64,000 bases of DNA, from the NCBI GenBank assembly GCA_958295805.1, contig OY282373.1, positions 2,769,499-2,833,498 on the forward strand, given 5' to 3'. The DNA comes from an uncultured Nitrospirales bacterium (GTDB lineage: Bacteria; Nitrospirota; Nitrospiria; Nitrospirales; UBA8639). Shown here piece after piece: positions 1-64,000 of this stretch. A program made the translations under genes and the position numbers. Positions within the stretch are counted from its first letter, which is position 1; every line of letters starts with the position of its first letter. The notes under the pieces are model-generated. The model was not told the DNA's origin and searched no databases. It worked only from the letters and a program-made list of their open reading frames with translations.

Positions 1-465
1 TATGACTTCACGCTGATGATGGTACCTTGCGGCTGGTCTATCAACCTGAACCTGCGCAACCATCTCTACCACCATCTGACGTCCCGCCCGCATCGTCAAA
101 AAGCCAGATACCTGGGCATATACAAGGACAAGTCGATTCGTGGTATCGGAGAGATCAGGAAGCGCGTGGATTGTACGGTGGACCTGAAGGCGGAAAGGGT
201 GATCGCGAATGGCTTAGAGCAAGCCGAAGAGCAACGGATCTTAGATCAGGCTCGAAAAGCGGTGGAACTCGGCTGGGATAGCAGTCCCGAGCGTAGATTT
301 TACCTCTGCGACGAAATAGTGCCGACAGATTTCAAAAAGACGTCAGCGGGTGGAATGCAGGGGCATCGGTATTATGATCTCGGCAGACTGTTCGGCGATG
401 ACGCTCTGTCCAAGATGACGGTGACGGAGATAGCGAAGCGTCTCAGAAAAGAATCGTGGGACTAA
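1..465 (+). CDS. Hypothetical protein, 5' end outside window
   Basis: The reading frame is open from base 1, so this is probably the C-terminal 154 residues of a longer protein; an internal ATG at 16 is the first start inside the window. The product is soluble and charged, with a His-rich stretch near its beginning (NHLYHHL) and conserved-looking blocks ending in GHRYYDLGRLFGDD. I recognise no family. It is followed by the common dispersed sequence GTCATCCTGAGCGAAGCG at about 472. Function unknown. Confidence 0.6.
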   Translation, partial: YDFTLMMVPCGWSINLNLRNHLYHHLTSRPHRQKARYLGIYKDKSIRGIGEIRKRVDCTVDLKAERVIANGLEQAEEQRILDQARKAVELGWDSSPERRFYLCDEIVPTDFKKTSAGGMQGHRYYDLGRLFGDDALSKMTVTEIAKRLRKESWD

Positions 466-735
466 GTACCGTCATCCTGAGCGAAGCGAAGGATAGACTT
501 GCCCCTTTACAACTTCCGAGCCGATCCGTATTGGAGTGAGAAGCGGCTTCCCTTTTCCAAGATATTTTTGGTCGTCAAGAACGGTACACGGTCATCAGCG
601 ACGTTGCCGTAGCCGTTGCCCAGACTCGCGGCATCCCTTCGCATCACTAGAGACAGATTCCAAGTTGTCCCATATTTGCCGTAGGCGCCATTTCTTGAGA
701 GAATAGAGCCATGAAGAAATCGTGAGAAGTTGTGA

Positions 736-1143
<408 letters not shown>

Positions 1144-1247
1144 TTCACTGACGGTGAATTGAACCTCGCCGGTTTTGTCAGAGGCGCCATTTCTTTTCGC
1201 TCAGAATTTGTCCTGACCTTGTCGAACGATAACAAAAAAGGAGAATC

Positions 1248-2291
1248 ATGATTTTAGCTGGAGACATTGGCGGAACGAAAACGTATCTCGGCTTGTTTGA
1301 TTGGCACGATACGCGCGTGGCACCTCTTCGTGAGGAAAAGTTCTGGAACGCGGATTTTGAATCGTTTGAGCAGATACTCGAAGAGTTTTTAGAAACTCCT
1401 GCCGATGAGGGCGAGGGCGAACCACTCGAAGAGACTGAATCTGAACGGGTGGAAATTTCCCCGTCAATGCCTCTTCAAGCGGCCTGTTTCGGCGTGGCCG
1501 GCCCGGTCGTGGACAATCGATGCCGCGCCACCAATCTCCCGTGGACCATTGACGGAAACACGCTGACCCACACCTTGAACACGTCCGCGGTTCGGCTTCT
1601 CAATGACGTGGAAGCCACGGCTCATGGCGTGCTGGTCCTTGATCCGGAAGAAACCGAGGTGGTGCATGGGGAAACACAAGACCACGGCACCAAAGCCCTG
1701 GTCGCCCCGGGGACCGGGTTGGGGGAGGCGGTGCTCTATTGGGACGGGGAGCGGTATCATGCGTTGCCGTCCGAAGGTGGTCATGCCAGTTTTGCTCCAA
1801 CCAGCGATCTTGAAATCGACCTGTTACGATACCTGCGCACGAGTTATCTGCACGTCAGTTTTGAACGGGTGTTATCAGGGGACGGCCTTCACGTCATCTA
1901 TCAATTTCTCCGCGACACCAAGAAAAACGAGCCCACTTGGTTTGCCGAACGCTTGCCCACCGGCGACCCGGCAGCCCTCATCGCAGAAGCCGGACTCAAC
2001 GGCAAACCGGATATTTGCGTGCAAGCGTTGGACGTCTTCGTCTCGATTCTGGCCGGGGAGGCCGGGAACTGCGCCCTCAAGTCGTTGGCTCGGGGGGGGG
2101 TGTATCTGGGTGGAGGCATTGTTCCCAAAATCATGCCGAAAATCCGCGATCAACGATTTGCTCAAACGTTTATGGCCAAAGGCCGGTATAAACGCCTGCT
2201 GGGATCAATCCCCGTCCACGTCATTTTGAACGACAAGGCCGCCCTGTTGGGTGCCGCCTCCGTGGCCGCAAACGTGGGCACGTCAGGGTAA
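1248..2291 (+). CDS. glk: Glucokinase (Glk family)
   Basis: ATP-dependent glucokinase forming glucose 6-phosphate in the cytoplasm. The 347-residue product opens with the phosphate-binding motif GDIGGTKTYLGLF and carries LNDVEATAHG (sugar-binding and catalytic Asp region) and PGTGLGEAVL, all typical of the bacterial Glk family rather than ROK kinases. An acidic stretch around residues 50-70 (EGEGEPLEETESE) is longer than usual. AAAGGAG precedes the ATG. rpiA starts eight bases after the stop, so the two probably form a transcript supplying sugar phosphates. Confidence 0.9.
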   Translation: MILAGDIGGTKTYLGLFDWHDTRVAPLREEKFWNADFESFEQILEEFLETPADEGEGEPLEETESERVEISPSMPLQAACFGVAGPVVDNRCRATNLPWTIDGNTLTHTLNTSAVRLLNDVEATAHGVLVLDPEETEVVHGETQDHGTKALVAPGTGLGEAVLYWDGERYHALPSEGGHASFAPTSDLEIDLLRYLRTSYLHVSFERVLSGDGLHVIYQFLRDTKKNEPTWFAERLPTGDPAALIAEAGLNGKPDICVQALDVFVSILAGEAGNCALKSLARGGVYLGGGIVPKIMPKIRDQRFAQTFMAKGRYKRLLGSIPVHVILNDKAALLGAASVAANVGTSG

Positions 2292-2298
2292 GCCGTCC

Positions 2299-3015
2299 AT
2301 GACGATTTCCGCACCGGTTCACAATCTGCAAGAAATCGGGAAACGCGCCGCGGGCGAAGCCGCCGTGGACTTGATCCACGATGGAGCACGCGTGGGTCTG
2401 GGGACCGGTTCCACCGTGAAATATTTTCTGCTGGCTCTAGGCGAACGAGTCAAAGCCGGCCTGCACGTTCACGGTGTGCCCACGTCGCGCGAAACTGCCG
2501 AGTTGGCGAAACGCCTCCACATTCCTCTGCTTCCCGAGGAAGAAGAATGGAACTTGGACGTGGCGGTTGACGGCGCCGATCAAGTCGATCCGCAATTTCA
2601 ATTGATGAAGGGCGGAGGCGGGGCCTTACTGCGAGAAAAAATCGTGGCGGCTGCCGCGCGCCGGTTTATTGTTCTGGTCGATCACACCAAATGCGTGCGG
2701 GTGTTGGGCAAACCCATGCCTCTGCCCGTTGAAGTCACCCCGTTTGGATGGGTACAGTCCGCCAAACACCTGCAAGCGTTTGGGGGACCACCGAGGCTCA
2801 GGACACGAGCGGGGACGATGTTTCAGACTGACGGAGGCAATGCCGTTCTCGACGTTCCGGTGGACGAGATCGAAGATCCGGCTGACTTGGAAGTGCGTCT
2901 GAATCGCATCCCCGGCGTCGTAGAAAACGGACTCTTTGTCAATCGAACCTCGACCTTGATTATCGGGACACCGGACGGCGTTGAAATACAACACGATTCC
3001 TCCGTTGCACGTTGA
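2299..3015 (+). CDS. rpiA: Ribose-5-phosphate isomerase A
   Basis: Interconverts ribose 5-phosphate and ribulose 5-phosphate in the pentose phosphate pathway. The 238-residue protein has the diagnostic motifs GLGTGSTVKYF, DGADQVDPQ and MKGGGGALLREK, the last carrying the catalytic Glu/Lys region. ATG at 2299 gives the usual family length; an upstream in-frame ATG at 2251 lies inside glk. It follows glk by eight bases and overlaps the first possible start of the protease gene downstream. Confidence 0.93.
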   Translation: MTISAPVHNLQEIGKRAAGEAAVDLIHDGARVGLGTGSTVKYFLLALGERVKAGLHVHGVPTSRETAELAKRLHIPLLPEEEEWNLDVAVDGADQVDPQFQLMKGGGGALLREKIVAAAARRFIVLVDHTKCVRVLGKPMPLPVEVTPFGWVQSAKHLQAFGGPPRLRTRAGTMFQTDGGNAVLDVPVDEIEDPADLEVRLNRIPGVVENGLFVNRTSTLIIGTPDGVEIQHDSSVAR

Positions 3016-3040
3016 TGACCGATTGAAGAGGATGATGACG

Positions 3041-4651
3041 ATGTTCCTTCGCGTGCCGCAAAAACGTCATTCCCGCGAAACCCGTCCCCGACATTTGTTA
3101 TCGGGAAACGCGAATCCATGGTTAGGTTTTCAATGGACCCTTCGAGGCTCAGGGCAGGCCCTTCGCGGTTCAAAGCAGGCCTTCCGGACCCTGCTCATTC
3201 TGATGCTGGCGACGATGCTTCAATGCTCACCGTCATCAGAGGAGCCGACTTCGCAGCCCCCCATTCCCGCTGCCATTCAAACGGGACTCAGCAATCCCGC
3301 ACCAACGGCTCACCCCGTCAGCATAGCCTTGCCTGCCAACAAGACGTTTATTCACGTCTCCAAAGAGGCCATGGCATCGGTGGTGAATATTGCATCAATC
3401 CAGAAATCCGAACGATCCGGACGCCCGACTCCCTTTCCTTTTTTTGATGATCCCTTTTTTCGCCGATTCTTCGGGGAAGAATTCGAGCGTCGGTTTCGTC
3501 GTCCTCAACCTCGTCGAGAGCAAGGACTCGGGTCCGGGGTCATTGTCAGCTCCAACGGCTACATCATCACCAACCATCACGTCGTCGAACAGGCTGATGA
3601 GGTCACGGTGCTCTTGGGCGACAAGCGAAAATTTCCCGCGAACGTGATCGGCACCGACCCGAAAACCGATCTGGCCGTCATCAAAATTGAGGCAGATGAT
3701 TTACCGACGTTGCCCTGGAGCGACTCAAGTACCCTCCAAGTCGGAGAACTGGTCTTGGCGGTCGGCAACCCGTTCGGCCTGAATCAAACGGTCACCATGG
3801 GCATCATCAGCGCCGTCGGACGAGCCAACATGGGGATCGTGGATTACGAGGATTTTATCCAAACGGACGCCGCCATCAATCCCGGAAATTCCGGAGGCGC
3901 CCTGGTCAACTTGCACGGTGAGTTGATCGGTATTAACACGGCGATCTTTTCACGAACCGGCGGTTATCAGGGCATCGGGTTCGCCATTCCCAGCAACATG
4001 GCCAAAAACGTCATGAATAATCTCATTGAGCACGGCCAAGTGATCCGGGGTTGGCTGGGCGTATCGATTCAGGAAGTCACCCAGGAATTAGCCGAACAAT
4101 TCGGGTCCCCGGATGCGTCCGGGGCACTCATCGGCGACGTGGTCGAAGACAGCCCGGCTGAAGCAGCGGGGCTTCAACGCGGAGACGTGATCCGGCGCTA
4201 CAACGGCACGGACGTCAAGGATTCCGCACACCTTCGAGCCCTAGTCGCGGGAACGCCGCCCAAGGCAACCGCAACCGTCACGGTTCTTCGTGACGGGGTA
4301 TCCCTGGAACGATCCGTCACCATTGCCGAACTGCCCGAGGACGTGACGGCACTTCGAAGTTCAGAAGGCGGGACTTCCTCCAACCACGTCCTCTCGGGCC
4401 TCACCGTGGAACCGGTTCCACCCGGACATACTCGAAACGACGAAGGCGTTCTGATTACACGGGTCAGGCCGGACAGTCCTGCCCAGGCAGCCGGATTACG
4501 ACAAAACGATATTATTCTGGAGATCAATCGAAGGCCGGTCCGAACCGTTGAGGATTTTACACGCCTGACCCGGGACTTAGGTCCCCAGTCACCGGTCCTC
4601 CTTTTAGCAAAACGCGGCAACGGCACGTTTTATCTTTCCATCAGACCCTGA
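3041..4651 (+). CDS. HtrA/Deg-family periplasmic serine protease with repeat-derived N-terminus
   Basis: Trypsin-like periplasmic protease with two C-terminal PDZ domains. With the ATG at 3041 (AAGAGG nine bases upstream) the product is 536 residues. Catalytic residues are His180 (TNHHV), Asp210 (KTDLAV) and Ser284 (GNSGG). The PDZ domains lie at about 330-420 and 440-530. The first 50 or so residues are unusual: bases 3066-3184 match two dispersed repeat families, and the native hydrophobic segment (LLILMLATMLQC, with a possible lipidated Cys) begins only after them. The leader is therefore long and charged. Either the repeats inserted between start and signal core, or translation begins at ATG 3203. 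Likely role: quality control of envelope proteins. Confidence 0.88.
   Translation: MFLRVPQKRHSRETRPRHLLSGNANPWLGFQWTLRGSGQALRGSKQAFRTLLILMLATMLQCSPSSEEPTSQPPIPAAIQTGLSNPAPTAHPVSIALPANKTFIHVSKEAMASVVNIASIQKSERSGRPTPFPFFDDPFFRRFFGEEFERRFRRPQPRREQGLGSGVIVSSNGYIITNHHVVEQADEVTVLLGDKRKFPANVIGTDPKTDLAVIKIEADDLPTLPWSDSSTLQVGELVLAVGNPFGLNQTVTMGIISAVGRANMGIVDYEDFIQTDAAINPGNSGGALVNLHGELIGINTAIFSRTGGYQGIGFAIPSNMAKNVMNNLIEHGQVIRGWLGVSIQEVTQELAEQFGSPDASGALIGDVVEDSPAEAAGLQRGDVIRRYNGTDVKDSAHLRALVAGTPPKATATVTVLRDGVSLERSVTIAELPEDVTALRSSEGGTSSNHVLSGLTVEPVPPGHTRNDEGVLITRVRPDSPAQAAGLRQNDIILEINRRPVRTVEDFTRLTRDLGPQSPVLLLAKRGNGTFYLSIRP
3066..3120. repeat. Dispersed repeat, family B variant
   Basis: Contains GTCATTCCCGCGAAACCCG and a near-complementary arm CGGGAAACGCGAATCC. 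It is related to the copies at 19770, 21744, 59507 and 59611, and lies inside the coding N-terminus of the HtrA gene. Confidence 0.6.
3138..3184. repeat. Dispersed repeat, family A (tandem)
   Basis: CTTCGAGGCTCAGGGCAGGC followed immediately by a diverged second unit (CTTCGCGGTTCAAAGCAGGC). It is translated as LRGSGQALRGSKQA in the HtrA leader. Other copies occur at 43082, 47133, 60513, 61597 and 61917. Confidence 0.75.
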
Positions 4652-4796
4652 TGGATTGCTCCACCGCCATTGGTGCGTCATGGGAACGCGTTCCCTCCAC
4701 TTCATCAGACGCCGCCGACTTGATTGCAGGGCCCGCGAGTGGAATGGTAAACTCTCGTTGATTGTGCAGAAACGACTGACGACGAACATGACCGGC

Positions 4797-4874
4797 GGTC
4801 CCATCGTCTAGCTTGGTCCAGGACGGCACCCTCTCAAGGTGCAGACACGGGTTCAAATCCCGTTGGGACCACCA
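4797..4874 (+). tRNA. tRNA-Glu (anticodon CTC)
   Basis: A cloverleaf can be folded: acceptor GGTCCCA pairs with TGGGACC, the anticodon stem GCACC/GGTGC encloses loop CTCTCAA with anticodon CTC (reads GAG), and the T arm is ACGGG-TTCAAAT-CCCGT. Discriminator A and an encoded CCA end follow (4871-4874). It stands alone between the protease and the DHS-like gene. Confidence 0.93.
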
Positions 4875-4963
4875 CTTCCCGTTTCCCGCCTTTTCATCAG
4901 AGGATGACGACGTTGTTCCCAACGTCGCCCAGTTGCTTGGCGATATCGAACGAAGGAAACCCG

Positions 4964-6073
4964 ATGACGAGAAGCTTTCACGACGGTGCAGACGATGGAC
5001 TCGAAGCCCTGGAAGCCATCGATCCTGCACGCATTCATTCCTTCTCCGATCTTTTGACGGCCATGAAAAAAACCGCGTTCGGGGGCCGACGACTGGGAGA
5101 AGCTTTTGACGTACTCAACACCATGATTGCGGACCCGGATTGTCTCGTAGTGTTGACGCTTTCGGGAGCCATGACCATTGCGAAAATGGGCAAAATCATT
5201 TGCACCATGATCGACGAGCGGATGGTGCAGGCCGTTGTCTCGACCGGCGCGCTGATTGCTCACGGCATGAGCGAAGCCGTGGGACAGACCCACTATAAAC
5301 ATCATCCCTCAATGGATGATACCGAACTGTTCGAGAAAGGATATAACCGGGTCTACGACACGCTCGAAATGGAATTGAATCTGAACCACGTCGAACACGT
5401 GACCGCTGAAACCCTGAATCGACTCGACCCCGATCAAGAAATGTCTTCGGAGATTCTGACTCGAGAACTGGGCCGGACTCTGGCTGAACAATTTCCAGGA
5501 CCCGGCATCCTCAAAAGTGCCTTCCTGCAAGGGATTCCGGTCTACATTCCCGCATTTACGGATTCAGAATTAGGCCTCGACACCTCGATCTGGTCCATGA
5601 AAAAGCAAGGATCAGTTCCTTCCAGGTCAGCGAGCAACCAGGCCACGTGGGAAGCCTTACAGCACCATCGTCCGGCGTTTAACCCATTTCTGGATCTCAA
5701 CAGTTATACACGGACGCTCCTGGGAGCCAAACGACTCGGCATCTTGACCATTGGGGGCGGCGTTCCTCGAAATTGGGCGCAACAGATTCCTCCGTACATC
5801 GAAATTTTGAACCTGCGTTTGGGCACGGACATACAGCCGCCCCGTTTCCACTATGGCGTCCGCATTTGTCCGGAACCTGATTATTGGGGAGGCCTCAGCG
5901 GATGCACGTATCAGGAGGGTATTTCCTGGGGAAAATTTGTCCCACGGGAACAAGGAGGACGATTCGCAGAAGTGTTAAGTGACGCCACGGTGGTCTGGCC
6001 GCTGTTGATCATGGCCTTACTTGAAGGGACCGCCTCCGGCACGCCCGGCCAGCCCGGACAGAGTCACGCTTAG
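4964..6073 (+). CDS. Deoxyhypusine synthase family protein
   Basis: A 369-residue member of the deoxyhypusine synthase fold. Eukaryotic and archaeal members transfer an aminobutyl group from spermidine to eIF5A. Bacteria lack that substrate, and bacterial homologues have been linked to homospermidine or other polyamine chemistry, so the substrate here is unknown. Visible features are the NAD-binding style segments VLTLSGAMTIAKMGK and STGALIAHG, the LLGAKRLGILTIGGGVPRN region, and the C-terminal SGCTYQEGISWGKF. Lys324 in WGK aligns with the catalytic lysine that forms the imine intermediate. ATG 4964 is preceded by GAAGGAAA. A pyruvoyl arginine decarboxylase lies 6.7 kb downstream, which fits a polyamine context. 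Confidence 0.85.
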   Translation: MTRSFHDGADDGLEALEAIDPARIHSFSDLLTAMKKTAFGGRRLGEAFDVLNTMIADPDCLVVLTLSGAMTIAKMGKIICTMIDERMVQAVVSTGALIAHGMSEAVGQTHYKHHPSMDDTELFEKGYNRVYDTLEMELNLNHVEHVTAETLNRLDPDQEMSSEILTRELGRTLAEQFPGPGILKSAFLQGIPVYIPAFTDSELGLDTSIWSMKKQGSVPSRSASNQATWEALQHHRPAFNPFLDLNSYTRTLLGAKRLGILTIGGGVPRNWAQQIPPYIEILNLRLGTDIQPPRFHYGVRICPEPDYWGGLSGCTYQEGISWGKFVPREQGGRFAEVLSDATVVWPLLIMALLEGTASGTPGQPGQSHA

Positions 6074-6156
6074 GGTTAACCGGTTAAAATAAAGGTTGAC
6101 AGATGTCTTTCGTCCACTCACACTATGTTCGTTCGAGTCGTTTACTCAGGAACATC

Positions 6157-6867
6157 ATGAACACCTTTCCATTCCCAGCGCGCACGAGTCACCCCGGAAC
6201 CTCCAGGAAGCCACGACGTTCGAACGTGGCAATCGTGGGGCTGCTGGTTTTGAGCAGCGTGATCGTGTGTTCTGCAGGCGCCCAAGACTCCCCGTTGGGG
6301 AGCAAGGAAGACGACCGGGTTCGTGGAGATCGCCACGCACTGATTACTCTTTTGGAATATTCCGATTTTACGTGCGGATATTGCGAAAAATTCTTTCAGG
6401 AAACCTGGCCGATTTTGTTCACTGAATACGTCCAGACGGGGAAAGTGCGCCTGGTGTATCGTGATTATCCGCGAGCCGTCAGCGGTCCGAGCGTGGATAC
6501 GGCGTTAGCCGCCCGCTGTGCGGGTGAACAGGGACAGTATTGGGCGATGCACGATCGCTTATTTTCCAGCGGCAAAAAATTTTCATCAGCGGACCTCCAA
6601 CGACACGCCGAAGCCCTTCAGATCAATCTCCAACAGTTCAATTCATGCGTTGACGAAGCACGATACACCAAAGACATTTATGCCGATCGAATTGCGGCGG
6701 GCCAGTTCGGAATTCGCGGCACCCCTCATTTTGTGTTATACGTGACGGACGATCCGAAAGAAGCCGTCGTCATCCCCGGTGCCTTCCCTTACGAGGTCTT
6801 TAAGGAAGAGATTGATAAACTCCTTGAGACAATTTCGTCTCCCCGGGTCTCTTCGGATCCTCTGTAA
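6157..6867 (+). CDS. DsbA-like exported thioredoxin-fold protein
   Basis: A 236-residue protein with an N-terminal membrane/signal segment (about 28-46, VAIVGLLVLSSVIVCSAGAQ) and a DSBA-like thioredoxin domain. The redox motif is TCGYCEKF and the cis-Pro loop is GIRGTPHFVLY. It probably acts in the periplasm as a thiol oxidoreductase. Another Cys pair (ARCAGEQ and NSCVDEA) lies in the helical insert, as in BdbD/DsbA-type proteins. ATG 6157 follows CAGGA. It stands between the DHS-like gene and a zinc-ribbon gene, so its client proteins cannot be deduced. Confidence 0.85.
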   Translation: MNTFPFPARTSHPGTSRKPRRSNVAIVGLLVLSSVIVCSAGAQDSPLGSKEDDRVRGDRHALITLLEYSDFTCGYCEKFFQETWPILFTEYVQTGKVRLVYRDYPRAVSGPSVDTALAARCAGEQGQYWAMHDRLFSSGKKFSSADLQRHAEALQINLQQFNSCVDEARYTKDIYADRIAAGQFGIRGTPHFVLYVTDDPKEAVVIPGAFPYEVFKEEIDKLLETISSPRVSSDPL

Positions 6868-6965
6868 GGTGAAGGTGAACCGTTGACGGATCAGAGTATG
6901 GCGTCACGTTTTCAACGGATGGATCCTCGGACGCGACGATTGACGTTTCAAAACAGGTGACCGTG

Positions 6966-7262
6966 ATGGCAGACGCTCCAACGTTCTGGTACGTAGACTG
7001 TGGAGAAGGCGAACCGAATTTTTTTGTGTGCATCCAGTGTCTCAATGAGGTGTACCACGGAAAGATTCCGACGGTTTGTCCCACGTGCGGGACCATCTCC
7101 TCGTTCGAGGCCTTCACGCTGGATTCCATTAAAGATTGGGGCACTGCGGAACTCATTCGCAAAGCCATGCAAGCCCCTGCTGAACCCGGGAACGTCGAAC
7201 TGACTTCCTCACAACGGGAATCCTCTCTTCCTCCTCAACCTTCTGAATCTTCTCTCGTCTAA
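6966..7262 (+). CDS. Small zinc-ribbon protein
   Basis: A 98-residue protein with two CxxC knuckles, Cys22/Cys25 (VCIQC) and Cys38/Cys41 (VCPTC), separated by 12 residues, which is the spacing of a zinc ribbon. The C-terminus (from about residue 72) is low-complexity and Ser/Pro-rich. ATG 6966 is preferred over the in-frame GTG at 6957. It ends three bases before the start codon of the aldehyde dehydrogenase gene and is probably co-transcribed with it. Function unknown. Confidence 0.7.
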   Translation: MADAPTFWYVDCGEGEPNFFVCIQCLNEVYHGKIPTVCPTCGTISSFEAFTLDSIKDWGTAELIRKAMQAPAEPGNVELTSSQRESSLPPQPSESSLV

Positions 7263-7265
7263 GCC

Positions 7266-8693
7266 GTGAAAGCCGTTTCCCCTCTTCTTGTCGGTTCTGA
7301 ATGGCGAGAAACACCGAACCGCCTCACGGTGACCAATCCCTTTTCAGGCGACCCGATTGCAGACGTCAGCCTGGCCGGCCCCGAAGACGTCGAAGAGGCC
7401 ATTACGCTCAGCCAACGGGCGTTCCCCAAGCTTGCCCGATCCTCATCTCATACCCGGGCCACGGCATTGCAACGCCTGGCCGCCAAGGTGACGGAACAAC
7501 GAGAAGCACTTGCCCAAACCATCTGCCTGGAATCAGGCAAACCCGTGACCGATGCCCGGCGTGAAGTGGATCGAGCCATTCAAACCTTTTCGATTGCGTG
7601 CGAGGAAGCCAAACGCATACCCGGAGAAGTCATCCCCATGGATATCAGCCCGGGCATGGAACGTCGTCTGGGCCTGTGCCAACGAGTGCCGATCGGGCCG
7701 GTCCTGTGTATTACGCCGTTTAATTTTCCTTTGAATCTGGTTGCGCATAAAGTTGCTCCCTGCCTGGCCGTGGGGAATCCCGTTCTGCTCAAGCCCGCCC
7801 CGCAAACGCCGTTGACCGCGTTGCGCTTGGGTCAGATCATTCAAGAACTCGATCTCCCGACCGGAACCTTGAGCGTGCTGCCCTGCGAAAACGCGCTCGC
7901 GGAATCCATGGTCCGCGATCCAAGAGTTCGCGCCTTGAGCTTTACGGGGAGTGCCGCGGTGGGCTGGAGTCTGAAAGAAAAGGCTGGAAAAAAACGCGTC
8001 CTGCTCGAACTGGGGGGCAATGCCGCGGTCATCATTGAACCCGATGCCGATCTCCACGTGGCCGCTGAACGCTGTGCCGCGGGTGGTTTCTCCTATTCCG
8101 GACAGACCTGTATTTCCGTCCAACGCATTTACGTCCACGACGCGGCGCATGACGCGTTTCTCAAGCTGTTGCTCCCGCTTGTCGAATCCCTTCCGACCGG
8201 AAATCCGTCCGACGATGCCACCGTGATCGGACCGTTGATTACGGAACGCGCAGCCGTCAGAGTGGAAACCTGGATACAGGAGGCCGTCCATCACGGCGCC
8301 CGTTTGATGACCGGCGGCACGCGTCAAGGAGCGCTGATTGCACCGACCGTCTTGACCGACGTTCAACCAGACATGAAAATTTCTTGCCAGGAAGTCTTCG
8401 GTCCGGTTATCACCCTCTCTCGGTATCAGCACCTCGATCAGGCCTTGGCCATGGTCAATGACTCAGCCTACGGCTTACAAGCCGGCCTTTTTACCCGAGA
8501 CGTCAATTCGATCTTCCGGGCTTATCAGGCCCTTGACGTCGGCGCAGTGTTGGCCAACGACGTTCCAACCTTCCGAGCCGACCACATGCCCTACGGCGGG
8601 GTGAAGGACTCCGGACTCGGACGTGAAGGCGTGAAATATGCGATTGAGGAATTGACGGAACAAAAGCTGTTGGTCTTACACCTGTTTCCATAA
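7266..8693 (+). CDS. NAD(P)-dependent aldehyde dehydrogenase
   Basis: A 475-residue aldehyde dehydrogenase oxidising an aldehyde to the acid. It has the Rossmann and substrate landmarks FNFPLNLVAHKVAPCLAVGN, the catalytic Glu region LLELGGNAAVI, and the nucleophilic Cys in SGQTCISVQ. The C-terminal half has QEVFGPV and PYGGVKDSGLGREG. Overall it resembles the lactaldehyde, non-phosphorylating glyceraldehyde-3-phosphate and succinate-semialdehyde group, and the substrate cannot be fixed from sequence. The start is GTG at 7266, three bases after the previous stop. Confidence 0.9.
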   Translation: MKAVSPLLVGSEWRETPNRLTVTNPFSGDPIADVSLAGPEDVEEAITLSQRAFPKLARSSSHTRATALQRLAAKVTEQREALAQTICLESGKPVTDARREVDRAIQTFSIACEEAKRIPGEVIPMDISPGMERRLGLCQRVPIGPVLCITPFNFPLNLVAHKVAPCLAVGNPVLLKPAPQTPLTALRLGQIIQELDLPTGTLSVLPCENALAESMVRDPRVRALSFTGSAAVGWSLKEKAGKKRVLLELGGNAAVIIEPDADLHVAAERCAAGGFSYSGQTCISVQRIYVHDAAHDAFLKLLLPLVESLPTGNPSDDATVIGPLITERAAVRVETWIQEAVHHGARLMTGGTRQGALIAPTVLTDVQPDMKISCQEVFGPVITLSRYQHLDQALAMVNDSAYGLQAGLFTRDVNSIFRAYQALDVGAVLANDVPTFRADHMPYGGVKDSGLGREGVKYAIEELTEQKLLVLHLFP

Positions 8694-9169
8694 TCCGTGT
8701 CCCTTTTCAGCAACGCTTTTGTCTAAGTTCAGAAATTTTTGGCACTCCGAACTATCGGTGGTGGCCCCATACATATGACTTGCACTCTGCGCCCTGCCTA
8801 GAATGAATTTCCCATACGTTGGCGAGTGGGTAGAGCCAAATGATAGCGTCGCGGCATCCCAAGCCGTTGGTTGGGAGTTCGAAGTTCTTCACCCGCTCCA
8901 ATCTCACCGTTTTGAATGTTTCAGGAGGAGAGTCATCTCTTCTATCCTGGAGCAAGAGCGTGTCCGCTTGATTTCGGCCTCTATCCTCTATAAGATTGAT
9001 CTCCTCAGAGATTTGTCATAGAAATCCCTCCGGATAGGAAAGAGTTCTTTCCAATGTCTATCCGTATTCGAGTACACTTACAGGATTCAGCTTTTTCAAC
9101 GGCCTCCCCCAGGATGCGCGCGGCAAAGCGCCGGCCAATCAGGCACCACCGTATCGCTTGGAGCAACGG
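8694..9169. other. Intergenic region, 476 bp
   Basis: No convincing gene. An open frame at 8803-9021 (+, 72 codons, starting MNFPYVGEW) has no Shine-Dalgarno sequence and no recognisable family; it may be a gene remnant. I see no tRNA, terminator hairpin or repeat. Confidence 0.4.
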
Positions 9170-10888
9170 ATGGCCCACTCGCCCGACTCGTTCATCTTCA
9201 AGACCGATCGTCCCTGGCCGAACGCACGGCTGAAAGTGGCGGCCATCGTCGGACACGCCACGTCGAAGAGCGTACGTTTGTGGCTACGCACCGGCCGGCA
9301 TGGCAAGTTTTCCCTGCTTCTGTATACGCGCGATGCAGCGGTTCCACCCGCTGGCGACGAGGTGGCAGAGTCGGCGTTTCTGGCTTTTCTGTGCACGGTG
9401 CCGTTGACACTGAAGGACGCGAAGACTCGACTTCCTGGAATGCGGCGGAAAGACTTCACTATTGCGGATTACGGTGCCGATACCACCATAGTCTTGGATC
9501 TGCAAGGGCTCAATCCCGACACTCGCTACGGGTACGCCCTGTACGCCCACGACCGCAAGCGGATGGTCCTGGGCCACAACCGGCTACGCTGGTTCAGGAC
9601 GCCGCCACCGGAGGACAAGCGACGACGGTTCCAGTTCGCACTATTCTCCTGCCACATGCCCTATGCGGTGAGCCGCCTGTTCGAGGATCGCACTGACGTA
9701 ATGAACCTCAACATGTGGGATTTCTTTAACGCTACCCTGCAACGCCACGCCGAGGAGGTGGATCTGGTGATCGCCGGCGGCGATCAGTGCTATAGCGATG
9801 GAGTGGCCACCCTGGATATCTGGCAACATCTGAACCGGACGATGCGGAAGGAACACGGACGGCTGCTGCCGGACGAAGAAGCGATGCTCAGTTGGTACCG
9901 GGACATCTACCGTGGCTATTGGGGCTTTGAGAGCGTCCAGCGGGCCTTTGACAGCTTCCCCACCTACATGATTTGGGACGACCACGAGATCGGCGACGGC
10001 TGGGGCTCCTACCACTTCCGCCCCGAAGGCGAATCCGATGGCCTGCGCCGGCTGTTGCCTAGCTTCAAGGAGCGGGACATGACTTACGACGAAGGGTGCA
10101 AGTTGATTCGGCGCATGTTCCGCGCAGCCCGGCAGGCCTATGTTGAATATGAGCACAGCCATAATCCCCCCACGGCAAAAGGAATCTTCGACTACCACTT
10201 CTGGCGAGGCGGCTGTGCTTTCTACGTGCTGGACGGGCGTGGCCAACGCAACATCGAGCGCAAAGACTATTGCATTCTGGGACAGGATCAGTTCGAACGC
10301 TTTGCCAACTGGGCGAACGCCCTAACACCAGAAGAGACGCCATTCCTGTTTGTGGTCTCGGCAGTGCCGGTGCTGCACACTCGCGCCGCGCTTGTCAACG
10401 CCGACGACCAGTGGCTGATCAGGCAGGCTGGCCTGGACGACGACCTGCGGGACTCCTGGGAGCACGACCTGCATAAGATCGAGCGCGCAGAGCTTATGAA
10501 GGTGTTGTTTGCAGCCTCCGCAAAAGGTATCCGAGTCGCCATCTTGAGCGGTGATGTCCATGTTTCCGCAGTCTTTGCCCTGAAGGACGACGCGGATAAC
10601 CTCATCTACCAGATCACGTCGAGTGCTATCACCTACAATGTCACCCGGCTTCAGTCGTGGATTCTGCGTCTCGGCGCAGCAGACGAGGGAAAGACTGAGG
10701 AAGGTTACCGCTTTGAGCGCTTGGCGCTGCACACCGAGAGTTCCTACGCTCTCATCAGCGTTGACCCTCAAAAGGGCGAGGCTTGGTTCAAACTGTATGG
10801 CGCACAGAAGCTTGAGCCTCCAACCGCAGAGACACACACCAGGGCAGTCCCGCTGAGCCACTCGCTGGCAAAGATACGCCTGTTCTGA
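9170..10888 (+). CDS. PhoD-like metallophosphatase family protein
   Basis: A 572-residue member of the alkaline phosphatase D (PhoD) family. An N-terminal fibronectin-like domain (about 20-140) precedes the metal-binding catalytic core. Metal ligand motifs are FSCHMP, GGDQCYSDG (about 205), WDDHEIGDGWGS (about 275) and SGDVHVSAV (about 465). Unlike classical PhoD there is no visible signal or Tat peptide, so the enzyme is probably cytoplasmic, and its substrate (phosphodiester or phosphomonoester) is unknown. ATG 9170 is chosen because GGAG lies six bases upstream; a TTG at 9158 is the alternative. Confidence 0.85.
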   Translation: MAHSPDSFIFKTDRPWPNARLKVAAIVGHATSKSVRLWLRTGRHGKFSLLLYTRDAAVPPAGDEVAESAFLAFLCTVPLTLKDAKTRLPGMRRKDFTIADYGADTTIVLDLQGLNPDTRYGYALYAHDRKRMVLGHNRLRWFRTPPPEDKRRRFQFALFSCHMPYAVSRLFEDRTDVMNLNMWDFFNATLQRHAEEVDLVIAGGDQCYSDGVATLDIWQHLNRTMRKEHGRLLPDEEAMLSWYRDIYRGYWGFESVQRAFDSFPTYMIWDDHEIGDGWGSYHFRPEGESDGLRRLLPSFKERDMTYDEGCKLIRRMFRAARQAYVEYEHSHNPPTAKGIFDYHFWRGGCAFYVLDGRGQRNIERKDYCILGQDQFERFANWANALTPEETPFLFVVSAVPVLHTRAALVNADDQWLIRQAGLDDDLRDSWEHDLHKIERAELMKVLFAASAKGIRVAILSGDVHVSAVFALKDDADNLIYQITSSAITYNVTRLQSWILRLGAADEGKTEEGYRFERLALHTESSYALISVDPQKGEAWFKLYGAQKLEPPTAETHTRAVPLSHSLAKIRLF

Positions 10889-11025
10889 CGGCCGATGATC
10901 ACGACTTGAGTCGCGAAGATGCTCTCAACATCGAGGGCGCTCCGATTTGACGCCTGGAAGAGGGCCGTATAGAGTAAGGCAAAATTCTATGACGAATCAG
11001 CCATAAGTCCGTTGGAGGAATGCAG

Positions 11026-12084
11026 GTGACAACAACGACACTTGGCATAATCGCTGGCTTGATTGTAGTCTTAGGGTTCGCTGCCACGATAATCATCACC
11101 CTCCTTGCGCTGATAGGGCGCTTACCACAAGTCAAAGAGAAATATCTTGGCCGGCTATTCGTGGTCGTCATCCTGGAATTGGTCGGCGCGGGCTTCTGGC
11201 TGTTCAACGAAACCTTCAGAACAGAGGTGACTTTTCAGCCTTCATTGCCCGCCGAAGTCTACATGTTTGGCGGCGACGGAGAACCCATTCAGCAAACATA
11301 TCTGAAGGTGAGCGACGACACAGAACGGACCTTCAATGATACACCAATGATAAAGTTCGATGTCCCGCGAGTCCTGAAGCTGGCCTCGAACGGCGATCAT
11401 CTCTTGATAAAAACCCAGCGTGCCGATCACCAACTTGGCACGATAAGGATTAACGATCTGTCTCAGCAGATTATCGACAGGGTGATCTCGATCGACCATC
11501 ATCTGGCGCTAGGCAACTATTACGCCGAGTGCTTGGACTTTCCAGAGTGCAAGGAACGCAGGGATCCATCTCAAGCGATCTCCCACCTCATAGGAGTTCT
11601 TCAATCTGATCGGTCAAGCCCTACACAACAAAAGGCAGCAACTGTCAAGCTTTTTTATTTGCGACACGACCTGCATAGCTGCGAGAGGTTCCTGTTGCTG
11701 GTGGACAGGATCAAGAGGTATCGCCAGGAGGAGAATCGGTACCCCGAAATCGGAGACATTTACCAGACCATGTGCAGGTCAGTCCACCTCAACTTCGATC
11801 AATGCCAAACTGTCTATTGGCAATCGTTGAAGTATCTGTTACGATTTCTGAGCCTGCATTCCGTGAACCCCGGAACGGATTTATTCGAGCGAGTTGTCAG
11901 TCAAGCTGCAGACCTCGCCCAATATCTCTCTTCGGCCAATTTGCCGTCACTCCTTGACCAATTTCAAGACGAGCTTTCGGCCAAGTCGGAGGATCAAAAA
12001 TTCCAACCTCTTCCAGCTAGGCTCAAAAAGGAGCTCGGAGAGGCTAGCGACAAAATTAAGGAGACGTTTCAGTGTCCAGCCTAG
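11026..12084 (+). CDS. Hypothetical membrane protein with two N-terminal TM segments
   Basis: A 352-residue protein starting with a strongly hydrophobic segment (GIIAGLIVVLGFAATIIITLLALIG) and a second one at about 45-60 (LFVVVILELVGAGFWLF). A large soluble domain of alternating charged helices follows. Six or more Cys are scattered through the soluble part. GGAGG (11014-11018) is well placed for GTG 11026; the ATG at 11020 is too close to it. No family recognised. The phosphatase gene upstream ends 137 bp away. Confidence 0.6.
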   Translation: MTTTTLGIIAGLIVVLGFAATIIITLLALIGRLPQVKEKYLGRLFVVVILELVGAGFWLFNETFRTEVTFQPSLPAEVYMFGGDGEPIQQTYLKVSDDTERTFNDTPMIKFDVPRVLKLASNGDHLLIKTQRADHQLGTIRINDLSQQIIDRVISIDHHLALGNYYAECLDFPECKERRDPSQAISHLIGVLQSDRSSPTQQKAATVKLFYLRHDLHSCERFLLLVDRIKRYRQEENRYPEIGDIYQTMCRSVHLNFDQCQTVYWQSLKYLLRFLSLHSVNPGTDLFERVVSQAADLAQYLSSANLPSLLDQFQDELSAKSEDQKFQPLPARLKKELGEASDKIKETFQCPA

Positions 12085-12601
12085 ATACTGAAACTGCCAG
12101 CCAAACGATGTCTCGAATAGATTCGAGGCACTCACCTGAACTCGCCATCGACGATGTCCCCACGACGATCAGCCAGCAAAGGAAGATCCTATTCGCTATG
12201 GATTGCAGGCGCAAGTTTCTCACATAGCTGCACTGGGAACTGCTGCGCCATGTCCAGCAGTTTCTTGTCAACTCCATAGATCATCGGACGACCTTTGAAT
12301 GAAGTGAGTGTAAGAAATTTTTCATTGTCCCGCTTTCCTTCTTGATTCCTTATTTTTCAGTTACCAATCACGCCCTTTTTCAGTGAGTGAATCATGATGT
12401 CACCTTAATTTTCGACGACTTGGCAGACTTCAACCGAAGCCTGCCGACTAGGTGCCGGCTGACAACACCATCCTGCGCCATCAGCGCCTGAGGCGACAAT
12501 CTCCGATACAATGCCTGCGCCAACATCAACCCGAATGCCAAAGGTGCTGATTCTCTACAGTTTTTCTCCAGTGCTGCTTCTCGAACTCGATGAGGAACAG
12601 C
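12085..12601. other. Intergenic region, 517 bp
   Basis: No supported gene. Minus-strand bases 12392-12637 give an 81-codon frame ending VVSRHLVGRLRLKSAKSSKIK. It reads protein-like, but it overlaps the start of the small lipoprotein gene and I recognise no family. It could be the degraded end of a mobile gene. Confidence 0.35.
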
Positions 12602-12721
12602 ATGAAATTGACAAACCCGTCTTGCGGCTTCCTGCAAAGATTTGTCATTATAGCACTTGTTTTATCCTTCCACGCGTGTGGCGAAGAGAGCCGAGAGCCG
12701 AAAGACGCCAAAAATCGATGA
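12602..12721 (+). CDS. Putative 39-residue lipoprotein
   Basis: A short gene with a good ribosome site (GAGGAA six bases before the ATG). The peptide has a basic start, a hydrophobic core (FVIIALVLSF) and a lipobox-like HACGEE, giving a lipidated Cys at residue 26 and a 13-residue charged tail. Entericidin-like or linker lipoproteins of this size exist, but no family is recognised. It lies just upstream of the arginine decarboxylase gene. Confidence 0.5.
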   Translation: MKLTNPSCGFLQRFVIIALVLSFHACGEESREPKDAKNR

Positions 12722-12810
12722 AGAGGATTTTGAAAATCCACACTGTATGGCAACCCTTGAATGCCGCTATTGCCCGACGGCACATCCTGTCTTGAGGACC
12801 GGGAGAAGAG

Positions 12811-13401
12811 ATGGTTCCTACCCACATGTTTCTGACCCGAGGGGTCGGCGTCCATCGAGAAAAATTGACCTCGTTCGAGGAAGCTTTGCGACGGGCTGGG
12901 GTCGCCTACTGTAATTTAGTCAGCGTGTCGTCCATTCTCCCACCTAATTGTAAAATCATCCCAAGGAAACGAGGAGAGCAACTTCTGAATCCCGGCGAAA
13001 TCACCTACTGTGTGCTGGCCCGATGCGAAACCAATGAACGGAACCGGTTGATCTCCGCCTCTATTGGGGTGGCGATCCCCGAAGGCCGCCAAAAGACGTA
13101 TGGGTATCTCTCGGAACATCACGCGTATGGAGAAACCGACGAAGAAGCCGGCGATTACACGGAAGATCTGGCGGCCCAGATGCTTGCCACGACCTTGGGG
13201 ATTGATTTTGATCCGGACGTGGCGTGGAAAGAACGCGAACAAGTGTTCAAGATGGGTGGGAAAATTGTTCGCACGCAAAACATCACGCAGTCGGCCATCG
13301 GTAAACCGGGGCTGTGGACGACCGTCGTGTCCCTCGCGGTCTTCATTCCACTTGAAAACGTTCCTGACCCGAAACAACCCTCGCCTAAAGGGCAGCGTTG
13401 A
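12811..13401 (+). CDS. pdaD: Pyruvoyl-dependent arginine decarboxylase
   Basis: Converts arginine to agmatine, the first step of polyamine synthesis. The 196-residue proenzyme carries the self-cleavage motif VSVSSILPP. By family precedent the chain is cut between Ser40 and Ser41, leaving an N-terminal pyruvoyl group on the larger subunit. Further conserved blocks are SASIGVAIPE and YGYLSEHHAYGET. ATG 12811 is preceded by GGGAG. This enzyme is the archaeal/chlamydial type, distinct from the PLP-dependent SpeA. Together with the DHS-like protein at 4964 it suggests an agmatine- or homospermidine-linked route. Confidence 0.92.
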   Translation: MVPTHMFLTRGVGVHREKLTSFEEALRRAGVAYCNLVSVSSILPPNCKIIPRKRGEQLLNPGEITYCVLARCETNERNRLISASIGVAIPEGRQKTYGYLSEHHAYGETDEEAGDYTEDLAAQMLATTLGIDFDPDVAWKEREQVFKMGGKIVRTQNITQSAIGKPGLWTTVVSLAVFIPLENVPDPKQPSPKGQR

Positions 13402-13422
13402 CGACCACCTGCTCAGTGCCCG

Positions 13423-14196
13423 TTAGACGGCAAACGTCGCACACAGGACCGTATGATCCGACGGGTGCCTACCTTTTCTGGGATTCACGTCCACGGTAAC
13501 CGCCGTACATTTCCGGGCCAAGGGTTTGGTGGCAAGAATGTGATCGATTCTCCACCCACGGTTTGCCTTGAGGGCATCAGGTTGACGGTAATCCCAAAAG
13601 GTAAACTGCTGCCGATCCGGATGCAGCCGACGAAACACGTCTTCGAATCCCCAACCGACCGCGTGCGTGTACGCGCGTCGAGCCTCCACGTGAAAACAGA
13701 CGTGCGTCGCGTGTCGTTCCGGGTGATGCACGTCAATGGGCTCTGGAGCCACGTTCATGTCTCCACACCAAACGGCAGGCTGATCGGGAGACATGTGCCG
13801 ACTGAAATACCGACGCAACCGGTGAAACCACTTCAATTTGTATTGATATTTCGGATGGTCAATCATGAAACCTTGGGGAACGTAGGTATTGATGATGGGA
13901 ATGCCCTCCACCACGGCATGCAGCAATCGAGGCCCATCCGCATTGGCGCCTTTATCCAGCCCGAACGAGACCCATTCGGGCTCCCGTCGGGTGCAGAGGG
14001 CTACCCCGTTGTACCCTTTCATTCCGCAAAACGTGACGTGATAGCCGGTGGAGACCAGTTCTTGTTGAGGAAATTCCGAATCTTGCACCTTGGTTTCTTG
14101 CAGACACAGCACGTCCGGCGCATGGTGCGTCAACCACCGTTTCACCACGGGCAAGCGTTTCCGAAGAGAATTCACGTTAAAGGTTGCCAGCTTCAT
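13423..14196 (-). CDS. xthA: Exodeoxyribonuclease III (AP endonuclease)
   Basis: A 257-residue Mg-dependent AP endonuclease/3'-5' exonuclease of base excision repair. Motifs in order are FNVNSLRKRL, CLQETKVQD (metal-binding Glu), NTYVPQG, CGDMNVAPEPID (catalytic Asp/Asn) and SDHTVLCATF with the final Asp-His pair. The ATG at 14196 is preceded by GGGAGG, and an upstream in-frame start would add an unconserved 17 residues. It converges with pdaD, whose stop lies 21 bases away. Confidence 0.93.
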   Translation of the reverse strand: MKLATFNVNSLRKRLPVVKRWLTHHAPDVLCLQETKVQDSEFPQQELVSTGYHVTFCGMKGYNGVALCTRREPEWVSFGLDKGANADGPRLLHAVVEGIPIINTYVPQGFMIDHPKYQYKLKWFHRLRRYFSRHMSPDQPAVWCGDMNVAPEPIDVHHPERHATHVCFHVEARRAYTHAVGWGFEDVFRRLHPDRQQFTFWDYRQPDALKANRGWRIDHILATKPLARKCTAVTVDVNPRKGRHPSDHTVLCATFAV

Positions 14197-14279
14197 GACG
14201 TACCTCCCGGCCAACAAGTATTGACGGCGTTCCGTCGGGACAATCACGTGACCTCGTTTCCGCGTTGACGGGACAACTC

Positions 14280-14888
14280 ATGAATTTTACCTCCGGGGAA
14301 ATTGCCGTTCTTTCCGACACGGAATTCTTTTCCGCCAAGGCACGCCTCTCCAAAAAAATTCGACACGTGTTGGAATTGATCCACGTATCATTTCAACGCG
14401 AACTCCAAACCCATCACCTGCTGGCTCCGGAGGGCTTTACTCTCAACGTCCATCAATTCGTCAAGGGGGAACACCTGGAAGATTTCCCCTATCAGTATCT
14501 CGATTATCCTCGATTTTTTACCAGAGACGTCAAATTTTCGTTTCGTTCACTGTTCTGGTGGGGTCACCACATGAGCTTCGCTCTGATTCTCGAAGGCGGA
14601 CACGTCCAACGCTATAAAGCAAACCTCATCAACCGTTTTTCTTCCGTCGCCGACCGCCACGTCTGCCTCTGTTTGAGCAATTCCTTATGGGAGTGGAACC
14701 AAGGCCCCGGCTATACGCTGGACCTCACGCGCAGCCGGAATTCCGAAGTGGCGGCCGTGTTATCGCATCGGCCCTTCTTCAAGTTAGCGCGGTTTGTTCC
14801 CTTTACCGATCCGTCGGTTCAAAGCGGAGACGTTCCTCAACTGGCCCATCAAGCCCTTCGTGCCGTCCTTCCGGTGATTACCGAATAG
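14280..14888 (+). CDS. Hypothetical protein
   Basis: A 202-residue soluble protein without signal peptide or recognised domain. It has aromatic-rich segments (YQYLDYPRFFTRDVKFSFRS and WWGHHMSFALILEGG) that could form a beta-sandwich core. TTG 14265 is an alternative start. It is divergent from xthA with about 80 bp between them, so the two may share a promoter region. Confidence 0.6.
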   Translation: MNFTSGEIAVLSDTEFFSAKARLSKKIRHVLELIHVSFQRELQTHHLLAPEGFTLNVHQFVKGEHLEDFPYQYLDYPRFFTRDVKFSFRSLFWWGHHMSFALILEGGHVQRYKANLINRFSSVADRHVCLCLSNSLWEWNQGPGYTLDLTRSRNSEVAAVLSHRPFFKLARFVPFTDPSVQSGDVPQLAHQALRAVLPVITE

Positions 14889-14913
14889 CGTTTCCGTGCG
14901 TCGCCTCCCGGCT

Positions 14914-15492
14914 TCACTCCATTTCTTGCAGCCCCAACAACTCGGTCAAACGTTCCACGCTGTACTGGGCATCGTGGTCGAGTCGAATTACCTCGATTTC
15001 CGCCTGACAAAACAGCGTCTGCACCAGGTGGTCCAGGGATTTGGAAAAAAACAGGCATTGGTCAGATTTTCGAATGACGATGGCTTTGACGGGCAACCGT
15101 GTTCCCGGATGAACCAACACCAAATCAATCGTCATGCTTCGAATGGCGCTCGCCACACCGCGTTTGGCGAGATCGTCATCCACGTTCAGATGGAGAAGGT
15201 TCCGCACCGGAACTTTCGCCAGCAACAAATAGCGGTCGCGTATAACGAGATGGACAAGATTAAACAAGGCAACCTCCGACTCATTCAGCAGTCGCCTGGC
15301 TCGTGCCGTTACCATTTCCAAGATGCGGTCGGCCCTTGTATTCCGCGGTCTCGTAGTTTGTGTTATCCATGGTCGTACCAACTGGATAACCAGCATTCCC
15401 GTCACAATCATCAACCCCGCAATTAGAACCTGAGAGAGAAGCGAGAGGGATTCACTCGAAAAAGAATGAAGAAGGTGAAATGGAAGATCCAT
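14914..15492 (-). CDS. DUF2726-domain membrane-anchored protein
   Basis: A 192-residue protein. An N-terminal hydrophobic helix (about 20-42, LIAGLMIVTGMLVIQLV) is followed by a domain with the DUF2726 layout (LLNESEVALFNLV, then LLLAKVPVRNLL and FDLVLVHP-like core strands). The family is uncharacterised; its fold is suggested to be related to nuclease domains. A single Cys pair (Cys147 region and QTLFCQAE) is present. It lies immediately downstream of anmK on the same strand with 24 bp between. Confidence 0.65.
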   Translation of the reverse strand: MDLPFHLLHSFSSESLSLLSQVLIAGLMIVTGMLVIQLVRPWITQTTRPRNTRADRILEMVTARARRLLNESEVALFNLVHLVIRDRYLLLAKVPVRNLLHLNVDDDLAKRGVASAIRSMTIDLVLVHPGTRLPVKAIVIRKSDQCLFFSKSLDHLVQTLFCQAEIEVIRLDHDAQYSVERLTELLGLQEME

Positions 15493-15516
15493 TATTCCCG
15501 GTGAGCGAAACTGGAT

Positions 15517-16686
15517 TCAGACGCGAAGAGAAATCGGTTTTCGTCCCCCGGTAATCGTGCCGAGCACGACGGGAGATCGTGCGCCGGTGACCGACGGCAC
15601 GTTGGTCGGCACGCCCCTGATGGTCAGAAAGGCCAACATCGCAAACGCCATGGCTTCAAACGCCTGACTCTTGACTCCAGCTTGATCCATGGAAATCACG
15701 GGACTCGGCTGGAACGCCCGTTTCAGTGACGTTATCAGCCCTCGATTGCGCACGCTTCCCCCCCCGACGATGACCTCGTCTACCGGCCCCGGCAACCATC
15801 GACGGGATTGACTGATCGATTGAGCGATACCTGCACAACTCGACGCCAAGGCGTCCGCGACGGAAAGATTGAGGCGTTTCGCGGTTCGCCAGATTCGTCG
15901 AACGTAGCGTTCATCAAATTCTTCACGCCCCGTGGATTTGGGGGGGCGCCTGGCAAAAAACGGATGACTCAACAGTTCGTTCGTGAAAGAGGCCCGAGCG
16001 TCGCCCTGACGGGCCAAGGCCCCATTTCGATCAATCCGTTGCCGTCCGTTCGTCGCCTGAGCAAGCGTACCATCCAACAGCAGATTGCACGGACCCGCGT
16101 CAAAGGCCACCACGTCCTTCAGTTCGCCACCCCGCGGTAAATACGTCACGTTGGCAATGCCGCCAAGATTGACGACCAGCCGCGACTTCGTCCGAGACTG
16201 AAACATCTGATGATGCACATAGGGCGTCAACGGTGCCCCTTCTCCGCCCGCCGCCACGTCCCGAGCCCTGAAATCCGCCACGGTCGTGATGCCCGTTCGC
16301 TCGGCAATGACCGACGGATCCCCGATCTGAAGTGAGGACCGGATGGGGCCGACCCCGCGCACCATTATCTTGCGGGGACTGTGCCATACGGTTTGTCCAT
16401 GAGAGCCGATGACGGCGATGTCGTCGGCTGACAACTCCGCCTGCTTGATCGTCTGGTTTGCCACGCGGGCGAACACCTCCCCCACTGCGACGTGAAGTCG
16501 GCAGACCATTTCCGTGCTGCCGGTTCGGACGACCGACGCGAGGTGTTCTCGAATCGTCGGTGGGTACGGACGAATCCGGTGTGCAAGGAGCGTGATTTGT
16601 AATCCGGCACGCCCTGGCCGAACGTCAACGATGGCACAGTCCACGCCGTCCATTGAGGTTCCCGACATTAAGCCAAGACATTTCAT
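15517..16686 (-). CDS. anmK: Anhydro-N-acetylmuramic acid kinase
   Basis: Phosphorylates and opens 1,6-anhydro-MurNAc released during peptidoglycan turnover, giving MurNAc 6-phosphate. The 389-residue protein begins with the signature GLMSGTSMDGVDCAIVD and continues with GSHGQTVWHSP, NLGGIANVTYLP, DAGPCNLLLD and VGGGSVRNRGL, the order expected for AnmK. Length is normal for the family. It probably forms a two-gene transcript with the DUF2726 protein downstream. MurQ is not seen in the window. Confidence 0.94.
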   Translation of the reverse strand: MKCLGLMSGTSMDGVDCAIVDVRPGRAGLQITLLAHRIRPYPPTIREHLASVVRTGSTEMVCRLHVAVGEVFARVANQTIKQAELSADDIAVIGSHGQTVWHSPRKIMVRGVGPIRSSLQIGDPSVIAERTGITTVADFRARDVAAGGEGAPLTPYVHHQMFQSRTKSRLVVNLGGIANVTYLPRGGELKDVVAFDAGPCNLLLDGTLAQATNGRQRIDRNGALARQGDARASFTNELLSHPFFARRPPKSTGREEFDERYVRRIWRTAKRLNLSVADALASSCAGIAQSISQSRRWLPGPVDEVIVGGGSVRNRGLITSLKRAFQPSPVISMDQAGVKSQAFEAMAFAMLAFLTIRGVPTNVPSVTGARSPVVLGTITGGRKPISLRV

Positions 16687-16756
16687 GATCGGCGCCGCTT
16701 CATACTATGGATGATTCACTGCGGTGCTCTGCCCATTTCCGCGAACCGGACGTGCC

Positions 16757-17188
16757 TCACGCCCGTTCATCGTAGCCGGGGGATTCACGTTGTTTGCGTC
16801 GGTCCCAGACCATTCCCGTCTGCTCCTTGGCACTGAAACCCAGCGTTTCATAGAATGCCTGCTTGTCACGGGTACAGAGCCAGAATAATTCGACCCGTTG
16901 GAGAGATGAATGGTTCAATATCTGATGAATGATTTCAGTCCCAATATCTTGCCCTTGATAAGCCGAATCCACGACGACGTCCCAAATCGACGCTCGGTAG
17001 ACGTAATCCGTCAACACCCGTCCGCACCCGATTAACCGACCGTCATCCCAAGCCGTGATCAGCAAATCGGTAGAAAGCACCATGCGCGCGGTCTCGGCCA
17101 CGGTCCGCCCGAGGGCCCAGGGCGATTGCTCAAAAATCGGCAACAAGGCAGCCGGATCAAAATTCTTACGGTCGGTATACGTAATCAT
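16757..17188 (-). CDS. GNAT-family N-acetyltransferase
   Basis: A 143-residue acetyl-CoA-dependent acetyltransferase. The motif A region reads VVDSAYQGQDIGTEIIHQIL, where QGxxIG forms the pyrophosphate loop, followed by FWLCTRDKQAFYETLGF typical of motif B. Substrate unknown. It is similar in size to small amine or protein acetyltransferases and stands alone downstream of the divergent zinc-ribbon gene. Confidence 0.82.
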   Translation of the reverse strand: MITYTDRKNFDPAALLPIFEQSPWALGRTVAETARMVLSTDLLITAWDDGRLIGCGRVLTDYVYRASIWDVVVDSAYQGQDIGTEIIHQILNHSSLQRVELFWLCTRDKQAFYETLGFSAKEQTGMVWDRRKQRESPGYDERA

Positions 17189-17322
17189 GGACTCGAAGTC
17201 TGCACTTTCACCGTCCTGCTGGAGAATGGTGTCCCATTTGTATTACACTAAACCAATTGCAAATACTAGAATCCCTCTCATTGTTTATGCGGTCGCTTTA
17301 ACTCAGAAAAGAGAAAACTGTT

Positions 17323-17502
17323 ATGCCGATGCTTGTCAGAAAATGTCCGAAATGTGAGAAACTCTTTTGGATCAGAGAGCAGGACGTTGAGTATTCGGAT
17401 ACGAATACGTTGCGGGTGACCTGTACTCATTGCCGACAAATTTTGCGAGTCCCGCTCGTGACGGCGGGCGACAACGCCGGCGCGCCCAAGATGGGGCATT
17501 AG
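17323..17502 (+). CDS. 59-residue zinc-ribbon protein
   Basis: A small gene with two CxxC pairs, Cys8/Cys11 (KCPKC) and Cys34/Cys37 (TCTHC), forming a complete zinc ribbon in a basic protein. A purine-rich GAGAAAA precedes the ATG. The layout is reminiscent of MJ0042-type zinc-finger or YgiT-like ribbons, but the C-terminus is short. It lies 36 bp upstream of the esterase gene and may be co-transcribed with it. Confidence 0.65.
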   Translation: MPMLVRKCPKCEKLFWIREQDVEYSDTNTLRVTCTHCRQILRVPLVTAGDNAGAPKMGH

Positions 17503-17538
17503 GCACGGCCTTTTCACGTTTCCTACACGCGGATTCTG

Positions 17539-18255
17539 ATGCACCTGAAAACGTACGGCGGACTTGACGTCCGGCTCGCAGGCGGGCCGGACCGTGAAGG
17601 CGGCGGGGATGGTCCCGTGGTCATTCTCCTTCATGGGTTTGGGGCACCCGGTGATGATCTGGCCTCATTGTGGCGGATGTTACGCGTGCCAGATACGTTT
17701 CGGTTCGTGTTTCCGGTCGCTCCCTTGCAGCTACACGGCGGCCTTCCGGACGGACGAGCATGGTGGATGCTGGACGTGGACCGACTCGCTCGTGACGTGG
17801 CAAGCGGCCGTGGACGCGACCTCCACGTCGTTCCCGAGGGGTTGGAAGCCGCCCGCGAGCGACTGCTCGCCATGCTGGATGAACTCGACCGGCAGTGGGG
17901 CCTTCCCGCGGATCAGGTCTTTCTCGGCGGGTTTTCTCAAGGAGCCATGCTGGCCTGCGATGCGGTGTTTCGAACCTCCCGCTCCTTTGCAGGACTGATT
18001 ATTCTTTCGGGAAGCATCATCGCGAAACAGGAATGGCAAGAGCGATGGCCGGCTCGCAAAGGGCTTCCGGTTTTTCAAAGTCACGGAACGGACGATCCGA
18101 TACTGGCGCACGACACTGCCGTAGAACTCAGGGACGGCCTCCGCAGCCGGGGACTCCCCGTGGCGTGGCACGAGTTTCGAGGGGGTCATGAAATTCCCTT
18201 TTCCGTGCTCGAACGACTCGGCCCGTTTCTCACCGACCCTCGCGGCTTTAATTGA
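17539..18255 (+). CDS. Phospholipase/carboxylesterase family hydrolase
   Basis: A 238-residue alpha/beta hydrolase. The oxyanion strand is ILLHGFGAPGDD, the nucleophile elbow is GGFSQGAML, the acid lies in SHGTDDPIL and the catalytic His in FRGGHEIPF. This matches the YpfH/carboxylesterase type 2 family acting on short acyl esters or lysophospholipids. No signal peptide, so cytoplasmic. It is followed within 20 bp by a methyltransferase gene. Confidence 0.87.
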   Translation: MHLKTYGGLDVRLAGGPDREGGGDGPVVILLHGFGAPGDDLASLWRMLRVPDTFRFVFPVAPLQLHGGLPDGRAWWMLDVDRLARDVASGRGRDLHVVPEGLEAARERLLAMLDELDRQWGLPADQVFLGGFSQGAMLACDAVFRTSRSFAGLIILSGSIIAKQEWQERWPARKGLPVFQSHGTDDPILAHDTAVELRDGLRSRGLPVAWHEFRGGHEIPFSVLERLGPFLTDPRGFN

Positions 18256-18274
18256 AAGCTCGAATTAGAGCAGC

Positions 18275-19036
18275 ATGTTCACAACGTCGAAAGACATTAT
18301 TGATTTTTTCAAAGGAAGAGAATTCCACGAAGAAGCGCACCGTTACATGACGACGCACGCCAAGAGATATGCGTTTTTACTTGAGCACGTCTCCAACGTT
18401 CGTTCCACACTCGCTCAGCCCGACGTACCCGTCACGATCCTGGATATTGGACCTTCATTCCTGACGGAATTACTCCGGCATTCCTTTCCACAAGATTCCA
18501 TTCTGACGTTGGGGTTCGACTCTCCAAGCAGTCGAGGCGGTCACTTCCCGCTCGGCATCCATCACGAAAAGACGACCCACTTTGAATTTGACCTGAATGA
18601 CTCGCTGTACCAGGATCGCTGGATTCACGTTCCCAAGGCTTCCCTGGTTATCATGGCCGAAGTCATCGAACATTTGTATACAAGCCCGATCCACGTTTTG
18701 CGCTTTGTCCGATCACTCACGGCACCTGGAGGCTGTGTATTCATCGAAACGCCCAACGCCGCCACGCTGAAGAAGCGCCTGAAGTTACTCTGGGGCGCCA
18801 ACCCTTATGAAATGATTAGAGAAAACAGAGACAACCCGGGCCATTTTCGTGAATATACAAGCAGAGAACTCACGACGCTGGCGGAGGCCGCTGGTTTTGA
18901 GGTCATTGCGGTCCAGTTATCGAATTATCATTCGCACGATTCCTCAAAATCGGTGTTCAGCCGGGTCGCTCGATCCTTGTTCAGTTATCCGAATTTTCGT
19001 CGTGGGATGACATTGACGTTAAAACATCCTCTGTAG
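18275..19036 (+). CDS. Class I SAM-dependent methyltransferase
   Basis: A 253-residue methyltransferase. Motif I is TILDIGPSFLTELL, with Pro-Ser replacing part of the usual GxGxG. Motif II acid is in LGFDSPSS, motif IV region is VIMAEVIEHLYTSP and post-IV is APGGCVFIETPN. The C-terminal FREYTSRELTTLAEAAGFEV is typical of type 11/12 methyltransferases acting on glycans or lipids. The substrate is unknown. Confidence 0.75.
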   Translation: MFTTSKDIIDFFKGREFHEEAHRYMTTHAKRYAFLLEHVSNVRSTLAQPDVPVTILDIGPSFLTELLRHSFPQDSILTLGFDSPSSRGGHFPLGIHHEKTTHFEFDLNDSLYQDRWIHVPKASLVIMAEVIEHLYTSPIHVLRFVRSLTAPGGCVFIETPNAATLKKRLKLLWGANPYEMIRENRDNPGHFREYTSRELTTLAEAAGFEVIAVQLSNYHSHDSSKSVFSRVARSLFSYPNFRRGMTLTLKHPL

Positions 19037-19143
19037 CGAGAAACGCCTTGCCCGCGTCAGAATTGCACAAGCACGTCGTCTTGAGTATGATGCTCGCACG
19101 TTGATTCATGATCTTTATCCTTGATCGAGAGGAACGTTGACGC

Positions 19144-19383
19144 ATGATTACACCGGAAACCGTCACGGAGTATGTCCAGAAAGTCTTGACCGACGCCCGG
19201 GTCGTGGTCTCCGATCGAACCGGAACCATGGATCACTTAAACGTCCGAGTGGTATCGGATGCGTTCAAAGGGAAAAACGTATTAGATCGTCACCGCCTCA
19301 TTTATCAGGCGCTGGATGAGCCGTTGAAAGACGGAAGGATCCACGCGCTGGAACTGACTGCCGAAACACCAGACGGCTCATAA
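19144..19383 (+). CDS. BolA/IbaG family protein
   Basis: A 79-residue BolA-like protein. The core reads VVSDAFKGKNVLDRHRLIYQAL with the invariant RHR before the helix, and the C-terminus reads IHALELTAETP. BolA proteins work with monothiol CGFS glutaredoxins as [2Fe-2S] cluster chaperones. The glutaredoxin gene starts 14 bp downstream, so the pair is almost certainly one functional unit. Confidence 0.88.
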   Translation: MITPETVTEYVQKVLTDARVVVSDRTGTMDHLNVRVVSDAFKGKNVLDRHRLIYQALDEPLKDGRIHALELTAETPDGS

Positions 19384-19397
19384 GAAAGGAGAATCAC

Positions 19398-19727
19398 ATG
19401 GCTGATCCAATCGAAGAAGAAATTCAACAGGAATTGAAACAACACAAAATCCTCATCTACGGGAAAGGAACCAAAACCGCTCCCCAATGCGGGTTCACCG
19501 TCGAAACCATGCAGTTTTTCGATCAATTCGGATACCCCTATGAAATGATCAACGTGTTGGAAAACCCGGCAAAACGCGAAACCCTAACGAAAATGACCAA
19601 TTGGCCAACCCTGCCCAAAGTGTTCATCAACGGCCAATTCTACGGCGACACCGACGTCCTGGGCCCCATGCAGTCGAAAGGGGAATTAAAACCTCTTCTG
19701 GAACAAGCCTTTCAAGCGGAAGCCTAA
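19398..19727 (+). CDS. grxD: Monothiol glutaredoxin (Grx4/GrxD type)
   Basis: A 109-residue monothiol glutaredoxin for iron-sulfur cluster carriage. The active site is QCGFT (Cys31), a variant of the usual CGFS. The rest is canonical: MKGT-like YGKGTK, WPTLPKVFINGQFYGDTD and a C-terminal acidic helix. AAAGGAG precedes the ATG. It directly follows the BolA-like gene. Confidence 0.9.
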   Translation: MADPIEEEIQQELKQHKILIYGKGTKTAPQCGFTVETMQFFDQFGYPYEMINVLENPAKRETLTKMTNWPTLPKVFINGQFYGDTDVLGPMQSKGELKPLLEQAFQAEA

Positions 19728-19769
19728 CTCAAGTTAGGCAAGATAGACCTGTCATCTACGAAGGTAATT

Positions 19770-19815
19770 GTCGGGAATTCAGAGTCTTTTCTGGATTCCC
19801 AGTGAGGCGGGAATG
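19770..19815. repeat. Dispersed repeat, family B
   Basis: Contains CTGGATTCCC and GGCGGGAATGA arms, related to the copies at 3066, 21744, 59507 and 59611. It lies just before the decayed toxin-antitoxin patch. Confidence 0.55.
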
Positions 19816-19826
19816 AAAAATGTTTG

Positions 19827-20028
19827 TCAGCCCTCGGTTTGTATTGACGCATGTTTCCGGGCAATGTTGACCAGCGTTCTTAACGCAGAGTTGACCGTTG
19901 CGGAATCCTTGAAAACCTCGGCCACGTCAGGTTCCAAGAGGACCAAATTTGTCCCCTGACGATAGGCTTCGTCGTGCTTACCACGAACGCCGCCTGAAAA
20001 GTCGTATTCTGCACGCATAGTGGCTTGT

Positions 20029-20045
<17 letters not shown>
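19827..20045 (-). CDS. Antitoxin-like partner of BrnT
   Basis: A 72-residue protein with the layout of a small antitoxin widely found beside BrnT toxins: an N-terminal RAEYDFSGGVRGKH segment, then LVLLEPDVAEVFKDSATVN and a final helix LRTLVNIARKH. Its ATG overlaps the 3' end of the brnT remnant (20029-20308), as expected for a translationally coupled toxin-antitoxin pair. The reading frame is intact although the toxin is broken. Confidence 0.75.
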
Positions 20046-20317
<272 letters not shown>

Positions 20318-20404
20318 TCACTTGGGCTCATACTTCATACCATCAACGACAAGATAAAAGGCAAATTTTTACAACTCCATCACACTTCAATGAAGTATGC
20401 TGAA

Positions 20405-20533
20405 TCATAATAATAAAGTTTGCTGCTTACGATGTAACGAAACGGAATGATAGAGACCACGCTCTCTATTCTTAAACACCAGCTTCAGCTTGTAATCATC
20501 CGTTGGATAGATTTTCGAAACTCTTGGGTTCAT
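20405..20533 (-). pseudogene. DUF2442 remnant
   Basis: A 42-residue frame beginning MNPRVSKIYPTDDYKLKLVF, the N-terminal strand pair of DUF2442 proteins, then diverging and stopping. The family is normally about 75-90 residues. It starts four bases after the DUF4160 remnant; DUF4160 and DUF2442 genes are commonly adjacent and considered toxin-antitoxin-like. Confidence 0.6.
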
Positions 20534-20537
20534 CAAA

Positions 20538-20807
20538 TCACCTCAACGGCTCAATTTTATAAGGCTGCCGACCAGAGACAGCGAGTTCCCAATCTGCCAC
20601 GAGTTCATCTTTATGGATCTCTATCCAAGCTTGTAACAGTTTCATCTTGGGCTTCGGTATATTGCCTTCAAGGACTTCTCCGTCTGGTATGGCTACAATC
20701 ACTTCATCATCTTGATACTTGGCATGGACATGTAGCGACTTGTGTTACTTATTTTCCATGAAATACATGTAAATGATAATTCCATAGAACATTGATATTG
20801 CAGGCAT
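20538..20807 (-). pseudogene. DUF4160 protein with internal stop
   Basis: The frame starts MPAISMFYGIIIYMYFMENK, the hallmark DUF4160 start, then meets TAA at codon 21 (20745-20747) where the family has a polar residue before PHFHA. It continues in the same frame as HKSLHVHAKYQDDEVIVAIP and WIEIHKDELVADWELAVSG to a normal C-terminus. A single nonsense change therefore inactivates an otherwise complete gene. Confidence 0.8.
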
Positions 20808-20811
20808 CACC

Positions 20812-21087
20812 TCAGTCGGTGGCGTCCTTCAGTGGGATCCACAAATCTTTGTCCTGCAACGGCTTGACCAGGAACGCGGACTTGAAGCTCTGGTAGTTCA
20901 GCAAGCTGAAGTCCTTGTCGTCGGTCATGCCTGCCTGCGTGCAGACCCGCACAGGCAGGCGTAGCAGGATGGCCAAGGCTAATTGGCTCGGCCCGCTCCC
21001 GCTGTAGCCCCATGAAAACCCGTTCGGGGAATGAATGCGATACGTCCATGATTCCTCCGGGGTGAGTTCGATTTCATCAACCCACAC
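20812..21087 (-). CDS. DUF6166-like protein, N-terminus uncertain
   Basis: A 91-residue frame with the family block HSPNGFSWGYSGSGPSQLALAIL, then a 12-residue stretch (LPVRVCTQAGM) encoded by a palindromic repeat, then FSLLNYQSFKSAFL. From GTG 21087 the frame can be followed upstream as THVIYGEAESRR without a start until a stop. A one-base deletion near 21150 would join it to an ATG there. The gene therefore carries an in-frame repeat insertion and perhaps a frameshift at its 5' end. Function unknown; relatives are common in mobile elements. Confidence 0.55.
   Translation of the reverse strand: MWVDEIELTPEESWTYRIHSPNGFSWGYSGSGPSQLALAILLRLPVRVCTQAGMTDDKDFSLLNYQSFKSAFLVKPLQDKDLWIPLKDATD
20929..20961. 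repeat. Palindromic repeat, family D
   Basis: GCCTGCCTGCGTGCAG and GCACAGGCAGGC arms pair around a short loop. This copy lies in frame inside the DUF6166-like gene. Other copies are at 21538, 44841, 44951 and 45364. Confidence 0.7.
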
Positions 21088-21150
21088 GCGGCGGCTCTCG
21101 GCCTCGCCATAGATGACGTGCGTGCGGCCGGGATCGCAAGCGGTGGTCGG

Positions 21151-21501
21151 TCATATTGTCTCCCTCGGCTTGATTAGATCATGCTGGTCAAGCAGGCGGC
21201 GGATGCCGTCGTGCTTGGCTACATCGCATGGGGTTCGTCCGTTCTTCGTCCTCGCCTCCGTATCCGCCCCGTATTCCAGCAGCACCTTCACAATGTCCCC
21301 GTGTCCCCTGCCTGCCGCCTCATGCAACGCCGTGAATCCGTACTCATCCTTCGCCTCCGTATCCGCCCCGTTGTCCAAGAACTTCTTGACTTCTGCAACG
21401 TCTCCCCCGCCTGCCGCGTCATGCAACGCCGTTCTTTCGGCGGTGGCGCTGGTGGGAATGAGTAGCAGGATGAACAGCATCATGAATCTGAATCGGGTCA
21501 T
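21151..21501 (-). CDS. Exported ankyrin-repeat protein
   Basis: A 116-residue protein with a signal peptide (RFRFMMLFILLLIPTSATAE) and about two and a half ankyrin repeats: TALHDAAGGGDVAEVKKFL, TALHEAAGRGHGDIVKVLL and a final CDVAKHDGIRRLL. The ATG at 21501 follows AAAGGAGACCCC. It would be exported to the periplasm, probably as a protein-binding module. A second, shorter exported ankyrin gene lies at 45040-45297; both are near family D repeats. Confidence 0.8.
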   Translation of the reverse strand: MTRFRFMMLFILLLIPTSATAERTALHDAAGGGDVAEVKKFLDNGADTEAKDEYGFTALHEAAGRGHGDIVKVLLEYGADTEARTKNGRTPCDVAKHDGIRRLLDQHDLIKPRETI

Positions 21502-21516
21502 GGGGTCTCCTTTCTT

Positions 21517-21539
21517 GGCGGCATGAGATGCCGCCCTAC
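21517..21539. repeat. Palindromic repeat, family C
   Basis: GGCGGCATGAGATGCCGCC followed by CTAC, a perfect short palindrome. Identical copies occur at 22350 and 22511. Confidence 0.8.
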
Positions 21540-21733
21540 CTGTCTGCGTGCGAGGCACAGGTAGACGGGTTTCGGTGATCAATGATCTCGATTTTGCCCA
21601 CGTCGATTTTGACGCGGTGCTTCCGGCGCTTGGCGTGTCGCCTGGCGGTTTCAATGCCTCGTCGATGGTCTTCGGTCGTGAACGGGCAATCGTCGCAGGC
21701 TGCAAACACGTGGATGATGCCGGTGTGTTTCAT
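21536..21733 (-). CDS. Small C2H2-type zinc-finger protein
   Basis: A 65-residue basic protein with Cys13-x2-Cys16 (ACDDC) followed by His33 and His39 (RRHAKRRKH), i.e. C-x2-C-x16-H-x5-H, a plausible single zinc finger. The strand RVKIDVGKIEII follows. Similar small fingers occur in phage and plasmid genes. The last residues are encoded by repeats of families C and D, suggesting the native stop was displaced. It lies upstream of the ankyrin gene on the same strand. Confidence 0.55.
   Translation of the reverse strand: MKHTGIIHVFAACDDCPFTTEDHRRGIETARRHAKRRKHRVKIDVGKIEIIDHRNPSTCASHADR
21538..21569. repeat. Palindromic repeat, family D
   Basis: ACCTGTCTGCGTGC and GCACAGGTAGACGG arms. It directly abuts the family C copy at 21517 and forms the last codons of the zinc-finger gene. 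Confidence 0.65.
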
Positions 21734-21743
21734 GGCATTCTTT

Positions 21744-21792
21744 GGATTCCCGCTAACTACCGGCGGGAATGACAGGGTGACGCGGGAATGAC
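21744..21792. repeat. Dispersed repeat, family B
   Basis: GGATTCCCGCTAAC then CCGGCGGGAATGACAGG; a second GCGGGAATGACA follows at once. Nearly identical to the copy at 59611. Confidence 0.75.
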
Positions 21793-21832
21793 AACGGGGA
21801 CGGTGCCGGCTTCTTCACGGGACGTTCTCCGG

Positions 21833-22357
21833 TCACGCGGGTTGTTGGGCCAAGGCTCGCAAGTAGGCTTGTGACTCGGCGGCCGCGGGGGTATCGGTCG
21901 GCTCGCTCTTCTTCATGCGTCCGGCTCGTTCCCTGATGCTGGCCATGGATTCGTTGCACCACGGTTGCCGCTTGCCGCCGTCGAAGTACGGTCTGCCCAC
22001 GCCGTTTTCCATGAGTATGTCGGCCAGATCGCGGGTGCCGTCCATCACGGTCGCCACGAACCGGCCGGAGAATTTCCCGGGCTTGACGTTGACCAAGCGC
22101 ACCTGTGGCGGCACGAGAGATTCAAGGGTCGCCTTGGCCATGATCGCTTGCTCGGTTTCGGCTTGGCATTTGCCTCGCAACTCCGGCGTGTCAATGCCTC
22201 GCAATCGTATGTTGCCGTTCCACGTTTGCCGCGGCCAGATCGTGGCCCGAACGTGGATGGTGTCGCCGTCAACAATTCTGAGCACCGTCGCGTTGACGGT
22301 AATGACGATTGCCGCGTCACTGGGAGGGCTGGCAAGGATGATCTCTTTCGGCGGCAT
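21833..22357 (-). CDS. Thermonuclease (SNase) family protein
   Basis: A 174-residue staphylococcal-nuclease-like protein. Conserved sites are VLRIVDGDTIHV, RLRGIDTPELRGK (catalytic Arg and Asp/Glu) and ADILMENGVGRPYF near the C-terminus, though the catalytic order is somewhat diverged. No signal peptide is visible, although most relatives are exported. The ATG itself lies inside palindromic repeat family C (22350-22372), so the original 5' end may have been replaced. Mg/Ca-dependent cleavage of DNA or RNA is expected if active. Confidence 0.8.
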   Translation of the reverse strand: MPPKEIILASPPSDAAIVITVNATVLRIVDGDTIHVRATIWPRQTWNGNIRLRGIDTPELRGKCQAETEQAIMAKATLESLVPPQVRLVNVKPGKFSGRFVATVMDGTRDLADILMENGVGRPYFDGGKRQPWCNESMASIRERAGRMKKSEPTDTPAAAESQAYLRALAQQPA

Positions 22358-22372
22358 GAGATGCCGCCCTAC
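22350..22372. repeat. Palindromic repeat, family C
   Basis: Second exact copy of GGCGGCATGAGATGCCGCC plus CTAC. Its central CAT supplies the start codon of the minus-strand thermonuclease gene. Confidence 0.8.
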
Positions 22373-22852
22373 GGGTTGAGCGCGATGAGATCACGCCCTA
22401 TGTTGGCACGTCTTGCCGTGTCCGTGTCTGCCGCGTCATGCCCCGCCTTGCCTGGCCTCGGGTCGCCGTGCCTCGTCTACACGATGACGGCGCCGGCCTG
22501 GAAGCTCTCCGGCGGCATGAGATGCCGCCCTACATTGGCACGTCCTACTGTCGTCGGCTTCTCCGTTCGGGTCGGGCTGGCTTGGTCATGGCTTTGTTGA
22601 TGCTCTGGCCTTCGATGCACTCTCATCTTTGCCAGTTGTCTTCTTTGTCCTGGTAGATGCCGTCGTCGTGGCACGTGATGCACGTGGCGGCCTCGTGTGA
22701 CGCCCGAATCACCGCCAATCATTCCAGGGTTCTGACCCCGCATTTTAGCGTTTGAATTACTGAAAAGATAGACGCTTTGATTCAAGACCACCACGTTGTC
22801 GGCTGTCGGATCACGGGAATGACGGCTTGTGTGGAAACAGCCTGTCTGAAGG
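22358..22852. other. Gene-poor repeat region, 495 bp
   Basis: Holds parts of two family C palindromes and no supported complete gene. On the minus strand at about 22653-22730 a short frame reads ATCITCHDDGIYQDKEDNWQ, with one CxxCH heme-binding-like motif, and then stops. It could be the remnant of a c-type cytochrome or zinc-binding gene. Confidence 0.4.
22511..22533. repeat. Palindromic repeat, family C
   Basis: Third exact copy of GGCGGCATGAGATGCCGCC plus CTAC, followed by ATTGGCACG. A related TGTTGGCACG lies at about 22399. Confidence 0.8.
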
Positions 22853-23914
22853 TTACGAAAATCCCGGAACAGGAGGGAGGCCTGGGGTTCGGAAAGCCAG
22901 TACCTCGAATGTGCTGCCTAATTGGGAAGGGCTTGTTAACGTTTCAATGTCACGTTCTGAATCGTCTGAAGACCCGACTTGTTTCCGATAGAGATCAATC
23001 CCTATCGCCTTGAGCCACGCGCCTTGCCATTGACGGCCGACCGGTTCGAAGCCTGCGTGAGCGGCTGCCCGTTCGACTGCTGTAAAATCGAGGTCCGCAG
23101 TCAAATCCTGCTCACCGACTAAATCCAATGGGTCATGGACTTGCCGTTGTCGATAGTAACAACGGAGCGAGCCGTTCCTTCGTGAATAGTGGTACAGGTC
23201 TGGGGCCGTCATGCCATAGTCAATCACGAGAAAATACCCGACGGATAAAACGGAACGTGCGTCAGCCATAAAGGCGTCAATCCCGAGATGAACGTCTCCG
23301 ACCTGTCCGCGCCCCAACACAATTCCTTCTGATTCGAGTCTGGCTCTGAGCAACGGCGTTGAGGGAACGTCAAAACGTTCCACGAATTCTCCATGTCCAT
23401 CCACGTCAACGTACATTTCCTGGATTCCGCCGCGTCCATCTCCCATGACCCGATGCACGGGAAACGCATCAAGTACTTCATTAGCCAGGAGAAACGACGG
23501 GCATGGGCTCAACTCCGACGGGTGCGCCACCGTCCGTAGCCCTATGGCTCGTTGCTTGTTTCGCAATCCCGGACTCGGCTCGACCACAACGTACTCATGG
23601 GGACGGTGCAGAAACGAACCCACTCGGTTGCCCAGTTCTCCGGTCCCTCCTCCAAATTCCACGATCCGCAATGGTTCTCCGATCAAGGCATCAGCTTGCT
23701 CTATCGCTCCGGCAAGACAAAACGCAAAGGGCCCATACTTGGCGTTCGTCTGAAACGGTCCGCTTAAGGAGCCGATGTCGGGTCCCCTGGTATAAAAACC
23801 GAACTCCGGATGACATAAGGCCTGCTGCATGAACTCCCGAAAAGACATGGCTCCTTCAGCACGGATAGCGTGTTTCAAAAGCCGGCTGAGTTCGGTTTCC
23901 GTGCGAGGGACCAT
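22853..23914 (-). CDS. SAM-dependent methyltransferase, MidA/NDUFAF7 family
   Basis: A 353-residue protein of the COG1565 family, whose mitochondrial member NDUFAF7 methylates an arginine of a complex I subunit; the bacterial substrate is not established. Landmarks are GAMSFREFMQQALCHPEFGFYT at the N-terminus, the SAM motif VEFGGGTGEL, LLANEVLDAFPVHR, DYGMTAPDLYHYSRRNGSLR and DLTADLDFTAV. The ATG at 23914 gives the family start; a TTG at 23998 is the longer alternative. It is the terminal gene of its strand before the repeat patch. Confidence 0.87.
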   Translation of the reverse strand: MVPRTETELSRLLKHAIRAEGAMSFREFMQQALCHPEFGFYTRGPDIGSLSGPFQTNAKYGPFAFCLAGAIEQADALIGEPLRIVEFGGGTGELGNRVGSFLHRPHEYVVVEPSPGLRNKQRAIGLRTVAHPSELSPCPSFLLANEVLDAFPVHRVMGDGRGGIQEMYVDVDGHGEFVERFDVPSTPLLRARLESEGIVLGRGQVGDVHLGIDAFMADARSVLSVGYFLVIDYGMTAPDLYHYSRRNGSLRCYYRQRQVHDPLDLVGEQDLTADLDFTAVERAAAHAGFEPVGRQWQGAWLKAIGIDLYRKQVGSSDDSERDIETLTSPSQLGSTFEVLAFRTPGLPPVPGFS

Positions 23915-24001
23915 TTTCTCTTGAGGTTCTCCTGTCAAAACCACGGTCTTTGACGAACGGTCCACCGCTCTGCTGCGCTCAAAGACTCTGCAAACCAAAA
24001 A

Positions 24002-24036
24002 AAATGGAGGCTATCGCATCACGATAGCCTCCATTT
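24002..24036 (-). terminator. Rho-independent terminator
   Basis: Perfect 15-bp stem AAATGGAGGCTATCG / CGATAGCCTCCATTT around loop CATCA. Read on the minus strand it is followed by a run of eight T (23997-24004). It ends the transcript of the exported protein at 24060-24416. Confidence 0.9.
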
Positions 24037-24059
24037 CATGTCACGAATTTCGAAAACGT

Positions 24060-24416
24060 TTACTGAATGGCGGTCGATGTGGCCCCGCCTGGATTCACGT
24101 CCACCCGGTTCAAGGCGCCTTCAATTTCCGGCAAGCGTCCGGCACCCGTGGATTTTTTAATTCTCATGCGGTTGGGATCGGTGACCTCATTCATGGATTC
24201 TGCGTCATGGTACGAAGCCCCATCCATGGACGCTTGAGACCCGACCGCGTTCGCCTGCCCGGCATCATGGCTCGTCCGTGTCCCATCCGCCGGCGATTTG
24301 GTGGCCGACATCGGGTAGCCAGCGTGTGAAGGAAGCATGCCCGGATTGGCAAACGCCAGAGTAGCCGTGAAGGCAGTACCCGCTAAGGCAATAAGAAAAA
24401 TGCGAATACCTTTCAT
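24060..24416 (-). CDS. Small exported protein of unknown function
   Basis: A 118-residue protein with a clean signal peptide (IFLIALAGTAFTATLAFANP, cleavage after AFA). The mature part is low-complexity and rich in Ser, Ala, Asp and His, probably disordered, ending in LPEIEGALNRVDVNPG. AAAGGAG precedes the ATG, a strong promoter lies 80 bp upstream and a strong terminator follows, so it is a monocistronic, probably well-expressed gene. No family recognised. Confidence 0.75.
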   Translation of the reverse strand: MKGIRIFLIALAGTAFTATLAFANPGMLPSHAGYPMSATKSPADGTRTSHDAGQANAVGSQASMDGASYHDAESMNEVTDPNRMRIKKSTGAGRLPEIEGALNRVDVNPGGATSTAIQ

Positions 24417-24496
24417 AAGTCCGCTCCTTTGTTATGACAGGTTATAGCCGATAAAGACATGAAATTTTCCCGCAATCTCTTAAAAGAAGAACGGAT

Positions 24497-24524
24497 ATTA
24501 TGCCTTTTTCCTGGAAAGTGTCAA
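24497..24524 (-). promoter_or_regulatory. Sigma-70-type promoter for the exported protein
   Basis: On the minus strand TTGACA (24519-24524) is followed after 16 bases by CATAAT (24497-24502). It directs transcription towards the gene starting at 24416 with a leader of about 75 bases. Confidence 0.65.
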
Positions 24525-24545
24525 GTTGAAGATTCACGGGAGTCG

Positions 24546-26339
24546 TCAGGAGGCAGCCTTTTTCTGTTCCGGCCGTCTTGAGGGTCTGCCCGTCCGCCGA
24601 TAGGGGACTCTCTGCCGCAGAGCCGGCAATTTGATGGTGACCAGCGTCCCTTCCTTCGAGTCGCTCTGAATCGCAATGTGTCCCTGATGCTCCTCAACAA
24701 TCTTTTTGACCATGGCCAAGCCTAATCCCGTTCCCGACCGTTTTGTCGTGAAATAGGGTTCAAAAACTTTTTCACCTAATTCTTCGGGAATCGGAGCCCC
24801 GTCGTTGTGAATGCGGATGCTCAGGTACGGTTGACGGCCTCGTTGCTGCGACACGGTCACGTCGAGATGTCCCCCCGGCGACATGGCCTCCAAGGCATTT
24901 GTGAAAATACTGAGAAAGGCATGTTGAATTTTCTCTTGATCCCACTGAACCTGTCCGACTCGCACGGGGAATTTTTTCGTGACCTCAATCCGGTTGACTT
25001 TCAGATCCGTGGCGATCAATTCCAGAGCTTCGTCAATCAGCGTGGTCACCCGGCACGGTCGTCGATCTAATTCCAGGGGTTTGGCAAAATCTAAAATCTC
25101 ATTGAGGAGGCTGTCCATCCGGATCAAATCCCGCATGGCCGCTTCGACGCGCGTCTGGCTTTCGAAGTCGAGTGTGCCTTCTCCCGTGACTTCCTCCAAT
25201 TGTGCGCGAATATAGCCCATGGGGTCTCGAATCTCGGTTGCGAGAAACGAACTGACTTCCTTCAAGGCGGCCTGCCGTTCCTGACGACGAATAGCCGGTT
25301 CCGAGGGACCCGACGCCGCGGACTCGGGAATGGGAGGGGCAGGAGCCTCGGAGGAAGCAGAGGTCAAGAGCTTGAGTCCCGGATCTTCAAAGAGTTGGGC
25401 TAATTGCGTGGCAATCGGTTCGACCTTGCGCGACTCAGATTCCGCTGATTCATATTGCGCGGCGGTTTTCGAGGCAAGGGTAATGGTCCCGGCCACCCGC
25501 CCTCGGACGAAAAAAGGCACCACCAGCGCGCACTGAAATCGGTCACGGTACACTTGTCGATAGTCCTGGAAACGACCTTGCGTGGATGCCAGATTCTGGT
25601 CGACACGAGGTTTCCGATGACGAATTGCCCAACCCGACGCCGATTCGTTCAAGGGCACTCGCTGGCCCGGCAGGAGTTCTTTTTTATGCCCGGCCACGCA
25701 TCCTAAGACTTCCAAGACCGCGGCCAACGGATCGTAGACTGTGACCCATCCCCGATCGAACGGCACCTGAGCCTCCTTCAAACTGGAGGAAATTCGCTCT
25801 TGAACCTGAGGGGAGGCATACGTTCGTCCCGTGGACTCGGCCACTTCTGGACCGGATGTTTTGGACGAGGGCTCTTGCGACACCCAGGAGGGCGCCAGGA
25901 TCACGGATTGATCGAACAGTCGGGCTTCTCGTAATTGGTCGGTGATACGTTGACTGGCGGATTCCAGCGTGCTTCTTTCCCGTTTCGTAAACGGCTTGCC
26001 TTCCCGTTTGCCCGCGACCAAGACCCCATAGACCCGTTTGGCGTTCTTGAGGGTCATCGCCAACAGATTTTTCGAACCAGGGGTAATCATGCGGAGTTGA
26101 ACGACGCCATTTCCTTTTTCCGCATCGATACTCAAGGGACTCTCATTTTGTCGACGCTCCTCTCCCCTGGAAAGGGTTCGAAGCACGGCCCGCACCTCCC
26201 GGTCGGAAAAACCTTTGGTCACTTGAGGCACCAAGGGGCCATCGGACTGGTTCAGAATGGCCACGGTCGCATCCAGACCTAAATCGTTGACCGTCCTGGT
26301 TAAAATGCGTTGGAGCGTGGTCTGTTTTGAGGTTCGCAC
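24546..26339 (-). CDS. GAF-domain histidine kinase-like protein lacking the phosphoacceptor His
   Basis: A 597-residue cytoplasmic sensor with no transmembrane segments. Two GAF-like regions (about 10-145 and 180-330) are joined by a linker, followed by a dimerisation helix pair (about 355-430) and an HATPase domain (about 455-580). The ATPase boxes are normal: N box FTNALEAM, F box FEPYFTTKRSG and G2 TGLGLAMV. The H box reads FLATEIRDPM: where histidine kinases have His-Glu, residue 368 is Thr (codon 25236-25238). Autophosphorylation on the usual His is therefore impossible. No response regulator is adjacent. Start is GTG at 26339. Confidence 0.85.
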   Translation of the reverse strand: MRTSKQTTLQRILTRTVNDLGLDATVAILNQSDGPLVPQVTKGFSDREVRAVLRTLSRGEERRQNESPLSIDAEKGNGVVQLRMITPGSKNLLAMTLKNAKRVYGVLVAGKREGKPFTKRERSTLESASQRITDQLREARLFDQSVILAPSWVSQEPSSKTSGPEVAESTGRTYASPQVQERISSSLKEAQVPFDRGWVTVYDPLAAVLEVLGCVAGHKKELLPGQRVPLNESASGWAIRHRKPRVDQNLASTQGRFQDYRQVYRDRFQCALVVPFFVRGRVAGTITLASKTAAQYESAESESRKVEPIATQLAQLFEDPGLKLLTSASSEAPAPPIPESAASGPSEPAIRRQERQAALKEVSSFLATEIRDPMGYIRAQLEEVTGEGTLDFESQTRVEAAMRDLIRMDSLLNEILDFAKPLELDRRPCRVTTLIDEALELIATDLKVNRIEVTKKFPVRVGQVQWDQEKIQHAFLSIFTNALEAMSPGGHLDVTVSQQRGRQPYLSIRIHNDGAPIPEELGEKVFEPYFTTKRSGTGLGLAMVKKIVEEHQGHIAIQSDSKEGTLVTIKLPALRQRVPYRRTGRPSRRPEQKKAAS

Positions 26340-26413
26340 TGAGTCCCTTGCCCTGATTCAATCAAAAACATGAAAGAGGAGCGTCATGATTGTACCGAAG
26401 AAAAGGAGGGCAT

Positions 26414-26815
26414 TCAATTAAGATGTCGGATCTTTCTCGTCCGAGAACGGGACGTGACCACGTCCACGCGACCACGATCAGAGACCATGAAATTCATCAT
26501 TCCGCTGACGAGGCTGATCAAAACGGCTCCTCCCGCTGCCGACCAGAATCCATGCACGTGAAACCCCTTCACGAAGACCGAGACGACACCCAGTAAAAAA
26601 GCATTGATCACGATCATAAATACCCCAAGGGTGGCCACGATGAACGGGGCTGAGAGCACGTACAGGATCGGGCGAACCAAGGCATTCAGCATCGCTAAGA
26701 CCAGTACGCCGACCGTGCCCGCGGCCAACGAATCAATGGCCAGGCCCGGTACGACTTGGCTCGCGACAAGCACGGCCACGCCCGTCACGATGAAACGGAG
26801 AACAAACCCTCTCAT
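26414..26815 (-). CDS. Phage holin family / YvlD-like membrane protein
   Basis: A 133-residue integral membrane protein with four predicted helices (about 5-22, 30-50, 55-80 and 88-112). It includes the family signature MLNALVRPILYVLSAPF and LLGVVSVFVKGFHVHGFWSA, matching the four-TM holin superfamily IV/YvlD proteins. Despite the name most members are chromosomal proteins of unknown envelope function. Not linked to phage genes here. Confidence 0.8.
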   Translation of the reverse strand: MRGFVLRFIVTGVAVLVASQVVPGLAIDSLAAGTVGVLVLAMLNALVRPILYVLSAPFIVATLGVFMIVINAFLLGVVSVFVKGFHVHGFWSAAGGAVLISLVSGMMNFMVSDRGRVDVVTSRSRTRKIRHLN

Positions 26816-27003
26816 GAAACCATCCTCATCTCGACCTTCCGACGCCCGTCAGTCTGGTTCATCCCCGGCCACGTTGATGGTTGATTCGGGAAAAGTATTG
26901 ACCGGTCACGGTCATCTTACCTGGACCGCCTCCTTCACAACAAGCCGTGCTCAAACACAAACGGCTGCTGAAAAGGCTTGCGGCTTGCCTCTCCTCCTTC
27001 TTG

Positions 27004-27801
27004 TCAGGCCAACGCAACGGGAAGCGACCGGAGGAGTTTAAGGATCGCCAAGGCCGTAATGGGGCCATAGAGAAAACATCCGACCAGACCCAACAACGGC
27101 TCTCCGATCCAAAACGTCATAAATAAATTGAACAGCAACACCGCATAGTACAAGCCACAGCCAAGCAGCACTTCCCGCGCAGGGATGGTGGGTGGAAGCC
27201 GGGGCAACGTTCCCGTGCGTCGGTCAACCCATCGGTATCCCGCCATCGCAATCAATCCCACCACAAACCACCCGAAAAAGTTGGCCAGCGGAACGCCGAA
27301 ATACACCCCGGCCTCGGGATACCCATAAATTTGTCCTAAAAACCATCGTCCTCCCTGAAGCGCCACCGGATCAATCACAATATCCAGAAACGTGAACAAC
27401 ACGCAGGTCAGACCGATGACCTGCCAGGAGAGCGCCGCCTGACTGAGAAAGGATCGACCCGCTTGTTGAGCAAAAGGTTCAAAGGGCAGGACAAATAACA
27501 GGGCGACGCAATAACTCGCATACAATAAAAACGTAAACGACAACGAATCCATGAACGGAACGTGGGCGATATACAACTCCTCTCCCACGGTCGAACCCGT
27601 ATAATAGTAGTCCCCAAAGGGAAATCCGACGCGGGTGGATAAAAATTCACAGACAAAAGCCGTGACCCACGTGATGCCGAACATCACGCCGGTGCGTGTC
27701 CATCCCCACGCCCGCGACGCTGCGACCAACGAGACGGCCAAAAAGAAAAAGACGTAGGGTCGAAGCAGAAGGGTCTTGACCAATAACAGAGGAACATCCA
27801 T
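27004..27801 (-). CDS. Carotenoid biosynthesis protein, CruF-like
   Basis: A 265-residue polytopic membrane protein with about seven helices and the DUF422/CruF signature GFPFGDYYYTG, DPVALQGGRWFLGQ and GVPLANFFGWF, where conserved Asp and Glu lie at the membrane face. Relatives hydrate carotenoid psi-ends (CruF, bisanhydrobacterioruberin hydratase). ATG 27801 is used; a TTG at 27840 is in frame. It is downstream of hpnA and ispA on the same strand, which supports a role in isoprenoid lipid modification. Confidence 0.85.
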   Translation of the reverse strand: MDVPLLLVKTLLLRPYVFFFLAVSLVAASRAWGWTRTGVMFGITWVTAFVCEFLSTRVGFPFGDYYYTGSTVGEELYIAHVPFMDSLSFTFLLYASYCVALLFVLPFEPFAQQAGRSFLSQAALSWQVIGLTCVLFTFLDIVIDPVALQGGRWFLGQIYGYPEAGVYFGVPLANFFGWFVVGLIAMAGYRWVDRRTGTLPRLPPTIPAREVLLGCGLYYAVLLFNLFMTFWIGEPLLGLVGCFLYGPITALAILKLLRSLPVALA

Positions 27802-27873
27802 GGGTGGTGAATGGCTGAGTGTTGATTGTGGATCGGACAATCGACAATCAGAAATCAGAAATTAAAAAGAACC

Positions 27874-28860
27874 TCAGGCGTAGCCACGCTCTCGAAACCA
27901 CTTCACGGCTTTTTCCAACGCCACCTCTACCGGAGTCTGAGGCAAGCCCAGTTCTCGAACGGCCTTCGAACAATCGTAATGCATCACGTATTGCGCCATG
28001 CGGACCCCTTCAAGCGGAATGGATGGGGGTTGATGCGTCACATAGTCTGCCATCCACGTATTGAGACGAGCCAGGGGCAGCACCAGGCCACGAGGCAACT
28101 TCAACTTCGGAGCCTTGACCCCGGTCAATGCGCTTAAGATCTCAAACACCTCTTTCAACGTCAGATTGCGACAACCGAGGATATACCGCTCCCCCACCCG
28201 GCCACGCTCCATGGCTTGCAGGTGTCCGACCGCCACGTCCTCCACGTCAATAAGGTTCAAACCGGTTTCGATATAGGCCACCATGCGCCCTTTCATAAAA
28301 TCCACCACGATCTGACCAGTGGGAGTCGGCTTCACGTCACCCACGCCCACCGGAGCCGACGGATTCACAATGACCACGGGCAACCCCGCTGCGACCATCT
28401 TCAGGACTGCTTGCTCAGCCAGAAACTTCGACCGCTTATAATCCCCGGCCATCTGGGACAACGCGACCGGTGTTTCTTCGGTGCCGACGCCTCCACTCTC
28501 GGGCAATCCAATCGCCCCAATCGTGCTCGTGTAGACGATTCGTTCGACCCCGACCTCCCGAGCAGCTTCCATCAGGGCCTTGGTGCCCTCCACGTTCACC
28601 TTGTAGAACACGGACGGATCACGAGCCCACAGGGCGTAATGCGCCGCCACGTGGTACAAACGCCGACAACCAGCGAGCGCAGACCGAAGCGAAGCCACGT
28701 CGCACAAATCGCCGGACACGGCTTCAACCGCCGAACCAGCGAGCACCCGGCGGTCCGTCTCAGGCCGGACCAACGCCCGGACCTCCACGCCCGCTTGAAT
28801 CAACGCACGAGTCACGGCCGATCCAATGAACCCCGTTGCTCCGGTCACCAGCACCTTCAT
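27874..28860 (-). CDS. hpnA: Hopanoid-associated sugar epimerase HpnA
   Basis: A 328-residue extended SDR/NAD-dependent epimerase. The N-terminus VLVTGATGFIGSAVTRAL binds NAD, YKRSKF supplies the catalytic Tyr/Lys and IVNPSAPVGVGDVKPTPTG is characteristic of HpnA. HpnA proteins are encoded with hopanoid synthesis genes; their sugar substrate is not firmly known. It is followed by the CruF-like gene and preceded by ispA. Squalene-hopene cyclase is not in this window. Confidence 0.9.
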   Translation of the reverse strand: MKVLVTGATGFIGSAVTRALIQAGVEVRALVRPETDRRVLAGSAVEAVSGDLCDVASLRSALAGCRRLYHVAAHYALWARDPSVFYKVNVEGTKALMEAAREVGVERIVYTSTIGAIGLPESGGVGTEETPVALSQMAGDYKRSKFLAEQAVLKMVAAGLPVVIVNPSAPVGVGDVKPTPTGQIVVDFMKGRMVAYIETGLNLIDVEDVAVGHLQAMERGRVGERYILGCRNLTLKEVFEILSALTGVKAPKLKLPRGLVLPLARLNTWMADYVTHQPPSIPLEGVRMAQYVMHYDCSKAVRELGLPQTPVEVALEKAVKWFRERGYA

Positions 28861-28934
28861 AATAATAAGGAGGGAGAGGAGATTGTGAATTGCGGAGAAC
28901 GTCCACAATCAGAAATCAAAATTGAGATGCTTCC

Positions 28935-29831
28935 TTACCGTTTCCGGCTGACGATGTATTGGGCCATGCCTCTCAACGAATCAGCCTTCTCGTCAAATCC
29001 CTTGAGACAACTGATCGCGTGGTCAGCACGATCCTGGGCAAGTTTTCGGGCACCCTCAAGCCCGTAAAACCCGGGATACGTCTGCTTGCCCCGCTCAGCG
29101 TCCGTATTGGCATCTTTGCCCAACTCTTCACGCGTGCCCGTCACGTTCAACACGTCATCCGCAATTTGAAAAGCCAAACCAACGTCTTCGGCATAGGCCG
29201 TGAGTTGGTCGAATTGTCTCAAATCGGCACCGGATAAAAGGGCCCCCGCCCGAACCGCCGCCCGGATGAGTTTCCCGGTTTTATGCGCATGAATCGTGCG
29301 CAACTCCTCTAATGCAACGCGTTGATTCTCAGCTTGAATGTCCAGGACTTGTCCGCCCACCATCCCGTGATTGCCCGCTCCCAACGCCAATTCCTGGATG
29401 ATCTGGACCTGGACGTACGGTTCAATATCATTGACCAGATCGGCTCGGCTGCACCATTCAAACGCCATCGTGTGTAAGCCGTCGCCAGCCAGAATCGCCA
29501 CGCCGTCGCCGTACACTTTGTGGTTGGTCGGCTTCCCACGGCGAAAATCATCGTTATCCATCGCCGGCAAATCATCATGAATCAGGGAATAGGTGTGAAT
29601 AAACTCAAACGCACATGCGACCGGCAGCACCGCGCGTGGCGGGGAGCCGATCGATTCCGCTGCGGCAATCGTCAAGATGGGTCGAAGCCGTTTTCCGCCG
29701 GCCAACAGGCTATACCGAATTGCTTCGTGCAACACGGCCGGTGACGTACCGACGGGGGGAAGGTGTGCTTCTAAATACCGATCAACCGTCTGCCGTTTCT
29801 CTTCCAGATAGGTCTCAATATCGAGGGACAT
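28935..29831 (-). CDS. ispA: Farnesyl diphosphate synthase
   Basis: A 298-residue trans-prenyltransferase. The first Asp-rich motif is HDDLPAMDND (Asp86) and the second QIADDVLNVTG. Tyr81, five residues before the first motif, is the bulky residue typical of C15-producing type II synthases, so farnesyl diphosphate is more likely than geranylgeranyl diphosphate. GGKRLRP binds the diphosphate. It is the first gene of the ispA-hpnA-cruF-like operon, supplying the precursor for hopanoid and carotenoid synthesis. Confidence 0.9.
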   Translation of the reverse strand: MSLDIETYLEEKRQTVDRYLEAHLPPVGTSPAVLHEAIRYSLLAGGKRLRPILTIAAAESIGSPPRAVLPVACAFEFIHTYSLIHDDLPAMDNDDFRRGKPTNHKVYGDGVAILAGDGLHTMAFEWCSRADLVNDIEPYVQVQIIQELALGAGNHGMVGGQVLDIQAENQRVALEELRTIHAHKTGKLIRAAVRAGALLSGADLRQFDQLTAYAEDVGLAFQIADDVLNVTGTREELGKDANTDAERGKQTYPGFYGLEGARKLAQDRADHAISCLKGFDEKADSLRGMAQYIVSRKR

Positions 29832-30014
29832 ACATGGCCTTTTTGAGCAGACTGTTCGCGGATCGAAAACTAGCAAAGGGTTCGGGGGGTGTCAAACGGA
29901 AGGGGGTCAGTGGAACGTTGGGCACCGTGGAGACCCTGAGAAGCCGACGACGCCGACGTTCCCATCAGCCGTCACGTCACAGAACCGCGTCTCCTCATGA
30001 AAGGGGAATTTGTC

Positions 30015-30281
30015 ATGCCCTGTCCCCTCAAGGTATACTTCTCTCCCATGAGCATTCGGAGAGCAGCCGGCGAATGGCAACCCCTCATGTTGGGCGTTGA
30101 ACCTGAAACCTGTGGAGTGTGCCATCGAGGACTGTCTCGGACCACTACTCTGTTCAAGGGAGGATGGGAACGCTGTTCCGTTTGTGGCAAGTTTGTCCAC
30201 CATGCGTGCCTCGCCAGCGGACGGGTCAAATTTCTTAAACGGCGGCCACGCGTCTGTCTGACGTGCGAGCCATTGCCTTAA
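30015..30281 (+). CDS. Small zinc-binding protein with a C4HC3 (PHD-like) pattern
   Basis: An 88-residue protein whose cysteines and histidine fall in the order Cys33-Cys36, Cys54-Cys57, His62-Cys65, Cys81-Cys84. The spacing is C-x2-C-x17-C-x2-C-x4-H-x2-C-x15-C-x2-C, within the range of eukaryotic PHD fingers and FYVE/RING relatives. The segment between is basic (RVKFLKRRPR). The ATG at 30015 has GGGGAA upstream; ATG 30048 is an alternative. A two-zinc cross-brace is inferred only. It is divergent from ispA. Confidence 0.6.
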   Translation: MPCPLKVYFSPMSIRRAAGEWQPLMLGVEPETCGVCHRGLSRTTTLFKGGWERCSVCGKFVHHACLASGRVKFLKRRPRVCLTCEPLP

Positions 30282-30321
30282 GCATCTCACCGCTCAACGT
30301 CCTGAACATGGAAACGCCGTC

Positions 30322-30657
30322 ATGAATGAGGCAATCCGACCGCTTTCAGAAACAGCTTGCCGTTTGCCCCCGTCGGCAATCGCGCACTTGGTCCTCGCGG
30401 CTCTCGTCTCAGCCTGGAGCGGCTTTTTCACGATGGACTTTATCCTCAGCGGCATCTATACCTGGCCTCGTTGCAGTCGCGTCGTCGCCCTCACCTGCGC
30501 GATCATCATTTTGACCTATGAATTTATTTACAAGGAACACCAGACCCGGTATACCGCCGTCACCGACATCATGCCCCTGAAAGTCGTTTTCTATTTTTGC
30601 ACGATTCCATATATGGTCGGCTCGTTGGCCCTCTTAGCACTCATCAATTTCACCTAA
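30322..30657 (+). CDS. Small membrane protein, three TM helices
   Basis: A 111-residue protein with hydrophobic helices at about 20-42, 52-70 and 86-109, ending in YMVGSLALLALINF. No family recognised. It begins 40 bp after the C4HC3 protein gene and 25 bp before the next small gene, so the three may be co-transcribed. Confidence 0.6.
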   Translation: MNEAIRPLSETACRLPPSAIAHLVLAALVSAWSGFFTMDFILSGIYTWPRCSRVVALTCAIIILTYEFIYKEHQTRYTAVTDIMPLKVVFYFCTIPYMVGSLALLALINFT

Positions 30658-30682
30658 ACGTTACACGAAAGGAGAATCGATC

Positions 30683-30862
30683 ATGAAAAATGTAGACTTG
30701 TCGGTCACGGAAAACGTGCTGACCATTACGGTTGACTTATCGAAAGAATTCGGACCCTCTTCCTCGGGGAAGACCACGATCATCGCCACCACGGAAGGGA
30801 ACGTGTCGATTCCAGGCCGGGAAGAGAAACTCGGGTTAAATATCTACAAAAAGAAATCATAA
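30683..30862 (+). CDS. Conserved 59-residue protein (SSSGKT-type)
   Basis: A short beta-rich protein: a strand VDLSVTENVLTITVDLS, then PSSSGKTTIIATTEGNV and a basic end GLNIYKKKS. I recall small proteins with the same SSSGKT-xx-IATT-xGN core in several phyla, all of unknown function. GSSSGKT resembles but is not a P-loop. AAAGGAG precedes the ATG. Confidence 0.7.
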   Translation: MKNVDLSVTENVLTITVDLSKEFGPSSSGKTTIIATTEGNVSIPGREEKLGLNIYKKKS

Positions 30863-30864
30863 GC

Positions 30865-31055
30865 CGGCATCAGGCGACTTGCCCTTCTCGTAACGCTTGA
30901 ACGGTCCAGGACGTCCCAGTTTCATCAAATCGGCGGGAGTCCCCGTGGCGATAATTTCCCACCCTTGCCACCCTCGGGACGATCCAGTCCCCATTGCGAA
31001 TCACCGCCAGATTATAAGCACGGTATTCCCACGTTCGATGAACCCAACGAATCCT
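30865..31055 (-). pseudogene. Decayed copy of the uvrA 3' end
   Basis: Minus-strand translation gives IRNGDWIVPRVARVG, then, after gaps, [18 protein letters not shown], clearly the UvrA C-terminus (in the intact gene [15 protein letters not shown] and [17 protein letters not shown]). Base-level similarity to 31903-32095 begins just outside the stop codon (CGGCATCAGG) and runs for about 190 bp with several small deletions. It lies in the same orientation as uvrA, on the far side of the toxin-antitoxin module. Confidence 0.85.
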
Positions 31056-31145
31056 TACGATCTGCTTGCCCAAAAATTCAGCGTGACATTTTTCGTTTGC
31101 CTTGTTATTGTGTACGCAACTGTACACAAATCAATGAGGTCTACA

Positions 31146-31409
31146 ATGGATCACGCACTCAGCAAAGTCAGCATTCGTGAATTTCGTTCCCACCTTGCCC
31201 AATATGCAGGAGCCAGTTCACCCATCGTGGTCACTCGCCACGGTGAGACCGTCGGGTACTATATCCCGGCACGCCCCAATCCCGATAAAGCAGAAATCGA
31301 TGCGCTCAAGGAAGCCGCCTCACGCCTCGACGCTCTACTTGCTCAAGCAGGCGTAAGCGAAGAGGACATGCTGGCGGAGTTTCGTAAACTACGCGGCAAC
31401 AAGGCTTAA
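31146..31409 (+). CDS. Phd/YefM-type antitoxin
   Basis: An 87-residue antitoxin. The N-terminal DNA-binding fold reads SKVSIREFRSHLAQYAG followed by PIVVTRHGETVGYYIP, the Phd/YefM pattern, and an acidic C-terminal helix (EEDMLAEFRKL) would wrap the toxin. ATG 31146 is favoured, with GAGG seven bases upstream. It overlaps the toxin gene by one base (TAATG), so translation is coupled. By family precedent it represses its own promoter. Confidence 0.87.
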   Translation: MDHALSKVSIREFRSHLAQYAGASSPIVVTRHGETVGYYIPARPNPDKAEIDALKEAASRLDALLAQAGVSEEDMLAEFRKLRGNKA

Positions 31410-31846
31410 TGGCTCTTCGGACAACCCTGGTTCTGGATGCGAATATTGTCGTTCGCGCCGTACTGAGCACCAAAGTGCGGACGTGGATCGAACGATCCTC
31501 CTCAAACGTCCGGTTCTTTACTCCTGACGTTTGTTTCGACGATGCCGAAAAATACGTGCCACTTATTTTCGAGAAACGCAAACTGCCATCCGAACCGGCG
31601 ATGGAGGTACTCGCCGGAATTTCCAGGATTATTCAGATCGTTGAAGCCGACATCTACGGTGACTACAGCGAGGAAGCCAAACAACGTATCGCAGTCCGTG
31701 ACCCAGATGACTGGCCGATTGTGGCGGCAGCATTAGCATTGAATTGCCCGATTTGGACGGAAGATGCTGATTTCTTTGGCGCGGGAATAGCGACTTGGAC
31801 AACGGACCGCATACACTTGTTTGTGACACCCACACCTGATGAGTGA
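31409..31846 (+). CDS. PIN-domain toxin
   Basis: A 145-residue PIN-domain ribonuclease. Acidic residues expected to bind Mg are in LVLDANIVV (Asp10), DDAEKYV and DPDDWPIVAAALAL, and the C-terminal WTEDADFFGAGI closes the site. It probably cleaves RNA and is neutralised by the overlapping Phd-type antitoxin. The module lies between a decayed and an intact uvrA 3' end. Confidence 0.87.
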   Translation: MALRTTLVLDANIVVRAVLSTKVRTWIERSSSNVRFFTPDVCFDDAEKYVPLIFEKRKLPSEPAMEVLAGISRIIQIVEADIYGDYSEEAKQRIAVRDPDDWPIVAAALALNCPIWTEDADFFGAGIATWTTDRIHLFVTPTPDE

Positions 31847-31902
31847 AGGGATAGTGAGAAGGCAGACTCTCACTAGCGAAGAAGAGCCATCCGAGGTTTT
31901 AT

Positions 31903-32095
31903 CGGCATCAGGCAACCCGACCTTCTCGTAACGCTTGAACCGTCCAGGACGTCCCGGTTTTCATCAGATCAGCCGGAGTACCGGCTTCGACGATCTCGCC
32001 CCCGCGTTCTCCACCCTCCGGGCCCAGATCCACGATCCAGTCCGCGTTTCGAATCACGTCCATATTATGCTCGATCACCAAGACGGTGTTCCCGT
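31903..32095. repeat. Direct repeat, intact arm (uvrA 3' end)
   Basis: This stretch matches 30865-31055 in the same orientation over about 190 bp. Together they bracket the toxin-antitoxin module. Confidence 0.8.
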
Positions 32096-34415
32096 GCTCG
32101 ACCAATTGATTCAGCACGTCAAGGAGTCGCTGCACGTCTGCAAAATGGAGCCCGGTCGTGGGCTCATCCAAGACGTACAGGGTGCGGCCCGTGGCTCGTT
32201 TGGAAAGCTCACGACTGAGTTTCACGCGCTGCGCCTCTCCCCCGGACAACGTGGTGGCCGATTGTCCCAGTTTCATATAGTGAAGGCCCACTTCCGCCAA
32301 CGTTTGCAGCTTTCTTCTGATCGACGGGACGTGGGCAAAAAATTCCAAAGCCTCGGCAACCGTCAGATCCAACACCTCCGCAATGTTCTTGCCTTTGTAT
32401 CGCACGTCCAGCGTTTCCCGATTGTATCGCCGCCCTTTGCACGCCTCACACGTCACGTACACGTCAGGTAAAAAGTGCATTTCGATTTTGATGAGACCGT
32501 CTCCTTGGCAGGCTTCGCACCGTCCACCTTTGACGTTGAAACTGTAGCGCCCGGGTTTATAGCCTCGCACCCGCGACTCCGGCAGCACGGAAAACAACTC
32601 CCGGATAAAGGTGAAGAGCCCGGTGTACGTCGCGGGATTCGACCGCGGGGTTCGGCCAATGGGGGATTGATCGATATCAATCACCTTATCCAAGGCATCC
32701 GCGCCTCTCAGATCGCGACAGCCTTCCATTCTGGGATTGTTCTGATACAACAACTGGGAAAGCGAGGGGAACAACACTTCCAGCACCAAGGTGCTCTTTC
32801 CCGACCCGGACACGCCGGTGACACAGGTCAACAGCCCAAGCGGCATGCTGACGTTCACCGATTTCAAGTTGTGTTTGCGGGCTGCAACGACGTCCAGAAA
32901 CCCTTTGGGACGACGGGTCCGTTCCGGCAACGCGACTTTCAGTTCTTCCCGCAAATAACGCCCCGTCAACGAATCGGGCCGTGCCATCACCTCTGAGGGG
33001 GTGCCTTGCGTCACAACGTATCCGCCATGCACCCCGGCACCCGGTCCCATGTCAACAATGTGATCCGCGGCAAGCATGGTGGCGGCATCGTGCTCCACCA
33101 CCAAGACGGTATTGCTCAGGTCGCGGAGCCGAAGCAGGGTTTGCAGCAATCGACGATTGTCCCGTTGGTGCAGGCCAATACTGGGTTCATCAAGGATATA
33201 CACCACGCCCACGAGACCCGAGCCGATTTGGGTGGCCAGCCGAATCCGTTGCCCTTCTCCACCGGAAAGCGTCCCCGCCGGTCGATCCAACGTGAGATAG
33301 TCCAACCCCACGTTGAGTAAAAACTCCAACCGTTCCCGGATTTCTTTTAAGATGCGTTGGCCGATGTATCGCTCACGTTCGGTTAATTCGAGAAACTCGA
33401 AAAAACTCACGGCGTCGCGAATCGAAAGCCGCGTGACGTCCGCGATGGATTTCGAGCCGACCTTGATCGCTAAACTTTCACGCTTAAGCCGAGCGCCCAG
33501 ACACGCCGAACACACGTTATGAACGGAATACTCCTGCCCGTCCGGGCAACCGGAGACCTCAAAGCCAATCCCATCACAAATCGGGCATGCGCCCTGCGGA
33601 CTGTTAAAAGAAAAAACACGGGGGGTAATTTCCGGATAACTCACCCCGCACGTGATGCAGGCCAACTGTTCACTATAGAGCGTGAGCGTATCGTCGCCCG
33701 TCAGAATCCCCACCAAGCCTTGACTCAATTTCAAGGCCGTCTCCACTGAATCCGCCAGCCGTCGCCGCAGGGATTCTTCATCGTTCATGATGAGTCGATC
33801 GACAATAATTTCGATCGTATGCTTCCGCTGTTTTTCCAAAGAGATGGACTCCCCAAGGTCGACAATCTTTCCATCAATCCGGGCCCGCACGTAGCCGGCG
33901 CGCCGAGCCTCGGCTAACTCCTTGCGATATTCTCCTTTCCGCCCCCGCACGATCGGGGCGAGCAGTTGAAACTTTGATCCGACGGGCAGTGCCCCAATGG
34001 CGTCAACCATCTGCTGCACGGTCTGAGCCGTAATCGGTTCCCCACAATTGACGCAAAACGGTCGCCCGATGCGGGCAAACAACAGCCGAAGATAATCGTA
34101 AATCTCCGTCACCGTCCCGACCGTGGACCGGGGATTATGGCTGGTCCGTTTTTGCTCAATGGAAATGGCGGGAGACAAGCCTTCGATCGAATCAACGTCC
34201 GGCTTGCCCATCTGTTCCAGAAACTGGCGCGCGTAGGCGGATAACGATTCCACGTACCGCCGTTGACCTTCAGCATAAATCGTATCAAAAGCCAGCGACG
34301 ACTTCCCTGATCCGCTCAACCCCGTGATCACCACCAATCGGTCGCGAGGGATCACCAGATCGAGGTTTTTCAGATTGTGCTCGCGGGCCCCTTTAATATG
34401 AATGTGTTGACTCAT
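31908..34415 (-). CDS. uvrA: Excinuclease ABC subunit A, short form
   Basis: Damage-recognition ATPase of nucleotide excision repair. Both ABC domains are complete: Walker [15 protein letters not shown] and [14 protein letters not shown], signatures [13 protein letters not shown] and [13 protein letters not shown], and zinc modules [14 protein letters not shown] and [14 protein letters not shown]. The protein is 835 residues against about 940 usually. The difference is local: between [10 protein letters not shown] and [15 protein letters not shown] only about 20 residues remain where E. coli has about 110, so the insertion domain is missing. An additional Cys (SGCPDG) lies in the short linker. 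Reading frame and both flanks are intact, so this is a natural variant rather than a broken gene. Confidence 0.93.
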
Positions 34416-34630
34416 GTGCCGTGGGCCGGTCTCCGTGGAAGTTCTCAGAGTATATCATAGATTTCCCCAGACTTGCGGTCGAGGGTTGAGTTCCCTGACG
34501 ACAAAAAGCTTTCATCTATTTGATTATGATCGAACCGTTCGTTACAATCAGGACCGAGCATGATGACGCGAGGTTGCTCGTTTCGTCACAAACGGGCGCT
34601 GTTGTGGAAAGACAGGGGGAGGAGGGTTTC

Positions 34631-35158
34631 ATGCAAATGAAGTCATTGACGGTATTGACCTGTTCGGCATTGTTGATGATCCCGTTGGTCACAACCGAAG
34701 TTTTAGCCAAAAAATACGAATTAACCAGAAATAACGTGCAAAAACCTGCTGACGTCGACAGTACGACCGTCTCTCTGTACGGCGTGCGATTAGGTGATTC
34801 GGAAATTGACGCGGTGGAAATGCTGATTAATGAAAAAATTTCCGGAGTCCGGGCTGAACAGGAAGGCGTCTTCATTTTGTTGTGGGATCAATCGAACCCG
34901 ACCGGAACCATGGCCGGTGTGCGGATCATGGACGGCCGCGTCAACTTGATTTTCATCAATAATCGCTTTACGCACAAGACCCGTGGGATTTTCCGTCGGG
35001 TGCTCACGGCCCAAAGTGCCAAAGAAATCCGAGAACTGTTGGGTCCGGAAGATGTCGGTGATGAAAACGTGATGGGGGCCAGGCTGCACTACCAGAATCA
35101 GGGATTTCTCGTGAACTATCTCGGACGAGACATTAACGTCGAATTCGAGCTGCCCTGA
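34631..35158 (+). CDS. Exported protein of unknown function
   Basis: A 175-residue protein with a signal peptide (SLTVLTCSALLMIPLVTTEVLA). The mature domain is beta-rich with the blocks VSLYGVRLGDSEIDAVEML and LHYQNQGFLVNYLGRDINVEF, resembling small periplasmic domains in which a strand-helix unit repeats. No family recognised. GGAGG lies seven bases before the ATG. It sits 90 bp upstream of ruvB in the same direction. Confidence 0.65.
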   Translation: MQMKSLTVLTCSALLMIPLVTTEVLAKKYELTRNNVQKPADVDSTTVSLYGVRLGDSEIDAVEMLINEKISGVRAEQEGVFILLWDQSNPTGTMAGVRIMDGRVNLIFINNRFTHKTRGIFRRVLTAQSAKEIRELLGPEDVGDENVMGARLHYQNQGFLVNYLGRDINVEFELP

Positions 35159-35248
35159 CGCCGGCAACGAGTCATCCATCCACCGTGGGGTGGAAATCTT
35201 GACGCCCCACGCCTCCGTTCCCACCGTCCTTTCTTTCCGTTCGACTTC

Positions 35249-36259
35249 ATGGAAGAGCGCGTTCTCGCCAACCACCTGCTCGAAGAAGAGCAAACCGCCG
35301 AAGGGTCTCTGCGCCCGCACACACTCGACGAATACATCGGCCAGGCCCGCATGAAGGAATCGCTTCGGGTCTGCATTGAAGCCGCCACGCGCCGCGGCGA
35401 ACCGCTGGACCACGCGATCTTCTACGGCCCACCCGGATTAGGCAAAACCACGATCGCGCACATCATCGCAAAAGAAATGGGCGGGGACATTCGATCCACC
35501 TCCGGACTCGTCCTCAACCACGCCGGAGACCTCGCGGCAATCTTAACCAACCTCCAAACCCACGACGTCTTATTTATCGACGAAATTCACCGACTCCCCG
35601 CCGGCGTGGAAGAAGCCCTCTATCCCGCCATGGAAGATTGTCAAATTGACCTCGTCATCGGACAAGGACCGGCCGCACGCACCATGAAGCTGGACCTGCC
35701 GCCTTTTACCTTGGTCGGAGCCACCACCAAAGCCGGGGCACTGACCTCCCCGCTTCGTGAACGGTTCGGGTTGGTGTATCGCCTCGACTTTTATACGCAG
35801 GAAGAATTGGAGATCATCGTCGCCCGCTCGGCCAAATTACTGAACGTTGCCATGGAAGCCGAAGGCGCGAAGGAAATCGGCCGACGCGCGCGCGGGACAC
35901 CCCGCATCGCCAACCGGCTGGTCCGGCGAGTCAGAGATTTTGCCGAGGTGAAGGCCAAAGGAATCATCACAAAACAGGTTGCCCACGATGCCCTGCACTG
36001 GCTGGGGGTGGATGGCGCGGGATTAGACGAAATGGATCGAAAAATCCTGTCAACCATCCTGGAGAAATTCAACGGCGGCCCCGTCGGCATTGAAGCCCTC
36101 GCCGCGGCCGTACAAGAAGAAAAAACCACGCTCGAAGACGTCTACGAACCCTTCCTCCTCCAATCCGGCTACTTGGACCGCACCGCCCGCGGCCGCCAAC
36201 TCACCGCCAAAGCCTTCCAACATTTCGGCAAGAGCAGAGAAAGCGATTTGTTCGGGTAA
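35249..36259 (+). CDS. ruvB: Holliday junction branch migration helicase RuvB
   Basis: AAA+ motor of the RuvABC resolvasome. The 336-residue protein has Walker [15 protein letters not shown], Walker [10 protein letters not shown], sensor 1 [14 protein letters not shown] and the arginine finger region [11 protein letters not shown]. The winged-helix C-terminus ends [16 protein letters not shown]. Length is standard. ruvA and ruvC are not adjacent. Confidence 0.96.
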
Positions 36260-36368
36260 GGGTGACAAGACTGCACATCCTTTTTCAAGCCGGCCGTGGA
36301 AAGAACCTCAACCCACAGATTCCAAAGACACAAGAGACCAAAAAACACGACGGCAGGAAGAACCAGCC

Positions 36369-37604
36369 ATGAAAAAGCCCGTGGTCAAAGTCGGGAAGTC
36401 GGATACTCAGTACCAATTCATTTTTAACGATGTCTCCTGGATTATTGACGCTGCCAGGCGATCTGCGGCCCGTTCGGTCAATGCCGTCATGACCGCCGCG
36501 TATTGGATGATCGGGCATCGTATTGTTGAGTTTGAGCAATCAGGAAAGAAACGAGCTGGATACGGAATTGCACTCATTGACAGACTGGCGGTTGATTTGA
36601 CACAGCGATTTGGTCGCGGATTCTCTCGTCAGAACATCCAACAGATGCGCATGTTCTATCTCTCATATCCACCTGACCAGATTCGACAGACGTTGTCTGG
36701 CAAATCTACGCAATCCTCTGGACAACGGATTTGCCAGACGGCGTCTGGCAAATCAGAGACAACTTTTACTGAAATGCGCCTCGGGGAACTTCTCACGGCC
36801 TTTCCACTCCCGTGGTCAGCCTATGTCCGGCTGCTTTCCGTCAAGAACACGCACGCCCGTGAATTTTACGAAGCCGAAGCCCTGCGCGGGAGTTGGTCGG
36901 TTCGCCAACTTGACCGACAAATCAATTCTCAGTTCTACGAGCGCACTGCTCTTTCGAAGAATAAGGTTGCCATGCTGTCCAAAAGTGGAAGGACACGCAC
37001 TGAAGACCATCTCCTTCCCGACGAGGAAATCAAGGATCCGTTCGTACTCGAATTTCTCGACCTCAAGGACGAATACTCCGAGAGCGATCTGGAAGAAGCA
37101 TTGATTCGACATCTGGAAACTTTCCTCCTGGAACTGGGCCGAGACTTCTGCTTCATTGGCAGGCAGAAACGCCTGCGGATCGGCAACGAGTGGTATCGGA
37201 TCGATCTGCTGTTTTTTCATCGACGGTTGCGATGTCTGTTGGTCATCGATTTGAAGATCGGCAAATTCACACATGCCGACGCCGGACAGATGCATCTCTA
37301 TCTCAATTACATACGGGAACGCTGGGGTTGCGAGGGTGAAAATCCACCCGTGGGATTGATATTGTGCTCCCAGAAAGATGAAGCCGTGGCCAAATATGCG
37401 CTTGAAGGGTTACCGAACAAGGTGATGGCTGCGGAATATCGAACGACCTTGCCGGACGAGAAAATCCTGGCGTCGGAAATTGATCGCACACGGGAAGCAT
37501 TGAACGCACACGACCTGCTGCCGGGGAAAAAACGACTCAAGAGCCGAAAACTCCCACAAAAGAAAAGACAGCGTGGCGACGTTGGGGAGGGAGCAAATCC
37601 ATGA
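36369..37604 (+). CDS. DUF1016/YhcG PDDEXK nuclease family protein
   Basis: A 411-residue protein with the DUF1016 N-terminal helical domain (ARSVNAVMTAAYWMIGHRIV, WSVRQLDRQINSQFYERT) and a C-terminal PD-(D/E)xK nuclease domain in which YRIDLLFFHRRLRCLLVIDLK gives the Asp and DxK catalytic residues. The family is linked to restriction and anti-phage islands and to DNA repair, with no settled function. The stop overlaps the start of an XRE regulator (ATGA), which suggests a toxin-antitoxin-like or self-regulated module inserted after ruvB. Confidence 0.88.
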   Translation: MKKPVVKVGKSDTQYQFIFNDVSWIIDAARRSAARSVNAVMTAAYWMIGHRIVEFEQSGKKRAGYGIALIDRLAVDLTQRFGRGFSRQNIQQMRMFYLSYPPDQIRQTLSGKSTQSSGQRICQTASGKSETTFTEMRLGELLTAFPLPWSAYVRLLSVKNTHAREFYEAEALRGSWSVRQLDRQINSQFYERTALSKNKVAMLSKSGRTRTEDHLLPDEEIKDPFVLEFLDLKDEYSESDLEEALIRHLETFLLELGRDFCFIGRQKRLRIGNEWYRIDLLFFHRRLRCLLVIDLKIGKFTHADAGQMHLYLNYIRERWGCEGENPPVGLILCSQKDEAVAKYALEGLPNKVMAAEYRTTLPDEKILASEIDRTREALNAHDLLPGKKRLKSRKLPQKKRQRGDVGEGANP

Positions 37605-37882
37605 TGAAACAAAACGTCGGAACGTCGTTCGATAGCTGGCTGAAGGAAGAAGGCATCCTGCAGGACGTCACCGCCGGTGCAATCAAGCGCGTGCTGGCGC
37701 GTCAGGTCGCCACGGCGATGGCACAAGACGGTCTCACCAAGACGGAGATGGCGCGGCGAATGCGAACCAGCCGGAGCGCCCTGGATCGTTTGCTGGACGC
37801 CACAAATGAATCGGTCACTCTGACGACGTTGCAGAAAGCGGCCACGGCCATCGGTCGTGAAGTGCGCTTGGAACTGGTGTAG
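37601..37882 (+). CDS. XRE-family antitoxin-like regulator
   Basis: A 93-residue helix-turn-helix protein (TKTEMARRMRTSRSALDRLLD) followed by a C-terminal strand KAATAIGREVRLELV, as in HigA-like antitoxins. Its start codon overlaps the stop of the DUF1016 nuclease gene, so it is translationally coupled and probably regulates or neutralises that protein. Confidence 0.82.
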   Translation: MMKQNVGTSFDSWLKEEGILQDVTAGAIKRVLARQVATAMAQDGLTKTEMARRMRTSRSALDRLLDATNESVTLTTLQKAATAIGREVRLELV

Positions 37883-37892
37883 GAACCTGCGC

Positions 37893-39257
37893 TTAAAACT
37901 GCCGCACGACGCGCAGTTCGGCGCGGTTGCGCCGATACTCGAACCCTTGGGCATTGGATTTACCGGCCTCATACACCAGCACGAGTTGCGGGCTGAAGCC
38001 GAACGTCGTCAGGGCGCGATTCAGCACAGAGGCGCGCGCAATCAGAACGCGGTCTTGGCGGGACGAACCGTCGAGCGTGAACGGCGCCCACCGACCTTCA
38101 TAATTGACCCACCGCAGTTCGCCGCTGCTCCCTACCGTAAACCCCCACGGCAGCGCGACGGACGCACCTACCCTTGCCCAGAAACTGGCATTGCGCCAGA
38201 CCTCAGATTTCGGCCGTTCGCGCCAGGCCCCGACGAAGAAGTCGCCCCGCACGGTCGGCGTCAGCAGATAGGAGCCACCCAGCGAACCGGCGAAGAGCGG
38301 CCCATCCAGTGAAGCGTTGCGGCGCCGATACCGGCGCTGATACCAGGAGGCCCGCCCGTAGGCCGTGAGCCGGGGGCCGAGCCGTCGTTCGACTTCGACG
38401 CGGGTGCCCAGATCGTAGCTCCACGCGCTGCCGGCCAACCAGCGACGTCGGCCCGCGGCGAGCAGACTGACTTCGGTGTCTCGATCCACCAGAAAGCGCG
38501 GCCCGAGGTGCATCAACGCAAAGGTCCGGTCGAAGCGTTTGCCGGCGTAGTCGGTGTGGATCAGGTCGGCCCCCACGCGCAACCGAAACCGATTGCTCAG
38601 CGGATACTGATACTCACCGCCACTCCAGCCCACCACGCCGATCCCGGAACTGGCCAGGGCATTGCTGCTCCGGCGAAACGGCAGGCCGTTGATATAAATA
38701 TATTCCGCGTCCGAGACGGCGTTGACGTTGGTGTCCGGGGCAATGGAAAGGCCGAGGTAGGCACTCCAGCGACGCCGGGCCCGGATCGCCGAGAGAAATC
38801 GCTGGATATTGGCAGCCATGGCCTGGGGCGGTTTGCCGGCCAGCACGCGCTCGAAATGCTCACGTGACAAGGTGTCTTCACCCTTGAGAAAAAACGCGCG
38901 TGCGAGTTCAAGGCGGACGCGCACAAGATCAGGACGGTTGATCAGAATGGCGTGCAAGGCCTCAATGGCCTCGGCCAGGAGAAGGGTCCGTTGTTCGTCA
39001 TCGGTGTCCGGCCGGGTGGCCGCTCCGATGCCCGCCAAGCCGATGAGAAACCGCACATCGGTTTGGTCGGGATGATCGGGAGCCAATATGCGCAACGCGG
39101 CCAGGGCCTCGTTGAAGCGGCCGCGTTCGACCAGGGCCCGCGCGTGTTTCACCCTCGGGTCCGACGATAGATGGGACCGGTCGGAAGCGGCCAAGGCTGA
39201 CACAACCGAGACGTGGCACAGCAGGACGACGATGAACATGCCGAACAGTCGGGGCAT
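37893..39257 (-). CDS. Slam-type surface lipoprotein assembly modifier (DUF560)
   Basis: A 454-residue outer-membrane translocator. A signal peptide (LFGMFIVVLLCHVSVVSALA) is followed by tetratricopeptide-like helices (about 30-170: ALVERGRFNEALAALRIL, RVRLELARAFFLKGED) and a C-terminal 14-strand barrel starting at about 170 (WSAYLGLSIAPDTNVNAVSD) and ending with Phe. This is the Neisseria Slam architecture, which moves lipoproteins such as TbpB to the cell surface. The gene lies downstream of a TbpB-like lipoprotein gene on the same strand, the expected client arrangement. ATG 39257 is chosen; a TTG at 39275 lies in the terminator hairpin. Confidence 0.85.
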   Translation of the reverse strand: MPRLFGMFIVVLLCHVSVVSALAASDRSHLSSDPRVKHARALVERGRFNEALAALRILAPDHPDQTDVRFLIGLAGIGAATRPDTDDEQRTLLLAEAIEALHAILINRPDLVRVRLELARAFFLKGEDTLSREHFERVLAGKPPQAMAANIQRFLSAIRARRRWSAYLGLSIAPDTNVNAVSDAEYIYINGLPFRRSSNALASSGIGVVGWSGGEYQYPLSNRFRLRVGADLIHTDYAGKRFDRTFALMHLGPRFLVDRDTEVSLLAAGRRRWLAGSAWSYDLGTRVEVERRLGPRLTAYGRASWYQRRYRRRNASLDGPLFAGSLGGSYLLTPTVRGDFFVGAWRERPKSEVWRNASFWARVGASVALPWGFTVGSSGELRWVNYEGRWAPFTLDGSSRQDRVLIARASVLNRALTTFGFSPQLVLVYEAGKSNAQGFEYRRNRAELRVVRQF

Positions 39258-39265
39258 AGACAAAA

Positions 39266-39294
39266 AAGAAGGCAATCTTTGCGATTGCCTTCTT
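39266..39294 (-). terminator. Terminator between the lipoprotein gene and the Slam gene
   Basis: Stem AAGAAGGCAATC / GATTGCCTTCTT with a five-base loop, followed on the minus strand by six T. It would reduce transcription into the Slam gene, consistent with more client than translocator. Confidence 0.85.
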
Positions 39295-39327
39295 TCCGTT
39301 CCGAGATGGTGTGAGTGGGACGCGGGG

Positions 39328-40472
39328 TTATTGTTTATACGCCCCGAACACCCCTACGAAACTTTCCCGCTCGTCAGTGCTCGCACCGCCAAACGTGCCG
39401 GCCACGGAGCCGGGATGGTCAGTAGCGGCATCCCCGTTCCCGTAGAACTGACCGCCCCATTTGCCAGAGAAATCCTTCTCATTCCAATTCATCGCCGTAT
39501 CACCGTTGAAGAACCCGCTGTTCGCGTTCCCGATGTCAGCCGAGTTCAACGTCAAGCTCGGGTTGCCATCCACCATACTACCGTCTACCATCACCCTATT
39601 AACCATTCCACTAATGGTTCCGAATTGAGCGTTGGTGCCAAAGTTAGCCGTTAAGGTTGCTGCGGCGTCGAAGAAATAGTTTCTTCCTTCGTCCCTGTTG
39701 GCATAGACGCCAGTCGCATCTCCTTCATACGTCGCGGAGCCGGTCAACGCCATGATATTGCTTTGCTGGAAAGGATCGCTGCCGTCCGCAAAGGCACCGT
39801 ATTCATAGTCGTCGAGACTGGTGGCATCGTCAGGGGAAAACACCCATATGCCTCCGGCCAGATAATCGGTATCACCCTCTCCTGTATAATCGGTGTAGAC
39901 ATCAACCCACAGATCTCCGGCTGGGACGTCCGGTACATCAGTTCCGCGCAAACTCCTATAAAACTCGATGCCGTGCCAGGTATTTCCGTCAGCCTGTCCA
40001 CTAACCCGTTCCCACAGTTCTGTTCCCTTCGCTCTATCAAGAATCGCTTCAACATTCTCAGCCGCCCCTCCCCTCTCAGTCGTTACTACTAACTCGCTAT
40101 TTCGCTATTGTAGTTCACATCATATCGTAACCCTGTGGCGGGATTCCCACTAACGGTAACCTTCACAACATTGGTAGTAACTCCTTCTTGACCGTCTGAA
40201 GACTGCGTAACACTGCCCGCCCGCGGCTGATTTCCGGCAGCATTCACGACTGCATTGCTAATCCCGGTGACATCACCCGTACTACCTGGAATCCCAAATC
40301 CGAAAGCATTTGTGCTCCGCTCACTGGGGGGATTTGTGCTCGAATCACTGCGTGTCGTATCCGTGGCCATCATTGCGCCTCCACCCCCGCCGCCGCAACC
40401 GGACAAGACTACGGCAACCGTTAGTGCTCCTAAAATCGATGTCCATCTGATCTGGTAGGACCGAAACGTCAT
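39328..40472 (-). pseudogene. TbpB-like surface lipoprotein, frameshifted
   Basis: The ATG at 40472 (AGGAG upstream) starts a lipoprotein signal with lipobox VVLSGCGGGGGG. The frame then runs through LRYDVNYNSEIA and stops at 40089. The continuation is in another frame: ELVVTTERGGAAENVEAIL, WHGIEFYRSLRGTDVPD and a C-terminal eight-stranded barrel domain with FSGKWGGQFYG and GSVAGTFGG, typical of transferrin-binding-protein-like lipoproteins. Restoring one base at about 40094 gives a continuous 381-residue protein. It is the probable client of the Slam protein encoded next. The frameshift may be decay, phase variation or a sequencing error. Confidence 0.82.
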
Positions 40473-40520
40473 GATCTGGTCTCCTCTCATACCGTGAATC
40501 GTTGATAATTGTTGTGCCCG

Positions 40521-40541
40521 ACAATGGCGCCGGGCCATTGT
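40521..40541. promoter_or_regulatory. Palindrome upstream of the lipoprotein gene
   Basis: ACAATGGC and GCCATTGT separated by five bases, about 50 bp upstream of the lipoprotein start. It could be an operator or a leader hairpin. No regulator is recognised. Confidence 0.4.
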
Positions 40542-40673
40542 CAAACCACACACGGTTAACGTGAGGGGTATCCTGCCTATTCGCCTGCCCGGGGAGCGAC
40601 CCCAAGCATGGGAACTACGGCTATTGTATTCGGCGGGTAACCCGGCTCAGCGGGAAACCGCACGTGGTTTGAC
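40540..40673. repeat. 134-bp element with 18-bp terminal inverted repeats
   Basis: GTCAAACCACACACGGTT at the left end matches the complement of AACCGCACGTGGTTTGAC at the right end at 16 of 18 positions. The interior has further short complementary blocks and no open frame. It occupies most of the 384-bp gap between the lipoprotein gene and ubiE, and could be a MITE-like insertion or a structured RNA. Confidence 0.5.
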
Positions 40674-40856
40674 GGTGGCGAAGGTAATGGAATTGAAATG
40701 GATTGTCAAACGAGAGTGTGTGTGAATGCGCAATGCCGTGCGGTTACCGTTGTGCGTCGCGACGGTCGGGTAAAAGCGCGAATATACGTGATGTCACATG
40801 TCTCGCCGTTCCCACTTGCCTTGACAAATCTGCCGGGCCGGTGCTACCTCCTGCCC

Positions 40857-41624
40857 ATGTTACCCTTCGTGGAACCTCACGTCGGTACCGCAACCGGCAA
40901 AAGCGTGTCCCAATGGTCCGGCGGGCCTCGGGAACGGGCCGTCCAGCGCATGTTTACCGCGATTGCGAAGCGGTATGATCTCAACAATTCCCTGCTCAGT
41001 TTCGGACTGCATTCTCGATGGAAAGCCCTGGCCATGAGCCACGTGCCGGTCCACACTCAGGGGCGAGCCTTGGACCTGGGGTCGGGCACGGGGGATCTGG
41101 CCCTGTTGCTGCATCGTCGGATGGGGGAACGCGGCCACGTCGTGGCCATGGACTTGAACGTGGCCATGTTGAACGTCGGCGTCGAGAAGATTGCGCGGCG
41201 AGGATTAACCGCCCGTATCGCCTGCTTTCGAGGGAACGCCGAACGGATCGTGTTTCACGACGACGCCTTTGACGCGGTGACCGCCGGCTTCTGCATTCGC
41301 AACGTCGGAGACCGGCTCCAGGCGTTTCGGGAAATTTACCGCGTGCTCAAACCGGGAGGCCGCTTCGTGTGTCTTGAATTTTCTCGGCCGGCGTCGGCGT
41401 GGCTTCGGCAGATCTACGACTGGTACTCGTTCCGTCTCCTTCCCGCCATCGGCACGTGGGTCGCCAAGGATCACACGGACGTGTACACCTATCTGCCTGA
41501 ATCCATCCGGACCTTTCCCGATCAAAACCAGTTGGCTGCCCTGCTTCGAGAGGCAGGGTTTGGTCAGGTGGACTACCACAATTTGAATGGTGGGATCGTG
41601 GCCGTTCACGTGGCCGTGAAGTAA
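40857..41624 (+). CDS. ubiE: UbiE/MenG-type quinone methyltransferase
   Basis: A 255-residue SAM methyltransferase for the ring methylation step of menaquinone or ubiquinone synthesis. Motifs are MFTAIAKRYDLNNSLLSFG, ALDLGSGTGDLALLL, DAVTAGFCIRNV and VLKPGGRFVCLEFSRP, with NLNGGIVAVHVAVK at the end, all diagnostic of the family. ATG 40857 gives the usual start. The radical SAM gene begins seven bases after its stop, so they are probably co-transcribed. Confidence 0.93.
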   Translation: MLPFVEPHVGTATGKSVSQWSGGPRERAVQRMFTAIAKRYDLNNSLLSFGLHSRWKALAMSHVPVHTQGRALDLGSGTGDLALLLHRRMGERGHVVAMDLNVAMLNVGVEKIARRGLTARIACFRGNAERIVFHDDAFDAVTAGFCIRNVGDRLQAFREIYRVLKPGGRFVCLEFSRPASAWLRQIYDWYSFRLLPAIGTWVAKDHTDVYTYLPESIRTFPDQNQLAALLREAGFGQVDYHNLNGGIVAVHVAVK

Positions 41625-41630
41625 CGGGTC

Positions 41631-43334
41631 ATGGATTCCGTCCTCTACGTCTTTTTGCCGTGCAAGAAAGTCTACCCCACGGGCATTACCTATTTGGCCG
41701 ACTTCATTCATCGCCGCCGACCGGACGTTCGCCAGCATATTTTGGATCTTTCGCTGTTTCCCCGTGTCAAGCGGCCACGCGCGCTGCGGGAGACCGCGAC
41801 ACAATTCAAGCCCGACCTGGTGTGCTTTTCGTGGCGTGACATTCAGATCTTTTCCCCTCACGAAGGCGATGCGTCATTGGAACAGGCGTTTAATTTCTAC
41901 TACGCCAGTAATCCCTTCAAACGAATCACGGCCTCATTCCAGGGACTCAAGCATCTCTATCGATACTACCAGGACATCCGCACGAACCTTTCCTATCCGT
42001 GGCTCATTCATCAAGAATTCCCGGACGCCCGCCTGATGATCGGCGGTGGCGCCTTCACGGCGTTTGCCGATCAACTCATTGAAAAATTGCCCGAGGGTAT
42101 GCTGGGAATCTTAGGCGAAGGGGAAGATGCCATTCTGAAAGTCCTGAATGAGGAGCCCTTGGGTGACGAACGGTTCGTTATCAAAGAAAACGGCCGCGTC
42201 ACGAAAGGGACGAAACACGCGCCGGCCCTGCTGGATTCACTGACGGTCGATCTTCCTTATCTCACTTCGATTTTTCCGCAATACCGCGAATACGTCGGCG
42301 AATGTATCGGCGTGCAAACGAAACGGGGCTGTCCGTATGACTGTGCCTTTTGTTTGTATCCCTACATTGAAGGGAAACGCGTCCGCTACCGGCCGGCTGA
42401 AAACGTCGTCAACGATCTGTCGCAGTATTACCGGTACTGGGGGGCGCGTCGCTTCTGGTTTACCGACGCCCAATTCATCACCGGGAAAGAGGCCTACCCG
42501 CAATGCACGGAAATCCTGGAGCGGATTATTCGTGAAGGCTTGGAGATTGAATGGTCCGGCTACGTGCGGACGTCGTTGATTTCAGCCGAACTGGCAAAAC
42601 TTATGGTCAAATCCGGCGTGGGTGATTTGGAAGTGGCGATCACCGCCGGCTCACAGAAGGTCCTCAACAGCTTGCACATGGGGTTCAAACTCGAACACCT
42701 CTATGACGGTTGTCGCTATCTGAAAGAGGCAGGATTTGCCGGTCGCGTGATTCTGAATTATTCGCTGAACTCCCCGGAGGAAACCGAAGACACGCTGCTG
42801 CAAAGCATCGAGTCGTATAAAGTGGTGGCGTCGATCCTGGGCGAAGATCGCGTGTTCCCGCTGATGTTCTTTCTCGGCGTTCAACCGAATACGGATTTAG
42901 AGCAACGGTTGTTGTCGGAAGGCTATCTCTCGGCGGGCTACAATCCGCTCAGTCTCACGCCCTGGAACGTCAAAAAATTGCTCTACAATCCGGCGCCCCT
43001 CAACACGCTCATTGCCAAAGCCTGTCTCACGGCGTGGAACAGGAAACACGGCAGTCATGACCCGCGTCAATGGTCCGGGAGCCCTTCGAGGGCCTTCAAG
43101 GCCCTTCGAGGTTCAGGGGAATCTCAGGGGAACCTCAGGGCAGGCCTCAGTCAAAGCGCCACGCAGGATCACGGCCACACCTATGCCGATCAAAGTCTCT
43201 CCAAAGGCATCGAAACCAACTCCGGCCGTGAAGCCTTACTGACACTGGAAGAATTGTTACGATCACGACGGTCCGGGAAAAAGACGACGGTGGACCAATC
43301 ACGAAGACCGGTGACTCCTCCATCGAGTCGGTAG
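41631..43334 (+). CDS. B12-binding-domain radical SAM protein
   Basis: A 567-residue protein with an N-terminal cobalamin-binding-like domain (VYPTGITYLADFIHRRRPDV, then LMIGGGAFTAF and ILGEGED). A radical SAM core follows with CPYDCAFC at about 234-241 and later strands WFTDAQFITG and VILNYSLNSPEE. Such enzymes methylate or rearrange lipids, pigments or nucleosides; the substrate is not identifiable. The last 80 residues include a peptide encoded by repeat family A (43082-43150) and look disordered. It is coupled to ubiE upstream, which hints at quinone or lipid chemistry. Confidence 0.87.
   Translation: MDSVLYVFLPCKKVYPTGITYLADFIHRRRPDVRQHILDLSLFPRVKRPRALRETATQFKPDLVCFSWRDIQIFSPHEGDASLEQAFNFYYASNPFKRITASFQGLKHLYRYYQDIRTNLSYPWLIHQEFPDARLMIGGGAFTAFADQLIEKLPEGMLGILGEGEDAILKVLNEEPLGDERFVIKENGRVTKGTKHAPALLDSLTVDLPYLTSIFPQYREYVGECIGVQTKRGCPYDCAFCLYPYIEGKRVRYRPAENVVNDLSQYYRYWGARRFWFTDAQFITGKEAYPQCTEILERIIREGLEIEWSGYVRTSLISAELAKLMVKSGVGDLEVAITAGSQKVLNSLHMGFKLEHLYDGCRYLKEAGFAGRVILNYSLNSPEETEDTLLQSIESYKVVASILGEDRVFPLMFFLGVQPNTDLEQRLLSEGYLSAGYNPLSLTPWNVKKLLYNPAPLNTLIAKACLTAWNRKHGSHDPRQWSGSPSRAFKALRGSGESQGNLRAGLSQSATQDHGHTYADQSLSKGIETNSGREALLTLEELLRSRRSGKKTTVDQSRRPVTPPSSR
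43082..43150. repeat. Dispersed repeat, family A (multiple units)
   Basis: Several degenerate CCTTCGAGG and TCAGGGGAA units in series. It is translated in frame near the C-terminus of the radical SAM protein (AFKALRGSGESQGNLRAGL). Confidence 0.65.
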
Positions 43335-43383
43335 TTTCGTCCGATCTTGACAGCGACGGAACGTGTGACGCAGGATCTACGCC

Positions 43384-43680
43384 ATGACGACACTCGTATT
43401 TGACACTCATGCCGCGGTCAAGGCACTCAAAGAAGTCGGGTTTGAGGAAGCCCAGGCCGAAGCCGTGGTCACGACGGTCGGCGATGCCATTACAGGGAAC
43501 ATCGCCACCAAGGCCGATGTGACTGACCTCCGCGTCGCAACGGAACGCGACATCGCTGACCTCCGCACCGCAATGGCCGACCAGTTTTCAATCCTGTATC
43601 GCCATCTTTGGATCATGGCCATCGGGATTGTCAGCTTTACGGCCAGCCTCACCTTCGCGCTCGTGAAGCTGATCCCGTAA
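43384..43680 (+). CDS. DUF1640-type coiled-coil membrane protein
   Basis: A 98-residue protein: an N-terminal DTHAAVKALKEVGFEEAQAE domain, a short coiled coil (DLRVATERDIADLRTAM) and one C-terminal transmembrane helix (IMAIGIVSFTASLTFALVKL). This is the layout of DUF1640/CCDC90-like proteins related to mitochondrial MCUR1. Function in bacteria unknown. A longer paralogue follows at 43812, and the about 50 bp before each ATG are nearly identical (TGACGCAGGATC/GC upstream). Confidence 0.8.
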   Translation: MTTLVFDTHAAVKALKEVGFEEAQAEAVVTTVGDAITGNIATKADVTDLRVATERDIADLRTAMADQFSILYRHLWIMAIGIVSFTASLTFALVKLIP

Positions 43681-43811
43681 CCGTCAGATCAGCCAGAAGA
43701 TTTGAGCGCAATCCTCTACTCAGACTCGGCATCAAGCACAAGGTTTTCTTTCAACACGAACGTGACGCCCGATCTTGACAACGATGGAACGTGTGACGCA
43801 GGATGCACGCC

Positions 43812-44306
43812 ATGACGACACTCGCGTTTGACACTCATGCCGCAGTCAAGGCACTCAAAGAAGTCGGGTTTGAGGAAGTTCAGGCCGAAGCCGTGGTTAC
43901 AACGGTCGGCGATGCCATGACCGGGAACGTCGCCACCAAGGCCGACGTGACTGAGCTCCGCGCTGCAACGGAACGCGACATCGCTGAACTTCGCGCTGCA
44001 ACGGAACGCGACATCGCTGAACTCCGCGCTGAAATGAAACACGACATCGCTGAACTCCGCACCGCAACGGAACACGACATCGCTGAACTCCGCGCTGAAA
44101 TGAAACACGACATCGCTGAACTTCGCGCCGAAATGAAACACGACATCGCTGAACTTCGCGCTGAAATGAAACACGACATCGCTGAGCTCCGCACCGCAAC
44201 GGCCGAGCAGTTTTCGATCCTGTATCGCCATCTCTGGATCATGGCTATCGGGATTGTAGGCTTCACCGCCGGCCTCACAGTCGCGCTGGTACAGCTGATC
44301 CAGTGA
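43812..44306 (+). CDS. DUF1640-type protein with expanded coiled coil
   Basis: A 164-residue paralogue of the preceding gene with an almost identical N-terminal domain and C-terminal membrane helix (IMAIGIVGFTAGLTVALVQL). Its coiled coil is lengthened by seven 11-residue units of the type ELRAEMKHDIA. Hendecad repeats form long straight coiled coils, so the protein would hold its head further from the membrane. The 33-bp DNA units are still very similar, indicating recent slippage-type expansion. Confidence 0.83.
   Translation: MTTLAFDTHAAVKALKEVGFEEVQAEAVVTTVGDAMTGNVATKADVTELRAATERDIAELRAATERDIAELRAEMKHDIAELRTATEHDIAELRAEMKHDIAELRAEMKHDIAELRAEMKHDIAELRTATAEQFSILYRHLWIMAIGIVGFTAGLTVALVQLIQ
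43953..44183 (+). repeat. Tandem array, seven 33-bp units
   Basis: Units begin at 43953, 43986, 44019, 44052, 44085, 44118 and 44151. Each starts GA(A/G)CT(C/T)CGC and ends GACATCGCT, and a partial unit follows. The array encodes the 11-residue repeats of the second DUF1640 protein. Confidence 0.92.
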
Positions 44307-44513
44307 CCATCGCGCACAATCGTAAGCATTTTCGTCAACCTCCCTGAGAAAGAAACCCGTAGCAGCACACGGTAGCCACACTTCGTAGCTCGGTCACACC
44401 TGCCGCACCTGGGATGCCATTAGGGGCCACTTCCACCAGCAGGTGGTTCCCCGTCGAATGAGTGACGGCTCTGCAATCACGGCAGAGGTTTTCCCGGGCG
44501 GGCTATAATTCGG

Positions 44514-44915
44514 CTACAGGCCGTACTTCTTCCTTACACCATTGACAAGATAACCTAGTTCCGGCGCACGGGCGAGAGCAGCCAGCAAGCACTGCCAACT
44601 CAGGCGACGCAGAAGCCCCGGCACACGACACGAGTTGATCGCGATCTTCCATTGCCTTTCGGCCCTGCCATTGGCTTGGAACACAGGGTTACGAGCATCG
44701 TAAACGACAAGTACGTGTCCTCCGGTAGGATCGAGTGTGCCCGACGGCGTGAGGGCGGCGGCAAGCGCGTTCCGCGCCAATTGGTACACCGTATCGAACG
44801 GGCACGGCTTATGAGTTTGTCCGGCGTGATGATGCGCTTCGCCTGTCTGCCGAACACAAGTAGGCATGATCGCGCCGGTCTTCGGACAACGTCGGGATGA
44901 TCGAGGACGGAGCAC
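44514..44915 (-). pseudogene. Probable C-terminal remnant of a conserved protein
   Basis: The minus-strand frame contains protein-like blocks (QTGEAHHHAGQTHKPCPF, HVLVVYDARNPVFQANGRAE, RLSWQCLLAALARAPELGYL) and ends VRKKYGL. The start is not convincing: the first residues are low-complexity and a family D palindrome (44841-44865) lies in the N-terminal part. It looks like the last third of a longer gene. I cannot name the family. Confidence 0.45.
44841..44865. repeat. Palindromic repeat, family D
   Basis: GCCTGTCTGCCGAACACAAG then TAGGC; a diverged copy of the element at 45364, inside the preceding remnant. Confidence 0.65.
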
Positions 44916-44950
44916 GACTTGACGGTCGCGCTACCATCCGTCTTCGGCTG

Positions 44951-44975
44951 GCCTGCCTGTGCTCGGCAGACAGGG
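44951..44975. repeat. Palindromic repeat, family D
   Basis: GCCTGCCTGTGC and GGCAGACAGG arms, in the reverse orientation to 45364. Confidence 0.7.
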
Positions 44976-45039
44976 GTCAAGGATGGCAAGCGGTGCGTGG
45001 AACTGGGTCGAGCGGGCCGGGATCGTCAACGTTCGATAT

Positions 45040-45297
45040 TTATCGATATTTATATTTATTGAGCATCGTTACGATGTTGAAGTGGCCCATCTCTGCGGCA
45101 TAGCGTAGTGGCGTACGGCCGTCCGTAGCCTTGGCCTCAACCCCCGCCCCAGCCTCCAGGAGCACCTTGACGCTGGAGGCGTGGCACTTCCCTGCGGCAA
45201 CGTGTAGTGGTGTGCCGCCGTCCTTAACCTTGGCCTCATATCCCGCCCCGGCCGAAATGAGTAAGGCTACGGTAAGCAGTATCATGAATCGGTGCAT
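45040..45297 (-). CDS. Short exported ankyrin-repeat protein
   Basis: An 85-residue protein with signal peptide (HRFMILLTVALLISAGAGYE) and about two ankyrin repeats: TPLHVAAGKCHASSVKVLLEAG and TPLRYAAEMGHFNIVTML. GAAAGGAG precedes the ATG at 45297. It is a smaller relative of the ankyrin protein at 21151-21501, and both have family D repeats nearby. Probably periplasmic. Confidence 0.75.
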   Translation of the reverse strand: MHRFMILLTVALLISAGAGYEAKVKDGGTPLHVAAGKCHASSVKVLLEAGAGVEAKATDGRTPLRYAAEMGHFNIVTMLNKYKYR

Positions 45298-45363
45298 GGG
45301 TGCTCCTTTCGCGTTGGCCGTGGACTGTAACACGGTTCGGGTATAGGGGCAATCGTGAGTTCG

Positions 45364-45387
45364 GCCTGTCTGCCGAGCACAGGCAGG
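45364..45387. repeat. Palindromic repeat, family D
   Basis: GCCTGTCTGCCGAGCACAGG then CAGG: the cleanest copy, with CCTGTCTGC and GCACAGGCAGG arms. Confidence 0.75.
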
Positions 45388-45492
45388 TGTAGTATTGGCG
45401 CGGCGCGGGGCCTCGATTTTCTGAATATTTCCTCCCGCACGCGCATCACGGCGTTAGGGGAAGGCAAACGCTCAGGAGCAAGAACCGGCGGG

Positions 45493-46104
45493 TTACTTGG
45501 TGATCGTAAACGTCATGGTGCCGATGGCGTTGGGTTCGTAGAGTGCCTGTCCCGGGCTTTCGAAATACAGCTTGAGCAGATACTTGCCCGTTTTCCAACC
45601 GCCTTCCGGTTTGAAGACTTCAAGATATCCCGATTTTTCGTTCATCTCCATAAACAGGGCATCGGTTCCCGTCAGTTGAGTGGCAGGCGTTTCCCCGTCC
45701 GGCATGTGGTACCACGCGGCTCGATATTGAGACGGCGCATCAAGGGCCGAGACTTCAAAGACGAGATAAAAAATTTCCGTCTCCGCGGAGAATTCCGAGA
45801 CTCCGGGATCCACCGGTTGCACGTAGGCATCGTCGGTCATCCATCCCTGCCGGCCAAACGAATCCCAGGGCGTGGTCATGTCTCGGGCCATGGCAATCCA
45901 TTTGAAGGCCGATTGCGGCGTCTGCCAATTTGTCTGATCCAAGGCCAGCAATTTGGTCTGCCCCACCACGGCGCCTTCACTTTCCATGGCGGCGGGCTTC
46001 AGGGTAAAGCTTTTCTCTTCTTCTCCCCAGCCGACGGCCGGCACGACAATGGCCGGGAGAAGGAGCAGACTGTGAATGAATCGGGAAGAGACCGTCTTGT
46101 TCAT
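45493..46104 (-). CDS. Exported protein of unknown function
   Basis: A 203-residue protein with a signal peptide (FIHSLLLLPAIVVPAVGWGE) and a beta-rich mature part (FYLVFEVSALDAPSQYRAAW, GKYLLKLYFESPGQALYE, IGTMTFTI) suggestive of an immunoglobulin-like sandwich. GGGAGG precedes the ATG at 46104. It lies 46 bp downstream of the CbbQ-like gene and may be in its operon. No family recognised. Confidence 0.65.
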   Translation of the reverse strand: MNKTVSSRFIHSLLLLPAIVVPAVGWGEEEKSFTLKPAAMESEGAVVGQTKLLALDQTNWQTPQSAFKWIAMARDMTTPWDSFGRQGWMTDDAYVQPVDPGVSEFSAETEIFYLVFEVSALDAPSQYRAAWYHMPDGETPATQLTGTDALFMEMNEKSGYLEVFKPEGGWKTGKYLLKLYFESPGQALYEPNAIGTMTFTITK

Positions 46105-46150
46105 CTCGCACCTCCCTTCGCGGAGAGTCGACGTGAGTGACGAGGACGTC

Positions 46151-46963
46151 TTAAAAAATCGCCTTGGCCAGTTCTTGAATACTGCGGTGCATATCGACGT
46201 CATCGGTGATGGGCCGACTGACTGCGGCTTCGCATGCTCGTTCGGGTGAGATCCCTTGCCGGATCAACGTTCCGGCGTAAATCAGCAATCGCGTACTCAC
46301 GCCTTCTTCCAGCCCATGGTTGCGTAAATTCCGCACCTTCGTCCCAAGTTTCACGAGTCGGCTGGCTACGTCTTTGGAGACGCCGGCTTCATGTTCAATA
46401 ATCTTCGCTTCAACCTCCGCGGGCGGATAGGTAAAGTCAATCGCCATAAATCGCTGCTTCGTGCTTTGTTTTAACTCTTTGAGGACGCTCTGATAGCCCG
46501 GGTTGTAGGAAATTACGAGCAGAAAGTCATCAACCGCTTCGATAATCTGGCCGCGCTTCTCAATCGGAAGAAACCGGCGGTCGTCACTCAGGGGATGCAC
46601 CACCACCGTGGTATCTTTTCTGGCTTCGACGATCTCATCCAGGTACACAATGGCCCCATGCTTCACCCCAAGGGTCAACGGCCCATCAACCCAGACGGTC
46701 TCATCACCCTTGAGCAGATAGCGCCCCACCAAATCCGACGCGGTTAAATCTTCATGGCACGAGATCGTAATCAGCGGTCGCCCCAACCGATGGGCCATGT
46801 ATTGCACAAACCGGGTTTTTCCGCAGCCGGTCGGACCTTTGAGCATCACCGGCATGGTGGTGCGGGCCGCAATCGTCGCTAACTCGATTTCGCCGTTGAC
46901 CTCTTCATAGAAGGGCGCTTCGTGTATCCGATAGCGGTTGATATCCAGTTCCTGCCCTTTCAC
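46151..46963 (-). CDS. CbbQ/NirQ/NorQ-type MoxR AAA+ ATPase
   Basis: A 270-residue MoxR AAA+ ATPase. Walker A is [13 protein letters not shown], Walker [14 protein letters not shown], sensor 1 [10 protein letters not shown], and the CbbQ signature [17 protein letters not shown] is present. These chaperone-like ATPases remodel Rubisco, nitric oxide reductase or gas-vesicle proteins together with a von Willebrand A-domain partner (CbbO/NorD). No such partner, Rubisco or Nor gene is in the window. A role with an enzyme encoded elsewhere is inferred. Confidence 0.9.
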
Positions 46964-47132
46964 GGCCTTTCCTCTCTCATCATGAAGCGATTCCTTCTGA
47001 CCGACGCATTATACGTGGGGTCCGGACAATGGACAAGACAGGAAGGGGCTTTGCCTATCGAGTCACGAAGCACCAATCAATCTTGTTTACCTGAAAGGTG
47101 CCATGGTACCATCATTGTGAATGATGATGAAC

Positions 47133-47175
47133 GCTTCGAGGCACTTCGAGGCTCAGGGCAAGCTCAGGGCATGCC
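47133..47175. repeat. Dispersed repeat, family A
   Basis: GCTTCGAGGCACTTCGAGG followed by CTCAGGGCAAGCTCAGGGC, a tandem form in the gap between the CbbQ-like and ATP-grasp-like genes. Confidence 0.75.
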
Positions 47176-47244
47176 TTAAGGCGCATTTTCCCGCATCCAT
47201 TCTAGGAAAACCGGGAAGGGCATCTCTTCTCGCGTATTGCTCAC

Positions 47245-48747
47245 ATGGCTCACCTATCGTCTGAAGGTTCCGTGATTCAAATACGTGCAGACGTCGTGCT
47301 CCCTTTCGCCTTATCTCCCGACCCAACGGAACGCTTCAATCAGGAACGGCAGCCATGCCTTTCCGTCCAACGGGCGCTTCAGGCAGGAGGGATATTCCCA
47401 TCAGACCCTGCGTGGCGTCTCTCACCCACGCCTTTTCCATTGACTCACCGCGACGTGGCATTTTTCCAAAAACTGGGCCCCCAACTCTGGGCCTTTTCTC
47501 AAGCACTCAATCGGCTGTATCTCCAGAGTCTCAAGGGTCATCAGCCCGTCTGGATTCATCACTATCTGGATCAAGGAAAGCCCGACGCTCTGTTGGACTA
47601 TGCCCGGATGAAACGATTTCGGGATGCAGTGCCGCACGTGATTCGCCCTGATATCATTCCCACTGAAACGGGGATGGCCATTACGGAACTTGACTCGGTC
47701 CCGGGAGGCATTGGAACCACGGGGAGTCTCTCCCACGCATATGGAGCCTTGGGCCATGCGCTCATTGGCGGTTCCAACGGCATGATCGAAGGCTTTGCCA
47801 AGATGCTTGAGAGTCAGCGACGCGACCAGGAAGGATGCCTCGCCATCGTGGTGTCTGATGAAGCGGAGGATTACCGCAACGAAATGACCTGGGTCGCGTC
47901 TCAACTGCTCGCCGGCGGCATGGAAACCTATTGCGTGCATCCTCGCGATCTTCGCTTCACGGAAGAGAGGTTGTTCGCCTCGACTCCGTCCGGGGAAAAA
48001 CCGATCTCGCTCATCTATCGATTCTTTGAACTCTTTGATCTCAAAAATATTCCAAAGATTGAATTACTCATGTACAGTGTCAAAAAAGGTCACGTGAGCA
48101 TCACCCCGCCGTATAAACCATGGATGGAAGAAAAGTCGGCCTTCGCGCTTCTCCACCATCCGCTGTTGGAAAAGTTCTGGTCTGAGGCATTGGGTCCGGA
48201 TACCTTCGATGCGCTGTTGCACGTCATCCCCAAAACCTGGGTGATTGATCCTCGTCCCATTCCTCCGTCCGCGGTCATCCCGAATTTATCGCTTGAGGGA
48301 ACGGCCATCGCCGATTGGCGCCAATTGGGCCAGGGCACACAAAAACAACGGCAATTTGTCTTGAAACCTTCGGGCTTTTCAGAACTGGCGTGGGGCAGTC
48401 GGGGCGTCATCATGGGGCATGATCTTCCACGGTCCGAATGGGCCGCAGCATTGGAGCACGCGCTGAACTCTTTTACCTCGACACCCTACGTGTTACAGGT
48501 TTTTCACAAAGGCCGACCGTTTGATGTGACGTATTTCGACGATCGCCGGCAACAGCTTGTTCCCATGACCGGACGTGCTCGACTGTCGCCTTACTATTTT
48601 GTTTCCGGGGAGGACGTGACGCTTGGCGGGATCCTGGCGACAATTTGTCCAAAGGATAAAAAAGTGATCCATGGCATGAGGGACGCGATTCTCGCGCCGT
48701 GTTCACTTCCCTCTCCAACACAACCAAACAGGGCTGAAGCCTGCTGA
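47245..48747 (+). CDS. ATP-grasp-like protein of unknown function
   Basis: A 500-residue protein resembling permuted ATP-grasp ligases. A central ITELDSVPGGIGTTGSLSHAY and a later FVLKPSGFSELAWGSRGVIMG look like the substrate and nucleotide loops of glutathionylspermidine-synthase-like or circularly permuted ATP-grasp enzymes. The fold assignment is tentative. The last 20 residues (AILAPCSLPSPTQPNRAEAC) are encoded by one arm of a 158-bp direct repeat. A glutaredoxin-like gene follows in both the broken and intact copies, so a thiol- or peptide-ligation role is possible. No clear Shine-Dalgarno sequence. Confidence 0.6.
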   Translation: MAHLSSEGSVIQIRADVVLPFALSPDPTERFNQERQPCLSVQRALQAGGIFPSDPAWRLSPTPFPLTHRDVAFFQKLGPQLWAFSQALNRLYLQSLKGHQPVWIHHYLDQGKPDALLDYARMKRFRDAVPHVIRPDIIPTETGMAITELDSVPGGIGTTGSLSHAYGALGHALIGGSNGMIEGFAKMLESQRRDQEGCLAIVVSDEAEDYRNEMTWVASQLLAGGMETYCVHPRDLRFTEERLFASTPSGEKPISLIYRFFELFDLKNIPKIELLMYSVKKGHVSITPPYKPWMEEKSAFALLHHPLLEKFWSEALGPDTFDALLHVIPKTWVIDPRPIPPSAVIPNLSLEGTAIADWRQLGQGTQKQRQFVLKPSGFSELAWGSRGVIMGHDLPRSEWAAALEHALNSFTSTPYVLQVFHKGRPFDVTYFDDRRQQLVPMTGRARLSPYYFVSGEDVTLGGILATICPKDKKVIHGMRDAILAPCSLPSPTQPNRAEAC

Positions 48748-48844
48748 TTGAGAGAACGCGCACTTGATGACCTTGTATCATACCGAGTGGTGCCCGGAAT
48801 GCACCCTGGTTCGAAACCGATTAGATGAGTTGGAGATTGAGTAT
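48687..48844. repeat. Direct repeat, left arm (158 bp)
   Basis: Runs from GATTCTCGCGCC to GAGATTGAGTATG. It spans the end of the ATP-grasp-like gene and the first 26 codons of a glutaredoxin gene, and is repeated with about one mismatch in eleven bases at 49963-50120. Confidence 0.9.
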
Positions 48845-48850
48845 GTGTAA
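48767..48850 (+). pseudogene. Truncated glutaredoxin-like gene (5' copy)
   Basis: Codes for TLYHTEWCPECTLVRNRLDE, then LEIEYV and a stop. It is the first 26 codons of the intact gene at 50043 cut off exactly where the direct repeat ends. Confidence 0.85.
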
Positions 48851-48969
48851 CCCTTTTGTTTTCAACGTGCCCGGTTCTCTCATCCATAAACTGAATGCGC
48901 GGAATACGATTTTGTGATAGGTTCTGAACAACCGGGACCACCTCAATCGTCGCAACCGTGTGAAGGACC

Positions 48970-49953
48970 ATGGATACGAAGACGCTGCTCACGAACTTCT
49001 TCGCTGGAATCAACCGCATCAATTGCGGTCACGAGGCGTGGGGCGTGGGGGAGGAGCGCAGGATCCAGCGGAGCATCACCTCGATGTACGACCTCGTGGC
49101 ATCGCGTTCACTCAAGGGCGACATCTGGAACTGGGGCATGGATCGGCCGGATGTCCGACAGCAGATCGAGCAGCTTCTGCCGCATTTCAATGAGTACGAC
49201 ACCGACGGTTTCTCGGAGGAACTCTACTTCTACGCGTTGTCGCAGCTTCCAGTGGACATAGACGACTACGTGGACAAGTCCATTCTGGAAGTCGGCTGTG
49301 GGCTTGGCGAGGGACTCAACTTCCTCTCGCGCGTCGTGGGTGCTCGACACTACGTCGGCGTTGACATCTCGGAGCGGGCGATCCGGCGCGCACGCGCCCG
49401 TGTGGCGCGGAAAGGGATCGAGTTCCAGTGTGGAGACGCCCAGCGATTGCCGTTCGGCGACGGCACGTTCGATGTCGTGATCAATATCGAGAGTTCTCAT
49501 TCCTACACCGACCTGCGGCAGTTCTTCTTGGAGGTCGCTCGGGTGCTCAAACCGGGGGGACTGATGTCGCACGTAGACATGTATACAACTGATCGTCTTG
49601 AACTCCTGAAAGAGATCAAGACGAAGCCTCTCGGATTGGACTGGATCAGTGAGGAGGACGTGTCGTCGGCCGTGCGGACCGCCGTGACACGGCGCATGCA
49701 ACCGGACAGCCTCTTTCGAAAGAGGTGCCGCGTCCGGCGGGAGCGCAGAGTCATCAACAAGTTCATAGGTGAACGCATGGCCATGTCCATTTATGGCGCT
49801 GAGTTCGTTGGTCATCGACACGACGTCTTGGCGACGCTTGTCAAGAAGGTCTTGCTTCCGAGTGCCCGAGTCTTCGACATTGACAGCTATCGTCACAACG
49901 TCGCCAGAAAGACTGCGGCACGACAAGGGGATGCCACGGACGGATGTGGATGA
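48970..49953 (+). CDS. SAM-dependent methyltransferase in a repeat-flanked insert
   Basis: A 327-residue class I methyltransferase. Motif I is ILEVGCGLGEGLNFLSRVVGA, the acidic loop YVGVDISERAI, then CGDAQRLPFGDGTFDVVINIESSHSY and LKPGGLMSHVDMY. This pattern resembles methyltransferases of glycolipid and polyketide pathways in actinobacteria. Codon use is richer in GC and in CGC/GTC/CTC than its neighbours by eye, consistent with transfer. The gene lies wholly between the two arms of the 158-bp direct repeat. Confidence 0.83.
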   Translation: MDTKTLLTNFFAGINRINCGHEAWGVGEERRIQRSITSMYDLVASRSLKGDIWNWGMDRPDVRQQIEQLLPHFNEYDTDGFSEELYFYALSQLPVDIDDYVDKSILEVGCGLGEGLNFLSRVVGARHYVGVDISERAIRRARARVARKGIEFQCGDAQRLPFGDGTFDVVINIESSHSYTDLRQFFLEVARVLKPGGLMSHVDMYTTDRLELLKEIKTKPLGLDWISEEDVSSAVRTAVTRRMQPDSLFRKRCRVRRERRVINKFIGERMAMSIYGAEFVGHRHDVLATLVKKVLLPSARVFDIDSYRHNVARKTAARQGDATDGCG

Positions 49954-49962
49954 CGCGCCGCG

Positions 49963-50120
49963 GATTCTCGCGCCCTGTTCGCTTTCTTCTTCAACACAAC
50001 CAAACCGGGCTGAAGCCTGCTGATTGAGAGAACGCGCCATTGATGACCTTGTACCACACGGAGTGGTGCCCGGAATGCACCCTGGTTCGAAGCCGATTGG
50101 ATGAGTTGGAGATTGAGTAT
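49963..50120. repeat. Direct repeat, right arm (158 bp)
   Basis: Second copy of 48687-48844. It even preserves the reading frame of the ATP-grasp C-terminus (ILAPCSLSSSTQPNRAEAC and stop) immediately before the intact glutaredoxin gene. Confidence 0.9.
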
Positions 50121-50267
50121 GAACGTGTTATCGTTCCCGACGTCCGCCCATTCAGAAAACAACTGTTTGCCGTGTCCGGACAATACTACGTGCCCGTGTT
50201 GGTTGATGGAGACACGGTCTTGACCGACACCCAAGATATCCTGAACTATCTCGACTCCGTTGTCTGA
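50043..50267 (+). CDS. Glutaredoxin/GST-N-like small protein
   Basis: A 74-residue thioredoxin-fold protein with redox motif WCPECTLV at residues 8-15 and the cis-Pro segment YYVPVLVDGDTVLTDTQDIL. It resembles glutaredoxins of the glutathione-S-transferase N-terminal type. It begins the run of co-oriented genes towards kamA. Its first 26 codons are duplicated upstream at 48767. Confidence 0.83.
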   Translation: MTLYHTEWCPECTLVRSRLDELEIEYERVIVPDVRPFRKQLFAVSGQYYVPVLVDGDTVLTDTQDILNYLDSVV

Positions 50268-50373
50268 AACACGTAAAGAGCTTCATACAGGTCTACGAGA
50301 GAACCACGCCCTGAGAGGTGCGGCCTTGCTGAACCGGATCGACGAGTTCACCACCATTGAGGAGAACTGACTG

Positions 50374-51495
50374 ATGGATGATTGGAAACGCGCCTTAGCC
50401 GACAGCATTACCAAACCCAAAGATCTGGCCAAACGCTTAGGCGTGGATCCAAAAGAAGTGGAGTCCGTCGTGGGCCCCTATCCCATGCGGATTACGCCCA
50501 CGGTGCTGTCCATGATAAAAGAAAAAGGGGACGCCATTTGGAAACAGGTCGTTCCCGAGTCCGTTGAAATGGAAGATTTTGCCGCGCCGGATGACCCTTT
50601 GGAAGAAGACACTGATAGTCCCGTGCCGCACCTGGTCCATCGCTATCCGGACCGCGTGCTCTTGATGGTCACGAATCAATGCCCGATCTATTGTCGATTT
50701 TGTACGCGCAAACGATTGGTCGGCAAACCGGGATTTTTGAAGAAAGGCGAATTGGATCAAGCCGTCGCGTATCTCCGTGACCATTCGGAAGTCCGAGACG
50801 TCATCTTATCCGGGGGAGACCCGTTGTTGTTGCCGGATCACCTGATCGAACGCATTTTGAAGGCGCTTCGCGCCATTCCACATTTAGAACTCATACGGTT
50901 GGGCTCGCGTGTTCCCGGAACGTTACCCCAACGCATTACTCCCGAGCTGTGCGACATCGTCAAACAGTACCATCCGATCTACATGAATTTGCATTTTAAT
51001 CATCCGGATGAACTCACGCCGGAAGTCAAAGAAGCCTGTGGTCGCTTGGCGGATGCCGGCGTGCCGCTTGGTGCACAAACCGTGTTGTTGCACGGCGTCA
51101 ACGATGACCCGGAAGTCATGAAACGGCTGATGCACCAGCTCCTGCTGGCCCGCGTGAAGCCGTATTATTTGTATCAGGCCGATCTGACCAAGGGGACCAA
51201 CCACTTCCGCACGACCGTGGACACCGGATTGAAAATCATTCAGGCCCTCCAGGGCCATACCAGCGGAATGGCCGTTCCGCACTTTGTGATCGACGCGCCC
51301 GGTGGAGGAGGAAAAATTCCACTCTTGCCCAGTGACTACGTGTTGAATCTGGATGAAAACGGCGCCCTGCTCAAAAACTATGAAAATAAGACCTACTACT
51401 ACCCGCAGCCTGACCAAAGCCGCACGCGCGAGCTGCCCATGGTGGGCACGTCAATGCTTGGGGGGCTGTGCAGCAACGGAGCCATGGACGGGTAA
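50374..51495 (+). CDS. kamA: Lysine 2,3-aminomutase family protein
   Basis: A 373-residue radical SAM/PLP enzyme interconverting lysine and beta-lysine. The cluster ligands are Cys103, Cys107 and Cys110 (CPIYCRFC). SGGDPLLLPD binds SAM, and IDAPGGGGKIPLLPSDYV contains the lysine expected to hold PLP. It is shorter than clostridial KamA (about 416) and longer than EpmB (about 340). Beta-lysine could feed osmolyte (N-acetyl-beta-lysine) or EF-P modification pathways; no ablB or efp is nearby. The dCTP deaminase start follows two bases after the stop. Confidence 0.9.
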   Translation: MDDWKRALADSITKPKDLAKRLGVDPKEVESVVGPYPMRITPTVLSMIKEKGDAIWKQVVPESVEMEDFAAPDDPLEEDTDSPVPHLVHRYPDRVLLMVTNQCPIYCRFCTRKRLVGKPGFLKKGELDQAVAYLRDHSEVRDVILSGGDPLLLPDHLIERILKALRAIPHLELIRLGSRVPGTLPQRITPELCDIVKQYHPIYMNLHFNHPDELTPEVKEACGRLADAGVPLGAQTVLLHGVNDDPEVMKRLMHQLLLARVKPYYLYQADLTKGTNHFRTTVDTGLKIIQALQGHTSGMAVPHFVIDAPGGGGKIPLLPSDYVLNLDENGALLKNYENKTYYYPQPDQSRTRELPMVGTSMLGGLCSNGAMDG

Positions 51496-51497
51496 CG

Positions 51498-52649
51498 ATG
51501 GCTTCCGATCTCAAACGAGGCATTCTGCCTGACACCCACCTGAGGAAACTCATCCGGGATGACACGATTCACGCCTCGCCTGCTATGACTGATCGACAAA
51601 TCCAGCCAGCCAGTTTAGATCTGCGTCTCGGCAAAAAGGCGTATCGGTTATTGAGCAGCTTTCTCCCTGAACGCTCGGAAATCAGCACACAATTGAACGT
51701 GCCGGACCTGTATCAGTCTGATCTGGTGATGTATGACATCGACCTCACCCATGGTGCCATTCTCGAAAAGGGCCACGTGTATCTGGTCCCGTTATTAGAG
51801 CACCTGTCCCTGCCCAAAGACGTTCGCGGACGGGCCAATCCCAAAAGTTCGACGGGGCGGCTGGATATTTTCACGCGAGTCATCACGGACCTCAACGTGG
51901 GATTTGACGAAGTCCGCCCGGGATACCACGGCCCCCTCTATCTGGAGATCGTGCCTCGATCGTTTACCATTCGCGTGGAGACGGGGTTAGCCTTAAACCA
52001 ACTTCGACTGTTGACCGGTCGTTCCACGGTCTCCGACTCTCAACTGCGAGCCCTGCACCGCTCAACCAAACTCCTCTACCATCAACACGACGACCCGACG
52101 GAGGCCCGTCCGCTCGCCGCCCGAGACGTTCGGGTGGACCGCGGTCTGTTTTTGCGCATTGACCTGGAGGGGGAAGAAGCCAGCAACGCCATTGTGGGAT
52201 ATCGGGCAAAAAAAAATAGTCACGTGATCGATCTTTCAAAAATTGGACACTATTCAGCATGTGACTTTTGGGAACCCATTTACCGACACCCCAACAGTAC
52301 GCTCTTGCTCGAGCCCGAAGAGTTTTATATTTTGGCCTCAAAGGAGCGTATTACCGTGCCGACGGGGTACGCAGCGGAAATGGTCGCCTATGAGGCTGCG
52401 TGTGGTGAACTGCGCACACACTACGCGGGATTCTTTGATCCCGGATTTGGAGCGGGCAACAGAAAAGGGACACAGGTCGTGCTCGAAGTCAGACCTCATG
52501 ACGTCCCGTTTTTAATTCACGACGGCCAGACGTTTTTTAAGGTCGTGTATGAACACATGTTAGAACCGCCCAAACACGGGTACGGGGCTTTAATCGGCTC
52601 CAGCTATCACCAACAAGGGCTCACGCTTAGTAAACATTTCAAGTGGTAA
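51498..52649 (+). CDS. dcd: 2'-Deoxycytidine 5'-triphosphate deaminase (duplicated-domain form)
   Basis: A 383-residue protein with two dUTPase-like domains in tandem: an N-terminal one with MTDRQIQPASLDLRLG and RGRANPKSSTGRLDIFTRVI (catalytic SSTGR region), and a C-terminal one with HYAGFFDPGFGAG and EVRPHDVPFLIHDGQ. This is the long deaminase form known from alpha-proteobacteria and others, which supplies dUMP for thymidylate synthesis. It is tightly coupled to kamA upstream (2 bp) and to a membrane-protein gene downstream (2 bp). Confidence 0.87.
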   Translation: MASDLKRGILPDTHLRKLIRDDTIHASPAMTDRQIQPASLDLRLGKKAYRLLSSFLPERSEISTQLNVPDLYQSDLVMYDIDLTHGAILEKGHVYLVPLLEHLSLPKDVRGRANPKSSTGRLDIFTRVITDLNVGFDEVRPGYHGPLYLEIVPRSFTIRVETGLALNQLRLLTGRSTVSDSQLRALHRSTKLLYHQHDDPTEARPLAARDVRVDRGLFLRIDLEGEEASNAIVGYRAKKNSHVIDLSKIGHYSACDFWEPIYRHPNSTLLLEPEEFYILASKERITVPTGYAAEMVAYEAACGELRTHYAGFFDPGFGAGNRKGTQVVLEVRPHDVPFLIHDGQTFFKVVYEHMLEPPKHGYGALIGSSYHQQGLTLSKHFKW

Positions 52650-52651
52650 TC

Positions 52652-53113
52652 ATGTCGCCGGAGCCGAAGCCGAACGCTCAAGAAACGTCCGACCCGTCTG
52701 AACCGCCGACGCGCCAAATTCCCGGCGTGCCCGTAGGTCCACCGAGTTCGGAATCGGAAGTTGATCAGGAAGCGCATGAAGCCCTGCAAATGAGAGTGGC
52801 CATGAAGATGGTGGGCTCCGCGATGGTCTTTGTGGGGTTTATCCAAGTCTTCCTGTCCGCGAGTACCGGTGCGGAGATTACCATCTTTCCCATGATCTTG
52901 TATTTTTCCGGCCTTGCCCTCTGGGCGCATTCTTCGGTGAAAAGCTCCTCCGTCCGGTACATGGTGATTGGATTGTGCATCGTCTGCATCCTGGGATTCC
53001 TCCAACTTGGGGAAGTGTTGTTCTGGCATAAATACGTCATTTACTGGGGCACCATTGCGATGGTGGTCTATTTTATGTTTCAAAACCCGAAGAAGCCGTC
53101 AAACTCTCGGTGA
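52652..53113 (+). CDS. Small integral membrane protein
   Basis: A 153-residue protein. The first 45 residues are Pro/Glu-rich and disordered, followed by four hydrophobic helices at about 52-70, 76-92, 102-120 and 125-143 (MVGSAMVFVGFIQVFLSA, YMVIGLCIVCILGFLQL and others). No family recognised. It begins two bases after dcd. Confidence 0.65.
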   Translation: MSPEPKPNAQETSDPSEPPTRQIPGVPVGPPSSESEVDQEAHEALQMRVAMKMVGSAMVFVGFIQVFLSASTGAEITIFPMILYFSGLALWAHSSVKSSSVRYMVIGLCIVCILGFLQLGEVLFWHKYVIYWGTIAMVVYFMFQNPKKPSNSR

Positions 53114-53191
53114 TCGGGTTCCCCCAGGCGGTCGTTCGTGCCGCACGACGTGGTGACCGCAAACAAGAAGGCACGATCAACGCAACACCCC

Positions 53192-53896
53192 ATGCCCGCC
53201 TCCATCGCAATCATTCTTCCAACCTTGAACGAAGAACGGGTCCTCCCACGGACGCTCCTCTATCTTCGACAATTTCGATTTACCGAAGTCATCATCGTCG
53301 ACGGCGGGAGTCACGATCAGACCGTATCCATTGCGCGGAGCCAGTTGAGTGGCATCAGCCAGCAACCCGCCCACGTCATTGAATCGGATCGTGGGCGAGC
53401 CGCACAAATGAATGCCGGCGCTCAGGCAGTTCAATCCGACGTCCTGTTGTTTCTTCATGCCGATACCCATCTCCCATCGGAGGCCAAACACGAAATCGAA
53501 CGCGTCATGGACGACCCCAAATACGTCGGGGGGCGGTTTGACGTGCAGTTCGAGGATGATCGAGGGTGGGCCTGGGTCATCAGTCACATGATGAACTGGC
53601 GATCACGGTGGTCGGGCATTGCCACCGGTGATCAGGCTCTGTTCGTGCGCCGATCCGTCTTTCACGATCTGGATGGATTTGCCGACGTTCCCTTGATGGA
53701 GGACGTCGAGTTTACGCAGCGCCTCAAACGGGTAGGGGCCGTGGCCGCCTTACGTCCCAAGGTGACCACGTCGTTCCGGCGATGGGAACAACAAGGGGTT
53801 CTTCGCACCATTCTGCAAATGTGGCTTCTTCGCTTGTTGTACTGGGTCGGCGTAAACCCTCAGACTCTGCATCGATTGTATGCCCCGATCAGGTAA
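53192..53896 (+). CDS. TIGR04283-type family 2 glycosyltransferase
   Basis: A 234-residue GT2-fold transferase beginning SIAIILPTLNEERVLPRTLLYL, with the nucleotide motif VIIVDGGSHDQT, DVLLFLHADTHLP (DxD equivalent) and GDQALFVRRSVFHDLDGF. It matches the TIGR04283 proteins that are nearly always paired with a TIGR04282 protein. That partner starts 17 bp before its stop. Substrate unknown. Confidence 0.87.
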   Translation: MPASIAIILPTLNEERVLPRTLLYLRQFRFTEVIIVDGGSHDQTVSIARSQLSGISQQPAHVIESDRGRAAQMNAGAQAVQSDVLLFLHADTHLPSEAKHEIERVMDDPKYVGGRFDVQFEDDRGWAWVISHMMNWRSRWSGIATGDQALFVRRSVFHDLDGFADVPLMEDVEFTQRLKRVGAVAALRPKVTTSFRRWEQQGVLRTILQMWLLRLLYWVGVNPQTLHRLYAPIR

Positions 53897-54647
53897 ACCC
53901 TCTCAGTCGCGGCGGCGCGGCGACAACAGGCAAACCGATGCGCTCCCCGCGTCCGCGGGGGCAGACGCGATCATTATTTTTGCCAAGGCTCCGATACGCG
54001 GAGAAGTCAAAACGCGCATGTGCCCGCCCCTGACGCCGGATGAAGCCGCCAGTCTGCACGGAAGCCTGGTCATGGATGCGGTGGAGAACACACGGTCCCT
54101 TCGGGGATTCGACAGGTCCCTGGCTTGCCTGCCCGGAAGAGATCATCCGTTTTTTCAAACCCTCGCGACCCGGCATCGCCTTCACCTGTACGACCAAGCG
54201 GGCGAGGATATTGGACAGCGCATGAACCACGCCCTCACGACCGTCCTCAACCGTGGATACTCGTCCGCGTTGTTGGTCGGAACGGATATTCCCGATCTTT
54301 CCACCCAGACCTATACGCACGCGCAAAAGGCGTTGCAATCGAATGACGTGGTGTTCGGTCCGACGAAAGACGGAGGCTACTATTTGATTGGCATCAAAAA
54401 TCCCACGCCGGAACTTTTTGCTGCGATCCCGTGGTCAACGGATCGCGTGCTGACCCAGAGCCTCGCTCAAGCTGAACGCCTCGGGCTCACCGTCGCGCTG
54501 CTGGATCCGAAACGTGATATTGATACCGTGGACGACTTGCAGGCCTTTGTGCGTGAAACAACCGGAACCGGAAAACGGAAACTGTCGATTCGAACGGCCA
54601 ACGTATTTCAAACGTTGATCCAAAGACATCGGATTGTGGATTGCTGA
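53880..54647 (+). CDS. TIGR04282-type glycosyltransferase (DUF2064)
   Basis: A 255-residue GT-A-fold protein. The Rossmann-like start is AIIIFAKAPIRGEVKTRM, the central motif LLVGTDIPDLS, and VVFGPTKDGGYYLIGIK is diagnostic of the DUF2064/TIGR04282 family. The first 28 residues are basic and weakly conserved, so the start could be internal. It overlaps the TIGR04283 gene by 17 bp. The pair is found in many phyla, sometimes with arsenic or molybdenum cofactor-like genes, without proven function. Confidence 0.87.
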   Translation: MPRSGKPSQSRRRGDNRQTDALPASAGADAIIIFAKAPIRGEVKTRMCPPLTPDEAASLHGSLVMDAVENTRSLRGFDRSLACLPGRDHPFFQTLATRHRLHLYDQAGEDIGQRMNHALTTVLNRGYSSALLVGTDIPDLSTQTYTHAQKALQSNDVVFGPTKDGGYYLIGIKNPTPELFAAIPWSTDRVLTQSLAQAERLGLTVALLDPKRDIDTVDDLQAFVRETTGTGKRKLSIRTANVFQTLIQRHRIVDC

Positions 54648-54696
54648 TTGGCGATTTCTCAATCCACGTTCCTCAGGCCGTGCAGGAGAACTGTTG

Positions 54697-55431
54697 ATGG
54701 AACCCAAAGTGGCACTCATCACGGGAGGTGCAAGGGGTATTGGACGAGGCATTGCGCTGGACCTTGCCGCGCAGGGATGGGCCATCGCCATTTGCTATCG
54801 AACCAGTGAACGGGATGCAGAAGCAACCACGAAGGCCGTCATCGAACTCGGCGGGCAAGGCATCGCCATCCGCAGCGACGTCTCTGATCCTAAAGCCTGT
54901 CGGGAACTGGTGAAGCGGGTTGAAGAAAAATGGACAAAGATCGATGCTTTGATCAACGCGGCAGGGCCTTATCATCGCGTCAATTTGTTTGAAGAAACCC
55001 CGAAAGGTTGGGATGACATGTTCACCAACAACCTTCACCCTGTTTTTTATTTAGGCCAAGCCGTGGCACCGGGAATGAAAACGCGCAACTACGGTCGCAT
55101 TATTTCGTTCAGCATGGCCAACGCGGACAAGATGGAAGCCCAACCCATGGTCACGGCGCATTATATTGCCAAGGTCGGCATTCTCGTTCTGACGCGAACG
55201 TTGGCCAGGATGTTGGCCGCGGATGGGATTACGGTCAACGCGATTTCACCGGGATTTATTGACTCAGGCAGCGCACCGCCCGGGGAACTCGACGGCATGG
55301 CCAAGAAAATTCCCGCGGGGTACATCGGCGACGTGAAGGATACGCTCTCCGCCGTCCGCTACCTGTTGTCAGATGGAGCGCGATACGTCACGGGAACCAA
55401 CGTCCACGTCAGCGGAGGCTGGGGACTGTGA
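54697..55431 (+). CDS. Short-chain dehydrogenase/reductase
   Basis: A 244-residue classical SDR. NAD(P) binding motif is ITGGARGIGRGIALDLA, followed by NAAGPYH (NAG equivalent), Ser in FSMANADK, and catalytic Tyr/Lys in AHYIAKVGI; SPGFIDSG is the family C-terminal loop. It resembles FabG-type ketoacyl reductases, with Ala-Ala-Gly in place of Asn-Ala-Gly. GCAGGAG precedes the ATG at 54697. It converges with lipB; their 3' ends overlap by 63 bp. Confidence 0.88.
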   Translation: MEPKVALITGGARGIGRGIALDLAAQGWAIAICYRTSERDAEATTKAVIELGGQGIAIRSDVSDPKACRELVKRVEEKWTKIDALINAAGPYHRVNLFEETPKGWDDMFTNNLHPVFYLGQAVAPGMKTRNYGRIISFSMANADKMEAQPMVTAHYIAKVGILVLTRTLARMLAADGITVNAISPGFIDSGSAPPGELDGMAKKIPAGYIGDVKDTLSAVRYLLSDGARYVTGTNVHVSGGWGL

Positions 55432-56142
55432 AGAAGGAGCAGGGCGAAGGTGAGGCGGAACGTCGGTGAATTGTTCCGTCCACTCTACGTCGAACACTTG
55501 AGCAAAATGATGGGCAATCCGATTTCGGACACGTTGTAAGTCGGGTCCCGTTCCTAACACCTCCGCCATTGACGTCACCCGGCAATCGACAATGCCGCAC
55601 GGAACAATATAGTGAAACGGCTCAAGATCCACTGTCACGTTCAACGCGAAACCGTATCGGGTCACACCACGAGAAATGTTGACCCCCATGGCAGCGATCT
55701 TGGCGAAGGGGGCCATTGAATCACGGGGATCCCTCACCCACACGCCCACGAATTTTTCCCTTCGTTGCCCTTCGATGTTCCAGTCAGCCAATACCCGAAC
55801 GAGCACGTCCTCCAACATTCGCACGTAGACCTTCGGGCCTGAGCAAAAATTCCGAAGACGCAGAATCGGATAGCCTACAATCTGCCCGGGGCCGTGATAG
55901 GTCACCGACCCTCCTCGCGCACATGCAATCACCTGAATGCCTCGGTCGGTGAGCCTGTGAGTTTGCCCGTTCCAATGTTCCGCTTTCGTGGTTCGTCCTA
56001 ACGTCACGACCGGATCATGCTCCACGAGCACCAAGGTATCGGTCTGACGATCCGCGATCCGTTCATCACACAGACGCCATTGGAGTCGCCGGGCCGCGAC
56101 GAATTCCAAAAGCGGGACGGAGATCAAGACGCCAATGTGCAT
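55369..56142 (-). CDS. lipB: Octanoyl-[acyl carrier protein]-protein octanoyltransferase
   Basis: Transfers octanoyl groups from ACP to lipoyl domains. The 257-residue protein has LVEHDPVVTLGRTTK, the glycine-rich GGSVTYHGPGQIVGYPIL, the catalytic Lys in KIAAMGVNISRGVT and the catalytic Cys in PCGIVDCRVTSM. ATG 56142 gives the family start. The last 35 residues are not conserved and overlap the convergent SDR gene. Confidence 0.93.
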   Translation of the reverse strand: MHIGVLISVPLLEFVAARRLQWRLCDERIADRQTDTLVLVEHDPVVTLGRTTKAEHWNGQTHRLTDRGIQVIACARGGSVTYHGPGQIVGYPILRLRNFCSGPKVYVRMLEDVLVRVLADWNIEGQRREKFVGVWVRDPRDSMAPFAKIAAMGVNISRGVTRYGFALNVTVDLEPFHYIVPCGIVDCRVTSMAEVLGTGPDLQRVRNRIAHHFAQVFDVEWTEQFTDVPPHLRPAPSSQSPASADVDVGSRDVSRSI

Positions 56143-56371
56143 CGGTCGAGCGAGTCCTCCCTTTCTTCTTTTATCCGTTGAAAGAAACGGGCTGGACGGA
56201 TCACGGGAACGAGACGGCAAGAGGTCTGAATGGATACCCTTTCAAGGCCGTCTTCACAAGACACTCTCGCACAACCAACCGACTCATTTCCACGAGTCGA
56301 CTGAACAACGTAAGGAAGGCTGGGAGCAGACCATTCTACTCCCAGCGGTATAACCGTGAAAGGAGGGGAAC

Positions 56372-56479
56372 TTATCTCTTCTTGGCGGGTGCTTTCTTCT
56401 TAGCAGGCGCTTTTTTCTTGGCAGGCGCCTTTTTCTTGGCGGGTGCTTTCTTCTTAGCAGCTTTCTTAGCTGGAGCCAC
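56372..56479 (-). CDS. 35-residue lysine-rich histone H1-like peptide
   Basis: A short frame starting at GTG 56479 with GGAGG upstream encodes four copies of APAKKK plus variants: MAPAKKAAKKK, then KAPAKK units ending APAKKR. This resembles the C-terminal tail of bacterial histone H1-like proteins (HC1/AlgP type), here standing alone. It should bind DNA or RNA by charge. The repeat is coded with AAG/AAA and GCC/GCT/GCG variation, so selection is on the peptide. Confidence 0.7.
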   Translation of the reverse strand: MAPAKKAAKKKAPAKKKAPAKKKAPAKKKAPAKKR

Positions 56480-56583
56480 GATGATCTCACCTCCTTCCAA
56501 GGTTATGGGAATGGTCATGAGCAACGACCCACGGTATCCTGCTCTCTCGACCTCGTTGCCGACTCAACGCAATCCCTTTGATT

Positions 56584-57123
56584 TTAGACGGCTTGGTTCA
56601 GGGTTTTTTCAGGTTGCTCAATAATTCCAAATGTATTCGGGGCAACTTTGTTGAAACGCGGGTCGCGCTTGAGGGACGTGGCAATTGACGTGACGGGTGT
56701 TTTCCCGCGGATTTGCATCCCTCCCTCAATGAGACGTTGACACAATTCTTTGGCATGCATCGGCCGTCGCGATTCCTGCAAAATAATGAACGCCGCATCC
56801 GGGACACTCATTCCGACATATTTACTTCGTCCAAGAAGAAGTTCCCTGGATTGATCCGTAACGTCAGTGACCGGCAAAGGCGGCACGCCGGTTTCATCCG
56901 AAATGATTTGACTGGAGAGACTGGCCAATTTCGCCTTGTCAGCTTCAACCCGGTATAAAGTCTTCGCCAACTCCAAATATTTCTCAATGGTCGCAATTTC
57001 TTCATTGAGCCTCTCCCTTTGTTCCTTCGAATCCTTGAGCTTGGTCTCATAAGCCGTAATGCGCTGCTCAAGCCCAACACTGATATCTTTGATATCCTTT
57101 AATTCATCTTTGACGTTTTGCAT
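56584..57123 (-). CDS. Coiled-coil protein with C-terminal HARE-HTH domain
   Basis: A 179-residue protein. Residues 1-65 form a coiled coil (VKDELKDIKDISVGLEQRI, QRERLNEEIATIEKYLELA). A C-terminal winged helix at about 105-170 reads MSVPDAAFIILQESRRPMHA, KELCQRLIEGGMQI and SLKRDPRFNKVAPNTFGI, the HARE-HTH pattern seen in RNA polymerase delta, restriction enzymes and ASXL proteins. It is probably a nucleic-acid- or polymerase-associated regulator. An AT-rich segment lies upstream. Confidence 0.82.
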   Translation of the reverse strand: MQNVKDELKDIKDISVGLEQRITAYETKLKDSKEQRERLNEEIATIEKYLELAKTLYRVEADKAKLASLSSQIISDETGVPPLPVTDVTDQSRELLLGRSKYVGMSVPDAAFIILQESRRPMHAKELCQRLIEGGMQIRGKTPVTSIATSLKRDPRFNKVAPNTFGIIEQPEKTLNQAV

Positions 57124-57389
57124 AAGCAATCTTCAATTATTTTCTTGCTTTTAACATTACAGTCAAAGCATGTCAATAAAAAATTATTTTAAGCAAGCTG
57201 TTTTATTTATCGTCAATATAATTATTTTCACATTCATATGTATATGAACTTGCTCTGATGCAATATTTATAAGCCTATATATGGTTGTGTTTCCTTTATC
57301 TACTCAATATATAGAAACCATTTATGTTGCCAAATTGCTTGTGGTCATTTTTTCACCTGTGGTAGCCTGTTTTTCTCACTCACCCTGCC

Positions 57390-58433
57390 ATGTCCATTGT
57401 GACTGCTCCTCTGACAAATCTCGTTGCTCTGAATTTTGAGAACATGGCCTCCCTCGTTGCACGTCTGGGGTGGCCAGCCTATCGGACGACGCAAATCCTC
57501 CAGTGGATTTACCAACACGGCGTTCACGATATTGACCAGATGAGCAATCTTTCACTGATCGACCGGGAAGCCCTTAGAAGTCTGGCCGACATCGGACGGT
57601 TGCAGTCCCCTCATATTTTGAAAAGCGTCGACGGGACTCAAAAATTCCTGCTTTCGTTGGAGGATGGCCTGACGATTGAAAGTGTCCTGATTCCGGAAGG
57701 GAGACGTCTGACGCAATGTGTCTCAACCCAGGTCGGGTGTACGCTCGACTGTGGTTTCTGCTTGACGGGACACATGGGCCTCACGCGAAACCTGAAAGCA
57801 CATGAAATTGTCGATCAAGTGTTGACGGCCCGGGACGTGCTTGAACCCGACGGGCGTATAACGTCTCTGGTGTTCATGGGCATGGGCGAACCCCTCGCCA
57901 ACCTCGATGAAGTGTCGGACGCCGTGATTCGGCTGACCAACGCCGACTGGGGGATGGGCTTCCCCAAAAAACGCCTGACGATTTCCACCGCGGGATTTTC
58001 CCAACGACTTCACGCCATTGCCGACCTCGGAGTGAATCTGGCCGTTTCATTAAATGCCTCAACTGCTGAGCAACGGGACCGGCTGATGCCGACGATGAAT
58101 CGCTTACACCCTTTACCCGAACTGCTCGCCGCTTGCCGGGCCTACCCCTTGCCACCTCACCGTCGGTTGACGTTTGAATACGTTTTGTTAGGAGGGGAAA
58201 ACGATTCCCCGCAGGATGCCAAACGAGTCGGCCAACTACTGCAAGGCATTCGTTGTAAAATCAACCTTCTCCCCTTCAACGCATTTCCCAATAGCCCGTT
58301 CCGGCGACCGACGGAGACGGCAATCACGGCCTTTCAAACAATCCTGAGGCAAAAGGGGTATGACGTGTTCGTTCGGAAAAGTCGTGGACCAGACGTGTTC
58401 GGAGCGTGTGGTCAACTTGGGAACGTTAGTTGA
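57390..58433 (+). CDS. rlmN: Dual-specificity 23S rRNA/tRNA m2A methyltransferase RlmN
   Basis: Radical SAM enzyme methylating C2 of A2503 in 23S rRNA and A37 of some tRNAs. The 347-residue protein has the cluster motif CTLDCGFC at about 116-123, LVFMGMGEPLANLDEV, TISTAGF and the C-terminal DVFGACGQL containing the second catalytic Cys. An N-terminal helical domain reads WPAYRTTQILQWIYQHGV. ATG 57390 gives full length. larE begins 11 bp downstream. Confidence 0.95.
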   Translation: MSIVTAPLTNLVALNFENMASLVARLGWPAYRTTQILQWIYQHGVHDIDQMSNLSLIDREALRSLADIGRLQSPHILKSVDGTQKFLLSLEDGLTIESVLIPEGRRLTQCVSTQVGCTLDCGFCLTGHMGLTRNLKAHEIVDQVLTARDVLEPDGRITSLVFMGMGEPLANLDEVSDAVIRLTNADWGMGFPKKRLTISTAGFSQRLHAIADLGVNLAVSLNASTAEQRDRLMPTMNRLHPLPELLAACRAYPLPPHRRLTFEYVLLGGENDSPQDAKRVGQLLQGIRCKINLLPFNAFPNSPFRRPTETAITAFQTILRQKGYDVFVRKSRGPDVFGACGQLGNVS

Positions 58434-58444
58434 ATGATTGAACA

Positions 58445-59308
58445 ATGGCAGCGTCTCCTATACAGATTGACTCACGCGACGAACGGCCACTGCCGCGTGT
58501 TCCCATGACCAAAGACCTTCGCAGCAAAACCGAAGCACTCCGTCATTTTTTTCAAGGTCTGGAGGGCGCGTTAGTCGCGTTTTCCGGCGGGGTGGACAGC
58601 ACACTCGTCCTCAAAATGGCTTCGGACGCGTTAGGCGCTCGGGCCATTGCCGTCACCGCGGAGTCTCCCACCTTGCCGCCTGAGGAGTTGGATGCGGTTC
58701 AACGGCTGAGTGACGAACTGGGGGTCCAATTGATCGTGGCCTCAACAAATCAACTGACCAGTGCAGATTTTGTCCGAAACGACTCCACGCGATGCTATCA
58801 TTGTAAAAGCGATCTGTATCGACTCTTTGATCCTATCAAAGAAAAAACGGGAATGACCACGATTGTCGATGGCACCCACGTCGACGATCTGGGCGATGAT
58901 CGACCGGGGATACAGGCGGCCCAACAGTTTGGCGTTCGCAGCCCGTTGGTGGAAACCGGCTTTGGGAAGGCCGATATTCGCACCCTGGCAAAAATCTTGG
59001 GATTATCCAACTGGGACAAACCCGCGGCTGCCTGTCTGTCCTCTCGAATTCCTCGAGGCATGAGGATTACCGAACAGAAATTGCAACGCGTGGGCAAAGC
59101 CGAACGCTTGTTAAAAGAGGAAGGATTCGTGCAGGTTCGCGTCCGCGACCATGAGGGCATCGCCCGCATTGAGGTGGACCCCAAGGAGTTGTCCCAATTT
59201 CTTGAGCCCACTCGACGCCACCGAATTACCCAAGGATTGAAAACCCTTGGGTTTCAATTCGTGACCATAGACCTGGAAAGCTATCGGCCGGGAGGCGGCG
59301 TGAGGTAA
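58445..59308 (+). CDS. larE: ATP-dependent sacrificial sulfur transferase LarE
   Basis: A 287-residue PP-loop ATPase. The N-terminal AFSGGVDSTLVLKMA is the PP-loop, followed by AVTAESPTLPPEEL, CYHCKSDLYRLF, VDGTHVDDLGDDRPG and PAAACLSSRIPRG. The Cys in AACLSSR corresponds to the cysteine that donates sulfur to the nickel-pincer cofactor in Lactobacillus LarE. larB, larC and larA are not in the window, so the cofactor may be completed elsewhere, or the enzyme may serve another sulfur transfer. ATG 58505 is a shorter alternative start. Confidence 0.9.
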   Translation: MAASPIQIDSRDERPLPRVPMTKDLRSKTEALRHFFQGLEGALVAFSGGVDSTLVLKMASDALGARAIAVTAESPTLPPEELDAVQRLSDELGVQLIVASTNQLTSADFVRNDSTRCYHCKSDLYRLFDPIKEKTGMTTIVDGTHVDDLGDDRPGIQAAQQFGVRSPLVETGFGKADIRTLAKILGLSNWDKPAAACLSSRIPRGMRITEQKLQRVGKAERLLKEEGFVQVRVRDHEGIARIEVDPKELSQFLEPTRRHRITQGLKTLGFQFVTIDLESYRPGGGVR

Positions 59309-59326
59309 TTGGCCGAAGCATCCAAA

Positions 59327-59505
59327 CTACCGCCAACGCGCCCTTACATCGAACTCGATCAGTTCCTTCTTGGAGTTCCGTTTCCTAAGGGGAACACATT
59401 CCACGTTGGAAAATCCAAGTTGGGACAACATCTCCGCATATATCTGCTCAACGGGAACGAGAACGTTATAGAACGTTGAATTGCCGACAACATAGATAAC
59501 CATCT
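59327..59505 (-). pseudogene. C-terminal fragment of a DNA methyltransferase-like gene
   Basis: The minus strand reads MVIYVVGNSTFYNVLVPVEQ, then IYAEMLSQLGFSNVECVPL and RKRNSKKELIEFDVRARW, the last 57 residues of a SAM-dependent DNA methylase-like family as I recall it. The upstream boundary coincides with a family B repeat at 59507. Only this 3' portion remains. Confidence 0.6.
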
Positions 59506-59506
59506 T

Positions 59507-59538
59507 GTCATTCCCGCAATTTTTAAGCGGGAATCCAG
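59507..59538. repeat. Dispersed repeat, family B
   Basis: GTCATTCCCGC and GCGGGAATCCAG arms around ATTTTTAA, next to the truncated methylase-like gene. Confidence 0.8.
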
Positions 59539-59610
59539 ACTCTTTCCCCCGTTTTCGTGAGGCCACGCGAGCACAAGTAAACATCCATCCGAAAATCTTA
59601 ATCTGAGAAT

Positions 59611-59643
59611 GGATTCCCGCTAACCCCCGGCGGGAATGACAGG
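59611..59643. repeat. Dispersed repeat, family B
   Basis: GGATTCCCGCTAAC then CCGGCGGGAATGACAGG, nearly identical to the copy at 21744 and inverted relative to 59507. Confidence 0.8.
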
Positions 59644-59718
59644 AAGAGGCGAAAGAAAATTCGAGTGATGACAGACTGACGGGATTTTCGGGGAGCGGCT
59701 CAGCTTTTCTTTATCTCT

Positions 59719-59978
59719 TTATCGAGAAACAGTTTCGACTTTGATTTTCATGCCGAGCCGATGAGCAATTTCCTCCAACCTCTTTTTCTATCGGTCGCGG
59801 AGATCGGAAATTTTGTCGAAAAATTCAGACAATTTATCGCAGGCACCCACTTCCTCTTTCACTTCATCGTATCGCCCAGCTCTGTTTTCCGTGTAATCTC
59901 GGACTTGCGCTCGGCGGTGACCTTATCCATCTCTTTCAGGATAAGATCAAAGGCGGCATTGACGCCGTCCTTTCTCAT
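59719..59978 (-). pseudogene. Broken small helical protein gene
   Basis: From the ATG at 59978 (AGGAAAAGAA upstream) the frame reads RKDGVNAAFDLILKEMDKV and stops after 39 codons. A neighbouring frame continues as RYDEVKEEVGACDKLSEFF then DKISDLRDR, reaches TAG, and goes on in that frame as KKRLEEIAHRLGM. One frameshift and one stop codon therefore interrupt a helical protein of about 85 residues of a type often found with restriction-related genes. It lies directly downstream of atpF. Confidence 0.55.
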
Positions 59979-59994
59979 TTCTTTTCCTTTTTTA

Positions 59995-60504
59995 TCAATC
60001 TACAGATTCATTGGCATCCACGGCGTGTAAGGCTTCTTGTGCCAGACGACGATGGTCGGCATCGGAGAGGGTTCGCGCCAGGACTTTTTCCGCGACCAGC
60101 AAGGCCATATCAGCCGCTTCACCGCGAATGGACTGGAGGGCTTTTCGTCGCTCCCGATCAATTTCCCGTGCGGTTTCGGCCTGAATGCGCTGGGACTCCG
60201 CTCGCAACCGCTGCTCGTTTTCCTCTAAGAGACGCTGAGCTTTGGCTTTGGCTGCCGCCACGATTGCCTCGGCTTCTTGAGTGGCCCCGCTGAGTTTGGC
60301 TTCGTAGGCTTGTAGACGCTGTTCAGCGGCCAGTCGATTTTGCTCGGCCTGTTCAATACTGCCGCGAATTGTTCGTTCGCGAGTCTCCAGGGCTTCAAGA
60401 ATCGGCGGAAACGCAAACTTGTAGAGAATCCAGACAAGGATGCCGAACGAAATGAGTTCCCAAAAGATCAGGGACGAAAAGAACTGGCTGTCAAATTGAG
60501 GCAT
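59995..60504 (-). CDS. atpF: ATP synthase F0 subunit b
   Basis: A 169-residue b subunit: one N-terminal membrane helix (FFSSLIFWELISFGILVWILY) and a long charged coiled coil (ALETRERTIRGSIEQAEQNR onward) forming the peripheral stalk. It is a single b gene, without a b' partner nearby. Its Shine-Dalgarno sequence (AAGGG, eight bases before the ATG) lies in a family A repeat. The usual next gene, atpH, is absent; decayed genes follow. Confidence 0.92.
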   Translation of the reverse strand: MPQFDSQFFSSLIFWELISFGILVWILYKFAFPPILEALETRERTIRGSIEQAEQNRLAAEQRLQAYEAKLSGATQEAEAIVAAAKAKAQRLLEENEQRLRAESQRIQAETAREIDRERRKALQSIRGEAADMALLVAEKVLARTLSDADHRRLAQEALHAVDANESVD

Positions 60505-60512
60505 GGTCGAAT

Positions 60513-60535
60513 CCCTTCGAGGCTCAGGGCAAGCC
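60513..60535. repeat. Dispersed repeat, family A
   Basis: CCCTTCGAGGCTCAGGGCAA then GCC. It occupies nearly the whole 30-bp atpE-atpF gap; read on the minus strand it supplies the AAGGG ribosome site of atpF and touches the atpE stop. Confidence 0.85.
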
Positions 60536-60765
60536 TATTTTCTCAAACCCATGATGATAAAGGCGATGACCAATCCATAGAGGGCGATCGCTTCCACTAA
60601 GGCAAACCCGATCCACATGTACTTGCCCACCCGTCCCTCGGCTTCCGGTTGACGGGCCACGGCCTCAATCATTTTTCCGAAAATATACCCGATGCCCACG
60701 CCCGCGCCGGCAAAGCCCGCGGCCGCGAGACCCATTCCCAATAATGCTGAAGCTGCAGAATCCAT
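60535..60765 (-). CDS. atpE: ATP synthase F0 subunit c
   Basis: A 76-residue hairpin of two membrane helices, forming the rotor ring. The loop reads ARQPEAEGRV and the ion-binding carboxylate is Glu58 in WIGFALVEAIALYG. No Na+-type Gln/Ser-Thr signature is seen around it, so proton coupling is likely. ATG 60765 gives the family length. It lies between atpB and atpF. Confidence 0.95.
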   Translation of the reverse strand: MDSAASALLGMGLAAAGFAGAGVGIGYIFGKMIEAVARQPEAEGRVGKYMWIGFALVEAIALYGLVIAFIIMGLRK

Positions 60766-60823
60766 GGTGTGTTCTTCTCCCTCGTGAGATCGTGAATAAC
60801 AAGAAGACCAAGAATTGTTCCGG

Positions 60824-61549
60824 TTAATGGAGATGGAACGCATCTCCCATGTACACGCACGTCAAAATCGTAAAGATATAGGCTTGAATAAAGGCAATTC
60901 CCAATTCCAATCCGTACAACGCCACGGTAAAGGAAAAGGGAAGCCATCCAATCAGTAACCCACCACTGATTGTCAATCCAAAAAGGACCCCGAGAATGAC
61001 GTGCCCCGCGGTCATATTGGCAAACAATCGCACCGCTAAGGAAATAGGACGCGCCAATTGACTAATCAATTCAATGGGAACCATGAGTGGCACCAACCAA
61101 CCGGGAGTCCCGGGGGGCACGAGAATGCCCAAAAACTTTGCCCCGTGTAATTTCAGCCCGACGACGAGACTGAGGGCATACACGCTCAAAGCAAAGACGC
61201 CGGTCACGACGAGTTGACTGGTGACCGTATAGGAGCCGGGAATCAGTCCCAGGAGATTGCAAAACAAAATAAACAAAAAGAGGCTGGCGATGAGCGGAAA
61301 AAACCGCATCCCTTCCGGCCCCATGGTTTCGTGAATCATCCCCCGAATAAACTCCACCAGCATTTCAGCCAGGCTTTGCAATTTGGTGGGGACAAGCGAT
61401 CCCGACGAACGCGCCATGAGCATCAAGCCCCCGATCAGTCCCACCGCCAGGAACATCATGACCACGGCCTTGTTGATTGAAACGTCGAGGCCGAACAGCG
61501 ACAGGGGAATAATCGTGTGCAGTTCAAAAGGATGGAGTGGATGTTCCAA
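60824..61549 (-). CDS. atpB: ATP synthase F0 subunit a
   Basis: A 241-residue polytopic subunit forming the proton half-channels. The essential Arg is in ISQLARPISLAVRLFANMTAGH, with the C-terminal GLELGIAFIQAYIFTILTCVY typical of the family. It is 58 bp upstream of atpE on the same strand. The atpZ/atpI-like gene precedes it, with a family A repeat in the gap. Confidence 0.95.
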   Translation of the reverse strand: MEHPLHPFELHTIIPLSLFGLDVSINKAVVMMFLAVGLIGGLMLMARSSGSLVPTKLQSLAEMLVEFIRGMIHETMGPEGMRFFPLIASLFLFILFCNLLGLIPGSYTVTSQLVVTGVFALSVYALSLVVGLKLHGAKFLGILVPPGTPGWLVPLMVPIELISQLARPISLAVRLFANMTAGHVILGVLFGLTISGGLLIGWLPFSFTVALYGLELGIAFIQAYIFTILTCVYMGDAFHLH

Positions 61550-61596
61550 AAAAACCCTCGTGTTCGCGTCAGTGGAAACGTGACGATTGATCCAAC

Positions 61597-61620
61597 CCTT
61601 CGAGGCTCAGAGCAAGCGTT
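61597..61620. repeat. Dispersed repeat, family A
   Basis: CCCTTCGAGGCTCAGAGCAA then GCGT. Read on the minus strand it supplies the last codons and stop of the atpZ/I-like gene. Confidence 0.8.
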
Positions 61621-61822
61621 GGGCACTCCGGTAGGCGTTGCGCACACCCGCAATCAAGCCGAGAATGAGGCCGACCACCATCCCCCACGGGTCAGTCGAA
61701 AACACATAGGAGTCAGCGACCCAACCTAATCCGCCACCGACCATCAGCGCGGCCAGCAACTCCGTCCCCATTCGCACGGCTTGGCCTAACCCGGCATACA
61801 AGGGATCAGGTGATGAAGGCAT
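61607..61822 (-). CDS. AtpZ/AtpI family protein
   Basis: A 71-residue protein with two membrane helices (TELLAALMVGGGLGWVADS and WGMVVGLILGLIAGVRNAYR), matching the AtpZ/AtpI assembly factor family at the head of F0 operons. It is thought to help assemble the c ring or carry Mg2+. ATG 61822 follows a candidate promoter. Its stop lies in a family A repeat. Confidence 0.87.
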   Translation of the reverse strand: MPSSPDPLYAGLGQAVRMGTELLAALMVGGGLGWVADSYVFSTDPWGMVVGLILGLIAGVRNAYRSAQRLL

Positions 61823-61850
61823 GGCACTCGTCCTCAAATTCGGGGGCATC

Positions 61851-61880
61851 ATTCAAACAGAACGTCGATAATATTGTCAA
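61851..61880 (-). promoter_or_regulatory. Candidate promoter of the F0 operon
   Basis: Minus strand TTGACA (61875-61880), 18-base spacer, TTGAAT (61851-61856). It is placed about 30 bp before the atpZ/I-like start. Confidence 0.4.
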
Positions 61881-61916
61881 CTTGATCGTAGAGACAACCG
61901 TCCTTCTCACTCTCAC

Positions 61917-61938
61917 CCTTCGAGGCTCAGGGCAAGCT
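61917..61938. repeat. Dispersed repeat, family A
   Basis: CCCTTCGAGGCTCAGGGCAA then GC. It lies in the divergent promoter region between the F0 operon and pabB. Confidence 0.85.
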
Positions 61939-62062
61939 TTCTCAAGCAGGGGCTTTCTCTCCCTCCCGACTCCCGCTATGATAGACAAAAAAGGAACGGC
62001 CCGCGCATGGTAAAGCCGTCTTGCTCCCGGGCCGTCCCGCGTCCCCGACACCCTGACTTCTC

Positions 62063-63604
62063 ATGACCATGGGCCAGTCCGTTCTTCCTTCTCGTTCTTC
62101 GATTATCAAGGACGCGGGAGTTTTTCCGCTGACCCGGACCAAATCCTTGATTGACGACAGTCCATGGACACTCTATCAACGGATGGCCGCCCCCGGCCGA
62201 CCGTCGGTGCTGCTTGAAAGCGGGAAAGGGCCTTGGGGTTCAGCCCGCTATTCCTTTCTGGCCAGCAACCCGTACCTCATTTTTTCCGGAGGACGGGGAC
62301 ACTATACCCTTGAAACGGCACAAGGAAAAACGCAGCATCACGGGGATACCCTCCCCGCCTTATTGAAGTTCCTGAGCCCGTCCATTGTTCCCCGCTCTCC
62401 CTTCCTGCCGCCGTTTATCGGTGGAGCCGTCGGATACATGAGTTACGACGTTGTTCGACACTATGAACCGCTCCCTTCTCTCGCAGTCCATGACCCATCG
62501 TTGCCGGATTTGGAATTTCTGTTTTTTGATTTACTGGTCGCCGTTGATCACCAGACGCACATGCTCCATATTCTGTTCACCCCGGCTCCTGACCGGCTTC
62601 TCTCGGAATCCCATGATGCCTTGTGCCGCGAAGGCGCGACGCGAATGGCCGAGCTTGAACGGGCTCTCGGTTCACCCTCCCCCTCACCCCTGCCCTCTCC
62701 CAGTGGGGGAAGGGGGTCAGGGGGTACCCTTGATTTCCACAGTATTCAGGCCACGCAATCAGAACGGGAATATGTCCAGCGCGTTCAATGGTGCCAGGAC
62801 TTCATCCGTGCCGGCGACATTTATCAAGCCAACCTGTCCCACCGATTTTCCGTGGAGTTCCATCCGGCAGAGGACCATTCACTTCAGGCGGTCGGCCAAA
62901 CCTTGTATCACCGTCTGCGAAGCGTGAATCCTTCGCCTTTTTCCGGTTTATTCGTAACCGAGAACCTTGCCTTAGTGTCCTCGTCTCCGGAACGACTGGT
63001 ACGGCTCGCCTGCAGCCACGTGAACATGCGCCCCATTGCCGGCACGCGACCGCGCGGTCGCACGGCGATTGAAGATCATGCCTTGGTTGATACCCTCCGG
63101 ATTGATAAGAAAGAACGGGCGGAACACGTCATGTTGGTGGACCTCGCCCGCAATGATCTCGGGCGAGTCTGTAACTATGGGTCGGTCCACGTTGATGAGT
63201 TCATGACGATTGAACAGTATTCCCACGTGGCACACTTGGTTTCCGAAGTCAGCGGAACCCTCAAGCCTTCTTGCACGACGCTGGACCTCATTCGCTCCGT
63301 GTTCCCCGGAGGAACGATCACCGGCGCGCCTAAGATTCGCTGCATGGAAATCATCGAAGAACTGGAACCCGTTCGGCGAGGGCCGTACACCGGCTCGCTG
63401 GGGTATCTGAGTTGGACCGGAGACTTGGACTTCAACATTATCATTCGCACCATGGTGTTGACTCGGCAACGGGCTTACCTTCAAGTCGGCGCCGGCATCG
63501 TCGCGGACTCCCAGCCCCATCGTGAGTATCAAGAAACCCTCTACAAAGCCCAAGCCCTGATTGAAGCCTGTTCCCTCTCTCCTGGTGGGAAAGGCCCAAG
63601 GTGA
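62063..63604 (+). CDS. pabB: Chorismate-utilising enzyme, PabB/TrpE component I
   Basis: A 513-residue chorismate-binding enzyme. The N-terminal domain (GAVGYMSYDVVRHYE) is followed by the catalytic domain with SSPERLVRL, RPIAGTRPRGRT, LVDLARNDLGRVC, FPGGTITGAPKIRCMEII and LDFNIIIRTMVL. The next gene is a PabC-type lyase, which points to aminodeoxychorismate synthase. However, the diagnostic position reads PIAGT (Ala, as in anthranilate synthase) rather than PIKGT, so TrpE activity is possible. A 17-residue Pro/Gly/Ser insert at about 204-220 is encoded by repeat family E. Confidence 0.85.
   Translation: MTMGQSVLPSRSSIIKDAGVFPLTRTKSLIDDSPWTLYQRMAAPGRPSVLLESGKGPWGSARYSFLASNPYLIFSGGRGHYTLETAQGKTQHHGDTLPALLKFLSPSIVPRSPFLPPFIGGAVGYMSYDVVRHYEPLPSLAVHDPSLPDLEFLFFDLLVAVDHQTHMLHILFTPAPDRLLSESHDALCREGATRMAELERALGSPSPSPLPSPSGGRGSGGTLDFHSIQATQSEREYVQRVQWCQDFIRAGDIYQANLSHRFSVEFHPAEDHSLQAVGQTLYHRLRSVNPSPFSGLFVTENLALVSSSPERLVRLACSHVNMRPIAGTRPRGRTAIEDHALVDTLRIDKKERAEHVMLVDLARNDLGRVCNYGSVHVDEFMTIEQYSHVAHLVSEVSGTLKPSCTTLDLIRSVFPGGTITGAPKIRCMEIIEELEPVRRGPYTGSLGYLSWTGDLDFNIIIRTMVLTRQRAYLQVGAGIVADSQPHREYQETLYKAQALIEACSLSPGGKGPR
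62674..62724. repeat. Dispersed palindromic repeat, family E, in pabB
   Basis: CCCTCTCCCAGTGGGGGAAG forms the core hairpin. The 51-bp insertion preserves the reading frame and is translated as SPSPSPLPSPSGGRGSGG. Confidence 0.85.
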
Positions 63605-63610
63605 AGGGGA
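63572..63610. repeat. Dispersed repeat, family E variant
   Basis: CCCTCTCTCCTGGTGGGAAA plus GGCCCAAGGTGAAGGGG. It forms the last codons and stop of pabB. Confidence 0.7.
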
Positions 63611-63629
63611 GACGTTGGAGGACGCAAAC

Positions 63630-64000
63630 GTGTGGGTGTATCTGAATGACCGGATGGTGGACCAAGACGAGGCTCGGATCTCCGTGTTCGACCGTGGATT
63701 TTTGTATGGAGACGGCGTGTTTGAAACCGTGCGAATCTATGACGGAGTTCCGGTCTGGCTGACTCGCCATCTGGCACGACTCACCCGCTCCTGCCAAGCC
63801 ATTGCCTTGGACTTGCCTCTCCCTGAAAAGAATTGGCCCGACGTCTTTCAGCAAGTCATTGACCGCAATCAGTTAAATCATGCGGTGATTCGCCTGACCC
63901 TTTCACGGGGAAGCCCCTCACTCTGGCCCTCTCCCAGTGGGAGAGGTGAGGGAAAGGGAGAGGCGCATGATGAGGAGGGAGGGAACCCGACGGTGGTGCT
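63630..64000 (+). CDS. pabC: Aminotransferase class IV (PabC/IlvE-like), 3' end outside window
   Basis: The first 123 residues of a PLP fold-type IV enzyme: VYLNDRMVDQDEARISVFDRGFLYGDGVFETVRIYDGVP is canonical (positions 2-40), followed by HLARLTRSCQAIALDLPLP. With PabB upstream it is probably 4-amino-4-deoxychorismate lyase making p-aminobenzoate for folate; a branched-chain aminotransferase is the alternative. Start is GTG 63630 with GGAGG eight bases upstream. At about residues 96-112 a family E repeat adds PSLWPSPSGRGEGKGEA in frame after LTLSRGS. Confidence 0.85.
   Translation, partial: MWVYLNDRMVDQDEARISVFDRGFLYGDGVFETVRIYDGVPVWLTRHLARLTRSCQAIALDLPLPEKNWPDVFQQVIDRNQLNHAVIRLTLSRGSPSLWPSPSGRGEGKGEAHDEEGGNPTVV
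63911..63965. repeat. Dispersed palindromic repeat, family E, in pabC
   Basis: CCCTCTCCCAGTGGGAGAGG is a perfect hairpin core, with CCCCTCACTCTGG and GGTGAGGGAAAGGG outside. It inserts in frame into the PabC-like coding sequence. Confidence 0.85.

Follow-up and report, generated by a model that had tools for sequence, protein, structure and literature searches.

What role can a histidine kinase retain once its phospho-acceptor histidine has gone? The question is raised by a gene on the minus strand (24546–26339) of the 64,000 nt stretch of Nitrospirales DNA analysed here, referred to as the window. Starting with GTG, it encodes a 597 aa protein with the domain order GAF-GAF-DHp-CA. The first GAF domain spans residues 6–132 (25944–26324; PF01590) and the second residues 193–317 (25389–25763; PF13185), the latter being the more conserved in the orthologue alignment (entropy 0.99 vs 1.55 for the first). 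They are followed on the same strand by a DHp helical hairpin at residues 349–420 (25080–25295), recognised from the helices of an AlphaFold model (residues 349–386 and 392–419) together with a weak HisKA match, which at 22.5 bits falls below the Pfam cut-off of 26.9, and by a CA (HATPase_c) domain at residues 467–573 (24621–24941; PF02518, 83.8 bits). GAF, HisKA and HATPase were the sole families matched: Pfam revealed neither a PAS domain nor a C-terminal receiver, the chain stopping after the CA domain, and no hydrophobic membrane segment was evident by eye in the protein. The model (mean pLDDT 82.7, pTM 0.42) comprises two GAF domains, a long helical hairpin and a CA domain, the placement of which relative to one another is uncertain given the pTM. 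Structure alignment of the modelled kinase core matched it to ZraS (Z 24.3, rmsd 4.2, 229 residues), DivL (4q20; Z 21.8, rmsd 4.8, 219 residues) and RetS (Z 20.6, rmsd 2.9, 206 residues), and both the DHp hairpin and the GHKL CA fold of canonical HisKA kinases appear intact in the model.

At the H box, the minus strand reads ...SSFLA-T368-EIRDPMGYIRAQ..., such that Thr368 (codon ACC, 25236–25238) occupies the position of the phospho-acceptor His. The initial annotation had recognised this substitution, and an alignment of homologues upholds it: residue 368 is Thr in 78 of the 92 non-redundant Nitrospirales orthologues, the others having Gln (6), Ala (3), Gly (2), Ser (2) or Met (1), and it is His in none. 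Amongst the nearest ordinary kinases (71 sequences), the equivalent position is His in 69 of the 70 readable rows. The alignment excludes a sequencing error as the source of the Thr; moreover, ACC lies at least two positions away from the His codons CAC and CAT, hence one base error cannot explain Thr368. The Thr codon itself varies by species between ACA, ACC and ACG, the pattern to be expected from selection at the amino acid level. The window protein has no further His in its DHp domain, and an alternative DHp His acting as acceptor was rejected, as none is conserved in the orthologue alignment. Phosphorylation on Thr368 was also rejected, and the suggestion that the protein may phosphorylate elsewhere finds no support as regards this Thr, since the site is Ala, Gln, Met, Gly or Ser in several lineages.

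Changes extend to other catalytic positions on the same strand. The residue four positions beyond the acceptor (H+4) belongs to the HisKA phosphatase motif. Working enzymes have Asn or Thr here, mostly Asn in the ordinary kinases compared; by alignment it is Asp372 in the window protein (25224–25226) and Glu in 81 of 92 orthologues. The first Asn of the N box is replaced by Ser477 (AGT, 24909–24911), with 75 orthologues having Ser, 16 Cys and a single one Asn. In WalK, this residue makes contact with the Glu next to the His; its EnvZ equivalent, when mutated, leaves ATP binding unaffected but abolishes autokinase activity (PMC5633905). The second N-box Asn, which is Mg-binding in EnvZ (PMC5633905), is present as Asn481 (24897–24899) and retained in 88 of the 92 orthologues. 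The Asp of the G1 box, known to hydrogen-bond the adenine amine (PMC5633905), aligns with Asn512 (AAC, 24804–24806), the motif reading N512-D-G-A-P516 (NxGxP) as opposed to the DxGxG of ordinary kinases; all 88 orthologues whose G1 can be aligned have Asn here, as against Asp in 70 of 71 ordinary kinases. The description of the N, F and G2 boxes as intact consequently holds for the latter two, whereas only Asn481 is kept in the N box, the first Asn being Ser477; with G1 altered as well, the ATP site is not intact.

Families f1, f2 and f3 retain the second N-box Asn together with the F box and G2. In family f4, the members of which were assigned by full-length profile matches of 480–626 bits and a shared neighbouring cytochrome gene (cluster c8), the orthologue alignment indicates the loss of every one of the N, G1, F and G2 boxes. 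It is therefore doubtful that the protein binds ATP, as had been thought probable, with the adenine-binding Asp replaced by Asn in every alignable G1 and these boxes missing from f4. Weak nucleotide binding may persist in f1–f3, where the retention of Asn481 and G2 suggests that the nucleotide site still does something. Some active GHKL proteins, those of the HPK10 class, may tolerate an altered G1 box, and the window protein could thus still bind or hydrolyse ATP weakly.

The rarity of such changes is apparent from a census of HisKA kinases made through family searches. In G053, a complete genome from the order, fifty HisKA loci were read. Of these, 48 keep the H, first N-box Asn and G1 Asp, and one matches below threshold and has no CA domain; the pseudokinase is alone among the 49 HisKA kinases in being changed at any of these positions, and is changed at all three. 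A control PhoR-like kinase kept the H, both N-box Asn residues, the Asp and the Gly in 26 of 26 of the same genomes. The control also bears on the DHp domain: the proposal that this is unusually conserved, and so has a fixed partner, was rejected, because the PhoR-like kinase shows a similar pattern, and overall DHp conservation is hence not evidence by itself. All that remains as DHp evidence is the contrast between a relaxed catalytic core and a retained docking half. The catalytic segment has an entropy of 0.29 in the pseudokinase and is invariant (0.00) in the control, whereas constraint on the docking half of helix 1 is comparable in the two proteins (0.29 in the pseudokinase vs 0.34).

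An orthologue is held by 57 of the 59 genomes of the first search, including the source genome; the other two, both incomplete, gave general kinase matches only. A family-level profile search found it in 221 of the 269 genomes of the class, all within one order, and detected no orthologue in the sister families of the class at E ≤ 1e-60, a threshold that very divergent homologues would escape. Named records assign the group to the Nitrospirales, the orthologues including records named Nitrospira defluvii and Nitrospira sp. A tree constructed by a quick method, with the trait columns left out, requires one change between the His and non-His states (branch support 86), and a single origin of the loss is favoured, albeit not proven. 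Between close pairs, dN/dS across the whole gene is 0.03–0.26, f4 included; for the CA domain it is mostly below 0.17, with a highest value of 0.20 and a range of 0.15–0.17 in f4. The gene is also retained in reduced genomes with just 6–8 HisKA matches overall, those of 1.7–1.9 Mb having 6–7. The His-less state is retained across the order under purifying selection, and would appear to be old.

The pseudokinase gene sits amongst others on the minus strand linked to isoprenoid metabolism and hopanoids. Farnesyl diphosphate synthase (IspA, 28935–29876; NF045485, above cut-off), the hopanoid-associated sugar epimerase HpnA (27874–28908; TIGR03466, above cut-off), a CruF-like carotenoid-family membrane protein (27004–27840; PF04240) and a small membrane protein matching PF04020 in Pfam (26414–26815), the upstream neighbour of the pseudokinase, are encoded on one side. 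On the other, downstream side are genes for a 118 aa small exported protein (24060–24416), with a signal peptide discernible by eye and a FANPxxLPxHxGYP motif, and for a SAM-dependent methyltransferase (22853–23998; PF02636) conserved in family f1. The order IspA - HpnA - CruF-like - (cytochrome c) - PF04020 - pseudokinase - small exported protein, on one strand, recurs in f1 and f3 with local gaps and insertions. Beside the IspA gene and running opposite to it are two small adjacent open reading frames on the plus strand (29997–30281 and 30322–30657), conserved there in several genera and without a Pfam match, the first of which looks Cys-rich and of the zinc-ribbon type. Further along, the 835 aa UvrA (31908–34415, minus strand) scores above the NCBIfam cut-off and is around 100 residues short of the 943-residue model, with a stretch ahead of residue 294 apparently missing; its orthologues across the order are comparably short (834–890 aa).

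The small exported protein has no Pfam or NCBIfam match. Almost every Nitrospirales genome has it (218 of the 269 in the class), some with extra copies, up to five; f4 and the listed sister families yielded none. In 105 of the 113 genomes where both genes were placed, it is encoded 126–705 bp downstream of the pseudokinase on the same strand. A putative sigma-70-like promoter, TTGACA-N16-CATAAT, precedes it in the window (24497–24524, minus strand; 11/12 match), and comparable TTGACA-led best matches precede 51 orthologous small genes, such that almost every orthologue read has one. Given that the small gene has its own strong promoter-like sequence, its position does not imply cotranscription with the pseudokinase. 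Adjacency is nonetheless consistent with the two proteins working together; f1–f3 keep both, whilst in f4 no small protein was found and the ATP pocket has collapsed, which may point to a tie between them. That the pseudokinase is an ancient, order-wide switch operating without any phosphoryl transfer and functionally tied to the small exported protein is a tentative proposition, and on balance a doubtful one.

The loss of the H, H+4, first N-box Asn and G1 Asp positions gives good support to the designation of this protein as a regulatory pseudokinase, which was first proposed on narrower evidence and now extends to four catalytic positions replaced across the order. Having lost the acceptor His along with the autokinase Asn and the adenine-binding Asp, the protein is very unlikely to autophosphorylate in the ordinary way; with neither Asn nor Thr at H+4, ordinary phosphatase action on a response regulator is unlikely as well. 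The two sensor domains survive, as does a dimerising hairpin whose docking half is conserved, and there is the precedent of DivL, hence we propose that the protein is a DivL-like pseudo-histidine kinase serving as a soluble, GAF-gated, dimeric binding switch on a receiver or another kinase, a reading that we hold to be probable. The existence of f4, in which the protein remains under selection yet has no ATP pocket, was counted in its favour. We infer the absence of catalysis, the binding as a dimer and the gating by the GAF domains. These domains would respond to a bound small ligand or to redox state, and their signal would alter the DHp four-helix bundle of the dimer, the docking face of which may then bind, sequester or allosterically set a partner. 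The partner would most likely be a response regulator, as DivK is for DivL, and otherwise another kinase.

No response regulator lies beside the pseudokinase gene, and neighbourhood comparison found no kinase conserved there. An orphan single-domain response regulator, encoded beside an HD-GYP-like gene (L367 1301–1672; G000 C1:922800–923171), was rejected as an order-wide partner, as useful identity was confined to f1, with no counterpart found in f3 or f4.

Were the partner a kinase, the protein might be a modulator of the RetS type, heterodimerising with an ordinary sensor kinase and thereby blocking or redirecting it. The modelled DHp hairpin is intact and the core aligns with that of RetS at an rmsd of 2.9 over 206 residues (Z 20.6), whilst a catalytically dead ChrS altered signalling by HrrS, with which ChrS heterodimerises (PMC9491836). 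However, the gene has no conserved kinase neighbour and its product lacks the architecture of RetS, and we consider such a role unlikely. Alternatively, the altered G1 pocket may bind a nucleotide, perhaps another one, with binding rather than phosphotransfer setting the switch. Asn512 is invariant rather than drifting, dN/dS in the CA domain is low, and Asn481 and G2 are kept in f1–f3, all of which accord with such a nucleotide sensor; the persistence of the gene in f4 without the pocket does not, and this reading seems very unlikely.

The retained Asn481, F box and G2 of f1–f3 might also be taken as signs of a kinase using an alternative site, either Thr368 or another protein, in the manner of the GHKL Ser kinases PDK and SpoIIAB. 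Yet with Ala, Gln, Met, Gly or Ser at residue 368 in several lineages, phosphorylation of the Thr cannot be a shared mechanism, and the replacement of the G1 Asp by Asn wherever it is alignable, along with the lost pocket of f4, renders such activity highly improbable. Four changed catalytic positions are also what might be expected of a degenerating kinase that is being lost, or of a misread gene. There is next to no chance of either, however, as the same state is found across the order (221 of the 269 genomes of the class), dN/dS is well below 1, and at least two substitutions separate the codon from one for His.

A limited search of the open-access literature on His-less kinases and Nitrospira kinases returned DivL and ChrS, and no description of the Nitrospirales family. 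Pseudo-histidine kinases are thus already known, but the order-wide Nitrospirales variant appears, within that limited search, to be new. Among conserved bacterial pseudo-histidine kinases DivL is the best studied, and the Nitrospirales protein would be a second, independent, order-wide case, in a group including Nitrospira, bacteria responsible for much of the nitrite oxidation worldwide. The progression from f1–f3 to f4 would constitute a natural series, in which catalytic residues are lost with the docking face kept, and the ATP pocket is lost thereafter, well suited to the question of what a kinase fold does without kinase activity. The genomes with 6–8 HisKA matches have about as many receivers, making the search for a partner a small one; in the source genome, 8 receivers score above the Pfam cut-off, alongside a handful of other HisKA kinases.

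The closest known core, by both sequence and fold, is that of the ZraS/AtoS-type histidine kinases; ZraS and AtoS are active His kinases, whereas the window protein has lost the H, the first N-box Asn and the G1 Asp. RetS, of Pseudomonas aeruginosa, is alike in the fold of its kinase core and is a known modulator of another kinase, but it combines a membrane sensor with receiver domains and retains its His, none of which holds for the window protein. In Corynebacterium glutamicum, a non-catalytic ChrS allele still alters signalling via its partner kinase (PMC9491836); this is a laboratory-evolved frameshift, whilst the Nitrospirales pseudokinase is a conserved family. Separately, a Deltaproteobacteria-labelled kinase (L146 1498–3525) has Tyr in place of the H-box His (KLAYEIQTPM), and is possibly an unrelated pseudo-kinase. 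DivL of Caulobacter crescentus has no kinase or phosphatase activity, binds nucleotide weakly and binds DivK~P specifically (PMC4211667). It too keeps the HisKA-type DHp-CA fold (Z 21.8 to 4q20), and its replacement of His by Tyr is likewise lineage-wide, with the exception of Ala in Magnetospirillum. The Nitrospirales protein differs in having Thr, Gln or Ala rather than Tyr, in being confined to the order Nitrospirales in the genomes searched, and in having two GAF domains where DivL has multiple PAS domains; and whereas DivL acts in the alphaproteobacterial DivK-CckA-CtrA circuit, the Nitrospirales gene sits in an isoprenoid/hopanoid-linked cluster.
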